Source of the DNA: Halorubrum ezzemoulense DSM 17463
Lineage (GTDB): Archaea; Halobacteriota; Halobacteria; Halobacteriales; Haloferacaceae
NCBI RefSeq assembly: GCF_002114285.1
Contig: NZ_NEDJ01000015.1
Coordinates: forward strand, 1 to 56,496
Direction: 5' to 3'
DNA length: 56,496 nt
Below, one piece after another: positions 1 to 56,496 of this stretch. The position numbers and the translations under genes are program-made. The number at the start of each line of letters is the position of its first letter. The stretch's first letter is position 1. The notes beneath the pieces were generated by a model. It worked only from the letters and a program-made list of their open reading frames with translations, did not search any database and was not told where the DNA came from.

Positions 1-327
1 CTTGGGCCAGTTATCGAGGAAGCAGACGACCTCTCCCAGCCGCTGGGAGAGGTCTGGACCGATGGACTGCCAGCTTACCGAGGCATGGAGCACGATCACC
101 AATACGTTGTCCACGACGAGAGGTACGTCTCCGACAAAGGCGTCCACACGAACCAGGTAGAGTGTCTCTGGTCACTGCTCCAACCGTGGTTGGCGAAGTT
201 CCGCGGCCTGTCCAAGCAGGGCTTGGAACAGGCCGCTCGGACCTACGGCTTCCTCCGGTCACTGAACCTTACTGGGGCACCGATCCACAGTCTCGTGGAC
301 TGTATCGCTGTCAATGTATTCCGCTAG
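1..327 (+). CDS. IS1595-family transposase, C-terminal fragment (5' end outside window)
   Basis: The frame is open from the first base to the stop at 327 and encodes the last 108 residues of a DDE transposase of the ISXO2-like type. Visible signatures are the TDGLPAYRG segment, which carries the second catalytic Asp, and the HTNQVECLWSLLQPW segment, which carries the third acidic catalytic position followed by the family's tryptophan-rich helix. The N-terminal half, with the first catalytic Asp, is missing only because the window starts here. The same protein is encoded at 55953-56496 on the other strand, so this copy is probably intact in the genome. Confidence 0.85.
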   Translation, partial: LGPVIEEADDLSQPLGEVWTDGLPAYRGMEHDHQYVVHDERYVSDKGVHTNQVECLWSLLQPWLAKFRGLSKQGLEQAARTYGFLRSLNLTGAPIHSLVDCIAVNVFR

Positions 328-350
328 TTCCGCCAGTCTACCGAAGAGCG
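1..350 (+). mobile_element. IS1595-family (ISH4-like) insertion sequence, 3' part
   Basis: This is the right-hand part of an insertion sequence whose other end lies outside the window. The first 350 bases match the reverse complement of 55930-56279 with no difference that I can find by eye. The shared block stops at about 350, just past the terminal sequence CCGAAGAGCG, which I take as the IS end; beyond it the two flanks are unrelated. The element has landed inside the 3' end of the btuF gene, which reads into it from the other strand. The outer IS end and any target duplication cannot be seen. Confidence 0.85.
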
Positions 351-1558
351 TCCGCGCCTGTGTCGCCGTCGCTGCCGCCCGCGTCCGTCTCGTTTCCGTC
401 CATGCCGTCGGTCGAGGAGTCGCCGCCGTCCGACGTATCATCGCTCCCGGACGAGTCGCCGTCGGAGGAGCCGTCGTCCGACGACTCGCCGCTCTCGGTG
501 CCGTCCGTCGACTCGCTGCCCTCCTCCTGTAGCTCGACCACCGCGTTCGACAGCGTCGTCGTCGACCGGATCACGCTGCGCGGCGCGGGCTGGTTGAGGT
601 GGTCCACGTTCATCACGACGTAGTTCTCCTCGACGCCAGCGGTCGTGCTGGCGTACGGCTCCTCCGCCAAGATCGCGGCCTCGGGGTCGGTGACCAGGAT
701 TAGCTCGGGGTCCGTCTGGAGGATCACCTCGTCGGAGAGCTGCGGGTACGCCTCGTACTCCGCGGCGACGTTGTCGGCGCCCCCGACGTTCATGATCGCG
801 TCGATGAAGGTGTTGTTCGCGGCGACGTAGCCGCCACCGAGCGGGTAGAGCGCGGCCGGGCGGTCGACGCCGGCGGTCCGGTTCTCCGCGGCGTCGACCG
901 CGTCGTACATCTCCTCGTTCGTCTCGCTCGCGGCGTCGCACGCGCCGACGAGCCGACCGATCGTCTCCGTCTTCTCGGCGATGTCGTCGATCGAGGTCGC
1001 GGCCGGGAAGTGGTACACTTTGAGCCCCTGCTCGCGGAGCGGCCCCACGTCGGCGGCCGAGGAGTTCGGCGCCAGCACGAGGTCGGGCTCGGTGTCGACG
1101 ACGCGCTCGACGCTCGCGCCGAACTCGGCCGAGACGTTCGCACGCTCCTTGGCGCCGTCGAGGTAGAGCGCGAACCGGCTCACGCCGACGACGCGGTCCT
1201 GTTCGCCGAGCTCCCACAGCGTCTGCGCGGCCGACGGGTTGAGCGTCGTGATCCGCTCGGGACGCTCCTCCAGCGTTATCGTGGTCCCGGTCGCGTCGGT
1301 CGCATTGAGCGGGAAGCCGCAGGCGCCGTCGGTCTGTGCGGGGGCGGCCCCCGCCCCGGCCGCGGACCCGACCGCCGGCTGTGTGCCCGCAGCCGATTGC
1401 GCGCCCGCAGCCGGTTGCGCGCCCCCGGTCAACTGCGCGCTCGCGCTCGGTCTGTCCGTCGCTATTGTCGGCTGTGCGCCCGCGGCGGTCCCGGCGACGC
1501 CGCCGATCAGGGCGGTCGCCACCAACGCGGCCATCGCAATTGCGAAGCTATTTCGCAT
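338..1558 (-). CDS. btuF: Cobalamin-type ABC transporter substrate-binding protein BtuF, 3' end truncated by IS
   Basis: This 406-residue secreted binding protein belongs to the BtuF/TroA-like (cobalamin or iron-siderophore) family. Residues 1-28 form a signal peptide. An Ala/Gln/Gly-rich linker follows to about residue 80, then the two-lobed binding domain to about 340 (starts near ITLEERPERITTL; includes the DTEPDLVLAP and TDPELILVTDPEA segments). The tail from about 345 is a Ser/Asp/Gly linker of the kind that precedes a PGF-CTERM membrane anchor in haloarchaeal homologues. No anchor follows: the reading frame enters the IS at about 350, and the last three or four residues before the stop are IS-encoded. 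It is divergent from btuC, with a 62-base shared promoter region. The fold family is clear; cobalamin as the substrate is inferred from gene order. Confidence 0.85.
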   Translation of the reverse strand: MRNSFAIAMAALVATALIGGVAGTAAGAQPTIATDRPSASAQLTGGAQPAAGAQSAAGTQPAVGSAAGAGAAPAQTDGACGFPLNATDATGTTITLEERPERITTLNPSAAQTLWELGEQDRVVGVSRFALYLDGAKERANVSAEFGASVERVVDTEPDLVLAPNSSAADVGPLREQGLKVYHFPAATSIDDIAEKTETIGRLVGACDAASETNEEMYDAVDAAENRTAGVDRPAALYPLGGGYVAANNTFIDAIMNVGGADNVAAEYEAYPQLSDEVILQTDPELILVTDPEAAILAEEPYASTTAGVEENYVVMNVDHLNQPAPRSVIRSTTTLSNAVVELQEEGSESTDGTESGESSDDGSSDGDSSGSDDTSDGGDSSTDGMDGNETDAGGSDGDTGADALR

Positions 1559-1620
1559 CGAATTGAGGACCGGACACGTCCAATAAGTATTTATCTACTA
1601 CAAGTTGTGTTGGAGAACGC
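1559..1620. promoter_or_regulatory. Divergent btuF/btuC promoter region
   Basis: These 62 bases separate the two start codons. An AT-rich core (AATAAGTATTTATCTAC, about 1582-1597) lies 20-40 bases from both starts and can serve as TATA element in either direction. Transcripts would have little or no leader, as is usual in haloarchaea. I see no recognisable riboswitch and no long palindrome. Confidence 0.5.
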
Positions 1621-2787
1621 ATGCGACCCTGGGCCCGCTCGGCGGCGTGGTCGGCGGCGATAGCCGCGCTGCTGGCAGTCGTCGTCGTCGTCAGCGCCGC
1701 GATCGGTCCCGTCCGTATCCCGCCTGAGACGGTGGTGAAGTCGGTGTTGAACGCGCTCGCGGTGCCCTCCGGAATCGAAGCGAGCGCGAGCGGTGTCGGC
1801 CCGTTGCCGGTCCCCGGCGTCGGTCCCCTCACGCTCCCCGGCGTCGACCTCGCGTTCGCGTCGCCGTTCGCGTTCCCCGTCGACTCCGTCCACCAGCGGA
1901 TCGTCGTGGGCGTGCGGCTCCCGCGGATCCTGCTCGCCGCGCTCGTCGGCTTCGCGCTCGCGGCCGCCGGCACGGTGATGCAGGGGTTCTTCCGAAACCC
2001 GATGGCCGACCCGTCGATCATCGGCGTCTCGTCGGGCGCGGCGGTCGGCGCGGTGGCGTTCATCGTCTTCCCCGCCGCGCTCTCCGCGACCGTCGCGCTC
2101 CCGCTCGTCGGACCCGTCGAGGTCGCGCTCTCGCGGGGCGCGGGGACGAGCCTCTTCGCGTTCGTCGGCGCGCTGGTCGCCGCCTTCGGCGTGTACGCCA
2201 TCGCGACCCGGAACGGCCGGACTCCCGTCGCTACCCTCCTGCTCGCCGGCGTCGCGGTCCAGACGTTCCTCGGCGCGGTCGTCTCCTACCTCCAGCTCCA
2301 AGCGGGGGAGTCGCTCCGGCAGATCGTCGCGTGGCTGATGGGCCACCTCTCGGGCGCGGCGTGGAGCGAGGTGGCCGTCACCGCCGCCGTCGTGCCGCCG
2401 CTGTTCCTCCTGCTGCTCGCGTACGCCCGCGACCTCAACGTCCTCCTGCTCGGCGAGGAGGAGGCACGGGGGCTGGGGATCGCGGTTGAGCGCACGAAGC
2501 GGGTGTTGCTCGCTGCCTCGGCGCTCGTCACGGCCGCCGGGGTCGCGTTCGCCGGCGTGATCGGGTTCGTCGGTCTCATCGTCCCCCACATGCTCCGGCT
2601 CGTCGTCGGGCCCGACCACCGGACGCTGCTCCCGACCGCGGCACTCGCGGGCGGCACGTTCCTCGTCGCGGCCGACACCGTCGCGCGCTCCGCGGCCGCG
2701 GAGTACCCGGTCGGGATCATCACCGCCGCGGTCGGCGCGCCATTCTTCGTCTACCTGCTCGTGACCCGGGAGGTGACGGAGCTGTGA
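1621..2787 (+). CDS. btuC: Cobalamin/iron-siderophore ABC transporter permease BtuC (FecCD family)
   Basis: This 388-residue polytopic permease forms the membrane channel of the importer with BtuD. It has an N-terminal helix, a long external loop (about residues 35-85) and then the FecCD core. Conserved stretches are the VGVRLPRILLAALVGFALA segment, the MQGFFRNPMADPSIIGVSSG motif, and the late GFVGLIVPHMLRLVVGPDHR segment that couples to the ATPase. The start is the ATG 62 bases from btuF, followed at once by a positively charged N-terminus. Its stop overlaps the btuD start (GTGA), so the two are probably translated together. The exact ligand among corrinoids, haem or siderophores cannot be read from the sequence. 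Confidence 0.88.
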   Translation: MRPWARSAAWSAAIAALLAVVVVVSAAIGPVRIPPETVVKSVLNALAVPSGIEASASGVGPLPVPGVGPLTLPGVDLAFASPFAFPVDSVHQRIVVGVRLPRILLAALVGFALAAAGTVMQGFFRNPMADPSIIGVSSGAAVGAVAFIVFPAALSATVALPLVGPVEVALSRGAGTSLFAFVGALVAAFGVYAIATRNGRTPVATLLLAGVAVQTFLGAVVSYLQLQAGESLRQIVAWLMGHLSGAAWSEVAVTAAVVPPLFLLLLAYARDLNVLLLGEEEARGLGIAVERTKRVLLAASALVTAAGVAFAGVIGFVGLIVPHMLRLVVGPDHRTLLPTAALAGGTFLVAADTVARSAAAEYPVGIITAAVGAPFFVYLLVTREVTEL

Positions 2788-4082
2788 GTGCGGATCCCAC
2801 CGTCGACGCCGAGACGACGGGCGCGGCCGACGCGGCGGAGTCGGCCGCGGGCGGCGCCGACGGTTCCGAGGCCCTCCCCGACACGGCGCTCTCGTTCGGC
2901 GACGCGCCGCTGCTGTCGGCCGCGGACGTGGCCGTCTCGTTCGGCGACCTCGACGTCGTCTCCGGCGTCGACCTCCGGGTCGAGCCCGGCTCGCTCGTCG
3001 GCCTCGTCGGGCCCAACGGCGCCGGGAAGACCACCGTGCTGCGCGCGGTGACCGGCGCGGTCGAGCCGGACGCCGGGACCGTGCGCCTCGGCGGCGACCC
3101 GGCGTCGTCGCTGTCGGCCCGTGAGGTCGGTCGGCGCGTCGCGAGCGTCCCGCAGACGACGAACCTCTCGTTCGACTTCCGGGTGCGCCACGTCGTCGAG
3201 ATGGGTCGGACGCCCCACCTCGGGCGCTTCGACGCGCACGGGACCGAGGACGACGCCGCGGTCGACGCCGCGATGGCGGCCGCCGACGTCGAGCGCTTCG
3301 CCGACCGGTCGATCACCGAGGTCTCGGGCGGCGAGCGCCAGCGCGTGCTGCTCGCGCGGGCGCTGGCGCAGGCGGCGCCGCTCCTCCTCCTCGACGAGCC
3401 GACCGCCAGCCTCGACGTACACCACGCAGTCGAGACGCTCGAACTGGTCCGCGAGTTCGTCGACGGCGGCGACCGGGGAGCGATCGCCGCGATCCACGAC
3501 CTCGACGCCGCGGCCCGCTACTGCGACGAGGTGGTCGTCATCGCGAACGGCGGGGTTCAGGCCGCCGGGCCGCCGGAGTCGGTGCTATCGGCGTCCGCCG
3601 TCGGCGCGGCCTTCGACGCCGAGGCGTTCGTCGGTCGCAACCCGGCCACCGGGACGCCCGCGGTCACTGCGTTCCCGGAGAGCGACGCCGACCCGCGCAG
3701 CGTCCACGTGATCGGCTCGGGGCGGTCGGGCGCGCGCGTCGTCGCCCGGCTGGCCGCCGCGGGCCACGAGCCCTCCGTCGGCGTAGTCCCCGAGGGAGAC
3801 GCGGCCGCCGGCGCCGCCGCGGACGCGGGCGCGACAGCGGTGACGGCGCCCCCATTCGAGGACCCCTCCCCGGAGGCGCTCGCTGCGGCGCGCGACCTCG
3901 CGGCCGACGCCGACGCGACGCTCGTGGTCGCGGCGGACGGCGGCGTCGCCCCGACCGCGAACGGCCCGAACGCCGAGGTCGCGGCGGCCGCGGACCGCGT
4001 CGTCCCCGTCGCCGACGACGTCGACGACGCGGAGCTGCTCGACGCCGTCGCGGCCGCGAGCGGTGCCGAGCCGGCGGAGTGA
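2784..4082 (+). CDS. btuD: Cobalamin/iron-siderophore ABC transporter ATP-binding protein BtuD with C-terminal extension
   Basis: This 432-residue ATPase starts at a GTG that overlaps the btuC stop. An acidic N-terminal tail of about 45 residues precedes the ATPase domain (about 47-290): Walker A GPNGAGKTT, signature VSGGERQRVLLARAL, Walker B LLLLDEPTASLD, and the switch His in AAIHDLDAAA. The last 140 residues or so are not part of a normal BtuD/HmuV ATPase. They begin with VHVIGSGRSGARVVARLAAA, a glycine-rich beta-alpha turn like a Rossmann nucleotide-binding start, and continue as an Ala/Asp-rich alpha/beta segment. The ATPase call is firm. The extension may be a sensor or regulatory domain. 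Confidence 0.87.
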   Translation: MSADPTVDAETTGAADAAESAAGGADGSEALPDTALSFGDAPLLSAADVAVSFGDLDVVSGVDLRVEPGSLVGLVGPNGAGKTTVLRAVTGAVEPDAGTVRLGGDPASSLSAREVGRRVASVPQTTNLSFDFRVRHVVEMGRTPHLGRFDAHGTEDDAAVDAAMAAADVERFADRSITEVSGGERQRVLLARALAQAAPLLLLDEPTASLDVHHAVETLELVREFVDGGDRGAIAAIHDLDAAARYCDEVVVIANGGVQAAGPPESVLSASAVGAAFDAEAFVGRNPATGTPAVTAFPESDADPRSVHVIGSGRSGARVVARLAAAGHEPSVGVVPEGDAAAGAAADAGATAVTAPPFEDPSPEALAAARDLAADADATLVVAADGGVAPTANGPNAEVAAAADRVVPVADDVDDAELLDAVAAASGAEPAE

Positions 4083-4157
4083 CTCCGACCGCTCGGGTCC
4101 CCGCCGTCCGGCCCGCGAAGCGTCACCGTTTATTCGCTCGACCGCGTCCCTCCGACG

Positions 4158-5153
4158 ATGAGCGTCCCCTGCGTCGCCGTCGCCCGCGAGCGCGGCGAGA
4201 CCGTCCGGAGCCGGCTCGCCGACGCCGACGCCCTCGACGGCGACCACCAGATCGCCGTCGACGGCGAGACGATCTACATCCCCGTCGCGGACCGCGAACT
4301 AGTGCCCGCTGCGTTCGCCGACCGGATCGTCGAGCGCGACGCCGAGCGACGGGACCGCCCCACGACGCCCGCCGACATCCTGGGATACGAGCCCTCTATC
4401 GAGCGGCTCGGTGACATCGTCATCGTCGACGAGGACGACGACGAGCGCGCCCGCGAGATCGCCGACGCCGTCGCGGCCTCCGACGTGCCCTGCGAGACGG
4501 TCCTCAACCGCGCGTCGCCGATCGAGGGCGAGTTGCGGGTCCGCTCTTGGGACGTGCTGGTCGGCGACGACACGGAGACGGTCCACCGCGAGTACGGCCA
4601 CGAGTTCGCGCTCGACGTCGCCGCGGTGTACTTCTCCCCGCGGCTCGCGACCGAGCGTCACCGCGTGGCCGAGCAGGTCGACCCCGGAGAGTCGGCGATC
4701 GACATGTTCGCCGGCGTGGGCCCGTACGCGGTACCCATGGCGTCCCGCGGCGCCGACGTGGTCGCCTGCGATCTCAACGAGCGCGCGGTCGAGTACCTCC
4801 GCGAGAACGCCGCGCGCAACGGGGTCACCGACCGGGTGACCGCGATCAGCGGCGACGTGCGCGACCTCGCCGACTCCCACGCGGACACCGCCGAACGCCT
4901 CGTGATGAACCTCCCCCACTCCGCGGACGAGTTCTTGGACACCGCCGTCGCGCTCGCCGGCGACGACTGCGTGATCCACTACTACGACATCCAACACGAG
5001 GACGACCCCTTCGGCCCGGGGCGGCGCGCGATCGAGGCGGCCGCGGGCGACGACTACGCGGTCACCGTCGAGACCGAGCGGGTCGTCCGGTCGTACGCCC
5101 CCCACGAGCACAACGTCTGTCTCGACGCTCGCCTGACGCGCGACGCCGACTGA
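4158..5153 (+). CDS. trm5: tRNA (guanine37-N1)-methyltransferase, Trm5 family
   Basis: This 331-residue SAM-dependent methyltransferase should place the N1-methyl on G37 next to the anticodon, which protects against +1 frameshifting. The N-terminal 160 residues form the D1/D2 tRNA-recognition part. The catalytic Rossmann domain starts with motif I DMFAGVGPYAVP (about 182-193), followed by the acidic ribose-binding strand VVACDLNERAVEYL and the NLPHSA motif (about 251), which is diagnostic of the Trm5/TYW2 group. TYW2 is the main alternative; NLPHSA and the overall length favour Trm5. The start ATG lies about 25 bases from an AT-rich TATA-like stretch near 4128. Confidence 0.85.
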   Translation: MSVPCVAVARERGETVRSRLADADALDGDHQIAVDGETIYIPVADRELVPAAFADRIVERDAERRDRPTTPADILGYEPSIERLGDIVIVDEDDDERAREIADAVAASDVPCETVLNRASPIEGELRVRSWDVLVGDDTETVHREYGHEFALDVAAVYFSPRLATERHRVAEQVDPGESAIDMFAGVGPYAVPMASRGADVVACDLNERAVEYLRENAARNGVTDRVTAISGDVRDLADSHADTAERLVMNLPHSADEFLDTAVALAGDDCVIHYYDIQHEDDPFGPGRRAIEAAAGDDYAVTVETERVVRSYAPHEHNVCLDARLTRDAD

Positions 5154-5199
5154 TCCGGCCGCTCCGCGCGCCCGACGAACCGAGGCAGACACGTCAGGG

Positions 5200-5210
5200 A
5201 ATATACTTAT
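5200..5210 (+). promoter_or_regulatory. TATA box for the small gene pair at 5238
   Basis: AATATACTTAT lies about 30 bases ahead of the ATG at 5238, in an otherwise GC-rich stretch. This is the expected position and composition for an archaeal TATA element giving a transcript with a very short leader. Confidence 0.55.
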
Positions 5211-5237
5211 GAGTGTGACTATCTAACATGTATTCGT

Positions 5238-5459
5238 ATGAGCGACGCCGCAGACCCCGAAGAGCGAATCGACGAGACGACCACGTGGCCGGAGCTGGCG
5301 ATGGGGCTCTACGACCGCTTGACCGGTCGGAACGCCGAGATACACTACCAGTTCGAGGACATGACCGTCGAGGTGCCGAGCGGGACGGGAGACGACGTCG
5401 AACACGCCGAGTGGCGCGTCGACGGCGGCGTCCGCGTCACGACCCGTGAGCGGGACTGA
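5238..5459 (+). CDS. Small conserved-looking protein of unknown function
   Basis: This 73-residue acidic protein has no signal peptide or membrane segment. Its composition (alternating hydrophobic strands in YQFEDMTVEVP and EWRVDGGVRV, two tryptophans) suggests a small beta fold. It is real by context: it has its own TATA box, and its 3' end overlaps the start of the next gene by 14 bases, a sign of translational coupling. I do not recognise the family. Confidence 0.6.
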   Translation: MSDAADPEERIDETTTWPELAMGLYDRLTGRNAEIHYQFEDMTVEVPSGTGDDVEHAEWRVDGGVRVTTRERD

Positions 5460-5835
5460 GTCTCACGCCGCCCTCGCAGTCGAGACCGACGACCTGACGC
5501 TCTCCGTCGACGGGGTCGATGTGTCGGTCCACGCTACCGAGCGGCGCCTGTTCCTCGAAGTAGAGAGCGTCGGTGACGCCCTCCGCGTCGCCCGCCGCCT
5601 CCCGGGCGACGCTGTCTCGGACCTCGCGGTCAGGGAACTGCGACTGGGGGACCTCACCGCCGAGGTCAGGGTCCGCGGACGAACGGTCGCGATCGCGGGC
5701 GCCGACGCGCGCCCCGGTCCGGTCTCACACCGCCTCGGCGTCGCGCCCGCCGAGGTGCGCCTCGCGGGGGTCGTCGGCGCCGGATACGGCGGCCTTTCCG
5801 CCGCGGTGCGCCGCGCGCGGCGGCTGTTCGCGTAG
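5446..5835 (+). CDS. Protein of unknown function, coupled to the upstream small gene
   Basis: This 129-residue soluble protein starts at a GTG inside the preceding gene. It is built of repeated short beta-strand-like segments (LAVETDDLTLSVDGVDVSVH, TAEVRVRGRTVAIAG) and ends in a basic, Gly/Ala/Arg-rich tail (AVRRARRLFA) that could form an amphipathic helix. The coupled arrangement suggests that it acts with the 73-residue protein. I recognise no family and no catalytic motif. Confidence 0.6.
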   Translation: MSGTESHAALAVETDDLTLSVDGVDVSVHATERRLFLEVESVGDALRVARRLPGDAVSDLAVRELRLGDLTAEVRVRGRTVAIAGADARPGPVSHRLGVAPAEVRLAGVVGAGYGGLSAAVRRARRLFA

Positions 5836-6406
5836 CGTCGAACGGGACGGAGAGCGGCGGCGCCGCTCGCGATCCGTCGTCGAGACAGCGAAAACGCCGC
5901 GCCGCCCCGAGGGGGGTCGGGGCGGAGCGGCCGGGGCCCGTCACATGACAAGCGGCCGCGGCGACGGTCGGCGGACCAGAGGCGATTTTGCGCTTGGCGC
6001 GTCGGTGACGCGTTTCACACGGTAGCCGCGGCGGAACGCTACTGGGGATGACGGCCGCGCCGAGTCGCGGTTGGGGAGACGACCGACGAGACCCTTGCCG
6101 CCCGGTACGGGCTCCGACCGGGCACGCACCGCCGAGGGATTCGATCCCCGCCGTCTCGGCACGCGGACGGTGTCAGCACATTCAAATTGAAGTCCGAACG
6201 AGTATTTAGTCTTTTTCCTTATACAATTGTATTGTGTTCTGGTTTCCTGTGTGTTTATAGATGTAATATGGGAACGATTGTGACGTTCGTCTTATTCGTA
6301 TCGGGCGCGCGCGTCGCTTCCAGCGCGCGGCTCGGCTCCCGCCGCGTCCCCGTTGCGTCCCCGTTTCGGAACCCTTATTTTTCCGTCCGGGAATTGTGTG
6401 ATGAGC
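5836..6406. other. 571-base intergenic region: structured GC-rich part, then AT-rich part
   Basis: I see no convincing protein gene. The GC-rich part (to about 6165) contains several inverted repeats: GCCCGGT/ACCGGGC at 6100-6123, GGGAT/ATCCC at 6136-6148, and CTCGGC at 6155-6160, which can pair with GCCGAG at either 6059-6064 or 6131-6136. From 6180 to about 6280 the sequence is strikingly AT-rich for this genome. It includes a T-rich run (6211-6219) that could terminate a plus-strand transcript and the 12-base palindrome ATACAATTGTAT (6221-6232). The last part holds the tRNA-Thr promoter. Confidence 0.5.
6374..6382 (+). promoter_or_regulatory. TATA box of tRNA-Thr
   Basis: CTTATTTTT is centred about 29 bases ahead of the mature 5' end of tRNA-Thr, the normal distance for an archaeal tRNA promoter with a few leader bases. 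Confidence 0.6.
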
Positions 6407-6479
6407 GCCGGGGTAGCTCAGCTGGCAGAGCGATTCCTTCGTAAGGAATAGGTCGAGGGTTCAAATCCCTCCTCCGGCT
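6407..6479 (+). tRNA. tRNA-Thr (anticodon CGU)
   Basis: A 73-base cloverleaf folds by eye. The acceptor stem is GCCGGGG with CUCCGGC (one G-U pair) and discriminator U. The D arm is GCUC...GAGC, the anticodon stem AUUCC/GGAAU with loop UUCGUAA (CGU at 34-36, reading ACG), and the T arm GAGGG-UUCAAAU-CCCUC. There is no intron and no encoded CCA. Confidence 0.97.
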
Positions 6480-6583
6480 CTTCTACCGAATCGTCTTCCG
6501 ACCGAGAGCCGCGGCCGTGCGCGCCGTCGTCCTCCGTGATCGGCCTCTTTCTGATCGTTCCGTCACCGCTGTGCGATATCAGA

Positions 6584-6592
6584 TTTATATTA
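6584..6592 (+). promoter_or_regulatory. TATA box of the small zinc-ribbon gene
   Basis: TTTATATTA sits about 30 bases ahead of an ATG at 6618 and about 57 bases ahead of the ATG at 6645. Promoter position alone would favour a leaderless start at 6618; protein similarity favours 6645. Confidence 0.5.
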
Positions 6593-6644
6593 TCAAAAGA
6601 ATATTAGGTGTGGGTCTATGTATCATGGAGCCGTATGCGCAGAT

Positions 6645-6776
6645 ATGCGACCAGAATACGAGCATCACGGCGAAGAAGTGTACGAGTGTTTCAAATGCGG
6701 TCGGCGAACGGACTCGCCGGGCGAGTGCGAGTGTGGCGGTGAACTGTGTCATATCGGCCGTTCCCGGGATCTGTAG
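6645..6776 (+). CDS. Small zinc-ribbon protein, rubrerythrin-like domain type
   Basis: This 43-residue protein resembles the tiny haloarchaeal proteins usually labelled rubrerythrin-like domain. The sequence YECFKCGRR (Cys15, Cys18) and GECECGGELC (Cys28, Cys30, Cys35) gives a rubredoxin/zinc-ribbon knuckle pair that should bind one Zn or Fe. I chose the ATG at 6645 because residues from there match the usual short MxxEYExxGEEVYEC opening. An in-frame ATG at 6618 would add nine residues. It has its own TATA box and stands alone between tRNA-Thr and the convergent gene at 6819. Role unknown. Confidence 0.7.
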   Translation: MRPEYEHHGEEVYECFKCGRRTDSPGECECGGELCHIGRSRDL

Positions 6777-6818
6777 CCGGATCCGTCACCGCCCGGTCTC
6801 GGCCCGTCGTCGATCCGA

Positions 6819-8042
6819 TCAGTCGCTCCCGGCGGCGTCGTTCCCGTCGCCTCCGTCGGCGTCGCTTCCCCCGGCGTCGTCGCCAACCTCGCTCTCCGCG
6901 TCCTCGTCGCTCGCATCCCCGTCCGGCTCGAACTCCGGCAGCGAGAGGACGTTCTCCCGCCCCAGCCGGAAGCCGTCGAGGTCGCCCTCGTCGCGGAGCC
7001 CCGTCACCACCTGACTCGTCTTCGCGGCGGTCCAGTCCAGCTCCTCGGCCACCTGCTTCTGTTTCATCCGACCGCCCTGTGACTCGATGAGGCGAAGCAC
7101 CTGCTCCTCGTTGCTCAACAGGTCGCTGTCGACGGTCGGCGCCGCGTCCGCCTCGTCGTCGCTCTCACCGGAGGTGTCCGCGTCGCCGTCTCCGCCGAGT
7201 CCCGACTCGCCGCTTGCGGCAGTCCCGTCACTCGCGGCAGTCTCGCTCCCGGCGGTCTCGCTTCCGACCGCCGTGTCGGTCGCGACGACTCCCTCTCCGC
7301 CGTCGTCCCCGGCGTTGCGCCGCCGATAGGCGGTTGTCCCGGCGACGACGAGCACGGCGAAGAGAGCGACGAGCCCGGCGGTCGGCACCCCCGAGAGCGG
7401 CCCGGCGGGTGCGACCGCGATCCGCGGTTGGCCGGCCGAGAAGTCGACCGGACCGTTCCAGACGACGGACCCCTCCCGGACCTCGCTCGGCTCCGGCGTC
7501 GTCTCTCCGAGGCGATACCCGTCCGGCCACGCGACGATGAGCGACGAGGAGCCGTCGAGGAACAGCCCGTCGACCGCGTCGCCGACGCGCAGCCGGTCGC
7601 CGTCGACGGCGGCGAAGTTCGTCCACTCGAACCGGTAGGTCAACACGCCGTACGCCTGCGGGAGTTCGCGCCGCTCGGCGGGGACGGTCGCGTTCGACAC
7701 GGTCATGTTGCGCCCTGTCGCCGACTCGGCGGTCGCCGCGGTCGAGGCCATCCGGTCGCGGAACCGGGCCGTGTACGCGTCCGTGTCGTTCTCCACGTCG
7801 GCGCGAAGCTGCTCGAACGCCCGCTCCTCCTCGTCGGTGCCGAGCCGGATCCGGTACTCGACGGTCCATTGCGCGTCGCCGTCCGGTTGGACGGCGACCG
7901 CCATCGACACGTCGTCCGGTTCGACGTCCATCTGTGCGAAGCCGCCCTCGAACGGGACCGCGCCCGCGCCGCCGGCGGCGAGGGCGAGACCGACGGCCCC
8001 GAGGAGTGCGACGACGGCGAGGAGGACCGGCGCTCGCTTCAC
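6819..8042 (-). CDS. Membrane-anchored HTH protein (DUF7345/DUF7343-like)
   Basis: This 407-residue predicted membrane-bound regulator has a signal peptide at 1-28 and an external beta-rich domain to about residue 215. One transmembrane helix (about 218-236, AGLVALFAVLVVAGTTAY) is followed by basic RRR. An acidic Ser/Gly/Asp linker leads to a cytoplasmic winged HTH (about 315-370), which includes QVLRLIESQGGRMKQKQVAEEL and KTSQVVTGLRDEG, and then an acidic tail. Topology puts the sensor domain outside and the DNA-binding domain inside. The secreted DUF7096-like protein encoded just upstream on the same strand may be its partner. Confidence 0.75.
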   Translation of the reverse strand: MKRAPVLLAVVALLGAVGLALAAGGAGAVPFEGGFAQMDVEPDDVSMAVAVQPDGDAQWTVEYRIRLGTDEEERAFEQLRADVENDTDAYTARFRDRMASTAATAESATGRNMTVSNATVPAERRELPQAYGVLTYRFEWTNFAAVDGDRLRVGDAVDGLFLDGSSSLIVAWPDGYRLGETTPEPSEVREGSVVWNGPVDFSAGQPRIAVAPAGPLSGVPTAGLVALFAVLVVAGTTAYRRRNAGDDGGEGVVATDTAVGSETAGSETAASDGTAASGESGLGGDGDADTSGESDDEADAAPTVDSDLLSNEEQVLRLIESQGGRMKQKQVAEELDWTAAKTSQVVTGLRDEGDLDGFRLGRENVLSLPEFEPDGDASDEDAESEVGDDAGGSDADGGDGNDAAGSD

Positions 8043-8150
8043 GTCCTACGCCACACGGAGAGCCGGTAAATTCCTTCCCATGCGGAACGGTTACGCGGTG
8101 CCGCCGCCGGCGGGGCGGCGGGTGTGTGCGGGTTCACGGCGCCACCGACT

Positions 8151-9377
8151 TCACGCATCGAGGCGAGGCGGACTGCCGACGGTCGTCGGCGGGGCGCCCG
8201 CGCCGCCGCTCGAACTGTTTCCGTCGGGGCCGCCGCTCGGACCGTTTCCGTCGGAGGCGCCGCTCGAACTGCCTCCGTCAGAGCTATCGTTGCGCGAACT
8301 GCCTCCGTCGGAGGCGTCATCGCTTGAACCGTTTCCGTCGGAGGCGTCATCGCTTGAACCGTTTCCGTCGGAGGCGTCATCGCTCGGCCCGGGTTCGCTC
8401 CCCGGGTCAGTCGGACCGCCGGTCGACGCGTTGCCGGCTCCGCCGCCGGTCGCGGTGCCGGATCCCGGGGGGTCGGACCGGTTCGGGCCGTCCGCGGCGA
8501 CGGCTCCGGTCCCGTTCGCGCTCCCCGACGCCGGCGGTCCGACGGACCCGTTACCGGGCTCACCGCCCGGACCCTTTCCCGAACCGGCCCCGGGCGTTCC
8601 CATCGATCCGTTCCCCGAGCTCGCTCCCGGCGGCCCAGCCGATCGATTTCCCGAATCTCCTCCGGGCCGCCCCATCCCGGGTGAGCCGGCGTCGACGGGC
8701 GGGCCGCGTGCGGTCCCGTTGCCCGGCGGGCCGCGCCGCCCGGGGGCGACCGGTCCGCCGACGTCTTTGCCCGCCACGCCGCGGGCGATGGCGGCGACCT
8801 CGGGGCCGCTGAGTTCGTTCGCGCGCTCGCGCAGCGTCGCCAGGCGCTCGTTGTCGACGCCCGTCTCGTTCCGGACGGCGGCGGGGAGTTCGGCGGCCGC
8901 GCTCGCGCTCCGGTTCAGCCCCCGCGAGAGCGTCTCGATCCGCGCGGTCGTCGTCGCCATCCGCGCGGCGTACGCGCCCTGACTCAGCTCCCCGGCCTCG
9001 CGGCGCTCGCGGAGCTCGTCCTGTCGCTGTTCCAGCTCCGCGAGGCGCTCCGCGGTCCGGTTCAGCCGCTCCGCGACGACGGCGGCGCGGCTCTCGTTGG
9101 TCTCGGACTCCCGGAGCGCGACCTCGAACGCTCGCGATTCGACCTCGCCCTCGATCTCCGCGCCCTGAACGCCGACGACGCCGGCGAGCCGCTCGCCGGG
9201 ACTGAGGTCGCCCGTCGCGTTCGCGCCGCTCGCGCTCTCGGCGCCCGAGTCCGCACCGCTCCCGTTCCCCGGGTCGGTCTGTGCGGTCACCATGCCCGCC
9301 GGCGCGGCGGCGGCGGCTCCGACGATCAGGGCCGCGGCGACGGCCGCGACGACGAGACTCGCAATCCAGCGGTTCAT
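8151..9377 (-). CDS. Secreted coiled-coil protein with low-complexity repeat tail (DUF7096-like)
   Basis: This 408-residue exported protein has a signal peptide at 1-33. A globular or coiled-coil part (about 55-205) is rich in Glu/Arg/Leu heptads such as LNRTAERLAELEQRQDELRE. The second half is almost entirely Gly/Ser/Pro/Asn/Asp, with repeats of SDDASDGNGS near 340-370 (see repeat entry) and many N-x-S/T sites typical of surface glycoproteins. There is no C-terminal anchor. It lies directly upstream of the membrane HTH gene on the same strand, with a 108-base gap. Export and surface location are well supported; function is unknown. Confidence 0.65.
   Translation of the reverse strand: MNRWIASLVVAAVAAALIVGAAAAAPAGMVTAQTDPGNGSGADSGAESASGANATGDLSPGERLAGVVGVQGAEIEGEVESRAFEVALRESETNESRAAVVAERLNRTAERLAELEQRQDELRERREAGELSQGAYAARMATTTARIETLSRGLNRSASAAAELPAAVRNETGVDNERLATLRERANELSGPEVAAIARGVAGKDVGGPVAPGRRGPPGNGTARGPPVDAGSPGMGRPGGDSGNRSAGPPGASSGNGSMGTPGAGSGKGPGGEPGNGSVGPPASGSANGTGAVAADGPNRSDPPGSGTATGGGAGNASTGGPTDPGSEPGPSDDASDGNGSSDDASDGNGSSDDASDGGSSRNDSSDGGSSSGASDGNGPSGGPDGNSSSGGAGAPPTTVGSPPRLDA
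8311..8384. repeat. 30-base tandem repeat inside the DUF7096-like gene
   Basis: Two identical 30-base units (8311-8340 and 8341-8370) and a partial third encode the ten-residue repeat SDDASDGNGS on the minus strand. Diverged units flank them. The in-frame period suggests repeat number can change by slippage without breaking the protein. Confidence 0.85.
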
Positions 9378-9529
9378 TACCGGCGTTTATGCCCTCCGAT
9401 CGTATATATCCGGAACTCCGTTAAGCCGGATCAACGCGGATTAATCGCCCGACGAGACCGGGACGGCTCGATTCCTGAAAAACGAGTGACAACTGCGGGT
9501 CGCCTCCGCGGAGGACGCGCCGTCGCGAC

Positions 9530-11005
9530 TCAGTACGTCTTCGCGAAGTACGCCGTCCGCTCGGCGGCGTCGTCGCACATCGCGCACGTCTCCTCGTGGT
9601 CCCCGTCGGCGAGGGGGTCCTCGTCGTCGAACGGGACCATCACGATCTCGGCGGCCATCGGTTCCTTGATCGGCTCCTCGCAGGCCTCGTCGCCGCACCA
9701 CGGCGCCTTCACGTAGCCGCCGTGCTGGCCGAGCGTGCCGAGGATCTCGGCGCGGTCGTCGGCCTCGCGCACGCCGTCGTCGAGGGTCTCCTCCGCGGTC
9801 GCGTACAGCTTGGCGTATATCTCGTCGAACTGGTCGCGGACGGTCTCGGCGACGGCCTCGCGGTCGACCTCGACGCTCTCGCCGTCGGGCCGGTGGACCA
9901 GCGTGAGCTCCTCGTCGTCGACCTCGTGGGGACCGATCTCGATCCGGAGAGGGATCCCGTTGAGCTCGTGTTCGTTGAACTTGAACCCGGGGTTGCGCTC
10001 GTCGCGGTCGTCGAGCTCGACCCGGATCCCGGCATCGTCGAGGTCGTCGGCCACGCCCTCGGCGTAGTCGAGGACGTCTTCTTTCGTGTCCTCCTGCCAG
10101 ATGGGGACGACGACGACCTGCGTGGGCGCGACCGTGTGAGGCAAGACGAGCCCCTGCTCGTCGGAGTGGGTCATGATCAGCGCGCCCAGCGCGCGCCACG
10201 AGAGCCCCCACGAGGTGGTGTGGGCGACGCGCTCCTCCTCGTCCTCGTCCGAGTAGGTGATGTCGAACGCCTCGGCGAACGACTGCCCGAGGTGGTGGGA
10301 GGTGCCCGCCTGGACCGACTTCCCGTCGGGCATCAGCGCCTCGACGGTCGTCGTCGTGTCCGCGCCGGGGAACTTGTCGTGGTCCGGCTTCTGCCCCTTC
10401 AGGACGGGCATCGCCAGCAGGTCGTCGTAGACGGACTCATACTGGTTGAGCCGGGTCATCGTCTCCGCCCACGCGTCCTCGCGGGTCGCGTGCGCCGTGT
10501 GGCCCTCCTGCCAGAGGAACTCCTTCGTCCGGAAGAAGGGCTTCGTCTCTGTCGCCTCCCAGCGCACGACCGAGCACCACTGGTTCACGCGCAGCGGGAG
10601 GTCGCGGTGGCTCCGCACCCACTGGCTGATGTACGGCGTGATGATCGATTCGGAGGTGGGCCGGACCGCGAGCCGCTCCTCGAGCTCCTTGTTGCCCGCC
10701 TCGTCGACCCACGCCACCTCGGGATCGAACCCCTCGACGATGTCCTTCTCCCGTTCGAGGTACGACTCGGGGATGAACATCGGGAAGTAGGCGTTCTGGA
10801 CGCCGGTGTCCTTGAACTTCGCGTCGAGGAACCCCTGGAGCCGCTCCCAGACCGCGTACGCCCGCGGACGGGTGACGATGAAGCCGCTCATCCCCTCCGG
10901 CCCGTAGTCGGCGAGGCCGGCCTTTCGTACGACCTCGGCGTACCACTCGCCCGTGTTGTGCGTCTTGGACTCGGTGATCCCGAGCTCTTGGTCGTCGTCG
11001 CTCAT
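9530..11005 (-). CDS. proS: Prolyl-tRNA synthetase, archaeal/eukaryotic type
   Basis: This 491-residue class II synthetase charges tRNA-Pro. Catalytic-core signatures include RPTSESIITPYISQW, the proline and ATP site FFRTKEFLWQEGHTAH, and the motif 3 region around GLSWRALGALIMTHSDEQGL. The anticodon-binding domain follows (about 290-390), then the C-terminal zinc-binding domain with paired cysteines (CGDEAC and CAMC) that defines the archaeal type. It lacks the bacterial editing insertion and is of normal full length. The start gives MSDDDQELGITESK, close to haloarchaeal orthologues. Confidence 0.96.
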   Translation of the reverse strand: MSDDDQELGITESKTHNTGEWYAEVVRKAGLADYGPEGMSGFIVTRPRAYAVWERLQGFLDAKFKDTGVQNAYFPMFIPESYLEREKDIVEGFDPEVAWVDEAGNKELEERLAVRPTSESIITPYISQWVRSHRDLPLRVNQWCSVVRWEATETKPFFRTKEFLWQEGHTAHATREDAWAETMTRLNQYESVYDDLLAMPVLKGQKPDHDKFPGADTTTTVEALMPDGKSVQAGTSHHLGQSFAEAFDITYSDEDEEERVAHTTSWGLSWRALGALIMTHSDEQGLVLPHTVAPTQVVVVPIWQEDTKEDVLDYAEGVADDLDDAGIRVELDDRDERNPGFKFNEHELNGIPLRIEIGPHEVDDEELTLVHRPDGESVEVDREAVAETVRDQFDEIYAKLYATAEETLDDGVREADDRAEILGTLGQHGGYVKAPWCGDEACEEPIKEPMAAEIVMVPFDDEDPLADGDHEETCAMCDDAAERTAYFAKTY

Positions 11006-11148
11006 TACTCTCGAAAGCGGGTGTCGCGGGCTTAAAAGGTCCGAACCCGACCGCAGCGCCGCGTCCGCCCCGAACGTGTACCCCGGTCACGTCCCGCACA
11101 GACGGAATCCGGGGAAACGTTAACCGCCTCGCGTCGCCTACGTCGCCC

Positions 11149-11748
11149 ATGGACCTGTCGGGGGTGCGCCGCCACGCGCCGCAGTCGCTCGCCGGGCGGC
11201 GCGAGGCGGCCGTGTTGGCGCCGGTGATCGCGCGCGACGGCGACGCCCACCTGCTGTTCACCAAGCGCGCCGCGCACCTCGGCGAGCACCCCGGACAGAT
11301 GAGCTTCCCCGGGGGCGGCCGCGAGCCGATCGACCGGACGCTGACGGACACCGCGCTGCGCGAGGCCGACGAGGAGGTCGGGATGCGGTCGTCGGAGGTC
11401 GACGTGATCGGCCGGCTCGACGACACACGCACCTCGTCGCAGTACGCGGTCCGGCCGTTCGTCGGCGTCGCACCCGACCGCGAGTACGTCCCGGATGAGT
11501 CGGAGGTCGCGGAGGTGGCGGTCCTCCCGGTCGACGCGCTCACCGACCCCGCGAACTACGAGTCGGAACGCCGCGTCGACCACCCGGAGTACGGCGACCA
11601 CCGCGTCCACTACTTCCACGTCGGCGGCTACACCGTCTGGGGCGTGACGGGCCGGATGGTGGTACAGCTACTGGAGCGGACGACCGACTGGCGCGCGCCC
11701 GCCGAGCCCGACCGCGTGGTCGGGGCGGACGCCGAGCTCCCGATTTAG
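11149..11748 (+). CDS. NUDIX hydrolase, coenzyme A pyrophosphatase type
   Basis: This 199-residue NUDIX protein has the box GGGREPIDRTLTDTALREAD followed by EEVGM (about 53-77), with the metal-binding READEE core. The lead-in LLFTKRAAHLGEHPGQMSFP matches the Nudt7/8-YeaB signature for CoA diphosphatases, so the likely reaction splits CoA to phosphopantetheine and ADP. It is divergent from proS, and an AT-rich GTTAAC element lies about 28 bases ahead of the ATG. The substrate subtype is inferred from that motif only. Confidence 0.82.
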   Translation: MDLSGVRRHAPQSLAGRREAAVLAPVIARDGDAHLLFTKRAAHLGEHPGQMSFPGGGREPIDRTLTDTALREADEEVGMRSSEVDVIGRLDDTRTSSQYAVRPFVGVAPDREYVPDESEVAEVAVLPVDALTDPANYESERRVDHPEYGDHRVHYFHVGGYTVWGVTGRMVVQLLERTTDWRAPAEPDRVVGADAELPI

Positions 11749-11779
11749 CCATTCGTGGACGACGGCGTGGCCGGCCGCG

Positions 11780-12295
11780 TCACTCGGCGGGCTCGACTTC
11801 GAGCCGCAGCGTGAGGTCGGCCCCGTCGGCCAGCGCGGCGACGAGGTCGCGGTCGAGGTCGGCGGCGGCGCCGTCGCCGTCGACGAGGATCGTCCGCTCG
11901 TCGTCCGTGTAGTCGCTCGTCCGACCGACCATCGAGCGGTCGTCGAGCAGCGCGAGGTCCGGGTCGCCTCGGCCGGTGATCGTCTGCTCGAACGTCTCGT
12001 CGCCCGCGTCGACGACGAGCGTCGCCTCGATCGTCGCGTCCGCGTCCCGACACGCCTCGCGGAACTCGGCCGAAAAGTCTCGGGGGGTCCGGTCGGCCTC
12101 GACGCCGACGATACAGTCGCCGGCGGGCGTGAGCCAGTCGTCGGTCGTGAGTTCGAACGTGCTCGCGTGCTCGGCGGAGACGTGCTCGTGGCCCGTCGCG
12201 CGGACGACTTCGACGCGGGTGTCGTCGACGTCGCGCTCGCCGTCGTCGAGGGCGTCGCCCGCGGCGGGCTCGCTCGGGGCGTCTGCGTCGCTCAT
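11780..12295 (-). CDS. DUF371 family protein
   Basis: This 171-residue protein has a disordered acidic N-terminus (to about 35) and a compact domain with the DUF371 opening HEHVSAEHASTFELTTDDWL, then GDCIVGVEAD and a C-terminal beta-rich half. DUF371 is an archaeal family of unknown function. I chose the ATG at 12295 because the extra nine residues of the longer frame are basic and do not look conserved. It is convergent with the NUDIX gene. Confidence 0.75.
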   Translation of the reverse strand: MSDADAPSEPAAGDALDDGERDVDDTRVEVVRATGHEHVSAEHASTFELTTDDWLTPAGDCIVGVEADRTPRDFSAEFREACRDADATIEATLVVDAGDETFEQTITGRGDPDLALLDDRSMVGRTSDYTDDERTILVDGDGAAADLDRDLVAALADGADLTLRLEVEPAE

Positions 12296-12367
12296 GCTCG
12301 CCGGTCGGCCGCGGCGCGACAAGTGGCCGTCGCTTCGGCGGCGAAGGCGGAGCCCGGGACTCCCGCC

Positions 12368-13198
12368 TCAGACGTCGGCGCCCTCGGCGAGGGCCGGGAC
12401 GAGCCGGGCGGGGTTCTTCGCCAGCACGCGACGCATCAGGTCCTCGGAGACGTCGAGCGTGAGCACCTCCATCACGCCGACGTTCGGGTGGACGTCGGGC
12501 GCCCCGGAGCCGAAGAGGACGCGGTCGGGGTGTTCCAACACGCCGCGCTCGAGCACCTCTCGGTAGCGCACGGCGCTCGTGTCGACGTACACCCGGTCGT
12601 ACTCGTCGAGCAGGTCCAGCGTCTCGTTCATCAGGTCGGCGTCCAGCGGGTAGCCGCCGAAGCTCCCCAGCACGACCGGCAGGTCGTAGTCCAGCAGCTC
12701 CGTCTCGACCGCCTCGGGCGGGAATTTCCGGCCGGCGTGGACGAAGAGTGGGAGGTCGGCGTCCTCCAGCCGCGTCAGCACGTCCTCGTTCGGCAGCCCG
12801 TCGACGTGGGGGGCCAGCGTGAAGCCGTGGAAGCGGTCGTCGTAGGAGTACTGCTCGACGTCGTCCGGCCGGGCGTGGTGGTCGCCGCGCTCGGCGCGGA
12901 GGTTCCGGACCACCGACACGGGCCCGGTCCCCGGGTCGCGGGGGCCGTTGAGCCGGGCGAACGCGACGAACGGGCGGTCGATCGACAGGCGCGCGACCGC
13001 GTTGTTCGCGCGGAGGTAGCTCCGCCCGGCGGCGCGCTGGCCGGGGCTCGCGACCGCGCGGACGATCCCGGCTTGGAGCATTTCCCGTTCCAGTCGCTCC
13101 GGCGAGATGTCCCGCCCGTGGGTGGCGACCGACGACTCGTCGGGGTCGAGGGTCGCGCGGGTGTCGACGATCCGGAAGTCGTGTTCGAGCCCGAGCAT
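12368..13198 (-). CDS. Amidohydrolase-family (TIM-barrel) metal-dependent hydrolase
   Basis: This 276-residue protein resembles the amidohydrolase-2/TatD-like superfamily. A barrel strand FHGFTLAPHVDGL is followed by LPLFVHAGRKFPPEAVE, with a candidate metal His, then PVVLGSFGGYPLDADLM, a Tyr/Asp strand VYVDTSAVRY, and RVLFGSGAPDVHPNVG near the C-terminus (candidate catalytic Asp). The usual N-terminal HxH metal motif is replaced by VDTRATL, so the metal site is incomplete or altered. Substrate unknown. Confidence 0.65.
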   Translation of the reverse strand: MLGLEHDFRIVDTRATLDPDESSVATHGRDISPERLEREMLQAGIVRAVASPGQRAAGRSYLRANNAVARLSIDRPFVAFARLNGPRDPGTGPVSVVRNLRAERGDHHARPDDVEQYSYDDRFHGFTLAPHVDGLPNEDVLTRLEDADLPLFVHAGRKFPPEAVETELLDYDLPVVLGSFGGYPLDADLMNETLDLLDEYDRVYVDTSAVRYREVLERGVLEHPDRVLFGSGAPDVHPNVGVMEVLTLDVSEDLMRRVLAKNPARLVPALAEGADV

Positions 13199-13335
13199 GG
13201 CCGCTCTCTACCCGTCCGTCTCGGGCGATCCGGATGTGCCTGTCGGTCGCACGGCGGCGGGCGACGGGGGCCGAGGCACGCGACGCCGTCGCACGCGGAG
13301 CCAAGGCTGAAGACTCCTCGCCACGCCGAGCCGAC

Positions 13336-13803
13336 ATGGAACTCGTCGAAGCCGACGAGGGTGACCTCGGCGCGCTCGCTGACAGGTGGTACGACCTCGC
13401 GACGGCGATGGAGGCGTACTCGTCGCTGAACGAGATACGCCACGAGGACGCCGGGGCGGTCGCGGACGACGGCTTCCGCGCGCACCTCGACGACCCGTCG
13501 GTGACCGACTACCTCGTCGCCGTCGACGGCGAGACGGTCGGGTTCACCACCCTCGAAACGGGCACCCGGCCCGCCCGAGAGCGGGGCCGGTACCTCGATA
13601 TCGTGAACCTCGAAATCGACGCGGAACACCGGAATGAGGGGTACGGCACCGCGGTCGTCGAGCGGGTCGAAGAGTTGGCCCGCGAGGCGGAGCGCGACTA
13701 CCTCACCGTCTCCTGCGAGTGGGGCAACGACGGCGCGCGGCGATTCTACCGGGACGCGGGCTTCGAGCCCAAGCAGGTGACGTACGCGCGGTCGGTGGAG
13801 TGA
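13336..13803 (+). CDS. GNAT-family N-acetyltransferase
   Basis: This 155-residue acetyltransferase carries the acetyl-CoA signature: strand YLDIVNLEIDAEHRNEGYGT (the R-x-x-G-x-G/A type pyrophosphate loop, here RNEGYGT), then YLTVSCEWGNDGARRFYRDAGF, the common GNAT C-terminal motif. I chose the ATG at 13336 (MELVEADEGDLGAL) because the upstream extension is basic and lies in the promoter region shared with the divergent amidohydrolase gene. Substrate unknown. Confidence 0.82.
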   Translation: MELVEADEGDLGALADRWYDLATAMEAYSSLNEIRHEDAGAVADDGFRAHLDDPSVTDYLVAVDGETVGFTTLETGTRPARERGRYLDIVNLEIDAEHRNEGYGTAVVERVEELAREAERDYLTVSCEWGNDGARRFYRDAGFEPKQVTYARSVE

Positions 13804-13846
13804 AGCGAGGGGGCGATGCGCCCATCGACGCCCGCCGCGGTCCCGA

Positions 13847-15034
13847 TTAGGGTCCGGCGGTCGAGACGATCTTCACCACGTCGCCCTCGGTCAGCTCGTG
13901 GTCCTCGCCGATCCGGCGCGAAGCGCGTGCGTCGACCGCGTGGAGGTACCCTTCGCCGATGTCCGAGTGGACCGCGTACGCGAGGTCCCGCGGGGTCGAC
14001 CCCGCGGGCAGGAGGAACGCGTCCGGGAGGACGTTGCCCGTGCCGTCCGTCCACTTGCCGGCGTCCTGGACCGGGTAGGCCGTGATCCGGTCGACCAGGT
14101 CGTAGACGGCCGCGTTCAGCGCCGACTGAACGCCCGTTCCGTCGTGGGCCGTCATCGACTCGCGGAGGGCGTCGAGGCCGGCGCGCTGGTCGTCGGAGAC
14201 GTCGCCGACGATCTCGAACGACTCGTCGCCCGGGTCGTAGTCGACGACGCCGGCGTCGGCGGCGCGGCGCAGTGCCAGTTCTCCGTCGGTGGTCGCCGGG
14301 ACCACGGGCTTGTCCGTCCCCTCGCGGATCCGGTCGACCGCGTCGTCGGGGGCCGCGTCGACCTTGTTCGCGACGACGACGATGGGCTTGGTGCGCCGGC
14401 GGACCGCCCGCGCGAGCGCCTCGCGGTCGTCGTCGGTCCACGCCTTCGGATCGTCGGGGTACTCCAAGCCGCGCAGCACCGCGGTCACGTCCCGCTCGGT
14501 CGCGCCGAGGCCGGTGAGCATGTCCGAGAGCGCGGCTTCGAGGTCGAAGTCCGGCGAGCGCGACTTCCGCTCGACGCTCTCCCAGTTGCGGTCGACGATG
14601 CCGGCGAGCCACAGGTCCATCTCCTCCTCGACGAAGTCCACGTCGTCGAGGGGGTCGTGGCTCCCGACCTCGACCGGTTCGCCTTCGGCGTTCGTGGCCC
14701 CCGAGGCGTCGACGACGTTCAGGACGACGTCCGCGTTCGTCAGTTCGTCGAGGAACTGGTTGCCGAGGCCCTTCCCCTCGTGCGCGCCGGGGACCAGTCC
14801 CGCCACGTCGAGCAGTTCGATCGGGACGTAGCGCTTCCCGTCGCGACAGTTCTCGTTCTCGCAGCGCTCGTCGCGGTCGAGACACGGGCAGCGCGTCCGG
14901 ACGTGGGTCACCCCGCGGTTGGCGTCGATGGTCGTGAACGGGTAGTTCGCGACGTCGACGTCGGCCATCGTGGCGGCGGTGTAGAAGGTGGACTTGCCGG
15001 CGTTCGGCTTGCCCGCGAGCGCGACCGTGAGCAT
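13847..15034 (-). CDS. ychF: YchF/OLA1-family redox-regulated ATPase (Obg-like)
   Basis: This 395-residue P-loop protein starts MLTVALAGKPNAGKSTFYTAA, with G1 at residues 8-16. DVAGLVPGAHEGKGLG is G3, and NKVD is the G4 position of this ATP-preferring family. An unusual Cys cluster (RCPCLDRDERCENENC, about 52-67) sits just after G2 and could bind metal or act as a redox switch. The C-terminal TGS domain ends the protein (RRIGEDHELTEGDVVKIVS). The ATG at 15034 was chosen because only this start places the P-loop at the very N-terminus, as in the family. Confidence 0.9.
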   Translation of the reverse strand: MLTVALAGKPNAGKSTFYTAATMADVDVANYPFTTIDANRGVTHVRTRCPCLDRDERCENENCRDGKRYVPIELLDVAGLVPGAHEGKGLGNQFLDELTNADVVLNVVDASGATNAEGEPVEVGSHDPLDDVDFVEEEMDLWLAGIVDRNWESVERKSRSPDFDLEAALSDMLTGLGATERDVTAVLRGLEYPDDPKAWTDDDREALARAVRRRTKPIVVVANKVDAAPDDAVDRIREGTDKPVVPATTDGELALRRAADAGVVDYDPGDESFEIVGDVSDDQRAGLDALRESMTAHDGTGVQSALNAAVYDLVDRITAYPVQDAGKWTDGTGNVLPDAFLLPAGSTPRDLAYAVHSDIGEGYLHAVDARASRRIGEDHELTEGDVVKIVSTAGP

Positions 15035-15349
15035 ACCCGACGGTCGCGGCCCCGCGAAAAGCGCCTTTCGGTCGGGCGCGGAGACGTATCGAATATGAGC
15101 CGGTCCGATGGTGCGGTGGCGCGCGCCTCCGAGCGCCAATGGGGCGCGAGGAGCGCGTGCGAGGTCGCCGGCGCTACGCGCCGGCTGCCAGAGGGACCGA
15201 CGGTCCCTCGCTGGTGTCGGGCGGCCGGAGCGAAGCGGCGGCCGGCCGACGCGGCTGGGGCTTTGGCGGCAGTCCCCGTCGACTCGCTGGCCGTGTCTCA
15301 CGAAGGATGGAATTTCAGGCGGCTTTACTGCCGCCGTCAGGTCGAAAAT
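15035..15349. other. 315-base gene-free stretch between ychF and drg
   Basis: No gene is seen. The part next to ychF holds its promoter (AT-rich ATATTCGATA on the minus strand near 15090). A perfect hairpin GAGGGACC-GAC-GGTCCCTC lies at 15191-15209. A second one, GGCGGC-TTTACT-GCCGCC, lies at 15318-15335, 15 bases beyond the drg stop, and may form the 3' end of the drg transcript. Confidence 0.5.
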
Positions 15350-16459
15350 CTACTTCCGCGCGACTATCCGTAGCACGTCCTCGTCCGCCAGCTCGTGGCT
15401 CTTCCCGACCTGCTGGTCGTCGTGCTTGGCGCTCTCGCCCGAGACGCGCGCGAACTTGAACCGCTCGTCGAGTTCGCCGCCCAGCTTCGTACAGGCGTCG
15501 CCGACAGTGTCGCCCTCGAAGAGGATGAGCGGCTCCTCGTAGTCCACGCCGCGCCCCGGCTTGTCCATATAAATCCGAATAACCCCGAGTTCCTCCCAGA
15601 GCCGCTCTTTGAGCCCGTCGAGGCCGAGCTCCTTCTCGGCCGAGATGAAGAGCACGTCGTCGGGGTCGAGGTCGCGGTCGCGGAGTTCCTCCTTCACGGT
15701 CGGCAGGTAGCTCTTTTCGATGAGGTCCGCCTTGTTGACGGTGACCATCGAGGGGAGGTACTCACGGTTGTCCATCACGGCGTCGACGAGCTCGTCGATC
15801 GTGAGGTCGTGGGGGATGGTGACCTTCGCGTTGACGTAGCCGTACTCGCGGAGGACCTGCTTGATCGTCTCCTCGTCGAGGCTCACGTCGTCGCTCATCG
15901 TCACGCCGAGCCCGTCCTTGTGGGTCTTCCGGATGTTGATGTTCGGCGGGTCGGTGTCGAGGCGGATGTTCGTCGCGTACAGCTCCTCGCGCAGGCGGTC
16001 GTACTGCTCGATCTCGAAGACCGAGAGCATGAACACGACCAGGTCCGCGGTCCGGACGACCGAGAGGACCTCCTTCCCGCCGCCGCGGCCGCCCGCCGCG
16101 CCCTCGATCAGCCCCGGCACGTCGAGGATCTGGATGTTCGCGCCGCGGTACTGCAGCATGCCCGGATTGACGTCGAGGGTCGTGAACTCGTAGGAGCCGA
16201 CCTCGCTGTCGGCGTTGGTGAGGGCGTTGATGAGGGTCGACTTGCCGACGCTCGGGAACCCGACCAAGGCCACCGTGGCGTCGCCGTGCTTCTCGACCGC
16301 GTAGCCGTGGCCGCCGCCGGCGGAGGACTGGTTCTCCAGCTTCTCCTTTTTCTCCGCGAGCTTCGCCTTCAGGCGCCCGATGTGGGCCTCCGTGGCCTTG
16401 TTGTAGGGCGTATTGGCGATCTCCTCGCGGAGGTCTTCGATTTCCTCCTCCAGTCCCAT
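15350..16459 (-). CDS. drg: DRG-family GTP-binding protein (Obg/TGS)
   Basis: This 369-residue developmentally-regulated-GTP-binding-type GTPase probably works with ribosomes. An N-terminal charged helix (MGLEEEIEDLREEIANTPYN) and a Lys-rich KAKLAEKKEKLENQ helix precede the G domain: G1 GFPSVGKST (about 66-74), G3 DVPGLIEGAA, and NKAD as G4. The middle insertion is typical of DRG. A TGS domain closes the protein (RIYMDKPGRGVDYEEPLILF to ADEDVLRIVAR). The ATG at 16459 gives the conserved MGLEEEI start. Confidence 0.9.
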   Translation of the reverse strand: MGLEEEIEDLREEIANTPYNKATEAHIGRLKAKLAEKKEKLENQSSAGGGHGYAVEKHGDATVALVGFPSVGKSTLINALTNADSEVGSYEFTTLDVNPGMLQYRGANIQILDVPGLIEGAAGGRGGGKEVLSVVRTADLVVFMLSVFEIEQYDRLREELYATNIRLDTDPPNINIRKTHKDGLGVTMSDDVSLDEETIKQVLREYGYVNAKVTIPHDLTIDELVDAVMDNREYLPSMVTVNKADLIEKSYLPTVKEELRDRDLDPDDVLFISAEKELGLDGLKERLWEELGVIRIYMDKPGRGVDYEEPLILFEGDTVGDACTKLGGELDERFKFARVSGESAKHDDQQVGKSHELADEDVLRIVARK

Positions 16460-16649
16460 TACCCGTCTCTCGGCCGCTCGGCTCGTTAAAGGTGTTCCTT
16501 CGGATCGCCAGGCCGTCGTCGGGTCGCCGCCGCGAATCGAATCCCCCGACAGCGGTCCGCGAACGGGGGCGTCGCCGCCGAACGAGTGGTTGGCGCGCCG
16601 ATACTTCGACACGGTTATATCGACGACGAATAATCACTCGGCACGCCGA

Positions 16650-16850
16650 ATGCCAGATCCGTCGAGCCTCCGCGACAGTACGCAGATCGTCCTCCCGCGC
16701 CACGCGCTCGACGGCCACCGGGAGTGCCTCGAAGACCGGTTCACGGTCACCGTCGTCGAGACGGCGGAACGGTACCGGATCATCGGCAGCCCGGTCGAAA
16801 TCAAGGCCGCGAGCGACTACCTCACGCGCAACGGCGTCGCCGTCGCGTGA
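16650..16850 (+). CDS. Small conserved haloarchaeal protein (VNG_1110C-like)
   Basis: This 66-residue protein has the core STQIVLPRHALDGHRECLED and YRIIGSPVEIKAASDYLTRN. I recall a similar small haloarchaeal family named after Halobacterium VNG_1110C, of unknown function. The two beta-alpha units and the lack of cysteines suggest a small soluble fold. The AT-rich TTATATCGACG stretch near 16615 could be its promoter. Confidence 0.65.
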   Translation: MPDPSSLRDSTQIVLPRHALDGHRECLEDRFTVTVVETAERYRIIGSPVEIKAASDYLTRNGVAVA

Positions 16851-16930
16851 CGCGCTCCCGACGACGCCTCTCTCCCCTCCTTCTGCCCCGTCCGGAGCGT
16901 TGAAGTCGCCGCTCGCCGAGACCTCGGACG

Positions 16931-18091
16931 ATGGTCACCCGTCGGACGGTCCTCGCCTCCGGCGTCGCCGGAGTCAGCGCGGTCGCCGGCTGTGCGGGGG
17001 GCTCCTCGCCCGCGAACGCTGACGACCGCGGCGGAGCCGACGCGGGCGGCACCGACGGCGACGCCGGAAACGGAACCGCCGCCCGAATCGGCCTCGTCGG
17101 CGACCTGATGCTCGGACGGAGCGTCGCCGACCGCTGGGCGGACGCCGACGATCCGACGGCGGTTTGGGGGTCGACGCTCCCGCGGCTCCGCGACCTCGAC
17201 GCGCTCGTCGGCAACTTGGAGTGTTGCGTCTCCGACCGCGGCGACCGCTGGCCGGACAAGACGTACTACTTCCGGTCGCCGCCGTCGTTCGCGGTGCCCG
17301 CGCTGGAGGCGGCGGGGGCGTCGTTCGTCTCGCTCGCCAACAACCACGTCCTCGACTACCGGGAGCCGGCCCTCCGCGACACTCGGCGGCACCTCGCCGA
17401 CGCCGGAATCGCCCGTGCGGGCGCCGGCGAAAACGCCGCCGGGGCGCTCGCCCCAGCGACGTTCGAGGCGGGCGACCTCACCGTGGCCGCGTTCGGCCTC
17501 ACCGACCAGTCCGCGGCGTTCGCGGCGACCGACGCCGACCCGGGTACGGCGTTCGCGCGGCTCGACCCCGGCGTGCGCGAGACGCGCGCCCTCGTCGGCG
17601 ACGCACTCGACCGCGTCGCCGAGGCGGACCCGGACCTCGTCGTTGCCTCGCTCCACTGGGGCGCGAACTGGGAGACCGAACCGCGCGCGGTCCACGAGCG
17701 GTTCGGGCGCTGGCTCGTCGAACTCGGCGTCGACATCGTCCACGGCCACAGCGCGCACGTCCTCCAGGGCGTCGAGGTACACGAGGGGTCTCCGATCGTC
17801 TACGACGCCGGCGACTTCGTCGACGACTACGTCAGCTACCGCGACCGGGAGGGGGTGTACAACAAGCGGAGCGCGCTCTTCGAACTCGTCGTCCGCGACG
17901 GGGACCTCGTCGCCCTCGACGTCGTCCCGACCCAAATCGCCGACGAGGCCGCGGCGCTGGCGGACGACGAGGTCGCCGAGTGGGTCCGAGAGACGGTCGC
18001 CGAGCGCTCCGCGGCGTTCGGGACCGCGGTCGACGGGCTCGGCGGCGAACTGCCCGACGGCCGCCTGCGGATCCCGCTGGGCGACGGGTAG
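16931..18091 (+). CDS. CapA-family lipoprotein (poly-gamma-glutamate capsule synthesis-like metallophosphatase)
   Basis: This 386-residue protein has a Tat signal (RR at 4-5) and lipobox Cys at 21 (VAGC), so it is exported folded and lipid-anchored. The CapA/PGA_cap domain runs from GLVGDLMLGRSVADRW (about 57) through VGNLECCVSD, FVSLANNHVLDY, VVASLHWGANWE and VHGHSAHVLQGVEV. These are the metal-binding Asp/Asn/His sites of a calcineurin-like fold. Relatives take part in capsule or peptide-polymer metabolism; here the substrate is unknown. Confidence 0.85.
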   Translation: MVTRRTVLASGVAGVSAVAGCAGGSSPANADDRGGADAGGTDGDAGNGTAARIGLVGDLMLGRSVADRWADADDPTAVWGSTLPRLRDLDALVGNLECCVSDRGDRWPDKTYYFRSPPSFAVPALEAAGASFVSLANNHVLDYREPALRDTRRHLADAGIARAGAGENAAGALAPATFEAGDLTVAAFGLTDQSAAFAATDADPGTAFARLDPGVRETRALVGDALDRVAEADPDLVVASLHWGANWETEPRAVHERFGRWLVELGVDIVHGHSAHVLQGVEVHEGSPIVYDAGDFVDDYVSYRDREGVYNKRSALFELVVRDGDLVALDVVPTQIADEAAALADDEVAEWVRETVAERSAAFGTAVDGLGGELPDGRLRIPLGDG

Positions 18092-18229
18092 CCGGCCCCT
18101 CTCCGGACCGCTGGACCGCTACACCCCCGGACCGCTACATCGCCGGGCCGCCAATCGCCGCGCCTCCGACGGCTTCCGGATCCCCACGACGGCTGCTGGG
18201 GTCCAAACCCTATTCGGTCCGATACCCCA

Positions 18230-19261
18230 ATGGGAGCCGTGACGAACACCAACCGCGAGTGGCTTCTCGCCGAGCGGCCGACCGGCGAGCCCGATCAGGA
18301 CAGCTTCGAACTGCGCGATACGGACGTTCCCTCGCCCGCACCGGGCGAACTGCTCGTCCGCGTCCGGTACCTCTCGGTCGACCCGTACATGCGCGGCCGG
18401 ATGCGCGACGCCGAGTCGTATGCCGAGCCGTGGGACGTGGGCGACGCGCTCAGAGGCGGCGTCGTCGGCGAGGTGGTCGAGAGCGAGAGCGACGCGTACG
18501 AGGCGGGCGACCTCGTGACGGGCGAGGGGCGCTGGGCCGACTACGCGACGCTCGACGCCGACGACGTTGCCCCGGTCGACCCGGCGATCGCCGACCCCGA
18601 GGCGTACCTCGGCGTCCTCGGCATGCCCGGGCGGACCGCCTACTTCGGCCTCCTCGAAGTCGGCGAGCCGAAGCCCGGCGACACGGTCGTCGTCTCCGGC
18701 GCGGCGGGCGCGGTCGGCTCGGTCGTCGGACAGATCGCGAAGCGCAACGGCTGCCGCGTGGTCGGGTTCGCCGGCAGCAACGAGAAGACCGCGTGGCTCA
18801 CCGACGACTTGGGCTTCGACGCCGCGATCAACTATAAGACGACGGACGACTACCGCGCCGCGCTCGACGAGGCTGCGCCCGACGGGGTCGACGTCTACTT
18901 CGACAACGTCGGCGGACCGATCACCGACGCGGTGTTCACGAGACTGAACATCGACGCGCGGGTCGCGGTCTGCGGGCAGATCGCCCATTACAACGACGAG
19001 TCGGTCCCGACCGGACCACGGAAGCTCCCGCAGCTGATCCCGGTGCGAGCGAAGGTCGAGGGCCTGCTCGTCGGCGACTTCGCGACGCGGTTAGGCGAGG
19101 CGAGCGAGCGACTCGCCCGCTGGGTCGCGAGCGGCGACCTCGAACACCGCGAGAGCGTCGTGGACGGGCTGGGGAACGCCCCGGACGCGTTCCTCGGACT
19201 GTTCTCCGGCGACAACATCGGCAAGCAGGTCGTGCGGGTGTCGTCCCCGGACGACGAGTAG
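18230..19261 (+). CDS. NADP-dependent oxidoreductase, MDR superfamily (CurA/leukotriene B4 dehydrogenase-like)
   Basis: This 343-residue medium-chain reductase lacks the zinc ligands of alcohol dehydrogenases. Signatures are RVRYLSVDPYMRGRMRD near the N-terminus and the NADPH loop SGAAGAVGSVVGQIAK (about 160-175). VDVYFDNVGG and the late GLLVGDF segment also match the family. Relatives reduce activated double bonds of enals, enones and quinones. A TATA-like CCCTATTCGG lies about 25 bases ahead of the ATG; a GTG nine bases on (18239) is an equally possible start. Confidence 0.88.
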   Translation: MGAVTNTNREWLLAERPTGEPDQDSFELRDTDVPSPAPGELLVRVRYLSVDPYMRGRMRDAESYAEPWDVGDALRGGVVGEVVESESDAYEAGDLVTGEGRWADYATLDADDVAPVDPAIADPEAYLGVLGMPGRTAYFGLLEVGEPKPGDTVVVSGAAGAVGSVVGQIAKRNGCRVVGFAGSNEKTAWLTDDLGFDAAINYKTTDDYRAALDEAAPDGVDVYFDNVGGPITDAVFTRLNIDARVAVCGQIAHYNDESVPTGPRKLPQLIPVRAKVEGLLVGDFATRLGEASERLARWVASGDLEHRESVVDGLGNAPDAFLGLFSGDNIGKQVVRVSSPDDE

Positions 19262-19278
19262 CGACCGCACCGAGGCCG

Positions 19279-19614
19279 TCAGAGCCGGTCGAGGGCCTCG
19301 TCCAGGTCGAACTGCTCCGTCGATTCGCTGAACTCCTTCTGTTCTCCGTCGCTCTCCGACGCCGGCGTCACGAGGCGCACGAGGTCGTGGTCTATCGAGT
19401 CCGCGGTCACGGTCGCGTCGAAGCGCTCGCGCTCGGTCGCCGGTCCCGAGAACGGTTCGACGCGCTCGACGCCGTCGACCGAACACGCCACGGCGCGACA
19501 CACCGCCTCGCGGAGGCGGTCGGTCGTCCCCCACCCCGACGGCGGCACGCGCGGCAGCGCTCGGTCCCGGAACCGCCACGTCTCGATCGCCAACTCCGCG
19601 TCGTGAGGGGCCAT
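19279..19614 (-). CDS. Conserved-looking haloarchaeal protein of unknown function
   Basis: This 111-residue acidic soluble protein starts at the ATG at 19614 (MAPHDAELAIETWRFRDRAL). The longer open frame upstream is compositionally a shadow. It has an alpha/beta N-terminal part, with TDRLREAVCRAVACSVDGV as a probable helix and ERFDATVTADSIDHDLVRLV as a strand pair, and an acidic tail. It is convergent with the MDR gene. I do not recognise a family with confidence. Confidence 0.55.
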   Translation of the reverse strand: MAPHDAELAIETWRFRDRALPRVPPSGWGTTDRLREAVCRAVACSVDGVERVEPFSGPATERERFDATVTADSIDHDLVRLVTPASESDGEQKEFSESTEQFDLDEALDRL

Positions 19615-19729
19615 TACCGCTGGTACGCGTACCGCGGACAAGTGGGTTTTGCCGGGTCGGGCCGACGGTGTCGACGCGTGACCCGTCTCCCAAACCGCGA
19701 CGGGGCCGCGGCCGTCCGGATCCGTGGAC

Positions 19730-20524
19730 TCACTCCTCGAACGCCGTCGGGTCGAAGGGATCGGACGCCTTCCAGTACCCCGAGAAAGCCTGGTCCGCCC
19801 AATCGCGCACCGCCGGATCGTCGGTGTGGAGGGACGCCCGGAGGATGCCCCCGTCGTCGCGGACGAGCAGGTACACGGTGTCATCGGCGACGGTGACCGC
19901 GACGGGGACCTCCTCGCGACGGACGCGGATCTCCGCGTCGTCGCTCTCCGCCAGCGTTCGAAGCCGCCTCCAGAGGACGTCGTCTGCCGCGAGCGCCTCG
20001 ATGGCGCCGGCCGAGAGCACCGCCTCGAACGTCTGCTCGCCCGCGGCCACCCGGTCCCGGGCCGTCGCGAGGCTCTGTTCGTTGAGCGTGTGTGAGAACG
20101 CGCGCAGCGTCGTCGCCCCCGCCATCGCGTCGAGGACGCGCTGGAGCGGCGCGCTCGGTCGCGTCCGCGTCGGAACGGTCACGGTCGCGTCGGCGAGACG
20201 GCGGAGGTCGAACCCGAGTTCGGCCGTCGGCAGGTACGCGACCACGTCCCGCAGTTTGGCCTCCGTCTCGAGGAGGGCGACGAGCTCTTCGACGCCCTCG
20301 GCCACCAACTCCCCGGTCGCGGTGGCGACGTACTCTTCACCGTCGCGGCTGACCCACGACCGGTCGGCGAAGTCCTCGAGGATCCGACCGAGGGTCGCTT
20401 GCGACGCCCCCGCGGCGGTCGCGAGGTCCGCCCGCGTCTGCGGCGCCGACGCCAACAGCTGTAACACCTCGACGCGGTTCGTCGAGCGGGCGAGGAACTC
20501 GATCTCCTCGAGCGGGGCCTCCAT
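19730..20524 (-). CDS. Winged-HTH transcriptional regulator (ArsR-like N-terminus, FilR1/methanogenesis-regulator-like C-terminus)
   Basis: This 264-residue regulator has a winged HTH at residues 1-80: LARSTNRVEVLQLLASAPQT, LATAAGASQATLGRILEDFA, then the EYVATATGELVAEG wing. A C-terminal domain follows (about 120-255) of the type found in archaeal regulators such as FilR1, with AFSHTLNEQ and RVRREEVPVAVTVADDTVYL. It may control the divergent EamA exporter, which starts 210 bases away. Ligand unknown. Confidence 0.75.
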   Translation of the reverse strand: MEAPLEEIEFLARSTNRVEVLQLLASAPQTRADLATAAGASQATLGRILEDFADRSWVSRDGEEYVATATGELVAEGVEELVALLETEAKLRDVVAYLPTAELGFDLRRLADATVTVPTRTRPSAPLQRVLDAMAGATTLRAFSHTLNEQSLATARDRVAAGEQTFEAVLSAGAIEALAADDVLWRRLRTLAESDDAEIRVRREEVPVAVTVADDTVYLLVRDDGGILRASLHTDDPAVRDWADQAFSGYWKASDPFDPTAFEE

Positions 20525-20734
20525 ACGCGATCAAGCGTCCACCGGAATAAACCGGCTTCGCTCACCGTTGAGGTTTCACGCCGTGAGCGATCGGCACGAC
20601 GTGTTGCGCGTTTCCCGTCGTGGAATATTTTCCGGATTTCGTTATAGGTCTCCGACTGTTACATCTGTTTGTGCCGAGAAGCTCGTTCCAATCCGATCGT
20701 TCGTTCGACAATTTAACGCGGGTGTCGCAGTAAC
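20525..20734. promoter_or_regulatory. Divergent promoter region of the regulator and the EamA exporter
   Basis: This 210-base spacer holds an AT-rich element CAATTTAACG at about 20709-20718, 20-25 bases ahead of the eamA GTG, which fits a TATA box with a leaderless transcript. A second AT-rich stretch (GAATATTTTCC, near 20622) may serve either direction. An inverted repeat GCTCAC...GTGAGC (about 20555-20590) is a possible operator. Confidence 0.4.
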
Positions 20735-21679
20735 GTGTTCACCAGACGCACCGGCGCCCTGCTCTTCGTCTCGGCCTTCCTCTTCGGTGGCACCTTCGTC
20801 GCGGCGAAGGCCGGGTTGGCACACCTCCCGCCGCTGTTCTTCGTCGCCGTCCGGTTCGACATCGGCGCAGTCGTCCTCGCGGCGTTCGCAGCGACGCGAC
20901 TCTCGCGGGCGGAACTGCGCCCCCGAACCGTCGGCGACGTCGCCGGTATCGTCGCGACGGGCGTGCTTGTCATCGGGCTGACGAACGCCCTGCTGTTCGT
21001 CGGACAACAGTACGTGACGAGCGGCGTGGCCGCCGTCGTCTTCAGCCTGAATCCGATCCTGACGCCGGTGTTCGCCGCGGTCCTGCTCGGCGAGGACGGC
21101 CTCTCAGTCCGCGGGTTCGTCGGGATGGGCCTCGGACTGTTCGGCGTCGCCCTCGTCGCCGATCCCGACCCTTCGGCGCTGCTCGCCGGCGGCCTCGGCG
21201 TCCCGCTGCTCTTCGCGGCCGCCGTGACGAGCGCGCTCGGCGCCGTGCTGATCCGCCGGGCCGACGCGACGCTGTCAAGCACTGCCCGCACCGTCTGGGG
21301 AGTCCCTCTGGCGGCCGCCCTCTCGCACGCGCTAAGCATCGGCGCCGGGGAGTCCGTCTCCGGGCTGTCGGTGCCGCCCGTCGCGATCGCGGCGCTGCTG
21401 TACGTCGGCGTCTTCTCCGGGGCGATCGCGTACCTCGCGTACTTCGCGCTGATCGACGAGACCGACGCGACGCGCGCGAACCTCCTGTTCTACTTCGTCC
21501 CCGTCGTCTCCGCGGTGGGTGGCTGGGCGCTGCTCGGCGAGACGCTCTCAGTGCGGTCGCTCGTCGGATTCGGCGTCATCTTCGCCGGCTTCCTCCTCGT
21601 TAGCGGACTCTCCGCGGGCCCGTCGCGGCTCCTCCGTCAGCTGATCCCGGCGCGATTCGTCGACGACGGCCCGCTGTGA
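20735..21679 (+). CDS. DMT-superfamily (EamA) metabolite exporter
   Basis: This 314-residue protein consists of two EamA repeats of five transmembrane helices. The first has FGGTFVAAKAGLAHLPPLFF and VRFDIGAVVLAAFA; the second has LIDETDATRANLLFYFVPVV followed by GWALLGETLSVRSLVGFGVI, the classic closing motif. It starts at a GTG. Such carriers export amino acids or other small metabolites; the substrate cannot be read from the sequence. Confidence 0.85.
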   Translation: MFTRRTGALLFVSAFLFGGTFVAAKAGLAHLPPLFFVAVRFDIGAVVLAAFAATRLSRAELRPRTVGDVAGIVATGVLVIGLTNALLFVGQQYVTSGVAAVVFSLNPILTPVFAAVLLGEDGLSVRGFVGMGLGLFGVALVADPDPSALLAGGLGVPLLFAAAVTSALGAVLIRRADATLSSTARTVWGVPLAAALSHALSIGAGESVSGLSVPPVAIAALLYVGVFSGAIAYLAYFALIDETDATRANLLFYFVPVVSAVGGWALLGETLSVRSLVGFGVIFAGFLLVSGLSAGPSRLLRQLIPARFVDDGPL

Positions 21680-21762
21680 GCGGCGGCGGACCGTTGTAAA
21701 CGGCAATAGCGGTTCACCGGAAACGACGGTACAGCTACCTCCTCGCGGAACGTATCAGTAGT

Positions 21763-22665
21763 GTGAACAAATTGCGACCGGTCGCCGTCGCCGTCGTCGG
21801 GACCGTCGTCGCGGTCGCCGCCGCGTACGCGGTCTTCGCCGGGGTGCTGGTCGGGTCCGACGTGGCGTCGTACACCTCGGACGGCGTGACCGTCCCCGAC
21901 CTCGCTTACGAGGATACGCTGGAGCGAGCCGACGCGGCCGGCTACGCGGTCGAACGCGTCGGATCGAGCGGGTTCCACCCGACCGGGATCGACGACCTCG
22001 ACGCCGACCTCGGCCCGGAGTACGGGGCGTTCAGAGTCACGTACGACCACGCGTCGGCGGCCCGACTGTGGGCGACGTTCCACGCCGAGGAGGGGATCAC
22101 CGTCGTGACGCTGTTCCCGGACGACGCCGACGGCGACCTCACCGTCGACGACCTGCCGCCCGAGGAGTGGCTCGTCGACCGGCTCGCGCTGCTGTTCGAG
22201 ATGGACGAGGCGACCGCCGCGGCGTACGTCGAGGAGATCGAAACGGCGGTCAGCACGGGCGACCCGACCGAGCCCGGCGCGAGCACGCCGAGCGTCGAGG
22301 TCGACGAGCCGGTCGCCTTCCGGGCCGCCTACGACGACCTGACGGCGCGCGCGACGACCGTCAATGCGACCTCCACGCCCGGGTCGGGCTGGCACGAGCG
22401 CGTCTATCACGCTGGCGACGAGCGGCTCGGCAGCGCCGAGTTCGTCCTCTCCCGCGCGACCGTGACGCGCGAGGTCGACGGCTACACCTACCGCGTTCAC
22501 GTCGACTACCACGGCGGCGTGGCGGTCGACGCGCAGACGCGCGCAACCCGGACGTTCGAGGAAGACGCCGTCCGCGCCGCCTTCCGAGAAATGTTCGTTG
22601 AGATTGGGGTCCCGCCCGAGACGGCCGACCACCTCCAGTTCTTGTATCGGGGAAGCGTGTGGTGA
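21763..22665 (+). CDS. Exported or membrane-anchored protein of unknown function
   Basis: This 300-residue protein starts at a GTG (VNKLRPVAVAVVGTV). One N-terminal hydrophobic helix (about 6-29) serves as signal or anchor, and the remaining 270 residues lie outside the membrane. The outer part is acidic, with two tryptophans in conserved-looking contexts (ARLWATFHAEEG, PPEEWLVDRL) and a C-terminal half of alternating strands (YTYRVHVDYHGGVAVDA). The family is not recognised. Confidence 0.6.
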   Translation: MNKLRPVAVAVVGTVVAVAAAYAVFAGVLVGSDVASYTSDGVTVPDLAYEDTLERADAAGYAVERVGSSGFHPTGIDDLDADLGPEYGAFRVTYDHASAARLWATFHAEEGITVVTLFPDDADGDLTVDDLPPEEWLVDRLALLFEMDEATAAAYVEEIETAVSTGDPTEPGASTPSVEVDEPVAFRAAYDDLTARATTVNATSTPGSGWHERVYHAGDERLGSAEFVLSRATVTREVDGYTYRVHVDYHGGVAVDAQTRATRTFEEDAVRAAFREMFVEIGVPPETADHLQFLYRGSVW

Positions 22666-22710
22666 GCGCCGCCGCTTCGCTCGGTATCAAGTAAAACTAC
22701 GTCGGACTGC

Positions 22711-22759
22711 TCTCCTCGCGGAGTGCTCGGAGACGAATGCGCGGGACCGGATTCGAACC
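22711..22759. repeat. Duplicated tRNA-Leu 3' end plus flank (att-like scar), distal copy
   Basis: These 49 bases repeat 22812-22860 with a single mismatch. They include 21 bases from the 3' end of tRNA-Leu (T arm and acceptor) and the 28 bases beyond it. The two copies are 101 bases apart. Such partial tRNA copies are what integration and loss of a tRNA-targeting element, or a slippage duplication, leaves behind. Confidence 0.8.
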
Positions 22760-22811
22760 TCAGTCACTCCGCTTCTCTTCGTTCCCTGCTTCGAATTTTC
22801 GGAGCGATACG

Positions 22812-22860
22812 TCTCCTCGCGAAGTGCTCGGAGACGAATGCGCGGGACCGGATTCGAACC
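22812..22860. repeat. tRNA-Leu 3' end plus flank, proximal copy of the direct repeat
   Basis: This is the partner of 22711-22759. It overlaps the genuine 3' end of tRNA-Leu, which keeps the full-length gene intact. Confidence 0.8.
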
Positions 22861-22923
22861 GGCGGACCCCTACGGGATAGCGTCCTAAGCGCTACGCCTT
22901 TGGCCTGGCTCGGCAACCCGCGC
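22839..22923 (-). tRNA. tRNA-Leu (anticodon UAG)
   Basis: An 85-base class II tRNA folds by eye on the minus strand. Acceptor GCGCGGG pairs with CCCGCGC, discriminator A. Anticodon stem UAGCG/CGCUA has loop CUUAGGA (UAG at 34-36, reading CUA). A long variable arm and T arm CCGG-UUCGAAU-CCGG are present. There is no intron and no encoded CCA. Confidence 0.96.
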
Positions 22924-23008
22924 GCGGTAACTCGTAGACCGGCTACGTCAAAAATACCTGTCGTTACGGGTTCGAGGGATGCGACCGCCGCGGGAAGACG
23001 GCGACCGG

Positions 23009-23728
23009 TCAGAACGACGGCTCGTCCCGCGGGTGTCGCAGGTCGATCTCGTTCGCGTGAACCGTCCCCGGCGTCGTCGCAATATCGTGGATTCGCTCGG
23101 CGATCTGATTGGGGTCCATCCAACGGTCGTGGTCCGGATACCGATCGCGGAGCGACGGCTTGTCGATCCAGCCGTCGACGATCAGGTGAACCGCCTGTAC
23201 GTCGGCCTCTCCGAGCCGCGGGTCGGCGGCGAGAGAGCGAACGAGCCCGCGGGTCCCGTGGCGCGCCGCCGCGTAGGCGACGTCCTCGGACGGGCGCCGA
23301 GACTGGCCGGAGCTGGTCACGACGACGGTTCCACCGCCTTCGTCGACCATGTCGTCGACCGCCTCGCGAAGGCACCGGAACGCGCCGCGCAGACGCGTGT
23401 CGATCACGTCGCGGAACCCGGCCGGATCCACGTCTACGATCCCGCCGCCGGCGGACGGGGACCCGCTGGTGAACACCAAGCGGTCGACCGGCGAGAAGGC
23501 GTCTCGAACGGTTTCGAATGCCGATGCGACCGCCGTCGGGTCGGCGATGTCCGTCTCGACCGGGAGGGTACTGCCGGGCGTCTCCGCCTGAATCTCGTCG
23601 GCGGTCGACGAGAGGTAGTCGCTCGACCTAGCGAACAGCGCGACATCGTCGCCGTCGGCGGCGAACCGGCGGGCCACGGAGGATCCCAGCCCCGGACCGA
23701 CTCCCGCGACGACGGTCGTGCGTGTCAT
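23009..23728 (-). CDS. Short-chain dehydrogenase/reductase with Arg at the catalytic Lys position
   Basis: This 239-residue SDR has the N-terminal NAD(P) loop AGVGPGLGSSVARRFA (GxxxGxG) and the second-strand Arg/Ser ALFARSSDYL. The strand TVVVTSSGQS carries the catalytic Ser. The catalytic Tyr lies in VAYAAARHGTRGLVRSLA; the Tyr-x-x-x-Lys motif reads Tyr-Ala-Ala-Ala-Arg, and the usual NNAG is replaced by FTSGS. It could still bind cofactor, but normal proton relay is doubtful. I used the ATG at 23728; an in-frame ATG two codons earlier is also possible. Confidence 0.8.
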   Translation of the reverse strand: MTRTTVVAGVGPGLGSSVARRFAADGDDVALFARSSDYLSSTADEIQAETPGSTLPVETDIADPTAVASAFETVRDAFSPVDRLVFTSGSPSAGGGIVDVDPAGFRDVIDTRLRGAFRCLREAVDDMVDEGGGTVVVTSSGQSRRPSEDVAYAAARHGTRGLVRSLAADPRLGEADVQAVHLIVDGWIDKPSLRDRYPDHDRWMDPNQIAERIHDIATTPGTVHANEIDLRHPRDEPSF

Positions 23729-23876
23729 ACACACGCTTCGTCCGGGAGCCGCTAATGGTTTGTCTCGCGCACCGCGGGCAGCGTCCCGCGTCCGCGGGAC
23801 GCCGCGGGGGCCAGCTATCGCGTCGACGCGGCTACCGACGCGAAGCGGCCAAGCGACGGCGGGGCGGACCGCGGCC

Positions 23877-24578
23877 TCACTCGCAGAACTCGCAGTCGCA
23901 GTACGCCTCGCAGACGGGGTTGTCGCAGTCGGCGTTGCGGGCCGAGCAGTGTGCCCGGCCGTGCCGGATCAGGAGGACGTGGAGCGGGTAGATCAGCTCG
24001 TCGGGAACGCGTTCGTCCAACACGTCGTGGGCGCGCTCGTTCGACGCCGACTCCGGGACGAGCCCGAACCGCTTCGAGACGCGCTCGACGTGGGTGTCGA
24101 CCGCCATCGTCGGCTTCCCGAAGTGGAAGTTCAACACGACGCTGGCGGTCTTCGGCCCGACGCCCTTGATCTCGGTGAGCCACGCCTTCGCCTCCTCGGT
24201 CGGCAGCGCGTCGAGGAACGCCAGCGAGTACGCCCCGCCTGTCTCCTCGCGGATCGCGGTCAGCGCGCGCTGGATGCGCGCGGCCTTCTGGTCCGGGAGG
24301 CCCGCGACGCGGATCGTTTCCCGCAGCTCCTCGTGGTCGGCGGCCTCGATCGCCGCGAAGTCGTCGTACCGGTCGAACAGCGCCTCCGACGCGCGCCGCG
24401 TGTTCTCGTCGGCGACGTTCTGCGAGAGGATCGTCGTCACCAGCTGTCGGACGCCCTCGCCCGGCTCGGCGGTGGGGTCCGCGCCGTGTTCGGCGACTCG
24501 GTCGACCGGCTCGTACAGCGCCACGAGGTCGTCGTGGAGCGCTCGGACCCGCATCTCGTCCCACGTCTGCGTCGACAT
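23877..24578 (-). CDS. nth: Endonuclease III homologue (DNA glycosylase/AP lyase, [4Fe-4S])
   Basis: This 233-residue HhH-GPD glycosylase removes oxidised pyrimidines and cuts the abasic strand. Helix-hairpin-helix LTEIKGVGPKTASVVLNF carries the catalytic Lys, and AVDTHVERVSKRFGL carries the catalytic Asp. The C-terminus has six cysteines (CSARNADC...CEAYCDCEFC), enough for the [4Fe-4S] loop, though the spacing is more compact than C-x6-C-x2-C-x5-C. The N-terminus starts MSTQTWDEM after a gap from the divergent TFB-like gene. Confidence 0.9.
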   Translation of the reverse strand: MSTQTWDEMRVRALHDDLVALYEPVDRVAEHGADPTAEPGEGVRQLVTTILSQNVADENTRRASEALFDRYDDFAAIEAADHEELRETIRVAGLPDQKAARIQRALTAIREETGGAYSLAFLDALPTEEAKAWLTEIKGVGPKTASVVLNFHFGKPTMAVDTHVERVSKRFGLVPESASNERAHDVLDERVPDELIYPLHVLLIRHGRAHCSARNADCDNPVCEAYCDCEFCE

Positions 24579-24737
24579 ACGCGCGCTACGTGTGCGGGCG
24601 ACTTCAGGGCGGCGGCCGCGCTCGGGAGTGGCCGCCCCCGGTCCGGGGCACGCGATCGCCGTCGGCTCCGCGGAGCGGCGCCGGTACCGGTGCGGCGACC
24701 GCGGCCGTTTATGTTTCTCGCTCGACTACCCCGGGGC

Positions 24738-25046
24738 GTGTACCGGGCGAGCGACCGAGTCGACAACGAAGCGTGGATCGAACTGGTCGAGGAGGCGTGC
24801 GACTCGCTCGATTTGGACGCGGAGACGCGCTCGACCGCGGTCGACCTCTTCCTCTCGCGGGCGCCCGACGACGACCGGGGGAAGCGCGTCGCGGCCGCCG
24901 CCAGCCTCTACGCCGCCAGTCTGATCCGCGGCGAGGAGCGCTCGCAGTCCGCCGTCGCCGACGCGATGGACGTCTCGCGGCTCTCGGTTCAAAAGCGGTG
25001 GAAGCCGATCCTCGAAGACGCCGGCTTCTCGCCGCCGTCGTGGTGA
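24738..25046 (+). CDS. TFB-like (cyclin-fold) single-domain protein
   Basis: This 102-residue protein resembles one cyclin repeat of transcription factor B. The helices WIELVEEACDSLDLDAETRS, RVAAAASLYAASLIRG and SQSAVADAMDVSRLSVQKRW end in a recognition-helix-like segment KPILEDAGF. It lacks the N-terminal zinc ribbon and B-finger, so it cannot replace TFB; it may be a DNA-binding accessory factor. I chose the GTG at 24738 (VYRASDRVDNEAW); an in-frame ATG at 24711 would add nine hydrophobic and basic residues. Confidence 0.72.
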   Translation: MYRASDRVDNEAWIELVEEACDSLDLDAETRSTAVDLFLSRAPDDDRGKRVAAAASLYAASLIRGEERSQSAVADAMDVSRLSVQKRWKPILEDAGFSPPSW

Positions 25047-25124
25047 CCCCTCAAAAAGCACTCCTGACGTCGCTGTCGCGGAATGTCTGCGGACTGATCG
25101 CCAGCGACAGATTTATTCTCTAAC

Positions 25125-25140
25125 GTAAAGTCTCCTTTAC
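25125..25140. promoter_or_regulatory. Palindromic operator, first copy, of the DUF2178-HTH pair
   Basis: GTAAAG-TCTC-CTTTAC is a perfect 6+4+6 inverted repeat just downstream of a TATA-like ATTTATTCTC (25111-25120). With the second copy 17 bases on, it is well placed to block transcription of the two genes that follow. Confidence 0.75.
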
Positions 25141-25141
25141 T

Positions 25142-25157
25142 GTAAAGCGAGCTTTAC
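25142..25157. promoter_or_regulatory. Palindromic operator, second copy
   Basis: GTAAAGCGAGCTTTAC is an inverted repeat with the same half-sites as the copy at 25125; the arms here extend to seven bases. A further single half-site CTTTAC lies near 25173, shortly before the ATG at 25187. Confidence 0.75.
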
Positions 25158-25186
25158 ACCGACGCCCGCTCGCTTTACCTCCACCC

Positions 25187-25603
25187 ATGAGCGAACACAC
25201 GACCTCCGCGGCGACTCGGCCCTCCTCACGGAAACGCTACAAACGCATCGCGTACGGTCTGCTCGGCGCCGGTATCCTCGCCCTGTGGATCGGTATCGCG
25301 GTCGACCGCTTCGTCCTCGGCGTGGCCCTGTATTGGGCCGGCGGCCTCGGCATGGGGCTCGTCCAGCGGTTCAGCCCCGTCGAACTGTACGACGAGCGCG
25401 ACGGCACCATCAGCCGCAAGGCCAGCCAGACAACGATGAACGTCTTCGCATACGTCTTCGTCCTCGGGACGCCCGGCGGACTCGCATTACAGGAGAGCGG
25501 CCTCGTCACGCTCCCGGGCGAGTTCTACGGCGCGACCTGGACCCTCTTCGGGGTCTTCGTCGTGTTCGGCGCGTCCCACCTCTACTACAAGCGGCGCACA
25601 TGA
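25187..25603 (+). CDS. DUF2178-type membrane protein
   Basis: This 138-residue protein has a basic N-terminal tail and four hydrophobic segments (about 27-42, 44-65, 82-100 and 110-132). Between the second pair is the family-typical ELYDERDGTISRKASQTT loop. DUF2178 proteins are often paired with a small XRE-type regulator. Here the stop overlaps the next start (ATGA), so the two are translated together. The function of the pair is not known. Confidence 0.78.
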   Translation: MSEHTTSAATRPSSRKRYKRIAYGLLGAGILALWIGIAVDRFVLGVALYWAGGLGMGLVQRFSPVELYDERDGTISRKASQTTMNVFAYVFVLGTPGGLALQESGLVTLPGEFYGATWTLFGVFVVFGASHLYYKRRT

Positions 25604-25794
25604 GAAACGACATCCCTGACAAACGCACCGAGACCGACGAGAGCCAGGCCGACCTCGCCGCCGTCGTCGGGGTCACCCGCCAGACGATCAACGCGATCGA
25701 ACGCGAGCGCTACGACCCGTCGCTGGAGCTGGCGTTCGCGCTCGCGGATCACTTCGACTGCCGGATCGAGGACGTCTTCGAGCCGGACGACTGA
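25600..25794 (+). CDS. XRE/YgzD-type helix-turn-helix regulator
   Basis: This 64-residue protein is almost entirely an HTH: ESQADLAAVVGVTRQTINAIERERYDPSLELAFALADHFD, then IEDVFEPDD, the standard ending of this family. It forms an operon with the DUF2178 membrane protein through an ATGA overlap. It is the obvious candidate to bind the twin palindromes upstream and repress its own operon. Confidence 0.85.
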   Translation: MRNDIPDKRTETDESQADLAAVVGVTRQTINAIERERYDPSLELAFALADHFDCRIEDVFEPDD

Positions 25795-26433
25795 TCACTT
25801 CGGCGTCGCCACGACGCCGAGGTGGTCCTCGTGGAACCGGTCGAGCCGCCGCGTCTCGACGATCTCGTACGCCTCCCGGAGCCGGTCGAGCGCCCCCTCG
25901 AACACCGCCTCCGGCGCCGCGGTCACGTCCTCGCTGCGCGCCTTGATCGCGAGCAGCAGCCGCCCGTCGTCGGCGAGGAACCGAGCGTTGCGGGCGGCCA
26001 CCTCGGCCTGCCCGCGCGTGGCCACGTCCTGAACGACGGCGTCGACGTCGCGCTCGACGACGTGCGCGTACGTCTCCGGCTTCCGCGCGTCCTTGAGCAG
26101 CGGGAACAGTCGGTCGCGCGGCGCGGCGGCGTCGAGCAGGTCCCGCGCCGGGCGCGGCGCGAACTCGACCGCGTAGGTGGGGCCCGCGAAGTCGGCGACG
26201 TGGCTCACCGTGGTGCCGCTCGCGGCGCCGAGGTAGAGGACGGTCTCGCCGCCAGTCAGACCGGTCTCCAGCCCGAGTTCGAGCATTCCCCCGAGCTTCG
26301 ACCGTTCTGGGTCCCACGCGCGCCAGCCGTCGGCGGTCGGCTCGCCGTACACCGGCTCGCCGCGGGTCGCCAACCGCTCCTCGCCGGCTATCTCACGCCG
26401 TTCGACGCCGTCGGGGAGGGTCGGCTCACTCAT
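25795..26433 (-). CDS. flpA: Fibrillarin-like rRNA/tRNA 2'-O-methyltransferase
   Basis: This 212-residue catalytic subunit of the box C/D RNP methylates ribose 2'-OH at sites chosen by guide RNAs. Signatures are RAWDPERSKLGGMLELGL, the SAM loop VLYLGAASGTTVSHVAD, the acidic strand YAVEFAPRPARDLL, DAVVQDVA and the late LLLAIKARSED. The ATG at 26433 (MSEPTLPDGV) overlaps the end of nop5 by 8 bases. The two are co-transcribed, as expected for partners in one complex. Confidence 0.93.
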   Translation of the reverse strand: MSEPTLPDGVERREIAGEERLATRGEPVYGEPTADGWRAWDPERSKLGGMLELGLETGLTGGETVLYLGAASGTTVSHVADFAGPTYAVEFAPRPARDLLDAAAPRDRLFPLLKDARKPETYAHVVERDVDAVVQDVATRGQAEVAARNARFLADDGRLLLAIKARSEDVTAAPEAVFEGALDRLREAYEIVETRRLDRFHEDHLGVVATPK

Positions 26434-27364
26434 CGTCGGCCTCCGCGGCATCCGGCTCGTCGGTGTCCGCCCGCGCTCGGATCGTCGCCATCCGCTCGCG
26501 GAGGTCGGCGTGGAGCTGCGACCGCCGCTCTCCGGCGTAGTGGTCGGCGCGCGCCGCGAGCGTCAGCTTCCCGGCGAGTGCCCGCGCGGCCGAGCCGCGG
26601 TCAGCGGGTCGGGTGCCGCGGACGTACTCGTGCGTGTAGATGATCCCGTGCTTCGGGGACGGCGCCCGCCCCGAGAGGTGCGCGAACAGCGCGTCCTCGG
26701 CGCCGAGGACCTGGACCGTGCCGGACGGCTTCTTCGCGAGCGACTCTAACCCGCCGGCGAGCGCGATCAGCCGCGCGGCCAGCTCCGGGCCGGCCATCTC
26801 GGAGAGGTTTGGGGCGACGGCGGGCGCAGTCCGACCGATCGTCTCCGCGAGCTCGGCCCGCTCGTCGTCGAGTTCGGCGGCGCGCGCCGCGAGCGAGACG
26901 GCCCGCCGCTCGACTTCGCTCTCGGGTTCGCGCGCCGCGACCGCTCGCGCTCCCTCGATCCCCGGCTCGACCTCGTCGAAGAGGCTCCCCGCCCACTCGA
27001 CGGCGCGCTCGGCGAGCTCGTTCGCGGTGCGCTCGGCGTCGTCCATGGCCCGGACCGCGTGGATCAGCTGCGCGTCGTCGGCGCGCTCCCGCTCGCGGAC
27101 CGCCTCGCGGGTCGCGCGCGTCGCCGCGGCCTTGAGCCGGTCGTAGTACTCGTCGGCGCCGGCCGCGAACCCGGACTCGACGGCGCGTACGGGCCAGTCG
27201 GCGGGCGACGCGGCCGTCCCCTCGCGCACCCGCGCCGCGGCTCTCGCCGCGGCGTCGCTCTCGGTATCGGTATCTTCGGTCGCGCCCGACGGCAGCGCTT
27301 CGAACCAGCCCTCCCCGCCGTCGGACGCCGCGCTCGCGTCCGGTCCGGCGTCGGTGTCGCTCAT
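26426..27364 (-). CDS. nop5: Nop5/Nop56 family protein of the box C/D RNP
   Basis: This 312-residue scaffold bridges fibrillarin, L7Ae and the guide RNA. An acidic, disordered N-terminal part precedes a coiled-coil region (about 100-190, with DAERTANELAERAVEW). The Nop domain follows: APNLSEMAGPELAARLIALA, LAKKPSGTVQVLGAEDALFA and SPKHGIIYTHEYVRG, all strongly conserved. The C-terminal Lys/Glu tail of eukaryotic Nop56 is absent, as in other archaea. It is the first gene of the pair with flpA. Confidence 0.93.
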   Translation of the reverse strand: MSDTDAGPDASAASDGGEGWFEALPSGATEDTDTESDAAARAAARVREGTAASPADWPVRAVESGFAAGADEYYDRLKAAATRATREAVRERERADDAQLIHAVRAMDDAERTANELAERAVEWAGSLFDEVEPGIEGARAVAAREPESEVERRAVSLAARAAELDDERAELAETIGRTAPAVAPNLSEMAGPELAARLIALAGGLESLAKKPSGTVQVLGAEDALFAHLSGRAPSPKHGIIYTHEYVRGTRPADRGSAARALAGKLTLAARADHYAGERRSQLHADLRERMATIRARADTDEPDAAEADDE

Positions 27365-27451
27365 TGCCGGCGGCTACTCGCCCCGACGGTATAGACGTTC
27401 CCGATGCGACCCGCGGCCGCTCGCCCTACGGACCGCGCCACAGGGCCTCGC

Positions 27452-27685
27452 TCACGCCGCCGCGTCGGCCTCGTCGGCTTCGTCGTCCTCGTCGGGGCGG
27501 AGCGCGCCGAAGACACCCTCCGAGTCTGACCGGAAGTCGGCGAGCGTCGCGCCCGCGAGCGCGCCGAGCGCGCCGCCGCTGGACGCCGCCTGTCTACTGA
27601 TCAGTCCGCCGACCGCGGCGCCGACGGCCGCGCCGACCGCGGCGAGCGTCGCCCGTGAGAGTGCGCGTCGAATCCGTGATCCCAT
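27452..27685 (-). CDS. Small glycine-zipper membrane protein of unknown function
   Basis: This 77-residue protein has a basic start (MGSRIRRALSRA) and one long Ala/Gly-rich hydrophobic stretch (about 13-50) of the form AAVGAAVGAAVGGLI, a glycine-zipper pattern. A second Ala/Gly segment and an acidic tail of Asp/Glu residues follow. It lies on the same strand as nop5, upstream of it. Probably real because codon use and the charged ends are haloarchaeal-typical; function unknown. Confidence 0.5.
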   Translation of the reverse strand: MGSRIRRALSRATLAAVGAAVGAAVGGLISRQAASSGGALGALAGATLADFRSDSEGVFGALRPDEDDEADEADAAA

Positions 27686-27873
27686 GCGCGGAACGTCTAC
27701 ATCAACTTACAAAAGCCTACGGACGAGTCTCCCGCGCCCCCGGCGAGTCCGAGAGAAGACTCCGTTCGGACCCGGCTCGACCTCTGATCGACCGGTTCGA
27801 AACAGCAAAATCGCGGGTTAGCGAGGGGTTAACGGCGTAACACTTATTAACTGCCGATATATGTCATCGGAAC

Positions 27874-29082
27874 ATGACGTCAGAGCGTGACAACAGGTCT
27901 CACGGCACAAGCAACGGATCGACCTCGACCGGCCGGCGCGTGAGTCGGCGGGCCTACATCGCCGGCGCGGGCGCCGCCGGCGTGGCGGCCCTCGCCGGAT
28001 GTAGCGGCGGCGACGGCGGCGACGGCGGCGACGGCGGCGACGGCGGGAGCATGGGCGGCGGCGGCACGACCACGATCAACATCATCACGTGGGAGGAGTA
28101 CGCCGAGATGCAGGAGAACATCGAGTCCACGCTCGACGGGGTGGAGCTGAACATCACGCCCTCGACGTCGTCGACGGAGATGTTCTCGCAGTGGAGCGCG
28201 GGCCAGGACGAGCAGTTCGACATCGCCGTTCCGAACAACAACCTCGTCCCGCGGTTCATGGACGCCGACCTCGTCGCGCCGGTGAACAACGACGTGGTGA
28301 ACAACTTCGGCTCGATGTACGACCGGTTCCAGTCGTTTGTCGACGACCAGTTCACGGAGAGCGGGAACGCGTATGGCGTGCCGATCCGCTTCGGCTGGTA
28401 CGGCTACTCCTACGACTCCCGGAGCGTGCCGGACCACGAGCCGAGCTACGACATCTTGTTCGAGCCGGATTACGTCGACGCCGACCTCGACGGCGAGATC
28501 ATCATGTACGACGAGGCGGCGAAGTCGATCCCGGCCGCGGCGCTGTACCTCGGCATGGACGACGCCATGTCCGGGGCGCGGATGACGTTTACCGAAGAGC
28601 AGCTCACGGAGATCCAGGAACTGCTCATCGAGCAGAAGCCGCGGCTCCAGGGGTACATCGCCCCCGACCCGACGTTCATCCAGGAGTTCCGCCAGGGCAA
28701 CTTCCTCGTCGGGCACAGCGGGCGGAACGAGACCGTCCAGATGCGCAGCGAGGGCGACGACTGGGTCGAGTTCGTCGCCCCGAGAGAGGGCGCGCTGGCG
28801 TGGTACGAGACCGCGGTCGTCTCCGCCGCCTCCGACAACCAGGAGACCGCCTGGGAGGTCATCAACGAGTTCATCACGCCCCAGAACGGCGCGGCGCTCG
28901 CGGAGGCCGGCTTCTCGCCCAGCACGAACCCCAACGTGGCCGACGAGCTGACCGAGGAGCAGAACGAGCTGTACGGGCGGATCGACCCCTCGCGCCTCGA
29001 GGGGATGTACTCGCTCAAGGACATCGACTCGGACGTCGAGGAGGCGTACGTCTCCGCGTGGGAAGAGGTCAAGGCGGCATAG
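27874..29082 (+). CDS. potD: PotD/PotF-family extracellular solute-binding lipoprotein
   Basis: This 402-residue binding protein belongs to a spermidine/putrescine-type ABC importer. It has a twin-arginine motif (RVSRRAYIAG, Arg25-26) and a lipobox Cys at 43 (LAGC), so it is exported by Tat and lipid-anchored. A Gly/Gly/Asp tandem linker (about 45-58) precedes the binding domain, which opens INIITWEEYAEMQ, as in PotD. Later come FIQEFRQGNFLVGHSG and AWEVINEFITPQNGAAL. It is the first gene of an operon with potB and potC. A TATA-like ACTTATTAAC lies about 32 bases ahead. Polyamine is the family default; other substrates are possible. Confidence 0.87.
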   Translation: MTSERDNRSHGTSNGSTSTGRRVSRRAYIAGAGAAGVAALAGCSGGDGGDGGDGGDGGSMGGGGTTTINIITWEEYAEMQENIESTLDGVELNITPSTSSTEMFSQWSAGQDEQFDIAVPNNNLVPRFMDADLVAPVNNDVVNNFGSMYDRFQSFVDDQFTESGNAYGVPIRFGWYGYSYDSRSVPDHEPSYDILFEPDYVDADLDGEIIMYDEAAKSIPAAALYLGMDDAMSGARMTFTEEQLTEIQELLIEQKPRLQGYIAPDPTFIQEFRQGNFLVGHSGRNETVQMRSEGDDWVEFVAPREGALAWYETAVVSAASDNQETAWEVINEFITPQNGAALAEAGFSPSTNPNVADELTEEQNELYGRIDPSRLEGMYSLKDIDSDVEEAYVSAWEEVKAA

Positions 29083-30012
29083 ATGGCCGCAGACGAGCCG
29101 GACGAGAGCGCGCGGGCGAGGGCGGTGAGGCTGCTGAGCGGACCACGCAGTCGGCTCGGCGTCACGGTCGGTCCCAGCGCAGCGTGGATACTCACCCTGC
29201 TCGTCGCGCCGCTGGCGTTCATGGTCGCCGTGAGCTTCTTCGAGGTCAGCTCGTTGACGTACCAGATCGTCTACGAGCCGACGCTGAACAACTACCGCTC
29301 CCTGTTCGACGGCGGCGGCGCGATCTGGAACACCCCGTTCGTCACGGCGCTGTGGCTCTCGTACGTCATCGCCACCGTGACGACGCTTTTGTGTCTCACG
29401 CTCGCGTTCCCGCTGGCGTACCTGCTGGCACGGAGCGGCGGGCGGCTGTTCAAAGTCGTCATCTTCTTCGTCCTCCTGCCGTTCTTCACGATGTACCTCG
29501 TCCGGGCGTACTCGTGGGTCCTGATGTTCGGTCCGGGCGGCGTGATCAACAGCACGCTCATGAGCTGGGGGCTGATCGACGCCCCGCTCGGGATATTCAA
29601 CTACGGTGTCCCGGCGATCATCGTCGGGCTCACCCACGCGTACTTCCCGTACATGCTTCTGACGCTGTACGCGAGCCTCGACGGCCTCGACTTCTCGATC
29701 CTCGAGGCCGCCCGCGACCTTGGCGCGTCGCGGGTCGAGGTGCTCCGCGACCACGTGATCCCGCTCACGCTTCCGGGGATCATCGGCGGGAGCCTCTTCG
29801 TCTTCGTCCCGAGCGTCGGCGCGTTCATTACGCCGACGTTCCTCGGGCAGGGCAAGGTCCAGATGATCGGCATGCTCATCGAGAGCCGGGTCGCCGGGAC
29901 CTACTCGATCGGGTACGCAAGCGCGGCGTCGATGTTCGTGCTCGTCTCGATCGTGGGCGCGATGATCCTCGCGTTCCGGTACGTGAGCATCGAGGAACTG
30001 GGGGGTGCCTGA
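29083..30012 (+). CDS. potB: Spermidine/putrescine-type ABC permease PotB
   Basis: This 309-residue permease starts at the ATG directly after the potD stop. Six membrane segments are visible, and the cytoplasmic EAA loop reads ILEAARDLGASRVEVLRDHV followed by IPLTLPGI, the ATPase contact site. The external loop after the first helix is long, as in PotB. It forms the channel with PotC. Confidence 0.88.
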   Translation: MAADEPDESARARAVRLLSGPRSRLGVTVGPSAAWILTLLVAPLAFMVAVSFFEVSSLTYQIVYEPTLNNYRSLFDGGGAIWNTPFVTALWLSYVIATVTTLLCLTLAFPLAYLLARSGGRLFKVVIFFVLLPFFTMYLVRAYSWVLMFGPGGVINSTLMSWGLIDAPLGIFNYGVPAIIVGLTHAYFPYMLLTLYASLDGLDFSILEAARDLGASRVEVLRDHVIPLTLPGIIGGSLFVFVPSVGAFITPTFLGQGKVQMIGMLIESRVAGTYSIGYASAASMFVLVSIVGAMILAFRYVSIEELGGA

Positions 30013-30013
30013 G

Positions 30014-30898
30014 ATGGCGACCGAGACGTCCGAGTCGACAGAGACGGCGGGGGCGACCGAGCGGCTTGTCGGGCACCAGACGGTCGAACGGCTCCTCGGC
30101 ACCTCGCTGTACGTCGTCTCCGGCCTGTTGCTCCTCTTTTTGTGGGTGCCGCTCGCGATCATCATCTTCCTCGCGTTCGCGGAGAACGCCGTGACGATCT
30201 TCCCGTTCGAGGGCCTGACGCTCGACAACTTTCGGCTGGCGCTCCGTAGCGACTCAATGCGCGCCTCGCTCGCGGGCAGTTTCACCATCGCGACGGTGGC
30301 GGCATCGGTCGCGACGGTGCTCGGCGTGCTGGCCAGCTTCGCGCTGACCCGCTACCGGTTCCGCCTCCGAGAGGTGTACCGGACCTTCGGGATCATCCCG
30401 CTGGTGATCCCCGGCATCATCCTCGGCGTGGCCCTCCGGATCTACTTCCAGAACCTCCTCGGTATCCTACCGGGGTTCGCCACGGTGGTGCTGGCCCACT
30501 CGCTGTACGGCCTCCCGTTCGTGCTCCTCATCGTCTCCGCCCGGCTGTACACCTTCGACGAGTCGCTAGAGGAGGCGGCCCGAGACCTCGGCGCGGACCC
30601 GCTGACCGTGTTCCGGGACGTGACGCTCCCGGTGATTGCCCCGGCCGTCGGAGCGGGGTTCCTGTTCGCGTGGATCCGGTCGTTCGAGGACTACATCCGC
30701 GCGCTGTTCCTCACCGGGCCCAACACGGACGTGCTGACGATCTGGATGTTCAGCCGGATCCGACAGCTCGACGCGCCGGAGCTCAACGCCGTCTCCGCGC
30801 TCATCGTCTTCGGGATCGCGATCGCGCTGGCGGTCGCGATGAACGTCGGCAACGTGACCGGTTACGTCGCCGGCACGGTCACGGAAGAGGAGGGGTGA
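30014..30898 (+). CDS. potC: Spermidine/putrescine-type ABC permease PotC
   Basis: This 294-residue second permease has the EAA loop EEAARDLGADPLTVFRDVTL followed by PVIAPAVGAG and six membrane segments. I chose the ATG at 30014, one base after the potB stop; a GTG at 30005 would overlap potB and is less likely. After its stop there are 88 bases to the 3' end of the convergent potA. Confidence 0.88.
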   Translation: MATETSESTETAGATERLVGHQTVERLLGTSLYVVSGLLLLFLWVPLAIIIFLAFAENAVTIFPFEGLTLDNFRLALRSDSMRASLAGSFTIATVAASVATVLGVLASFALTRYRFRLREVYRTFGIIPLVIPGIILGVALRIYFQNLLGILPGFATVVLAHSLYGLPFVLLIVSARLYTFDESLEEAARDLGADPLTVFRDVTLPVIAPAVGAGFLFAWIRSFEDYIRALFLTGPNTDVLTIWMFSRIRQLDAPELNAVSALIVFGIAIALAVAMNVGNVTGYVAGTVTEEEG

Positions 30899-30986
30899 GG
30901 CCCCGGGCGAGCGGACCCGGTTTCTCCCCCGCCTCGTCGACCTGCGTTCACACTGAAGCGGGGAATCGACGGTGTGAGTGGCCAGA

Positions 30987-32039
30987 TCAAAACACCGTTG
31001 GCGCGCCGTCGACCACGTCGAGCCCGACGTCGGCGCCGGTGTCGACCGCCGACTCGCGGCCCTGGATCACCACCTGAAGCTCGCCCACGTCCCCGTGGGG
31101 GTCGACGAGGTAGTTCGTCTGGTCGCCCTGGAAGTACCGCTCGACGACGGTGCCGTGTAGGGCGCCGTCCCCGTTCGCGATGGTGAAGTCCTCCGGGCGG
31201 ATCGAGACGGTGACCTCACCGGTCCGGTTCGGGGCCGGCACGCCGAACCCGCCCTCGCCGCCGATCTCCGCGACGGTCGTTCCGTCCCGCTCCGCGGTCC
31301 GCGCGTCGATGAGGTTCGTGTCGCCGATGAAGTCCGCGACGAACTCCGAGGCGGGCTCGCGGTAGATCTCCTCCGGCGGACCGATCTGCTCGATGTGGCC
31401 GTCGTTCATCACGGCGATCCGGTCGCTGAGCGTCATCGCGACCTCCTGGTCGTGGGTCACGTAGAAGAAGCCGCCCTGCGTCTGCTTGTGGATCCGGCGG
31501 AGTTCGACCTGCATCTGCTTCCGGAGCTTCCGGTCGAGGCTGGAGAGCGGCTCGTCGAGCAGCAGCACCGCTGGCTCGTTGACCAGCGCCCGGGCGAGCG
31601 CGACGCGCTGCTGTTGGCCGCCCGAGAGCTCTGTCGGGTTGCGGTCCTCGAACCCGTCGAGGTCGACGAGCCCGAGGTACTCAGAGACGCGCTCCGACCG
31701 CTCGCCGGCGTCGATGCCCGCCTTTGCGAGCCCGTAGCCCACGTTCTCTCCCACGCTCATGTGCGGGAAAAGCGAGAGCTGTTGGAACACGAGGTTCGTG
31801 GCGCGCGCCTCCGGGGGAACCGATCCCATCGACCGACCGTCGATCCGGACCTCGCCCTCGGTCGGGTGCTCGAAGCCGCAGATCATCCGGAGCGTCGTCG
31901 GCTTCCCGCAGCCCGACGGGCCGACGAGCGTGAAGAACTCGCCCTTTCGAACGGAGAAGTCGATGCCGCCGACCGCGGTGAGGTCGCCGAACCGCTTCGT
32001 CACCTCGTCGAGCTCGACCAATGTGTTCCCCGTTGTCAT
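30987..32039 (-). CDS. potA: Spermidine/putrescine-type ABC ATPase PotA with altered Walker A
   Basis: This 350-residue ATPase lies convergent to potDBC rather than in that operon. ABC landmarks are a P-loop at 40-49, signature [17 protein letters not shown], Walker [14 protein letters not shown] and switch His [13 protein letters not shown]; a TOBE-type domain follows (about 235-350). The P-loop reads [11 protein letters not shown]: residue 47, directly after the catalytic Lys46, is Pro (codon complement at 31899-31901) where the family has Thr or Ser, which coordinates Mg2+. A single A-to-C change from ACG would produce this. The frame is otherwise perfect. Either the enzyme is impaired, or the base is wrong. 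Confidence 0.87.
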
Positions 32040-32136
32040 GTGCCACTCGTCCCGACAGCAGCTATATCAATCTATCGCCGGACGGGACCGCGAACGCCCT
32101 CGGAGCGGGGAACCCGAAGACATCCGGGTCGGCACC

Positions 32137-32919
32137 TCACTGAAGCCGCTTCGTCGTCTCCACGAGAGGGTGGCGCGCGTAGTCGACGATCTCGATGTCG
32201 TCGACGACGCGGAGGCCCTCCTTCTCGGCGGTCTTCGCCATCCCCAGGTCGACCGGCGTTCGCGGCACGATCACGTACGCGTCCATCGACTCGATGCCCG
32301 CTTCACGGGCGGCCATGGCCCGGTGATGCCCGTCGGCGAGGTAGAGCGTCCCGTCGTTGTCGATGACGACGAGCGGCTCCGCGAGCCCGTGTTCGAGTTC
32401 GTACTGCCGGCCCTCCAGCTCGTCGGCGTACACGCGGGCCTGCGTCGGCGTCAGGTCCGCGATCGCCACCTCGCGGCGCTCCTCGTCGAGGTCGACGCCG
32501 TGGATCTGCGAGAGGGTGCGCATCAGCTTCCCGACCTTGCCGGGCGTCGCGCGCTCGATCTGCGAGCGGACCACGTCCGTGTTCGAGATGATCCCGACGA
32601 GGTTGTCCGCGTCGTCGACGACCGGGAGCCGCTGGATCCCTGAGCGCAAGATCACGCGGGCGGCGTCGGTCACCTTCATATCGGGGTGCGCGACGATCAG
32701 GTCCTCCGTCATCACCGTGAAAACGGGTGCGTCGTCCTCGGCGAGCAGCAGGTCCCCCGCCGCGACGAACCCCTCGACGGTGCGGCCCTGCGTGACGGGG
32801 AACCCGTTGTGCCCGTCGCTGTCGGCCATGCGGCGCGCGACGGTTGCCACCGTCTCGTCCGGGCTGACCGTCTCCACCTCCCGGGTCATGTACTCGCCGA
32901 CCGTCGGTTTCCCGCTCAT
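32137..32919 (-). CDS. CBS-domain pair fused to a ParB/sulfiredoxin-like domain
   Basis: This 260-residue protein has two CBS motifs at 1-120 (VGEYMTREVETVSPDETVAT and VFTVMTEDLIVAHPDMKVTD, with GIQRLPVVDDADNLVGIIS). A ParB-like domain follows (about 150-235) with the hallmark LYLADGHHRAMAAREAGIES. CBS pairs sense adenine nucleotides. The GHHR motif binds and hydrolyses CTP in ParB or ATP in sulfiredoxin-like proteins. The ATG at 32919 was chosen because upstream residues are a basic shadow. A nucleotide-gated switch is plausible; the target is unknown. Confidence 0.78.
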   Translation of the reverse strand: MSGKPTVGEYMTREVETVSPDETVATVARRMADSDGHNGFPVTQGRTVEGFVAAGDLLLAEDDAPVFTVMTEDLIVAHPDMKVTDAARVILRSGIQRLPVVDDADNLVGIISNTDVVRSQIERATPGKVGKLMRTLSQIHGVDLDEERREVAIADLTPTQARVYADELEGRQYELEHGLAEPLVVIDNDGTLYLADGHHRAMAAREAGIESMDAYVIVPRTPVDLGMAKTAEKEGLRVVDDIEIVDYARHPLVETTKRLQ

Positions 32920-33068
32920 CGTCCGCCGTACACGCTCGCGGAATAAAAGAGGGCGGGGGTGACGGCGTCCCGAGCGGCCATCACTCTTCGCCCGACCGGC
33001 ACTCGCCGTTCGGCCGTCCCTCCCCGCCCGATCGTCTCTCTGCCCGCCCGGCACTACCAGCCCGACCG

Positions 33069-33434
33069 TCACTCGCCGTCCGGCCGCCACGTCACCGTCT
33101 CGTCGGGGTTCCCGGCCGGGCGCTCGACTCGGGTCCCGAGCCGCCCGTCCTCGTTGACGGTGATCGTGACGCGGCGCACGTTGCGCTCGTACAGCCGATA
33201 CCGACCCCTCTCGGCGTCGACCGCGACGTGTTCCGTCACCAGGTCCATGTCCTCAAGCGTGTCCAAGCGCCGGTACACCGTCGACATCGGGATGTCGCAC
33301 TCCTCGACGAGCTCGGCGACCGAGGTTGGTTCGTCGAGCTCCGACAGGATCGTCCGGTTCGTTTCCTCGCTCAGCGCGTCGAGGAGCCGCCGGACGGAGC
33401 CGGACTCGCCCCGCTTCGACCCGGCGTCACTCAT
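33069..33434 (-). CDS. ArsR-type winged-HTH regulator
   Basis: This 121-residue regulator has the winged helix VRRLLDALSEETNRTILSEL, SVAELVEECDIPMSTVYRRL and TLEDMDLVTEHVAV (about 14-75), and a beta-rich C-terminal part (RVTITVNEDGRLGTRVERP). It has no cysteine pair for metal sensing. I used the ATG at 33434; another in-frame ATG lies two codons upstream. A TTGTC-N4-GCCAA palindrome lies 129 bases ahead of it, followed by a TATA-like GGTTACATTA, so it may belong to the cyd-linked regulon. Confidence 0.78.
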   Translation of the reverse strand: MSDAGSKRGESGSVRRLLDALSEETNRTILSELDEPTSVAELVEECDIPMSTVYRRLDTLEDMDLVTEHVAVDAERGRYRLYERNVRRVTITVNEDGRLGTRVERPAGNPDETVTWRPDGE

Positions 33435-33562
33435 CGCCACCGACCGGCGATGCGGGTTCGCTTCGCCGGTCTCCGCCCCGGCCTCCTGTGCGCTTCGCCC
33501 TCCGCTCGGCGTGAGAACCGCTCATTACCGACGTTTACGCGCACAGCGGCTAATGTAACCGT

Positions 33563-33577
33563 TTGGCGCAGGACAAC
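33563..33577. promoter_or_regulatory. Shared palindrome TTGTC-N4-GCCAA, site 1
   Basis: On the minus strand the sequence GTTGTCCTGCGCCAA is followed three bases later by the TATA-like GGTTACATTA, pointing toward the winged-HTH gene. The same 15 bases recur at 38565-38579 and, with one change, at 38483-38497. Confidence 0.6.
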
Positions 33578-33671
33578 GACCAGTCTCGACGGCCGAGAGC
33601 GGCGGCTAGCCCCGATTCGAAGGCAGTACCCAGCCGCCGAGACAACAGCGGGCCGTCGTCGTCGGGAGTAG

Positions 33672-34602
33672 CTAGCCGCCGTCGGGCTCGCCCACTTCGA
33701 GCGGGACGCCGATCATGTTCCCCCACTCGGTCCAGGAGCCGTCGTAGTGCCGCACGTGTTCGTAGCCGAGCAGCTCCTCAAGGACGAACCACGTCACCGA
33801 CGACCGCTCCCCGATCCGGCAGTAGACGATGATGTCGTCCTCGGGGGTGATCCCCCGAGACTCGTACACGGCCGCCAGCTCCTCGGGCGACTTGAACAGG
33901 CCGTTGGGCCGGACGTTCTCCGCCCAGAACACGTTCGTCGCCCCGGGGATGTGGCCGCCCCGCATCGCGCCCTCGTTGCTGCCGGGGGGCTTCGTGATCT
34001 CCCCCCGGAACTCCTCGGGCAGGCGCACGTCGACGAACTTCGTGTCCGTGTCGAGCGCCGCCCGCACGTCCGTGCGCGCGGCCCGCACCGCCGGTCTGGC
34101 CGGCGCGTCGGGCGCGTCGCCGTACGCTACGGCTGGCGGGTCGACCGGGTCCGTCGTGGTCGGGTAGTCGTGTTCCGTCCAGTACTCTCGGCCGCCGTCC
34201 ATGATCCGGACGTCCGGGTGGCCGTAGTAGGCGAGCTGCCAGTACAGGTGGGCCGCGAACCAGTTCCGGTTGTCGCCGTAGATGACGACGGTCGTCTCCT
34301 CGGTGATCCCGCTCGATTCGAGGAAGGCGGTCATCTCTTCCGGAGAGAGGATGTCGTGTACCTCCGTCGACCGGAGTTCGGTGCGCCAGTCGACGCCGAC
34401 GGCGCCGGGCGCGTGCCTCCTCGTAGAACGAGGCGTTGACGTCGACCTCGAGCAGGCGCAGGTTGGGGTCGGCGGCGTCGAACCGGTCGAGGCGGGCGTC
34501 GACCCAGTCGGGGCTGACGAGCACGTCCGTCGGGTACCGCCCCGCTAGCGACGCGCTTGTGGGCTTCCGCTGATCGTCGTCGGGTGGGGTTTCTGCGGTC
34601 AT
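33672..34602 (-). pseudogene. tssA: Thiosulfate sulfurtransferase (two-domain rhodanese), frameshifted
   Basis: Two frames together make a complete two-domain rhodanese of about 285 residues. Frame one runs from the ATG at 34602 (MTAETPPDDDQRKP) to the segment LLEVDVNASFYEEA. Near 34411-34418 the reading shifts: the expected HAPGAVGVDWRTEL follows only if two bases are restored after GAGGAGGC. The rest, including the active-site loop VYCRIGERSS (catalytic Cys) and the closing GSWTEWGNMIGVPLEVG, is intact in the second frame. The start overlaps the stop of the HTH-10 gene (ATGA). Either a recent pseudogene or a sequencing deletion in a GC-rich run. Confidence 0.85.
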
Positions 34603-35318
34603 GACTGTTGGTCGGCGAACCGTTTCGCCAGCTCCGCGGTCGCGCGTCGAAGCCGGTACGACACCGTCGAGCGCGGCTCGTCGAGCTCCGCCGCGAGCTC
34701 GTCGAGCGTCACGTCTCGCGGCGTCTCGAAGTACCCGCGTTCGACGGCGAGCAACAGGGTCTCGCGCTGTTCGGCCGGCACGTCGGGCCGGGAGAGCAGC
34801 TCGCTCTCCCAGTGGTCGACCTCGGTCAGGTGTTCGAAGGAGAACGACAGCCCGTCGCCGAGCTTCGCGGACAGCGTGTCGTACAACATTCCGATCTTCG
34901 AGTCGTCCTGGACCAGCACGCGCCAGCGGACCGTGTCGCCGGACAGCGTCTGCTCGAAGAGGACGCCCCCGTCGACGTACTTCGCCGTGATGAGCGGGAC
35001 GGACTCGCAGTAGTCCACGTCAGAGACGTACGTGTACGCCACCCGCCGCCGCTGCTCTTCGGTCAACAGGCTCGTCGCGCGGGCCGAGCGACACGCCCGG
35101 CCGCTGATCGACTCGCGGTCGACCGACCCGTCTAAGAGCAGCTCGTCCACGGCGTCGAGGTCGGCCGCGTCGCCGGTCACCGACTCGAGCTTCCACAGCT
35201 CCGTGGGGTCCAGACACGAGTAGGTCGCCTCCGACTGGAGGGAGCCGCGGTCGATGAACAGGTCGACGTACTCGTCGGCGCCGGGCTCGTACGTTATCTC
35301 GAAGCTGAAGTCGTACAT
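34599..35318 (-). CDS. HTH-10 (Bat-type) transcriptional regulator
   Basis: This 239-residue protein of the bacterio-opsin-activator family has an N-terminal sensor-like domain (about 1-160) with three cysteines (Cys35, Cys76, Cys104). The C-terminal HTH-10 domain is LLLAVERGYFETPRDVTLDE, LAAELDEPRSTVSYRLRRAT (about 180-232). It starts MYDFSFEITYEPGADEYV at the ATG at 35318. It is translationally coupled to the sulfurtransferase gene and is a good candidate to read the shared palindrome found at four places around it. The cysteines could sense redox or sulfur species, but they do not match a known cluster motif. Confidence 0.8.
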   Translation of the reverse strand: MYDFSFEITYEPGADEYVDLFIDRGSLQSEATYSCLDPTELWKLESVTGDAADLDAVDELLLDGSVDRESISGRACRSARATSLLTEEQRRRVAYTYVSDVDYCESVPLITAKYVDGGVLFEQTLSGDTVRWRVLVQDDSKIGMLYDTLSAKLGDGLSFSFEHLTEVDHWESELLSRPDVPAEQRETLLLAVERGYFETPRDVTLDELAAELDEPRSTVSYRLRRATAELAKRFADQQS

Positions 35319-35403
35319 CTGGCGGTGACTGGTCCGGTCGTGCGGTCTCGGTTCGCGGCGGTGACGGTGACCTCGCCGGCGTCGGGCCGCGTCCCGGCGG
35401 GAA

Positions 35404-35419
35404 GTTGTCCCTCGACAAC
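35404..35419. promoter_or_regulatory. Shared palindrome TTGTC-N4-GACAA, site 4
   Basis: GTTGTCCCTCGACAAC is a perfect 6+4+6 palindrome between the HTH-10 gene (minus) and the 79-residue membrane protein gene (plus). On the plus side a TATA-like GTGATATGG follows five bases later, about 25-30 bases before that gene's ATG. Confidence 0.65.
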
Positions 35420-35457
35420 GCGTGTGATATGGGCCCGACGCACTTACGTTGTCTCGT

Positions 35458-35697
35458 ATGGAGCTTTCACCCTCGGGTCGCGAGACGCCGACCGCGCTCC
35501 GGAGCCGTCTCCTCATCCCGGCCCTCCTCGCGCTCGCCGCCGGGATCGGGGGATTCGCCCTCGGACTGACCCACGACGACACCGTCACCGCGCTGGGCGC
35601 GCTGCTCTTCCTCCCCAGCGCCGCGCTGCTGTTCGGCATCGTCGCCAAGCGCCACGGCGTCGGTCCGTTCAGGCGGTCGAGCCGTCGGTCGGACTGA
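35458..35697 (+). CDS. Small two-TM membrane protein of unknown function
   Basis: This 79-residue protein has a polar N-terminal tail with several Arg, then two hydrophobic helices (about 22-41 and 46-65) joined by a short THDDTVTA loop, and a basic C-terminus, so both ends are probably cytoplasmic. The ATG at 35458 lies about 25 bases from a TATA-like element next to the perfect shared palindrome. It is convergent with the cyd operon. No family recognised. Confidence 0.6.
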   Translation: MELSPSGRETPTALRSRLLIPALLALAAGIGGFALGLTHDDTVTALGALLFLPSAALLFGIVAKRHGVGPFRRSSRRSD

Positions 35698-35719
35698 CGC
35701 TCGGCGCGGCGCACTCCGG

Positions 35720-35965
35720 TCACGTCGCCTCTCGCATGCGGGCGGCGACGAGCCGGTCGACGTTGAACATGAACACGGCGACCGCGGCGAGGACCGTCGC
35801 GAAGTAGACGACGAGCTGCGGCGGGCCGGACGCGGCGCCGCCCGCGACCGCCCCGCCGAACCCGACGACGAGGAGCTCTGCCCACGTGATGAGCACGCGC
35901 GAGAGCAGCAGCGTTCCGACCGACGACCGCCGGGTCGGCGCGTGCGCCTCCGAGCCGTCGCTCAT
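35720..35965 (-). CDS. Small two-TM protein, third gene of the cyd operon
   Basis: This 81-residue protein has two transmembrane helices (about 22-43 and 50-70), the second ending in FNVDRLVAARMREA. It starts one base after the cydB stop, so it is almost certainly co-translated with cydAB. Bacterial bd oxidases have a tiny subunit (CydX, about 37 residues, one helix) encoded at the same place. By position this could be an archaeal accessory subunit, though I see no sequence likeness to CydX. Confidence 0.68.
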   Translation of the reverse strand: MSDGSEAHAPTRRSSVGTLLLSRVLITWAELLVVGFGGAVAGGAASGPPQLVVYFATVLAAVAVFMFNVDRLVAARMREAT

Positions 35966-35966
35966 C

Positions 35967-36971
35967 TCAGTACGCCTCCTCGGCCGTGATCGGGCCGCTG
36001 AACGCCGAGTACAGGACGGCGAAGTACACGACGACCAGCGGCAACAGCAGGGCCGCGCCGATCGACATGAGGTTCAGCGGCAGCGTCGAGACGACGGCCT
36101 CCCCGACCGTCGCCCCGGTCGCCGGGTCGATGCGCGGGTACATGAGGACCGCGACGACCGCGGTCAGCCCGTACGTCAGTCCCGCGGCCGCCGCGAGCGC
36201 GGCGAGGTCCGCCCCGCGTCGAAGCGCGACGCCGTAGCCGACGCCGAGCCCGACGGAGGCGGCGACCAGCGCGAGCACCGGGGGCGATAGCAGCGCGTCG
36301 ACGCCGGCGGGGAGCCGAGTCGCCAGGGCGCCGAGGGTCGCGACGACCGCGAAGAGGTACGCCGCGACGGCCCCGACGCCGATCTCAGTCACCGTCTCGG
36401 GGAGCGCGTCTCGGGCCTTCAAGCGGAGGAACGCGGCGCCGGAAACGACGGTCAGCGCCGTGACGGCGATCCCGGTGACGACGCCGACGAGCGTGAGCGA
36501 CCGGGGGCTCCCGGCGAGCCAGTTCCCCGCGAACGCGCCGAGGAGGAACGGCGCGAGGACGCTGCCGGCGACGAACGACCGCCCCCACCACCGCTGCCAC
36601 CGCGCGTCGTGGCGCTGTTCGTACATCTCCGGCGCCAGTCCCCGGAGAATGAGGGCGCCGAGGATGCCGAACATCAGCAGGTAGTGTCTGCTGAACAGCC
36701 CCGCGTACACCGACGGGAAGGCGGCGAACAGCGCGCCGCCGAAGACGACGAGCCACACCTCGTTCCCGTCCCAGAACGGCCCGATCGCCGACAGCACCGC
36801 CTCGCGCGCCTCGTCTTCGCGAAGCGTCGCGAAGATCGCGCCGGCGCCGAAGTCGAAGCCGTCGAGGAACAGGAACGTTCCGAGGATCGCGAACACGAGC
36901 GCGAACCACAGCTCCGGGAGCGGCAGGCCGAGCACCGGGCCCGCCGCGAGCGCGTCGACGGCGCTAGTCAT
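35967..36971 (-). CDS. cydB: Cytochrome bd ubiquinol/menaquinol oxidase subunit II
   Basis: This 334-residue membrane protein of the CydB family has WFALVFAILGTFLFLDGFDF near the N-terminus, then AIGPFWDGNEVWLVVFGGAL, the best-conserved CydB motif, and FPSVYAGLFSRHYLLMF. It forms the heterodimer with CydA that reduces O2 to water with quinol electrons at low oxygen. The ATG at 36971 overlaps the cydA stop by 8 bases. Confidence 0.92.
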   Translation of the reverse strand: MTSAVDALAAGPVLGLPLPELWFALVFAILGTFLFLDGFDFGAGAIFATLREDEAREAVLSAIGPFWDGNEVWLVVFGGALFAAFPSVYAGLFSRHYLLMFGILGALILRGLAPEMYEQRHDARWQRWWGRSFVAGSVLAPFLLGAFAGNWLAGSPRSLTLVGVVTGIAVTALTVVSGAAFLRLKARDALPETVTEIGVGAVAAYLFAVVATLGALATRLPAGVDALLSPPVLALVAASVGLGVGYGVALRRGADLAALAAAAGLTYGLTAVVAVLMYPRIDPATGATVGEAVVSTLPLNLMSIGAALLLPLVVVYFAVLYSAFSGPITAEEAY

Positions 36972-38388
36972 CGCCGGGCACCTCCCCCGGCGCGGCGTCG
37001 CGCTCGGCCGCGGACCGCAGCTCGCGCACGCTCGGGGGCCCCCCACGGATCACCCGCGCGACGACGTACGTGTACAGCGCGAGGATGCCGGCGTAGACGC
37101 CGACGAACCCGGCGAGCGTGACCATCGCTTCCGTCCCGGTGAGACCGGGAGAGACCCCCTCGCTCGTCTTCAACACGCCCTGGATCACCCAGGGCTGACG
37201 CCCGACCTCGGTGACGACCCACCCGAGCTCGACCGCGACGATGCCGAGCAGGCTGGACGCCATCAGCGCCTTGTGGAGCAGCCCGTCCTCGAACAGCTCG
37301 CCCGTGTACCACCGGTAGCCGCCCCAGAACGCGAGCAGGATGAACCAGAAGCCCATCCCGACCATCGCGCGGAACGACCAGAACACGACGGCGACCGGCG
37401 GCGCCTCCGTCTCGAACGTGTTCAGTCCGCGGATCTCCGCGGTCGCGTCGCCCCCGCTGGCGAGCCACGACGCCCCGCCCGGGATGCCGAGACCGAACAG
37501 CTCCTTCGCGCGGGGGTCCGTGAACTGGCTCAGGTCCGTCGGGATCGCGAAGATGTACTCCGGGACGTACGCCTCGGTGTCCCAGACCGCCTCCATGGCG
37601 GCGAACTTCTGCGGCTGCGTCTCGTAGACGTGCCGCGCGTACAGGTCGCCCTGAAGCACCTGTAGCGGGGCCGTGATCAGCAGCGCGACCAGCGCGATCT
37701 TGAGCGTCTTCTGCCAGAAGGCGATGTTCTCCGTCTGGTGTCCCCAGACGTGGTGTCGGTAGACGAAGTACGCGGAGACGCCCGCCATGAACAGCGCCAC
37801 CGACTCGACGGCGGCGTTTTGCATGTGGACGTACATGTAGCCGAACCGGGGGGTCAGGTACGCCGCGAGCGGGTCGACGAGGTGGACCACCTCCTGCCCG
37901 TTCTCGGTCACGAGCTCGTAGCCGCGCGGCATCTGCATCCACGAGTTCGCGATGAGGATCCAGACGGCGGACAGCCACGTGCCGACCCCGACGGCGAGGC
38001 TGGACACCAGGTACAACCGGTCGGAGACGCGCTCGCGACCGAACACGAAGACGCCGAGGAACGTCGCCTCCAGCATGAACGCCATCATCCCCTCGACGGC
38101 GAGCGGGCCGCCGAACAGCTCGCCGGCGGTCGTCGAGAACGCCGCGAAGTTGGTCCCGAACTCGAACTCTAAGACGATCCCGGTGACCGTCCCGACGACG
38201 AACGAGACGGCGAATATCTTCGTCCAGAAGCGACGCAGCTGTTCGTACACCGGGTCGCCGCCCCGCACGTCCTTCCAGGTGAAGTATATCAGGAACGGGG
38301 CCAGTCCCATGCTCATCACCGGGAAGATGATGTGGACGATCGTCGTCAGGGCGAACTGGAATCGGCTTGCGAGTACTGGATCGATCAT
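36964..38388 (-). CDS. cydA: Cytochrome bd oxidase subunit I
   Basis: This 474-residue haem-bearing subunit starts MIDPVLASRFQFALTTIVH. His19 falls at the position of the haem ligand His19 of E. coli CydA, which fixes the ATG at 38388. Other conserved parts are the GTVTGIVLEFEFGTNF and EGMMAFMLEATFLGVFVFG helices, YMYVHMQNAAVESVALFMAG, and the GRQPWVIQGVLKTSEGVSP motif near the end. The Q-loop is of the short type. The promoter lies about 70 bases upstream (TATA-like GGTTATGG) directly after a shared palindrome at 38483-38497, which suggests activation of the operon from that site. Confidence 0.93.
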   Translation of the reverse strand: MIDPVLASRFQFALTTIVHIIFPVMSMGLAPFLIYFTWKDVRGGDPVYEQLRRFWTKIFAVSFVVGTVTGIVLEFEFGTNFAAFSTTAGELFGGPLAVEGMMAFMLEATFLGVFVFGRERVSDRLYLVSSLAVGVGTWLSAVWILIANSWMQMPRGYELVTENGQEVVHLVDPLAAYLTPRFGYMYVHMQNAAVESVALFMAGVSAYFVYRHHVWGHQTENIAFWQKTLKIALVALLITAPLQVLQGDLYARHVYETQPQKFAAMEAVWDTEAYVPEYIFAIPTDLSQFTDPRAKELFGLGIPGGASWLASGGDATAEIRGLNTFETEAPPVAVVFWSFRAMVGMGFWFILLAFWGGYRWYTGELFEDGLLHKALMASSLLGIVAVELGWVVTEVGRQPWVIQGVLKTSEGVSPGLTGTEAMVTLAGFVGVYAGILALYTYVVARVIRGGPPSVRELRSAAERDAAPGEVPGDD

Positions 38389-38482
38389 GTCGTGGTGGGT
38401 CCGGGTTGGAAAGTTCACTCCGGCGCGCGACGCGGCGGTCTCCTCGCGTAACACTGCGCATTCCTCGTCCATAACCCCGGAG

Positions 38483-38497
38483 TTGGCACAGGACAAC
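38483..38497. promoter_or_regulatory. Shared palindrome TTGTC-N4-GCCAA, site 2 (cydA side)
   Basis: On the minus strand GTTGTCCTGTGCCAA is followed seven bases later by GGTTATGG, a likely TATA element for cydA. It differs from sites 1 and 3 by one base in the spacer. It faces away from site 3, 67 bases off. Confidence 0.65.
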
Positions 38498-38564
38498 CGG
38501 CCGCGGAGCGCCCGCCGCCGCCCTCTCGGCGGCGACGACGCGGCGGCTCGCCCGCTGGTCCGAC

Positions 38565-38579
38565 GTTGTCCTGCGCCAA
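38565..38579. promoter_or_regulatory. Shared palindrome TTGTC-N4-GCCAA, site 3
   Basis: On the plus strand GTTGTCCTGCGCCAA lies 37 bases ahead of the ATG of the 59-residue membrane protein. With site 2 it forms an inverted pair in the divergent cydA promoter region. Confidence 0.65.
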
Positions 38580-38616
38580 GCCATCGTCTTGGGTGGCGAG
38601 GCGACTGCGTTCACGC

Positions 38617-38796
38617 ATGGAAACACGGCACGCCGTGCTGGCGCTCGTCGCGCTCGTCACGGTGGTGATGACCGTCAGAGCGGTCGTCGCCGGCCTCGAC
38701 GGCGACTTCGGGACGGTCGGCCGGCAGGTCGGGGTCGGCGGGATCGTCCTCGCGTTCGGCGTGGCGCTGTACCGGAACTGGGAGTCGGTCGGCTGA
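38617..38796 (+). CDS. Very small two-TM membrane protein divergent from cydA
   Basis: This 59-residue protein has two hydrophobic helices (about 6-25 and 38-52) joined by a polar loop with AGLDGDFGTVGRQ. It has its own copy of the shared palindrome upstream and no obvious strong TATA box. Position and shared site tie it to the cytochrome bd genes. Family not recognised. Confidence 0.6.
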   Translation: METRHAVLALVALVTVVMTVRAVVAGLDGDFGTVGRQVGVGGIVLAFGVALYRNWESVG

Positions 38797-38900
38797 CCCG
38801 GACGCCCGCTCCGCGACGGCCCGGCCGAGCGTCCGGCGCGAGCGACGGGGGCTTCTCAGAGCGCCTGACCGCGACCCGCGCCGTCTCGCACCGGCGTTCG

Positions 38901-39119
38901 TCAGGACTCGCTCGCGGGGTCGTCCCCGGAGGAGTCCTGGTCGCGACGGGGCTCGCCTGCGAGTCGCTCCGCGAGCCGTCGGCGGAGTCGCTCGAAGGGC
39001 GACGAACACGCGCCGCACTCGGCGCAGGAGACGCCCGAACATGACGCGGGCGCGCCGCAGCGCGGACACGAGAGCCCGTTCGCCGGATCGAACTCGTACT
39101 CGCAGCGGGGACAGATCAC
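38901..39119 (-). CDS. Zinc-ribbon protein coupled to feoB
   Basis: This 72-residue protein starts at a GTG that overlaps the feoB stop (GTGA). It carries CPRC at residues 3-6, CPRC at about 18-21, then CSGVSCAECGAC, giving eight or nine cysteines for one or two zinc or iron knuckles. A basic helix FERLRRRLAERLAGEP and an acidic tail follow. In bacteria the third Feo gene is often feoC, a small Fe-S winged helix. This protein has that genomic position but another fold, so it may be an iron-sensing partner of FeoB. Confidence 0.7.
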   Translation of the reverse strand: MICPRCEYEFDPANGLSCPRCGAPASCSGVSCAECGACSSPFERLRRRLAERLAGEPRRDQDSSGDDPASES

Positions 39120-41017
39120 GCGATCACCTCCAAGGCGGCCGCGACGCCGCCGCCGACGGCGAACGCCGTGACCCAAGAGCCGACCCACACGAGGAGCGCG
39201 CTCCGCGCGTCGCGCTCCCTGAGGATCATCGCCATCGTGAGGATACACGGGACGAACAGGGTGACGACGACCAGTCCGACGAAGGTCTGTGACGCCGACA
39301 GCGTCAGGCCCGTCATCCCTGCGGCGGCGAAGTCGCGGCGGATCAGTCCCAACACGAGCACCTCGCCGAACGACGCGGGTAAGCCCAGCGCCGCGGTCAG
39401 CGGCCGGAGCGCGCCGACTATCGCGTCGAGCGCGCCGAGGTACTCGAGCGTCGACACCGCCGCCGCGGTGACCCCGAACACCGGGGCCGCCTCCCCGAGG
39501 AACGCGGCGGTCCGGTTCGCCGTCTTCCGGGCGACGTTCGTCGGGCGGGGGAGGCGTAGCCGCGGGAGCTGCTCGATCAGCGCGTCCTGTCGGCCGGGGA
39601 GCGTCCGGTCGAGAACGACGCCGGCGGCCCCGAGGACCCCGAGTAGCACCGCCACGTAGCCGCCCCACCAGACCACCCCGAGTTCCGCGAGCAACCCCGC
39701 GACGACGCCGATCTGCGCCGAGCAGGGGATCGCGAGGCCCAGCAGCGCCGTCGTGATGAGCCGCTCCCGGCGCGACCCGACCATTCGGGTGGAGACGACC
39801 GCCATCGTCACGCATCCCACGCCGACGATCAGCGGGACGACCGCGCGGCCGTTGAGCCCGATCCTGTCGAGCCCTCTGTCCGTCACCACGGCGAGTCGCG
39901 GCAGGACGCCGGCGTCTTCGAGCGTCCCGATCACGAGGTAGAACGCGACCACGAGCGGGAGCAGGACCCCGAGGGTGTACCGAACGGTGACCGTCAGCAG
40001 CCCTAGGTTATCGTTGACGAGCAGGAACTCGACGGGCGCGGCCCACCCGCGCGCCGGGAGCAGATCCGCGACGGTCGCCTCGACCGCCGGCGTGTAGTAT
40101 CGCCCGAAGACCACGGTCTCCGCGTAGCCGACGACGCGCTGCGCGACGAGCACCCCCATGACGTAGAACACCGCGAGGAGGAGCGCGAGCGCGATCGGGA
40201 TCCCCGTCACCGGCCGCAGCAACAGGTCTCCGAGCCGTCCCCCGCGACTCCGTCCGGGAGCGGGACCCCGTTCGACCGCCTCGACGACCGACCGGACGCG
40301 CGTCCGGCGCTCGCGATACACCGCCTCCCGCTCTCCGAGGCCGGCGGGCGGCGCGTCGCCCCCGTCGGCCGCGAGGCCGCCGGCACCGACGCGGCGAGCC
40401 GTCGGTTCGTCGCCCTCGACGAGGAGTGTCTTCTCCGCCCGCCCGGCCTCGATCCCGTCGGGGAGTGCGTCGTAGTACGCGTCGACGGGCGTCGACTCGG
40501 GGGCGGTCGCTTCCGGGAGCCGATCGCGCAACTCGTCGACGCCGGCGCCGGTGACGGCGACGGTCGGGACGACGGGGACGCCGAGGGTCGCCTCCAGCGC
40601 GCCGACGTCGATCTCGACGCCGTCGGCCTCGACCTCGTCCATCATGTTCAGCGCGACGACGGTCGGCACGCCCATGTCCAACAGCTGTAGCGTCACGAAC
40701 AGGTCACGGTCGAGCCGCGTGGCGTCGACGACGTTCACGACCGCGTCCGCCTCCAAGACGACCGCCCTCGTGGCCCGCTCCTCCTCAGAGAACGACGATA
40801 TCCCGTGGACCCCGGGCGTGTCGATCAGGCGGGTCGACCCGAGGGTCGCCGCGGTCGTTTCGACCGTGGTGCCGGGGTAGTTCGAGACGTCGGCGTACTC
40901 GGCCGTGAGCCGTCCGAACAGCACGCTCTTGCCCGCGTTGGGCGCGCCGACCAGCGCCGCGGACGCCTCGGCGTCGCCGGATGTGGGCCCGCGGTCCGCG
41001 TCCCCGCTCGCCGTCAT
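39116..41017 (-). CDS. feoB: Ferrous iron transporter FeoB
   Basis: This 633-residue Fe(II) importer has an N-terminal G domain: G1 GAPNAGKS (about 24-31), the SNYPGTTVE switch, G3 DTPGVHG, and NMMD as G4. A middle domain leads to the membrane part with two Gate segments: VPLIVGVGCVTMAVVSTRMV followed by LAIPCSAQIGVVAGLL, and near the end SQTFVGLVVVTLFVPCILTM. Both carry the conserved Cys of the pore. The ATG at 41017 overlaps the feoA stop (ATGA). Confidence 0.93.
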   Translation of the reverse strand: MTASGDADRGPTSGDAEASAALVGAPNAGKSVLFGRLTAEYADVSNYPGTTVETTAATLGSTRLIDTPGVHGISSFSEEERATRAVVLEADAVVNVVDATRLDRDLFVTLQLLDMGVPTVVALNMMDEVEADGVEIDVGALEATLGVPVVPTVAVTGAGVDELRDRLPEATAPESTPVDAYYDALPDGIEAGRAEKTLLVEGDEPTARRVGAGGLAADGGDAPPAGLGEREAVYRERRTRVRSVVEAVERGPAPGRSRGGRLGDLLLRPVTGIPIALALLLAVFYVMGVLVAQRVVGYAETVVFGRYYTPAVEATVADLLPARGWAAPVEFLLVNDNLGLLTVTVRYTLGVLLPLVVAFYLVIGTLEDAGVLPRLAVVTDRGLDRIGLNGRAVVPLIVGVGCVTMAVVSTRMVGSRRERLITTALLGLAIPCSAQIGVVAGLLAELGVVWWGGYVAVLLGVLGAAGVVLDRTLPGRQDALIEQLPRLRLPRPTNVARKTANRTAAFLGEAAPVFGVTAAAVSTLEYLGALDAIVGALRPLTAALGLPASFGEVLVLGLIRRDFAAAGMTGLTLSASQTFVGLVVVTLFVPCILTMAMILRERDARSALLVWVGSWVTAFAVGGGVAAALEVIA

Positions 41018-41256
41018 CGCGGTGCGTCGTCGGGGGCCGATCGCTCGACGGTTATCTCCCGGGCCAGCGACCGCCCGAGCGCCACCTCCGTCCCGCGACG
41101 CCTGACGACGACCGGACCGTTGCGGATCCGGCGGCGACACTCGACGCGGCCGTCCAGCAGGCCGAGTCGCAGTAACCGAGCGCGGCGCTCGCCGTCCGGC
41201 ACGTCGACCAGTTCCACCCACTCGCCCGACGGGATGTCGGCCAGCGCGACCACCAT
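41014..41256 (-). CDS. feoA: FeoA-domain protein
   Basis: This 80-residue SH3-like cytoplasmic partner of FeoB has DIPSGEWVELVDVPDGERRA, RLLRLGLLDGRVECRRRIRN and a final beta hairpin VVVRRRGTEVALGRSLAREI, the normal FeoA layout. It is the first gene of the feoA-feoB-zinc-ribbon operon. Its ATG abuts an iron-box-like palindrome. Confidence 0.9.
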   Translation of the reverse strand: MVVALADIPSGEWVELVDVPDGERRARLLRLGLLDGRVECRRRIRNGPVVVRRRGTEVALGRSLAREITVERSAPDDAPR

Positions 41257-41271
41257 TTAGGCCTACCTAAA
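41256..41271. promoter_or_regulatory. DtxR/IdeR-type iron-box palindrome in the feo leader
   Basis: TTTAGG-CCTA-CCTAAA is an inverted repeat directly ahead of the feoA ATG. It resembles the TTAGG...CCTAA sites bound by DtxR/IdeR/SirR repressors, which control iron uptake in haloarchaea. It lies downstream of the TATA box at 41311-41320, so a bound repressor would stand at or just after the transcription start. This predicts feo shut-off under iron excess. Confidence 0.75.
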
Positions 41272-41310
41272 ACGACGGGCGTGTTGTGCGGCACGGCACA
41301 TTATGGAGTC

Positions 41311-41320
41311 TTATATAAAC
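41311..41320 (-). promoter_or_regulatory. TATA box of the feo operon
   Basis: On the minus strand GTTTATATAA is a near-ideal archaeal TATA element, 55-65 bases ahead of feoA, giving a leader of about 30-35 bases that contains the iron-box palindrome. Confidence 0.7.
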
Positions 41321-41389
41321 CGCTCTGGACCCGCGAGCCCGGACCCGCGCGCCGCTTTCGCGCTTCGCGCGCGTCAGCGGTCGGACCGG

Positions 41390-42310
41390 TCAGGCCGGCT
41401 GCGAGTCCAGCTTCTTGTAATCGATGTAGTCCGCCCCGCGGAGCTCCTCGAGCAGATTGATGGCCGCTCGGGCTCCCTCTCCGACGGAGGTCGCGATCTG
41501 TTGGTGGCCGCCGGTAACGTCGCCCGCGGCGTACACCCGGTCCACCGGCGTCGACTGCGCCTCGTCGGTGACGATGTCGTCTCCCTCGACGGGGACGCCG
41601 AGCATCTCCGCGAGGTCGGTGCCGCCGGCGGTGCCCAGCGCGACGAACAGCCCGTCGACCGGGATCTCGTCGCCCTCTCGGGTGACGACGGCTTCGAGGA
41701 CCTCCTCGCCGGCGAGCCGATCGAGGTCGTCGGTGACCACCGGGATCCCCGCGTCGGCGACCCGGTCCCGCAAGCCGTCGTCCGCCTCGAACGCCGACCC
41801 GTTGGTGAGGATCCGGACGTCGTCGGTGTAGTCGAGCAGCATCAACGCCTCGGTCGCGGCGTAGTTGTCGTCGCCGACGACAGCGACGGGACTGTCGCGG
41901 TAAAAGTACGCGTCGCATTCGACGCAGTAGGAGACGCCGTGGCCCTCGTACGCCTCGACGCCCGCGATGGCCGGCCGTTCGTAGTCCGCGCCCGTCGCGA
42001 TGATAACCCCGTCGACGACGTACTCGTCGACGGTCGTCTCGACGCGGTACCGGTCGCCGTCCGGCTCGATCCGAACGACCTCCTCCTCGACGATCTCGGC
42101 GTCGTACTTCCGCGCGTGCTCTCGCCCCAGATCGACGAGCTCCGGGCCCGTGACCCCGTCTGGGAACCCGTAGACGTTCTCCATCGTGTCCACGTCACGG
42201 GTGGTCCCGCCCCCGTCGTCGAACACGAGCGTTCGCCTGTCCGCCCGAGCGGTGTAGATGGCGGCGTTCAGTCCGGTCGGTCCCCCGCCGACGATCGCGA
42301 TCCCTGACAT
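41390..42310 (-). CDS. Thioredoxin-reductase-like FAD-dependent oxidoreductase
   Basis: This 306-residue flavoprotein has the FAD loop GIAIVGGGPTGLNAA (3-17) and a late FAD motif VYAAGDVTGGHQQIATSVGE. A redox-active pair Cys129-Cys132 (SYCVECDAYF) lies at the place of the CxxC of thioredoxin reductase. The NAD(P)-binding loop, normally GGGDSA, reads VVGDDNYAATEAL, so the electron donor may not be ordinary NADPH; some archaeal members of this family use other donors. A 6-base inverted repeat lies 11 bases ahead of the ATG. Confidence 0.83.
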   Translation of the reverse strand: MSGIAIVGGGPTGLNAAIYTARADRRTLVFDDGGGTTRDVDTMENVYGFPDGVTGPELVDLGREHARKYDAEIVEEEVVRIEPDGDRYRVETTVDEYVVDGVIIATGADYERPAIAGVEAYEGHGVSYCVECDAYFYRDSPVAVVGDDNYAATEALMLLDYTDDVRILTNGSAFEADDGLRDRVADAGIPVVTDDLDRLAGEEVLEAVVTREGDEIPVDGLFVALGTAGGTDLAEMLGVPVEGDDIVTDEAQSTPVDRVYAAGDVTGGHQQIATSVGEGARAAINLLEELRGADYIDYKKLDSQPA

Positions 42311-42320
42311 CTGTATTGCG

Positions 42321-42337
42321 TAGTATGTGCTATACTA
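42321..42337. promoter_or_regulatory. Operator-like inverted repeat ahead of the TrxR-like gene
   Basis: TAGTAT-GTGCT-ATACTA lies between the TATA-like element and the ATG (42310) on the minus strand, where a repressor would block initiation. The cognate regulator is unknown. Confidence 0.45.
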
Positions 42338-42493
42338 ACTTATTAATTCCGCCCGCTGATTCACTCGGAGTGGTCGGCGTCCCCTCCGAGATATCGACTG
42401 AAACGCGCTCCTGTGGCTATAGCCGGGTTGGAAGCGTATCGATCGCCGCGAAATACGTCTTGTCCCCGTCGGTGAATCGTTTGTTTGGCGCAT

Positions 42494-42522
42494 CAGTATT
42501 GTGTATATTCTACAAAATACTG
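42494..42522. repeat. Long imperfect palindrome (29 bases)
   Basis: CAGTATT at 42494 pairs with AATACTG at 42516, and TGTA with TACA inside it; only one mismatch interrupts the two arms around a 5-base centre. It is AT-rich and lies about 145 bases beyond the lonB stop. It could be a regulator site, a transcript-end hairpin, or the remnant of a mobile-element end. Confidence 0.55.
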
Positions 42523-42665
42523 GCGGCGGAGACAACCTCGCTCGATAAGCGACCGAGACCGGACTCGGCGGGCGGCACTCGAACCGCGGGCGAAGACCGC
42601 GGTGCGGCGGCTCGCCGGAACGAAAGCGAGGACAGAAGAAATCGGACCGCGAGGCGTGGAGCCGC

Positions 42666-44891
42666 CTACTGCGGGCTCGGGTTGGACGGGCCGGAGACGT
42701 TGCCGTCCTTCAGCGCGGAGCCCGTGATCGACTTCAGCCGGGAGACGAGCGAGTCCTTCTCGGCCTCGCCCTCGAGGGCGATGTCGAGGACCTCGCTGAT
42801 GTGCGAGACCGGGATGACCTCGATCATCTCCTCGTACTCGTCTTCGATCATCACGTCCTGCTCGTTGGCTGCGGGGATGATCACTCGGTCGCAGCCGGCT
42901 TTCGCGGCCGCCTCGATCTTGTGGGTGACCCCGCCGACGGGGAGCACGTCGCCGCGGACCGACAGCGAGCCGGTCATCGCGAGGCTCTGGTCCACGCCGA
43001 CGTTCTCCAGCGCGGAGATGACGGCGGTCGCGACCGTGATGGACGCGGAGTCGCCGTCGACCCCCTGCTGGCCCGTCTGGATGAACTGGATGTGGATGTC
43101 CTTCTCCGAGATGTTCTCGTCGGAGAACTTCTTGATGATCGCCGAGACGTTCTGGACCGACTCCTCGGCCATCTCCTTGAGCTGGCCGGTGGCGATCACC
43201 TGCCCGCCGCCCTGGGTCGGCGTCACCTCGGCCATCACCGGGAGCATGATCCCGGAGTCTTCGCCCATCACCGCGAGGCCGTTGACGCGGCCGGCGACGT
43301 AGCCGTCGGAGACCTGGAGCTCGTAGTCCTTGCGGCGCTCGATGTAGTCGTCGGCGAGCTGCTGCTCGATGGAGCGCGAGCGCCCCTTCGCCTGAAGGAC
43401 GTGTTCGCGGGTGGTCATCTCGGCGTCCTCGCCCCGGGCGATGTCGCCCGCGACGCGGACCATCCCGCCGAGGTTCCGCATCTTCAGCGTGAGGTGGCCC
43501 TTGCGGCCGGAACGGCGCTTGGCCTCGAGGATGATCTCCTCGACGGCCTCCGCCGAGAACTCGGGCAGGCGGCCGTCCTTCGCGACCTCCTGGGCGATGA
43601 CCCGGACGTACTTCCGGCGCATCTCCGGGGTGTCCTCGATGGTGTCCTCCATGTACACCTCGTAACCGTACCCCTTGATCCGGGAGCGCAGCGCCGGGTG
43701 CATGTTCTCCATCGCGTCGAGGTTCCCGGCCGCGATCATGACGAAGTCGGTCGGGACGGGCTCGGTCTGGACCATCGCGCCCGAGGAGCGCTCGGACTGG
43801 CCCGTGATCGAGAACTCGCCCTCCTGGATCGCCGTCATGAGGTGCTGCTGGCTGCGGATGTCGAGCGTGTTGATCTCGTCGATGAACAGCACACCCTTGT
43901 TCGCCTTGTGGATGGCGCCCGCCTCGACGCGGTCGTGGCTGGGCGTCTCCATCCCGCCGGACTGGAACGGGTCGTGTCGCACGTCGCCGAGCAGTGCGCC
44001 GGCGTGCGCGCCGGTCGCGTCGCGGAACGGCGCGGTCTTCGTGTCGCCGTTGTTCACCAGCAGGTTCGGGATCATCGCATCCGAACCGCGGTTGAGGTAG
44101 CGGAAGACGAGGTACACCACGCCGGCCGCGATGATGCCGACGAGGATCTGGCCGACGATGATGAGCGCGTAGCCCAGCACGACGGCGATGATGATCCACA
44201 TCAGGAGCGACCGCATCTGGTTGCGCTTGCGCGCCTCCTCGCGGTGCGCCTCGACGATCTGGTCGCCCTTACCGGCCGGCACCGTCCGGACCTTCGGCTT
44301 GTTGCCGTCCTCGGGGTTGTGGTACACCAGCACGTCCTGAAGCTCCTCTTTGGGGAGGAGCTCGGACATCGCCTTCGCGAGCATCGACTTCCCCGTCCCG
44401 GGGGAGCCGATCATCATCACGTGGCGCCGCTGCTTCGCCGCCTTGATGATCACGTCGCGGGCGTGTTCCTGCCCGATGACCTGGTCGACGAGCCGGTCCG
44501 GGATCTCCAGTTCGGCCGTCGTGTCTATCTTGAGCCCGCCGAGGAGGTCGTCCTCGTCGGGGTCCTCTTCGATCTCGGCGCCCTCGACCTCGACGGTGCT
44601 GCCGAGCTCGTCGATCCCGCCGTCGTCGGCCGGATCGGCGGCGTCGCCGTTCCGACCCTCGTCGAACCCGTCGTCGTCCACGATGACCCCGTCGTCCCAG
44701 GGGTCGTCGTCGGAGTCCGCGGCCGGGTCCTCGTCGACGCCGGCCTCGTTCGCCGGGCCGTCGTCGGGCTCGGGGTCGCCGGGCGTGGCGTCCTCGCCGT
44801 TCCCCGCCGGACTCGAGTCGTCGACGCCGCCGTGGGGCGGTTCGTCGGGGTCGTCGGCCGTCGGGTCGTTCGTGTCCGTCTCGTTGCTCAT
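42666..44891 (-). CDS. lonB: Membrane-bound archaeal Lon protease LonB
   Basis: This 741-residue ATP-dependent protease has a very acidic disordered N-terminus (1-118) and an AAA+ domain: Walker A GSPGTGKS at about 162-169, Walker B VLFIDEINTLD. Two transmembrane helices are inserted in the AAA+ domain at about 225-265, the hallmark of archaeal LonB. The C-terminal protease has a Ser-Lys dyad: Ser615 in GVDGDSASITVA and Lys658 in GGVTHKIEAAAKAG. The ATG at 44891 was chosen because upstream sequence holds the promoter (AGTATATCAG on the minus strand near 44930). It removes damaged and membrane proteins and is usually essential in haloarchaea. Confidence 0.95.
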   Translation of the reverse strand: MSNETDTNDPTADDPDEPPHGGVDDSSPAGNGEDATPGDPEPDDGPANEAGVDEDPAADSDDDPWDDGVIVDDDGFDEGRNGDAADPADDGGIDELGSTVEVEGAEIEEDPDEDDLLGGLKIDTTAELEIPDRLVDQVIGQEHARDVIIKAAKQRRHVMMIGSPGTGKSMLAKAMSELLPKEELQDVLVYHNPEDGNKPKVRTVPAGKGDQIVEAHREEARKRNQMRSLLMWIIIAVVLGYALIIVGQILVGIIAAGVVYLVFRYLNRGSDAMIPNLLVNNGDTKTAPFRDATGAHAGALLGDVRHDPFQSGGMETPSHDRVEAGAIHKANKGVLFIDEINTLDIRSQQHLMTAIQEGEFSITGQSERSSGAMVQTEPVPTDFVMIAAGNLDAMENMHPALRSRIKGYGYEVYMEDTIEDTPEMRRKYVRVIAQEVAKDGRLPEFSAEAVEEIILEAKRRSGRKGHLTLKMRNLGGMVRVAGDIARGEDAEMTTREHVLQAKGRSRSIEQQLADDYIERRKDYELQVSDGYVAGRVNGLAVMGEDSGIMLPVMAEVTPTQGGGQVIATGQLKEMAEESVQNVSAIIKKFSDENISEKDIHIQFIQTGQQGVDGDSASITVATAVISALENVGVDQSLAMTGSLSVRGDVLPVGGVTHKIEAAAKAGCDRVIIPAANEQDVMIEDEYEEMIEVIPVSHISEVLDIALEGEAEKDSLVSRLKSITGSALKDGNVSGPSNPSPQ

Positions 44892-45030
44892 AGAATCGGG
44901 GGTCGCTATTGAAAAGGACGGGTCGGTTACTGATATACTTTCTCCCCCCGGAGGGGTAGCCCCGGGGGCAGTAAACACCGCTTTCAAGCCGTATATCGAC
45001 CGATCACGCCCCGCGAGCGTTCCCACGGGG

Positions 45031-45038
45031 TTTATAAA
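45031..45038 (+). promoter_or_regulatory. TATA box of nadM
   Basis: TTTATAAA is centred 27 bases ahead of the nadM ATG, so transcription should begin at or next to the start codon (leaderless). Confidence 0.75.
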
Positions 45039-45061
45039 TGACGCCGACGGTACGTAGACTC

Positions 45062-45592
45062 ATGCGGGGGTTCTACATCGGCCGGTATCAGCCGTTCCAC
45101 CACGGCCACCGGCACATGGTGGAAGAGATCGCGGCGGAGGTCGACGAGCTCGTCTTGGGGATCGGCTCCGCCGGCGACTCTCACACCACGCGGAACCCAT
45201 TCACCGCCGGCGAGCGCGTGATGATGGTGACGAAGGCGGTCGGGGAGCTCGACGCCACCACCTACGTCGTCCCGATCGAGGACCTCGACCGGAACTCCGT
45301 GTGGGTGAGCCACGTCCAGAGCATGACCCCGCGCTTCGACGTGGCCTACTCGAACAACCCGCTCGTGGTCCGCCTGTTCGAGGAGGCGGGCGTCGAGGTG
45401 CGCCAGTCGCCGATGTTCCGCCGCGACGTGCTGGAGGGGACCGAACTCCGCGAGCGCATGATCCGCGGCCGGGAGTGGGCCGACCTCGTCCCCGACCCCG
45501 TCGTCGACGTGATCCGCGAAGTCGACGGCGTCGAGCGCATCCGCCGCATCGCGGAGACGGACTCGAACGGCGGCGAGCCGTCCGACCTGTAG
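45062..45592 (+). CDS. nadM: Nicotinamide-nucleotide adenylyltransferase, archaeal type
   Basis: This 176-residue enzyme joins NMN and ATP to give NAD+ and pyrophosphate. The nucleotidyltransferase motif FYIGRYQPFHHGHRHMVEE lies at the N-terminus (HxGH-type HHGH at 13-16). The second motif is RNPFTAGERVMM, and VPIEDLDRNSVWVSHVQSM is typical of the archaeal NadM family. The length is normal, and a strong TATA box precedes it. Confidence 0.93.
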   Translation: MRGFYIGRYQPFHHGHRHMVEEIAAEVDELVLGIGSAGDSHTTRNPFTAGERVMMVTKAVGELDATTYVVPIEDLDRNSVWVSHVQSMTPRFDVAYSNNPLVVRLFEEAGVEVRQSPMFRRDVLEGTELRERMIRGREWADLVPDPVVDVIREVDGVERIRRIAETDSNGGEPSDL

Positions 45593-45772
45593 CGCGGCGA
45601 TCCGTGTAAAGAGGGCTGATCGCCTCGGACCGCCGATCGCGCACCGACCGCGGATCGCTTCGAAGCCTCGGCGCCGACTCCGACGCTCCGGCCGCCTGCC
45701 CGTGGACAGATACCGAGACCGGCGACGACGACGCCCGTTCCATTTAACCCCGCGCCGCACGCGGGTTCCGGT

Positions 45773-46666
45773 ATGATCACGCTCACCTCGGACTTTGGGT
45801 CGCCGTACCCCGCCGCGATGAAGGGAGTGATTCGCCGGCACACTGACGCCGAGCTGATCGATGTTGCGCACGATCTGCCGCGCGGGGACCCCCGGGCCGC
45901 CGCGTTCTGGCTCCGGTTCGTCCTCCCGGAGTTCCCGCCGGCGGTCCACTGCGCCGTCGTCGACCCCGGCGTCGGCACCGACCGGGACGCCCTCGTCGTC
46001 CGGGCCGGCGCGCACGTCATCGTCGCGCCCGACAACGGGCTCGCGATGCCGCCGGCCCGCGCGCTGGCGGCCGGCGAGTCGGATGTCGAGGTCTGGTCCA
46101 TCGCGGTCGACGACCCCGCGAGCGAGACGTTCCACGGCCGCGACGTGTTCGCGCCGACCGCGGCCCGCGTCCGGACGGCGCTCGACGACGAACTGACGGC
46201 GTCGGACGGGGAGCCCGCGGTCGACGCGGTCGCCGAAGCGCTCGCGGGGATCGACGACCTCGCGCCCGCGAACGACCCCGTGGACGTCCGCTTTCCCGAG
46301 CCGTCGGTCGAACGCGACGCGGGCGAGGCCGAGAAGGACACCGACGCCGAGGACGGTACCGACGACGAGGCCGACACCGGCGACGTGGTCGCCGTTGACG
46401 GCGAAGTGCTCGCGATCGACCGGTTCGGCAACGTGATCACCAACGTCCCCGGCGAGCTTGTCCGCGGCCGGGACTGGGTCCGCGTGAACGGCGACCTCAC
46501 GCCGGTCGCGGAGACGTTCGGCGCCGTCGACCCCGGCGAGCGCCTCGTCACGGTCGGGAGCCACGGCTACGCGGAGTGTGACGTGAACGACGGCCGGGGC
46601 GACGGCGCGTTCGACCTCCGACCGGGCGACGCGGTCCGGTTCGTTCCCGACAGCGTCAGCCTCTGA
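45773..46666 (+). CDS. S-adenosyl-L-methionine hydrolase (adenosine-forming), DUF62 family
   Basis: This 297-residue protein belongs to the SAM hydroxide adenosyltransferase family, which splits SAM into adenosine and methionine. Conserved parts are ITLTSDFGSPYPAAMKGV, VHCAVVDPGVGT, IVAPDNGLAMP and FHGRDVFAPTAA. The C-terminal barrel has LAIDRFGNVITNVPGE. An acidic insertion of about 30 residues (near 180-212) between the two domains looks like a halophilic addition. A TATA-like CATTTAACC lies about 26 bases ahead. No halogen-enzyme features (chlorinase/fluorinase loops) stand out. Confidence 0.87.
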   Translation: MITLTSDFGSPYPAAMKGVIRRHTDAELIDVAHDLPRGDPRAAAFWLRFVLPEFPPAVHCAVVDPGVGTDRDALVVRAGAHVIVAPDNGLAMPPARALAAGESDVEVWSIAVDDPASETFHGRDVFAPTAARVRTALDDELTASDGEPAVDAVAEALAGIDDLAPANDPVDVRFPEPSVERDAGEAEKDTDAEDGTDDEADTGDVVAVDGEVLAIDRFGNVITNVPGELVRGRDWVRVNGDLTPVAETFGAVDPGERLVTVGSHGYAECDVNDGRGDGAFDLRPGDAVRFVPDSVSL

Positions 46667-46680
46667 GTCCGAAAAACCGG

Positions 46681-47169
46681 TTACAGCTCGACGCCGGAGG
46701 GAATCAGGCTCTCGCTGCGGAGCAGGTTCCCCTCCTGGTCGTACACGAGGAAGGTGTCCTTGTCGTAGGCGACGAGGCGCTCGCCGTCGACATCGATCTC
46801 GACGCGGTACCGCGCGTCGCCGTCGTCGGTCGCGTCGCGCGCGGCGTGGATGAACGGGAGTACGTCCGTCGCCGTCTCGTTGAGTTCGAGGATGAAGTCG
46901 CCCGTGTATCGGTTGGTGACGCCGACGACGCCCTCCGGCTCGTCCGCCTCGTCCAGCGGCTCGCGGAGCCGGAAGGCGACGTCGATCTGGTCGGCCGCGA
47001 GCAGGTCGTCGTCCGTCTCGACGATGATGTCCTCGCTTTCGCCCCCCGAGAGTCGCTCGCGGAGGAGATCCTCCGGACCGTGGAAGTCGATCCGCACCAG
47101 CGGGGGCGACTGGGAGCCGGCGTCGTTTCCGACGCCCTCGACGGTCAACTCGAAGTAGTCACGCCGCAT
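46681..47169 (-). CDS. DUF5793-like haloarchaeal protein
   Basis: This 162-residue acidic soluble protein starts MRRDYFELTVEGVG and contains VRIDFHGPEDLLRERLSGG, VVGVTNRYTGDFILELNETA and RYRVEIDVDGERLVAYDKDT. I recall this arrangement from the haloarchaeal DUF5793 family. It has no membrane segment and no catalytic motif. It is convergent with the SAM hydrolase, with 14 bases between the stop codons. Confidence 0.68.
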   Translation of the reverse strand: MRRDYFELTVEGVGNDAGSQSPPLVRIDFHGPEDLLRERLSGGESEDIIVETDDDLLAADQIDVAFRLREPLDEADEPEGVVGVTNRYTGDFILELNETATDVLPFIHAARDATDDGDARYRVEIDVDGERLVAYDKDTFLVYDQEGNLLRSESLIPSGVEL

Positions 47170-47332
47170 TTCCTATCGGATGCTTTGCGGTCCGGCCGTA
47201 TCAACGTAACGGGCGGAGCGGCGGCGCGGAACCGACGATGCTCGGGCGTCCGCGCCGCGCCGGGACCGGATCGGCACTCGGTCGGGACCGCGGCGGCGGA
47301 CCTCGATGTCGGTCCTGATAATCGTCGGGGGT

Positions 47333-47341
47333 AGTTTAACT
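47333..47341 (+). promoter_or_regulatory. TATA box of the pilB-pilC operon
   Basis: AGTTTAACT lies about 30 bases ahead of the ATG at 47369, fitting an archaeal promoter with a very short leader. Confidence 0.55.
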
Positions 47342-47368
47342 TCCCCCCGCCTCTAGGGCACCGTATCT

Positions 47369-49117
47369 ATGGCGAGCGAGGCCGGCGAGAGCGACCTCGG
47401 CGACCGGATCGAGGCCCTCCAGCGGCGGCTCTCCCGGACGTGGGAGCTGCTTCAGGGGTCGACGCTCGACGTCCGGCCGTTCCGCCCGGGCGAGGACGGC
47501 CCGCTCGCGTCGTTCGTCGTTCCGGAAGACGAGACCGAAGTCGACCGGTACTGGGTGAACGCGCCGTACGCGTACGTCGTGATCACCTACGACGACGCCG
47601 AGAGCGAACACCGCTACTACGCGGTCGAGCCCGAGCTCGACGCGTTCGAGCGCGAGCTCCTCGACCGCGTCGTCGACGACATCCGCGACCCCCTCCTCTA
47701 CCGCGAGGGGAGCGGCAAGACCGACGAAGAGACGCTCAGGACCGAACTCGAGACGCTCCTGGAGGGGTACGGCGTCGAGGCCGAGATGGACACGTTCCAC
47801 GCGCTGGTGTACTACCTCTACCGCGACTTCCGCGGCTTCGGGAAGGTCGACCCCCTGCTGAACGACCGCCACATCGAGGATGTCTCCTGTGACGGCTACG
47901 ACCTCCCGATCTTCGTCTACCACGACGAGTACACCGACATCGAGACGAACGTCTCCTTCGGACAGGAGGCGCTCGACAGCTACGTGATCCGGCTCGCGCA
48001 GCAGTCCGGCCGCCACGTCTCGGTCGGCGACCCCATCGTCGAGACGACGCTCCCCGACGGCTCACGCGCGGAGCTGGCGCTCGGCGAGGAGGTGACCCCG
48101 CGCGGCTCGGCGTTCACGATCCGCCAGTACGCCGAGGACCCGTTCACCCCCGTCGACCTCGTGGAGTACGGCACGTTCTCCGTCGAGCAGATGGCGTACT
48201 TCTGGCTCTGTATCGAGCACAACAAGAGCCTCATCTTCGCGGGCGGCACCGCGTCCGGGAAGACCACCTCGATGAACGCGGTGTCGATGTTCGTCCCGCC
48301 GCGGGCGAAGGTGCTCACCATCGAGGACACCCGCGAGCTCTCGCTGTACCACGACAACTGGCTCTCGGCGGTCACCCGCGAGCGCCGGTACGAGGGGACC
48401 GACATCGACATGTACGACCTTCTGCGGTCGGCGCTGCGCCACCGCCCCGAGTACATCGTCGTCGGCGAGGTGCGCGGCGAGGAGGCGATCACGCTCTTCC
48501 AGGCGATGAACACCGGTCACACCACGTTCTCGACGATGCACGCCGACTCGATCGAGACCGTGATCAACCGGCTGGAGAACGAGCCGATCAACGTGCCGCG
48601 CGCGATGGTTCAGTCGCTCGACATGCTGTCGGTCCAGACGCTCACCCGCGCCGACGACGAGCGCGTCCGCCGCGCGAAGACGATCGGCGAGATCGGCGGT
48701 ATCGACCAGCGCACCGGGGAGCTCGACTACTCCTCGGCGTTCGAGTGGCGGCCGGACTCCGACACGTTCCGGCGCAACGACTCGTCGCTGCTGGAGGAGA
48801 TCGCCGACGACCGCGGCTGGTCCCGGTCGGAGCTGCTCCGCGAGGTCCGGCGCCGCGAGCGATTCCTCGAACTCCTCTCCGCGCTCGGCATCGACGACTA
48901 CCGCACGTTCACCGCCCTCGTCAACGAGTACTACGCCGACGCCGACCGCGTGATGGAGAAGCTCGATGAGCGCGCCGCCGCGGCCGACGGCGTCGACCCC
49001 GACGAGTTCGCGGCCGAAGACGCCTCGCCGGGCGGCGGCACCGACCGCGGCCCCGACGCCTCCGACGGCGACGGCGCGCGCGCCGGAGACGCGGGATCCG
49101 ACGCCACGGACCGATGA
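47369..49117 (+). CDS. pilB: Archaeal type IV pilus/type II secretion assembly ATPase (PilB-like)
   Basis: This 582-residue hexameric ATPase has an N-terminal domain (about 1-240) preceding the RecA-like core. In the core, Walker A GGTASGKTTSMNAV is at about 291-304. The Asp box KVLTIEDTRELSL, Walker B-like RHRPEYIVVGEVRGEEAITL and His box TTFSTMHADS follow, as in GspE/VirB11-type ATPases. The tail is acidic and disordered. It is coupled to the pilC gene (overlap at 49114). It powers pilin assembly in the membrane; archaellum use is less likely without other arl genes nearby. Confidence 0.9.
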   Translation: MASEAGESDLGDRIEALQRRLSRTWELLQGSTLDVRPFRPGEDGPLASFVVPEDETEVDRYWVNAPYAYVVITYDDAESEHRYYAVEPELDAFERELLDRVVDDIRDPLLYREGSGKTDEETLRTELETLLEGYGVEAEMDTFHALVYYLYRDFRGFGKVDPLLNDRHIEDVSCDGYDLPIFVYHDEYTDIETNVSFGQEALDSYVIRLAQQSGRHVSVGDPIVETTLPDGSRAELALGEEVTPRGSAFTIRQYAEDPFTPVDLVEYGTFSVEQMAYFWLCIEHNKSLIFAGGTASGKTTSMNAVSMFVPPRAKVLTIEDTRELSLYHDNWLSAVTRERRYEGTDIDMYDLLRSALRHRPEYIVVGEVRGEEAITLFQAMNTGHTTFSTMHADSIETVINRLENEPINVPRAMVQSLDMLSVQTLTRADDERVRRAKTIGEIGGIDQRTGELDYSSAFEWRPDSDTFRRNDSSLLEEIADDRGWSRSELLREVRRRERFLELLSALGIDDYRTFTALVNEYYADADRVMEKLDERAAAADGVDPDEFAAEDASPGGGTDRGPDASDGDGARAGDAGSDATDR

Positions 49118-51321
49118 TCGAGTACCTCCCCCTCGTCGCCGCGGTCGCGGTCTGTCTCGCGCTCGCGCTGCCGCTCGTCGACGACCGGGCCGACCTGTTC
49201 GTCACCCGCGTCGCCCTGTCGGCGTTCGGCGACTACGTCGGCGAGAACGAGGCGCGGCGGCAGGCTCAGCGCGACCGGATGCGCGCGGCCCACGTCGCCG
49301 GCACGACGCACCGCGTGTACGCCTCCCGGACCCTGTTGTACGCCGCGGTCCTCGGGGTCGCCGGCAGCGTCATCGGCGTGTACGCGGCCGGCGCGCTGCT
49401 CGCCGCGCTTGACGTCGGCGAGGCCGCGATCCGCGCGGCGCTCCCGGGGTCGGTCGAGTTCGTCGCGGTCGTCGCGCGGCTCGCCGACCTCGGGCTCGGT
49501 CGGCTGTTCGTCCTGCTCGCGGTCGTCTCCGCGACGGTCGGCTCCGGCCTCGCGCTCGGCGCCTACCTCGCTCGGTGGCAGTTGCTCGACCAGCGCGCCG
49601 CCGCGCGGGCGGCGGAGATCGACGCCACGCTGCCGCGGACGGTCGCGTTCATGTACGCGCTCTCGCGCTCCGGGATGGCGTTTCCCCGGGTGATGGACAC
49701 GCTCGCGGAGAACGAGGAGGTGTACGGCGAGGCCGCCGCCGAGCTGTCGGTCGCGGTCCGCGACATGAACGCCTTCGGAACCGACGCGCTCACCGCGCTC
49801 CAGCGCATCTCCCGGCGGACGCCGAGCGACGACTTGGCCGACTTCTCGGAGAACCTCGCGTCCGTCCTCGGCACCGGGCAGTCGGTGTCGGAGTTCCTCA
49901 ACGACCAGTACGAGCGCTATCAGGCGGAGGCGGAGGCGAAACAGGAGCAGTACCTCGAACTGCTCTCGACGTTCGCCGAGGCGTACGTGACGGCGCTGGT
50001 CGCGGGTCCGCTGTTTTTCATCACCATCCTCGTCGTCATCGGGCTCGTCTTACAGGACACCCTCCCGCTCCTCCGCGTCGTCGTCTACCTCGGCGTGCCG
50101 CTCGCCACCTTCGGCTTCGTCGTCTACGTCGACAGCGTGACGCAGGGCGTCGGCGGCACCGAGACCGTCGCGGAGTCGTCGCTCGCGGACCCGGACACCC
50201 CCTCGGTCACGGGCGTGCGCCACGCCACGGACGAGCCCGGCGACCGGGGCGCCTCGCCGCGGTTCGACGGGGGAGCGGCCGCCGAGAGCGGCGCGGGCGG
50301 TTCCGGGGCGGACGGCGCCGGCGCGGGCGGTACCGGAGCGGACCGCTGGGCGGCGAGCCGGGAGCGGCTCCGCGTGTACGACCGCCTCCGGAGCGTGCGG
50401 CGGCTGGTCGCGTCGCCGGTCGAGACGGTGCTCGCCTCGCCGCGAACGGTGCTCCTCGCCGTCGTCCCGGCCGCGGTCGTCGGGCTGCTCGTCTTCGCGT
50501 TCCCGGTCACGCTCGGGACGCCCATGGAGATGATCGACCAGGTCGACGGCCCGCTCGTCGTCGCGACCGCCCTCGTCCTCGCGGCGTACGCGGTCGCCTA
50601 CGAGTTCGGCAAGCGCCGCGTCCGCCGCGTCGAGTCCGCGGTGCCGGACTTCCTCGACCGGCTCGCCAGCGTCAACGAGGCGGGCACCGACGTGGTCGGC
50701 AGCGTCCGCCGCGTCGCCGACTCGAACCTGGAAGCCCTGACGGAGGACCTCCGCCGGACGCGCCGAGACATCGACTGGGGGGCGGACGTCTCCACGGCGC
50801 TGCGCCGGCTGGAGCGACGGGTCCGGTCGCCGATGACCTCCCGGGCGGTCGCGCTCGTCACCAACGCGATTCAGGCGAGCGGGGACGTGGGTCCCGTCCT
50901 CCGGATCGCGGCCGACGAATCGCGCGCGACGTGGGCGCTCCGGCGCGAACGCCGACAAGTGATGTTAACGTATCTCATCGTCATCTACATCTCCTTCCTC
51001 GTCTTCCTCGGGATCATCGCGGCGCTGTCGGTGTCGTTCATCCCGGCCATCGAGGCGGCGGGCGTCCCGGGGACGGGCGGCGGACTCCCCGACACCGGGA
51101 GCGGGGTCTCCGGCGGACCCGGCGGGATCACGGACGGGATCGGCGACATCGACGTGGCGGTCTACGAGCAGCTGTTCTTCCACGCCGCGTCGATCCAGGC
51201 GGTCTGCTCCGGGCTCGTCGCCGGACAGCTCGGAGAGGGGTCGGTCCGCGACGGCGTGAAACACGTCGTGGTGTTGCTCGCGCTCACGCTCGTCGCGTTC
51301 GCCGCGATCGGGGCGGTGTGA
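49114..51321 (+). CDS. pilC: Type II secretion system F-family membrane platform (PilC-like)
   Basis: This 735-residue polytopic protein has two T2SSF domains. The first contains TLPRTVAFMYALSRSGMAFP and YQAEAEAKQEQYLELLSTFA. A long Gly/Ala-rich linker (about 350-410) leads to the second, with VPDFLDRLASVNEAGTDVVG and RTRRDIDWGADVSTALRRLE. About eight hydrophobic helices surround these. It anchors the ATPase and guides pilins; the overlap with pilB supports one complex. No pilin, peptidase or archaellum gene is in the window. Confidence 0.88.
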   Translation: MIEYLPLVAAVAVCLALALPLVDDRADLFVTRVALSAFGDYVGENEARRQAQRDRMRAAHVAGTTHRVYASRTLLYAAVLGVAGSVIGVYAAGALLAALDVGEAAIRAALPGSVEFVAVVARLADLGLGRLFVLLAVVSATVGSGLALGAYLARWQLLDQRAAARAAEIDATLPRTVAFMYALSRSGMAFPRVMDTLAENEEVYGEAAAELSVAVRDMNAFGTDALTALQRISRRTPSDDLADFSENLASVLGTGQSVSEFLNDQYERYQAEAEAKQEQYLELLSTFAEAYVTALVAGPLFFITILVVIGLVLQDTLPLLRVVVYLGVPLATFGFVVYVDSVTQGVGGTETVAESSLADPDTPSVTGVRHATDEPGDRGASPRFDGGAAAESGAGGSGADGAGAGGTGADRWAASRERLRVYDRLRSVRRLVASPVETVLASPRTVLLAVVPAAVVGLLVFAFPVTLGTPMEMIDQVDGPLVVATALVLAAYAVAYEFGKRRVRRVESAVPDFLDRLASVNEAGTDVVGSVRRVADSNLEALTEDLRRTRRDIDWGADVSTALRRLERRVRSPMTSRAVALVTNAIQASGDVGPVLRIAADESRATWALRRERRQVMLTYLIVIYISFLVFLGIIAALSVSFIPAIEAAGVPGTGGGLPDTGSGVSGGPGGITDGIGDIDVAVYEQLFFHAASIQAVCSGLVAGQLGEGSVRDGVKHVVVLLALTLVAFAAIGAV

Positions 51322-51363
51322 GGCGTCCGGTCGACATATCCCCGTCGCGGCCGAGAAGCCGGT

Positions 51364-52014
51364 ATGGACCCGCAGCCGACCGGCGATCCGCAGTCGACGT
51401 ACGACCGCATCGCGACCCACTTCTCGAAGACGCGGCAGTACGCGTGGCCCGAGGTGGAGTCGTTCTTAGAGGGTCGGTCGGGGGGGCTCGCGCTCGACGT
51501 CGGCTGCGGCAACGGCCGCCACACGGAGGCGCTCGCGGCGCGCACCGAGACCGCGGTCGGCCTCGACCTCAGCCGCGGGCTGCTCGCCGAGGCGACGGCC
51601 CGCGCCCGCGACCGGGGGTTCGCCGACGCGACCGCGTTCGTCCACGGCGACGCGACGGCGCTCCCGGTCCGCGACGGCGCGGTCGACCTCGCCGTCTACG
51701 TCGCCACGCTCCACCACCTCTCGCCGCGGAGCGCCCGCGTCGAGAGCCTGAACGAGCTGGCGCGCGTCCTCGCGCCCGGCGGCGTCGCGCTCGTCAGCGC
51801 GTGGAGCACGGCCCACGACCGGTTCGACCGCGACGAGGGGTTCGACACGACCGTCGACTGGACGCTGCCGGGCGGCGAGACGGTGCCTCGGTACTATCAC
51901 ATCTACTCGCCCGCAGAGTTCGAGACGGATCTCGGCGAGAGCGCTCTCGAAACGCGTCGAACGGAGCTATCCAGCGGGAACTGTTACGCGGAAGTCGAGC
52001 CGGAACGCCCCTGA
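51364..52014 (+). CDS. Class I SAM-dependent methyltransferase (Trm9/ALKBH8-like)
   Basis: This 216-residue methyltransferase opens STYDRIATHFSKTRQYAWPE, very like the start of Trm9/ALKBH8 tRNA wobble-uridine methyltransferases. Motif I is LDVGCGNGRHTEAL (about 44-57), followed by AVGLDLSRGLLAEA, and motif IV is VDLAVYVATLHHLS. Relatives methylate carboxymethyl-uridine at the wobble base, but many related proteins act on other substrates. It follows pilC on the same strand after 42 bases, which is probably incidental. Confidence 0.78.
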   Translation: MDPQPTGDPQSTYDRIATHFSKTRQYAWPEVESFLEGRSGGLALDVGCGNGRHTEALAARTETAVGLDLSRGLLAEATARARDRGFADATAFVHGDATALPVRDGAVDLAVYVATLHHLSPRSARVESLNELARVLAPGGVALVSAWSTAHDRFDRDEGFDTTVDWTLPGGETVPRYYHIYSPAEFETDLGESALETRRTELSSGNCYAEVEPERP

Positions 52015-52074
52015 TTATCACAGACAATATCGACGGGGGTGGATTAAAGGGTCCCTGCCGACCGCCTGCTGGTA

Positions 52075-54513
52075 ATGGCCGACACCTTCCTCGAACGGGT
52101 CCTGCGTCGGGTCGCGCCCGACGCGGTGGCCCGGAGTTACCTCGCGAAGTTCCTCGTCGCCCTCGTCATCGTCGTCCTCGCGATCGGCGCCGTCGGGGCC
52201 GTCACGTACGCGGAGACGACCGAGCAGCTCGAATCGAGCGCCCAGAGCGACTACACGGCCGTCGCGGAGCTGAGCGCCACCGAAGCCGGCAGCTGGACCG
52301 CCGACCGGCGCGGGACCGTCGCGGAGGCCGCTGACAACGACATCTACAGCGAGGACTCGGCCGCCGTCGCGGCGTATCTCTCCTCGCATCTGTCTCGGGC
52401 GAGCGACGGCGTGCTTGCGTTCCACTACATCGACCCCGAGGACGGCGCGGTACTCGCGTCGACCGACGAGGCGGGCGGGAACGGTGACCGAGCGGAGACG
52501 CTCACGAGCCAGCAGTGGTTCGACGACGGGCTCCTGCTCGGCGACACCGTCACCACGACGGCGACGTACGAGGTCGACGGCGAGCGCCGGGTCGCCTACG
52601 TGGCCGGGACGCCGAAACGAAAATACGTGGTCATGGAGGTCTCGCTCGGCTCGCTCGTCGGCGACTTCCGGCAACCGACGGACGGCACGTTCACGTCGAT
52701 CGTCGAGACCGACGGCGAGATCGGCGCGAGCGATCGCGACGGCGTCGCGGGCGAGCGGTACGACGAACCGGTCCGGTCGCAGCTCTTCGACCGACAGAAC
52801 CCGATCGGGTCCGTCCCGTCGGCGACGCTCGAACTCGCCGACGGCGAGCGGTACTTCGTCGCCTACGCCCCGGTTCCAACCGAGGCCTGGTACGTCGCGG
52901 TCCACGTCCCCCTCTCAGAGGCGTACGCGCTCTCGGGGATGATCGGGCGGAACCTGCTCCTCATCGTCGGCGTCGCGGTCGTCGGGCTCGGGCTCATCGG
53001 CGTGACGCTCGGCCGGGGGACCGTCGTCGAGCTGAACCAGCTCCGGGCCCGGGCGTCGGCGCTGGCCGACGGCGACCTCGACGTCGACTTCGACACGGCG
53101 CGGCGCGACGAGTTCGGCGACCTCGCCGGGGCGTTCGCGACCATGCGCGACTCCCTGCGCGAGCAGATCGAGTCGGCGGAGACGCAGCGCGAGCGCGCCG
53201 AGGCGGCGAAGGCGGAGAGCGAGGCGTTCGCCGACCGCCTGGAGTCGCGGGCGGGCGACTTCGGCGAGACATTGGCCTCCTGCGCCGACGGCGACCTCAC
53301 GGCTCGGCTCGACGCAGAGCCGGACGACCCCGAGGCGCTCCGCGCGATCGCCGCGGAGTTCAACGACGCGATGGACGAGCTGGAGGCCGCGATCGCGGAG
53401 GTCGACGCGTTCGCGGTCGAAGTGGCCGACCGGAGCGACGCGGTCACCGACGGCACCGACGAGGCCGCCGCCGCCGGCCGGGAGACGAGCGACGCGGTCG
53501 ACGAGATATCGGCCGGGGCGGAGCGGCAGAGCCGTCAGCTGGCCGAGGTCGCCGGCGAGATGGAGGACATGTCGGCGACCGTCGAGGAGGTCGCCGCCTC
53601 CGCGGACGAGGTCGCGACCACCTCCCGGCAGGCCGACGCGCTCACCGAGGAGGGGCGCGAGGCGGCCGCCGACGCCGTCGACGAGCTCCACGCGATCGAG
53701 TCCCGCTCGGAGTCCGCCGCGGAGACGGTCGAGCGGCTCGAGGCCGAGATGGCGGAGGTCGACGCGATCGTCGAGACGATCTCGGAGATCGCCGACCAGA
53801 CGAACCTGCTCGCGCTCAACGCCTCGATCGAGGCCGCCCGCGCGGGCGAGGCCGGCTCCGGCTTCGCGGTCGTGGCCGAGGAGGTCAAGTCGCTCGCCGA
53901 GGCGACCCAGGCGTCCGCCGCGGAGGTGGAGTCGCTGATCGAGAGCCTCCGCGAGCGTACCGACGAGAGCGTCGACGAGATGGCCGCGATCCGCGAGGGC
54001 GTCGACGACGGGGTCGACGTCGTGGAGGACGCGGAGGACGCGCTCGCCGAGGTCGCCGACCGCGTGAGCGAGGCCGACGACGGCGTTCAGGAGATCTCCG
54101 GCGCGATGGACGCGCAGGCGCAGTCGGTCAACGAGGTGACCGGCGCGGTCGACGACCTTGCGGGCGTGAGCGAACAGACCACCGCCGAGGCGACCACCGT
54201 CGCCTCTGCCGCCGAGGAGCAGGCCGCCACGCTCGGCGAGGTGTCCGAACAGGCGCACGACCTCCACGAGCGCGCCAGCGACCTGCGGGAGATGACAGAG
54301 GGCTTCGAGGTCGACGCCGAGGCCGGGGACGACGTTGTCGGGGGCGCGGACGGCGATTCGGACGGCGAACCCGCCGCCGGCGGATCGGGCGAGACGGCGT
54401 TCACGTTCGGCGCGGACGAGGAGCCGTCCGACGCCGCCCCCGCCAGCACCGACGGCGGCACCGTTCACGGAACTGGAGAGCCAGGCGAGCCGCACGCCGA
54501 CGACTCGGCGTAG
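52075..54513 (+). CDS. Methyl-accepting chemotaxis transducer (Htr-type) with extracellular sensor domain
   Basis: This 812-residue receptor has TM1 (about 23-45), an extracellular Cache-like ligand domain (about 48-280), TM2 (about 284-307) and a HAMP domain ([20 protein letters not shown], about 320-372), probably with a second HAMP-like region near 400-460. A long antiparallel coiled coil follows, with the signalling hairpin tip [20 protein letters not shown] and [20 protein letters not shown] (about 565-605). Glu/Gln-rich helices supply methylation sites. The tail is acidic. It signals to CheA/CheW; no che genes are in the window, and the ligand is unknown. Confidence 0.9.
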
Positions 54514-54614
54514 CCGGAGACGGCTCTCAGCGAACGTTAGAACGAAGGAAAGTGGTCGTCGTCGCCCGCGGCGACGAGCACTACCGGTGATGTCGCGGCC
54601 GGGTGCCTCGCTTC

Positions 54615-54899
54615 TCAGTCAGCCATCGTCTCGTGGCTGACGCCTCGGTCCTCGGGGAGCGGCGCCACGAACCGGTAGGCCGCGTACAGCCCGAGCACCA
54701 CGAGGCCGGCCAGCACGAAGCCGGTCCGGATCTCCGGGCTGATCAGCGGCATCGCGGTCACCTCGCCCGCCTCGTTCGTTATCGGGGCCGGGGCGAACGG
54801 TTTGCCGGTGAACGTCTCGACTAGTCCGAGGACCACGATGCCGAACAGCATCAGTCCCGCGCTCAACGCCCGTGCCGCCTTGTCAATGGTGTCTGTCAT
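54615..54899 (-). CDS. Small two-TM membrane protein, second gene of the doxX operon
   Basis: This 94-residue protein has helices at about 13-31 and 58-78 joined by an external loop with ETFTGKPFAPAPITNEAG and a short polar tail. It follows doxX by 13 bases, and a good Shine-Dalgarno (GAGGTGA) precedes the ATG. Co-expression with the DoxX-like protein suggests a shared membrane complex. No family recognised. Confidence 0.7.
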   Translation of the reverse strand: MTDTIDKAARALSAGLMLFGIVVLGLVETFTGKPFAPAPITNEAGEVTAMPLISPEIRTGFVLAGLVVLGLYAAYRFVAPLPEDRGVSHETMAD

Positions 54900-54912
54900 A
54901 GTGAATCACCTC

Positions 54913-55437
54913 TTAACCGAGCAGGTACCGCAGCTTGGGGTTCTGCTTGACGAGCGCCGTCTGTTCGAGGAGCGCGTCGAGCCCGTAGTACCGACCGGCC
55001 GCGAGCACGATCACGGTCATGAACAGGAACAGGCCCATCAGGTCGCTGTTGACGACGCCGTGACCGAAGCCGGCGTTCCCGACCCAGAACAGGACCATGA
55101 AGATGACCCCGCCGAACGCGGCCAACCGGGTGAACGCCCCCGCGATCAGCGCGAGGCCGATGAGCGTCTCGAACAGCGGCACGCCGGGCTCGATGAGCCA
55201 CGCGAGGTTGTTCCCCATCCAGACGGGGATGCCGCCCAGCGCGGTGCCGGTCATGCCCTTCATGTACGACGGCCCGTAGGTGAACGCGAACCCGTTCTCG
55301 ATGATCTTGGTGACCCCGGCGTGGAAGAACCACCACCCGGTCACGACGCGCAGGAACGCGATCCAGTAGGTCGCCCACGGTCCCTCTAGGGCGAACTCGA
55401 CCTCGCCGACCAGCGGATTGCTCGATTGGTATGACAT
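54913..55437 (-). CDS. DoxX/DoxD-family membrane protein
   Basis: This 174-residue protein has four hydrophobic helices. ATYWIAFLRVVTGWWFFHAG followed by VTKI is the typical DoxX opening, and GVPLFETLIGLALIAGAFTR is the second conserved helix. Relatives include the small subunit of thiosulfate:quinone oxidoreductase (DoxD) and redox-linked membrane proteins. I chose the ATG at 55437 (MSYQSSNPLVGEVEF), which has a Shine-Dalgarno GAGGTGA; 13 upstream codons read into the operator region. Confidence 0.82.
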   Translation of the reverse strand: MSYQSSNPLVGEVEFALEGPWATYWIAFLRVVTGWWFFHAGVTKIIENGFAFTYGPSYMKGMTGTALGGIPVWMGNNLAWLIEPGVPLFETLIGLALIAGAFTRLAAFGGVIFMVLFWVGNAGFGHGVVNSDLMGLFLFMTVIVLAAGRYYGLDALLEQTALVKQNPKLRYLLG

Positions 55438-55454
55438 CGGTGTCACCTCACGGA

Positions 55455-55490
55455 TGTACGTTGGGTGGGTACACACATATGTACCGTACA
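55455..55490. promoter_or_regulatory. Nested inverted repeats in the doxX promoter
   Basis: TGTACG (55455) pairs with CGTACA (55485), and inside it GGTACA (55468) with TGTACC (55480). The inner repeat contains ACATATG, the likely TATA element about 41 bases ahead of the doxX ATG. A regulator bound here would cover the TATA box directly. Confidence 0.55.
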
Positions 55491-55665
55491 GGGTTCTAAG
55501 CGGCTGAAAAGCGTTCTAGAGCGCTGGGACACGTCCGCAGTATCGTGGCTCTTTAAGTATACACACCCGGATCGGCGCCGGGAATCGCGTTCGAGCCCCG
55601 TCAGAACACGGAACGCTTATGAAAGTCGTTCCGCCTACGTGTAGATGCGTCATCGACCGACGCGA

Positions 55666-55736
55666 GCGCCGGTGGTCTAGTGGTAGGACCTGAGCCTTCC
55701 AAGCTCATGGCCCGGGTTCAAATCCCGGCCGGCGCA
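55666..55736 (+). tRNA. tRNA-Gly (anticodon UCC)
   Basis: A 71-base cloverleaf folds by eye. Acceptor GCGCCGG pairs with CCGGCGC, discriminator A. Anticodon stem UGAGC/GCUCA has loop CUUCCAA (UCC at 34-36, reading GGA). The T arm has loop UUCAAAU. There is no intron and no encoded CCA. A TATA-like CGCTTATGAAA lies about 45 bases ahead. Confidence 0.96.
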
Positions 55737-55825
55737 TTTCTCGAACGAAGTGAGAGAAATCGCCGCCGGGTTTGAACCCTATCAGTCGCGCGCAGCGAAC
55801 GGAGTGAGCGAGCACGTCCGATTTC

Positions 55826-55847
55826 GGTTCAAATCCCGGCCGGCGCA
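55826..55847 (+). repeat. Copy of the tRNA-Gly 3' end (att-like scar)
   Basis: These 22 bases are identical to 55715-55736, the T arm and acceptor end of tRNA-Gly, and lie 111 bases downstream in the same orientation. The sequence between has no gene. Confidence 0.8.
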
Positions 55848-55893
55848 CTCCCTTCGGTCGTGCGCCGGCCGTACCCCCGCTCGCTCGCGGGAG

Positions 55894-55910
55894 TCCCGGC
55901 CGGCGCATTT
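55894..55910 (+). repeat. Second partial copy of the tRNA-Gly 3' end plus flank
   Basis: TCCCGGCCGGCGCATTT repeats the last tRNA bases and the three T bases that follow the true tRNA end (55723-55739). It lies just 20 bases ahead of the right-hand IS copy. Confidence 0.7.
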
Positions 55911-55929
55911 TCTGAATCACTTCGTCGCT

Positions 55930-56496
55930 CGCTCTTCGGTAGACTGGCGGAACTAGCGGAATACATTGACAGCGATACAGTCCACGAGACTGTGGATCGG
56001 TGCCCCAGTAAGGTTCAGTGACCGGAGGAAGCCGTAGGTCCGAGCGGCCTGTTCCAAGCCCTGCTTGGACAGGCCGCGGAACTTCGCCAACCACGGTTGG
56101 AGCAGTGACCAGAGACACTCTACCTGGTTCGTGTGGACGCCTTTGTCGGAGACGTACCTCTCGTCGTGGACAACGTATTGGTGATCGTGCTCCATGCCTC
56201 GGTAAGCTGGCAGTCCATCGGTCCAGACCTCTCCCAGCGGCTGGGAGAGGTCGTCTGCTTCCTCGATAACTGGCCCAAGATCATCTTCATAGTCGCTTCC
56301 TTCCTGAGCTGAGACCACGCGAAGCACGTCGCGGCACGCCGCGACGAGCGTCAGTTCGTCACCCTGATTCCCTGTCCAGCGGGTACGTCCACCCTCGGGC
56401 GACCCGCCGCGGTTGAGTCCCTTCCGCGGCGGATCTTGGCCTTTGAAGCCCGAACACACCTGCTGTGTTTCATCGACCTGTGTTGGCCCATCGACT
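55930..56496 (-). mobile_element. IS1595-family (ISH4-like) insertion sequence, right copy, continues past window end
   Basis: This is the inverted counterpart of the copy at 1-350, identical by eye over the shared 350 bases. The inner IS end lies at about 55930-55933 (CGCTCTTCGG). It sits beside the tRNA-Gly repeat cluster. The outer end is not in the window, so terminal repeats and target duplication cannot be checked. Confidence 0.87.
55953..56496 (-). CDS. IS1595-family transposase (5' end outside window)
   Basis: The frame is open from the window end to the stop at 55953, about 181 residues. Near the start, PTQVDETQQVCSGFKGQDPP carries the first catalytic Asp of the DDE domain; TDGLPAYRG has the second, and HTNQVECLWSLL has the third acidic position. 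A stretch GGSPEGGRTRWTGNQGDELT links the first strands. The N-terminal zinc-binding and HTH part of IS1595 transposases lies outside the window. Confidence 0.88.
   Translation of the reverse strand, partial: VDGPTQVDETQQVCSGFKGQDPPRKGLNRGGSPEGGRTRWTGNQGDELTLVAACRDVLRVVSAQEGSDYEDDLGPVIEEADDLSQPLGEVWTDGLPAYRGMEHDHQYVVHDERYVSDKGVHTNQVECLWSLLQPWLAKFRGLSKQGLEQAARTYGFLRSLNLTGAPIHSLVDCIAVNVFR

Follow-up and report, generated by a model that had tools for sequence, protein, structure and literature searches.

Which protein occupies the third position of the Feo operon of Halorubrum ezzemoulense DSM 17463, where enterobacteria encode FeoC, and what could it do for the iron transporter FeoB? The operon lies on the minus strand of the window, the 56,496-nucleotide stretch of contig NZ_NEDJ01000015.1 that was analysed. 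It consists of feoA (41014–41256; 80 residues; PF04023, E=5.2e-11), feoB (39116–41017; 633 residues) and a gene with a GTG start (38901–39119) that codes for a cysteine-rich protein of 72 residues, hereafter the ribbon. FeoB carries the FeoB_N and Gate domains, scores 336.7 bits with TIGR00437 (cut-off 315.65 bits) and belongs in the FeoB tree to the clade termed here class I, while classes II and III are the other FeoB clades examined. The overlaps, read directly in the sequence, are ATGA between feoA and feoB and GTGA between feoB and the ribbon gene, as the preliminary description of this DNA had proposed together with the gene order. A Shine-Dalgarno-like GGAGGTGA (39124–39131, minus strand) is found within the end of feoB, 4 nt ahead of the ribbon GTG. 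The Feo operon, its operator and the obligate partnership of FeoB with the ribbon are well supported. The reading favoured here, to which we assign a probability of roughly one half, is built on analogy: the ribbon may be a dedicated accessory subunit of class-I FeoB, an analogue of FeoC whose metal or Fe-S centre senses iron or oxygen.

The operon is preceded by an iron-box operator, TTAGGTAGGCCTAA (41257–41270, unstranded), which follows the pattern TTAGGNNNNCCTAA and touches the feoA ATG. About 40 nt upstream of the box lies a TATA-box-like element of the feo promoter, TTTATATAAG (41310–41319, minus strand), which has a counterpart at the equivalent place in six loci of the same genus (L013–L018). 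The operator had been claimed from the window alone and is borne out by two counts: its pattern occurs at 13 sites in the genome of DSM 17463 versus 0 for the reversed control, and a box is present at the feoA start in 25/25 class-I operons (16 without mismatch, 9 with one). A version of the pattern with a five-base spacer, TTAGGNNNNNCCTAA, has no match in the window; the four-base spacer is correct. Among eight genes tested beside other boxes, two code for uptake-system binding proteins, one codes for the permease of a transporter and five have no clear link to iron. The genome has three DtxR-family matches above cut-off, and haloarchaeal iron genes are reported to be regulated by Idr-type DtxR proteins (PMC11349517). 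With its operator and the DtxR-family matches the operon has both features of a DtxR/IdeR-type iron regulon, a box at the promoter or start and a regulator of that family encoded in the genome, and by comparison with such systems a DtxR/Idr-type regulator would bind the feo box.

The association of the ribbon gene with feoB was followed through genomes of the genus, family and order. Class-I FeoB is present in six of 52 genomes of the genus (74–100% identity) and the same six have a strong ribbon match (E<=5.5e-19); a weak match in another genome (G036, E=2e-4) was dropped, this genome having no class-I FeoB and an incomplete cysteine pattern. Three further class-I FeoB proteins (63–75%), each followed by a ribbon, were found among 170 genomes of the family. 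In the search of the order, FeoB matches at E<=1e-60 come from 24 of 392 genomes, class I being present in 22 (61–100%) and only a distant FeoB in G269 and G462. A profile built from 25 ribbons finds 22 strong matches in the same 392 genomes (E 2.9e-28 to 1.4e-20). Class-I FeoB and ribbon thus occur in identical sets of 22 genomes, with the two genes adjacent in 22/22, which is the outcome of the search of haloarchaeal genomes suggested in the preliminary description. Note that all 22 ribbon genomes contributed rows to the profile and that their recovery is by construction; the co-occurrence is informative because FeoB was found without the ribbon, all 22 genomes had the ribbon and the other 370 have no comparable match. 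The ribbon gene is not widespread without feoB: outside class-I operons no match in the 392 genomes is better than E=4.6e-5, and 177 genomes whose matches are all weak (E 4.6e-5 to 0.01), being partial alignments at sites without class-I FeoB, were left uncounted.

The 25 class-I operons (those of the 22 genomes of the order plus G019, G030 and G151 from the genus and family searches) come from 25 genomes, and feoA, feoB, ribbon and box are present in all of them, which are related and do not represent 25 independent events. The chance coincidence of two such sets of 22 genomes is ~10^-36 in a calculation that ignores relatedness. Class-I FeoB forms one clade (support 91/99), as does class II (97/85), in a tree where the meeting of some long branches leaves the deeper order unsure. 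The distances between FeoB proteins and between ribbons agree (Mantel r=0.79, P=0.0002), an agreement that may partly reflect species descent. Whether the gene would be missing behind feoB of relatives depends on the clade: it is present in 25/25 class-I operons and was found after none of the class-II or class-III feoB genes examined. The ribbon is also missing behind feoB in L118–L121, which come from archaea of a different family in the phylum; the gene in its place resembles, as we read it, a DtxR regulator carrying a FeoA domain. This FeoB is absent at E<=1e-60 from plasmid records, and a contig scan gave at least three loci, a figure that is no census. In locus L018 (G021:C1 2289459–2291353) class-I feoB lies in two overlapping frames split at about residue 220, by a frameshift, a sequencing error or a true split. 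A third, distant FeoB-like clade (L020 in G038, L021, L022, L060 and L061), after whose gene no ribbon was seen, includes in L020 a GTPase and a channel encoded by separate overlapping ORFs. A search of open-licence papers found no report of the ribbon gene beside feoB, an absence that is weak evidence.

The ribbon has exactly eight cysteines, where eight or nine had been announced, arranged in two groups of four. The first group, C3-x2-C6-x11-C18-x2-C21 (39057–39113, minus strand), resembles the knuckles of rubredoxins and zinc ribbons and has cysteines that are invariant in 25/25 sequences; the second, C27-x4-C32-x2-C35-x2-C38 (39006–39041, minus strand), is FeoC-loop-like by hhalign and keeps its spacing in 25/25. 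The complete pattern C-x2-C-x11/12-C-x2-C-x5-C-x4-C-x2-C-x2-C is kept in 25/25 ribbons, the spacer of the first group being x11 in 22/25 and x12 in three, and P4, P19, R20 and G22 are invariant together with the eight cysteines. The gene is under purifying selection, with a pN/pS of 0.11–0.44 against five congeners (first 54 codons). The sequence has no hydrophobic stretch or membrane segment. Its AlphaFold2 model (mean pLDDT 65.1) consists of an amino-terminal knuckle and one longer helix; pLDDT is 82–84 over residues 1–20, and confidence is limited to roughly the first 30 residues, beyond which the model is poor. Family HMM scans gave no match over cut-off, and the Foldseek search with the model, which had no significant match, and the PDB profile search returned only weak or unrelated zinc-finger hits.

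Strict linkage to FeoB, iron-box control of the operon and eight invariant cysteines would also suit a protein of the cytosol that accepts or chaperones Fe(II) from the FeoB pore and delivers it further, with cysteines that serve as carrier sites and not as a sensor. This role is unlikely, as the two fixed sets of four cysteines suggest stable binding of a metal or cluster and not an exchange site, and as the sister system described below has FeoC in that position. In a further role the ribbon would bind nucleic acid and, as a zinc-ribbon protein, regulate the feo operon or its mRNA; it would then be cotranscribed with feoB without being a subunit of FeoB. Many small zinc-finger proteins are reported in haloarchaea (PMC6562870) and the weak zinc-ribbon profile hits fit such a protein, but the iron box and the three DtxR-family matches already explain regulation. 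The basic helix that the preliminary description had listed is weakly supported: the helix that AlphaFold2 places at residues 41–54 has a pLDDT of ~50–60, and the 25 relatives do not conserve the basic character of helix and tail. Regulation by the ribbon is the most improbable of the roles considered here.

The knuckle CPxCxYxFDPxxGLxCPRCG of the first group is similar to those of rubredoxin and rubrerythrin. It matches 1spw at 0.015, and the matches to family models are all below curated cut-offs (NF033497, 0.0068 for the ribbon of L081; Rubredoxin PF00301, E=0.4, 11.2 bits, cut-off 23). The ribbon differs from rubredoxins and zinc ribbons in that only x11–12 separates its cysteine pairs and in that its second cysteine group has no counterpart in them. 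Haloferax micro-proteins such as HVO_2753 are presumably comparable in being small haloarchaeal proteins with CPxCG-type motifs, but just 1/5 ribbons has a trace match to these zinc fingers (that of L081: PF07754, 0.99; NF041909, 0.29). The name “zinc ribbon” given in the preliminary description suits the first four cysteines, which judging by their pattern could equally form a rubredoxin-type iron site, and does not suit the second four. To our knowledge C-x4-C-x2-C-x2-C is not a usual zinc-ribbon spacing, and it resembles the FeoC loop; both points count against a ribbon that is purely structural, a double zinc-ribbon subunit with a part in stabilising or assembling FeoB and none in sensing. 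The FeoC of Vibrio must act in such a way: it has no cysteines and is nevertheless needed according to PMC8749426. Weak matches of the ribbon to zinc-ribbon and double-zinc-ribbon profiles (DZR, 0.00099 for L081, under cut-off) point the same way, yet a structural role has, like iron carriage, a low probability.

The sensing subunit favoured here draws on the comparison with FeoC (PF09012) of Gammaproteobacteria. FeoC is characterised by an oxygen-sensitive [4Fe-4S] cluster and by binding to NFeoB. Like it, the ribbon is small, has no membrane segment, is encoded by the third gene after feoAB on the same strand in 25/25 class-I operons and has a four-cysteine group, its second, which begins C-x4-C-x2-C. 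It differs by the additional amino-terminal four-cysteine knuckle, by the last cysteine spacing, which is x2 in the ribbon and x5 in FeoC, and by the absence of a winged helix from its AlphaFold2 model, which is of low confidence after residue 30. The FeoC HMM has no hit at E<=1 to the five ribbons searched; partners of class-II FeoB reach 28.8 bits. With neither a winged helix nor an HMM match the ribbon does not qualify as FeoC by fold or HMM, and what stands of the earlier proposal is a replacement that fills the FeoC slot as the obligate companion of one FeoB clade and whose second cysteine group has the spacing with which the FeoC cluster loop begins. Alignment by hhalign matches the second cysteine group to the FeoC loop across a gap of 3 residues (P=0.0032, or P=0.0092 when ten FeoC rows are used), and permutation of the non-cysteine columns gives P=0.0135. 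This is suggestive of a weak similarity between the two loops that extends beyond the cysteines, with homology unproven; because both loops are cysteine-rich, the likeness could come from convergence or composition. The motif of Escherichia coli FeoC, 56-CX4CX2CX5C-70, is reported to be needed for full function, and the C61S/C64S double mutant to behave approximately as a deletion of FeoC (PMC8749426). The FeoB-associated Cys-rich peptide (PF12669) is likewise a small cysteine-rich product encoded just downstream of feoB, with the motif Cx3-5Cx2-3Cx6-8C (PMC8749426). Firmicutes and Bacteroidetes encode it as a membrane peptide, whereas the ribbon lacks a hydrophobic segment, and PF12669 has no match to the ribbons at E<=1.

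FeoC itself is associated with a subclade of class II, the sister clade. Downstream of feoB in 5/9 class-II loci (L122, L123, L124, L125 and L126) is a gene for a small FeoC-family protein with the loop C-x4-C-x2-C-x5-C. In a PF09012 scan that covered the partners of L122, L124, L125 and L126, and not that of L123, two pass the cut-off of 21 bits (28.8 and 22.9 bits) and the other two miss it narrowly (20.4 and 19.9 bits). A profile of 13 FeoC-like proteins matches the four solved FeoC sequences, 1xn7, 4awx, 7wqu and 2k02, at ~4e-4, and the two alignments to FeoC shown put the cysteine loops together. The model of the class-II protein has the order HHH-E-loop-E-H and predicts a winged helix whose wing carries the loop, the latter with low confidence; in a Foldseek search with this model, winged-helix regulators match best, with none reaching E<=0.001. 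The 13 copies of FeoC-like genes are distributed among 11/392 genomes of the order, and 10/13 have class-II FeoB within 1.5 kb. Six of the 11 genomes (G000, which is that of DSM 17463, G267, G391, G304, G336 and G338) also carry class-I FeoB with the ribbon, and in G336 and G338 both systems are present, each FeoB with its own partner; the choice of partner therefore follows the FeoB clade. In the stretches scanned, the class-II loci of G055, G056, G269 and G462 have neither a ribbon nor, among ORFs of 60–200 residues, a FeoC loop, and thus not every FeoB has one of these partners. Archaeal FeoC as such is not new, because a study already in print places FeoC mainly in Gammaproteobacteria and at a few percent in Euryarchaeota (PMC8749426). 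A 152-residue membrane protein is encoded between class-II feoB and the FeoC-like gene in L019 (G008) and L126, with comparable frames behind class-II feoB in L057 and L058; this protein may represent an additional component of Feo that awaits study.

If the ribbon is an accessory subunit of class-I FeoB, its first four cysteines would form a rubredoxin/zinc-ribbon knuckle holding Zn or Fe and the second four a centre labile to oxygen or iron, for which an Fe-S cluster like that of FeoC is most likely. At low iron an Idr/DtxR-type repressor would leave the operator and the three proteins would be made together. The ribbon would bind the cytosolic side of FeoB, which would be active and stable while the centre is intact and would be switched off or degraded when the centre is lost. 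For FeoC, a review describes that oxygen damages the cluster and that the ensuing loss of FeoC leads to degradation of FeoB (PMC10710835). This model is carried over to the ribbon by analogy only, and we infer the metal content of the ribbon, its binding to FeoB, the sensing and the direction of control. A more specific version, which is tentative and clearly less probable than the general one, is that the ribbon is a domain-swapped FeoC in which the cluster loop has moved from the winged helix onto a rubredoxin-type knuckle; the loop and not the fold would act on FeoB, and the FeoB clades would choose their partner strictly.

The operon has a regular genomic surrounding. In the six class-I genomes of the genus, within the stretches covered, five have cydA downstream of the operon and five have lonB upstream of it. 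In G008, which has class-II FeoB with FeoC, cydA-orf76-trxB-lonB are contiguous with no feo gene between them, and all three genes of the operon are therefore absent together at that site. Beside cydA lies a conserved ORF of 76 codons (window positions 38566–38796, plus strand), matched in 12/52 genomes of the genus, that is present even where feo is absent. The genome of DSM 17463 also has an orphan FeoC-like gene (G000:C119, L142 1498–1782, plus strand) preceded by a remnant of the membrane protein that accompanies class-II FeoB. No class-II feoB was found in this genome, and the orphan gene with the remnant looks like a decayed second Feo system.

What is new at this locus is the kind of partner in a known slot; the transport system itself is not. 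The function of FeoC is still debated, and a study of Feo evolution calls it unclear whether kinship or convergence links FeoC, FeoB-associated Cys-rich peptides and the Cys-rich tails of FeoB (PMC8749426). Haloarchaea have FeoB clades with two unrelated small partners, at times in one cell, which allows their side-by-side comparison, and the pair of ribbon and FeoC bears on whether the common cysteine loop is the working part. If the ribbon were a domain-swapped FeoC, it would represent another class of FeoB-sensing subunit and have two metal centres, of which one would possibly pass electrons or iron. A nameless family of small archaeal proteins gains with this association a firm functional setting.
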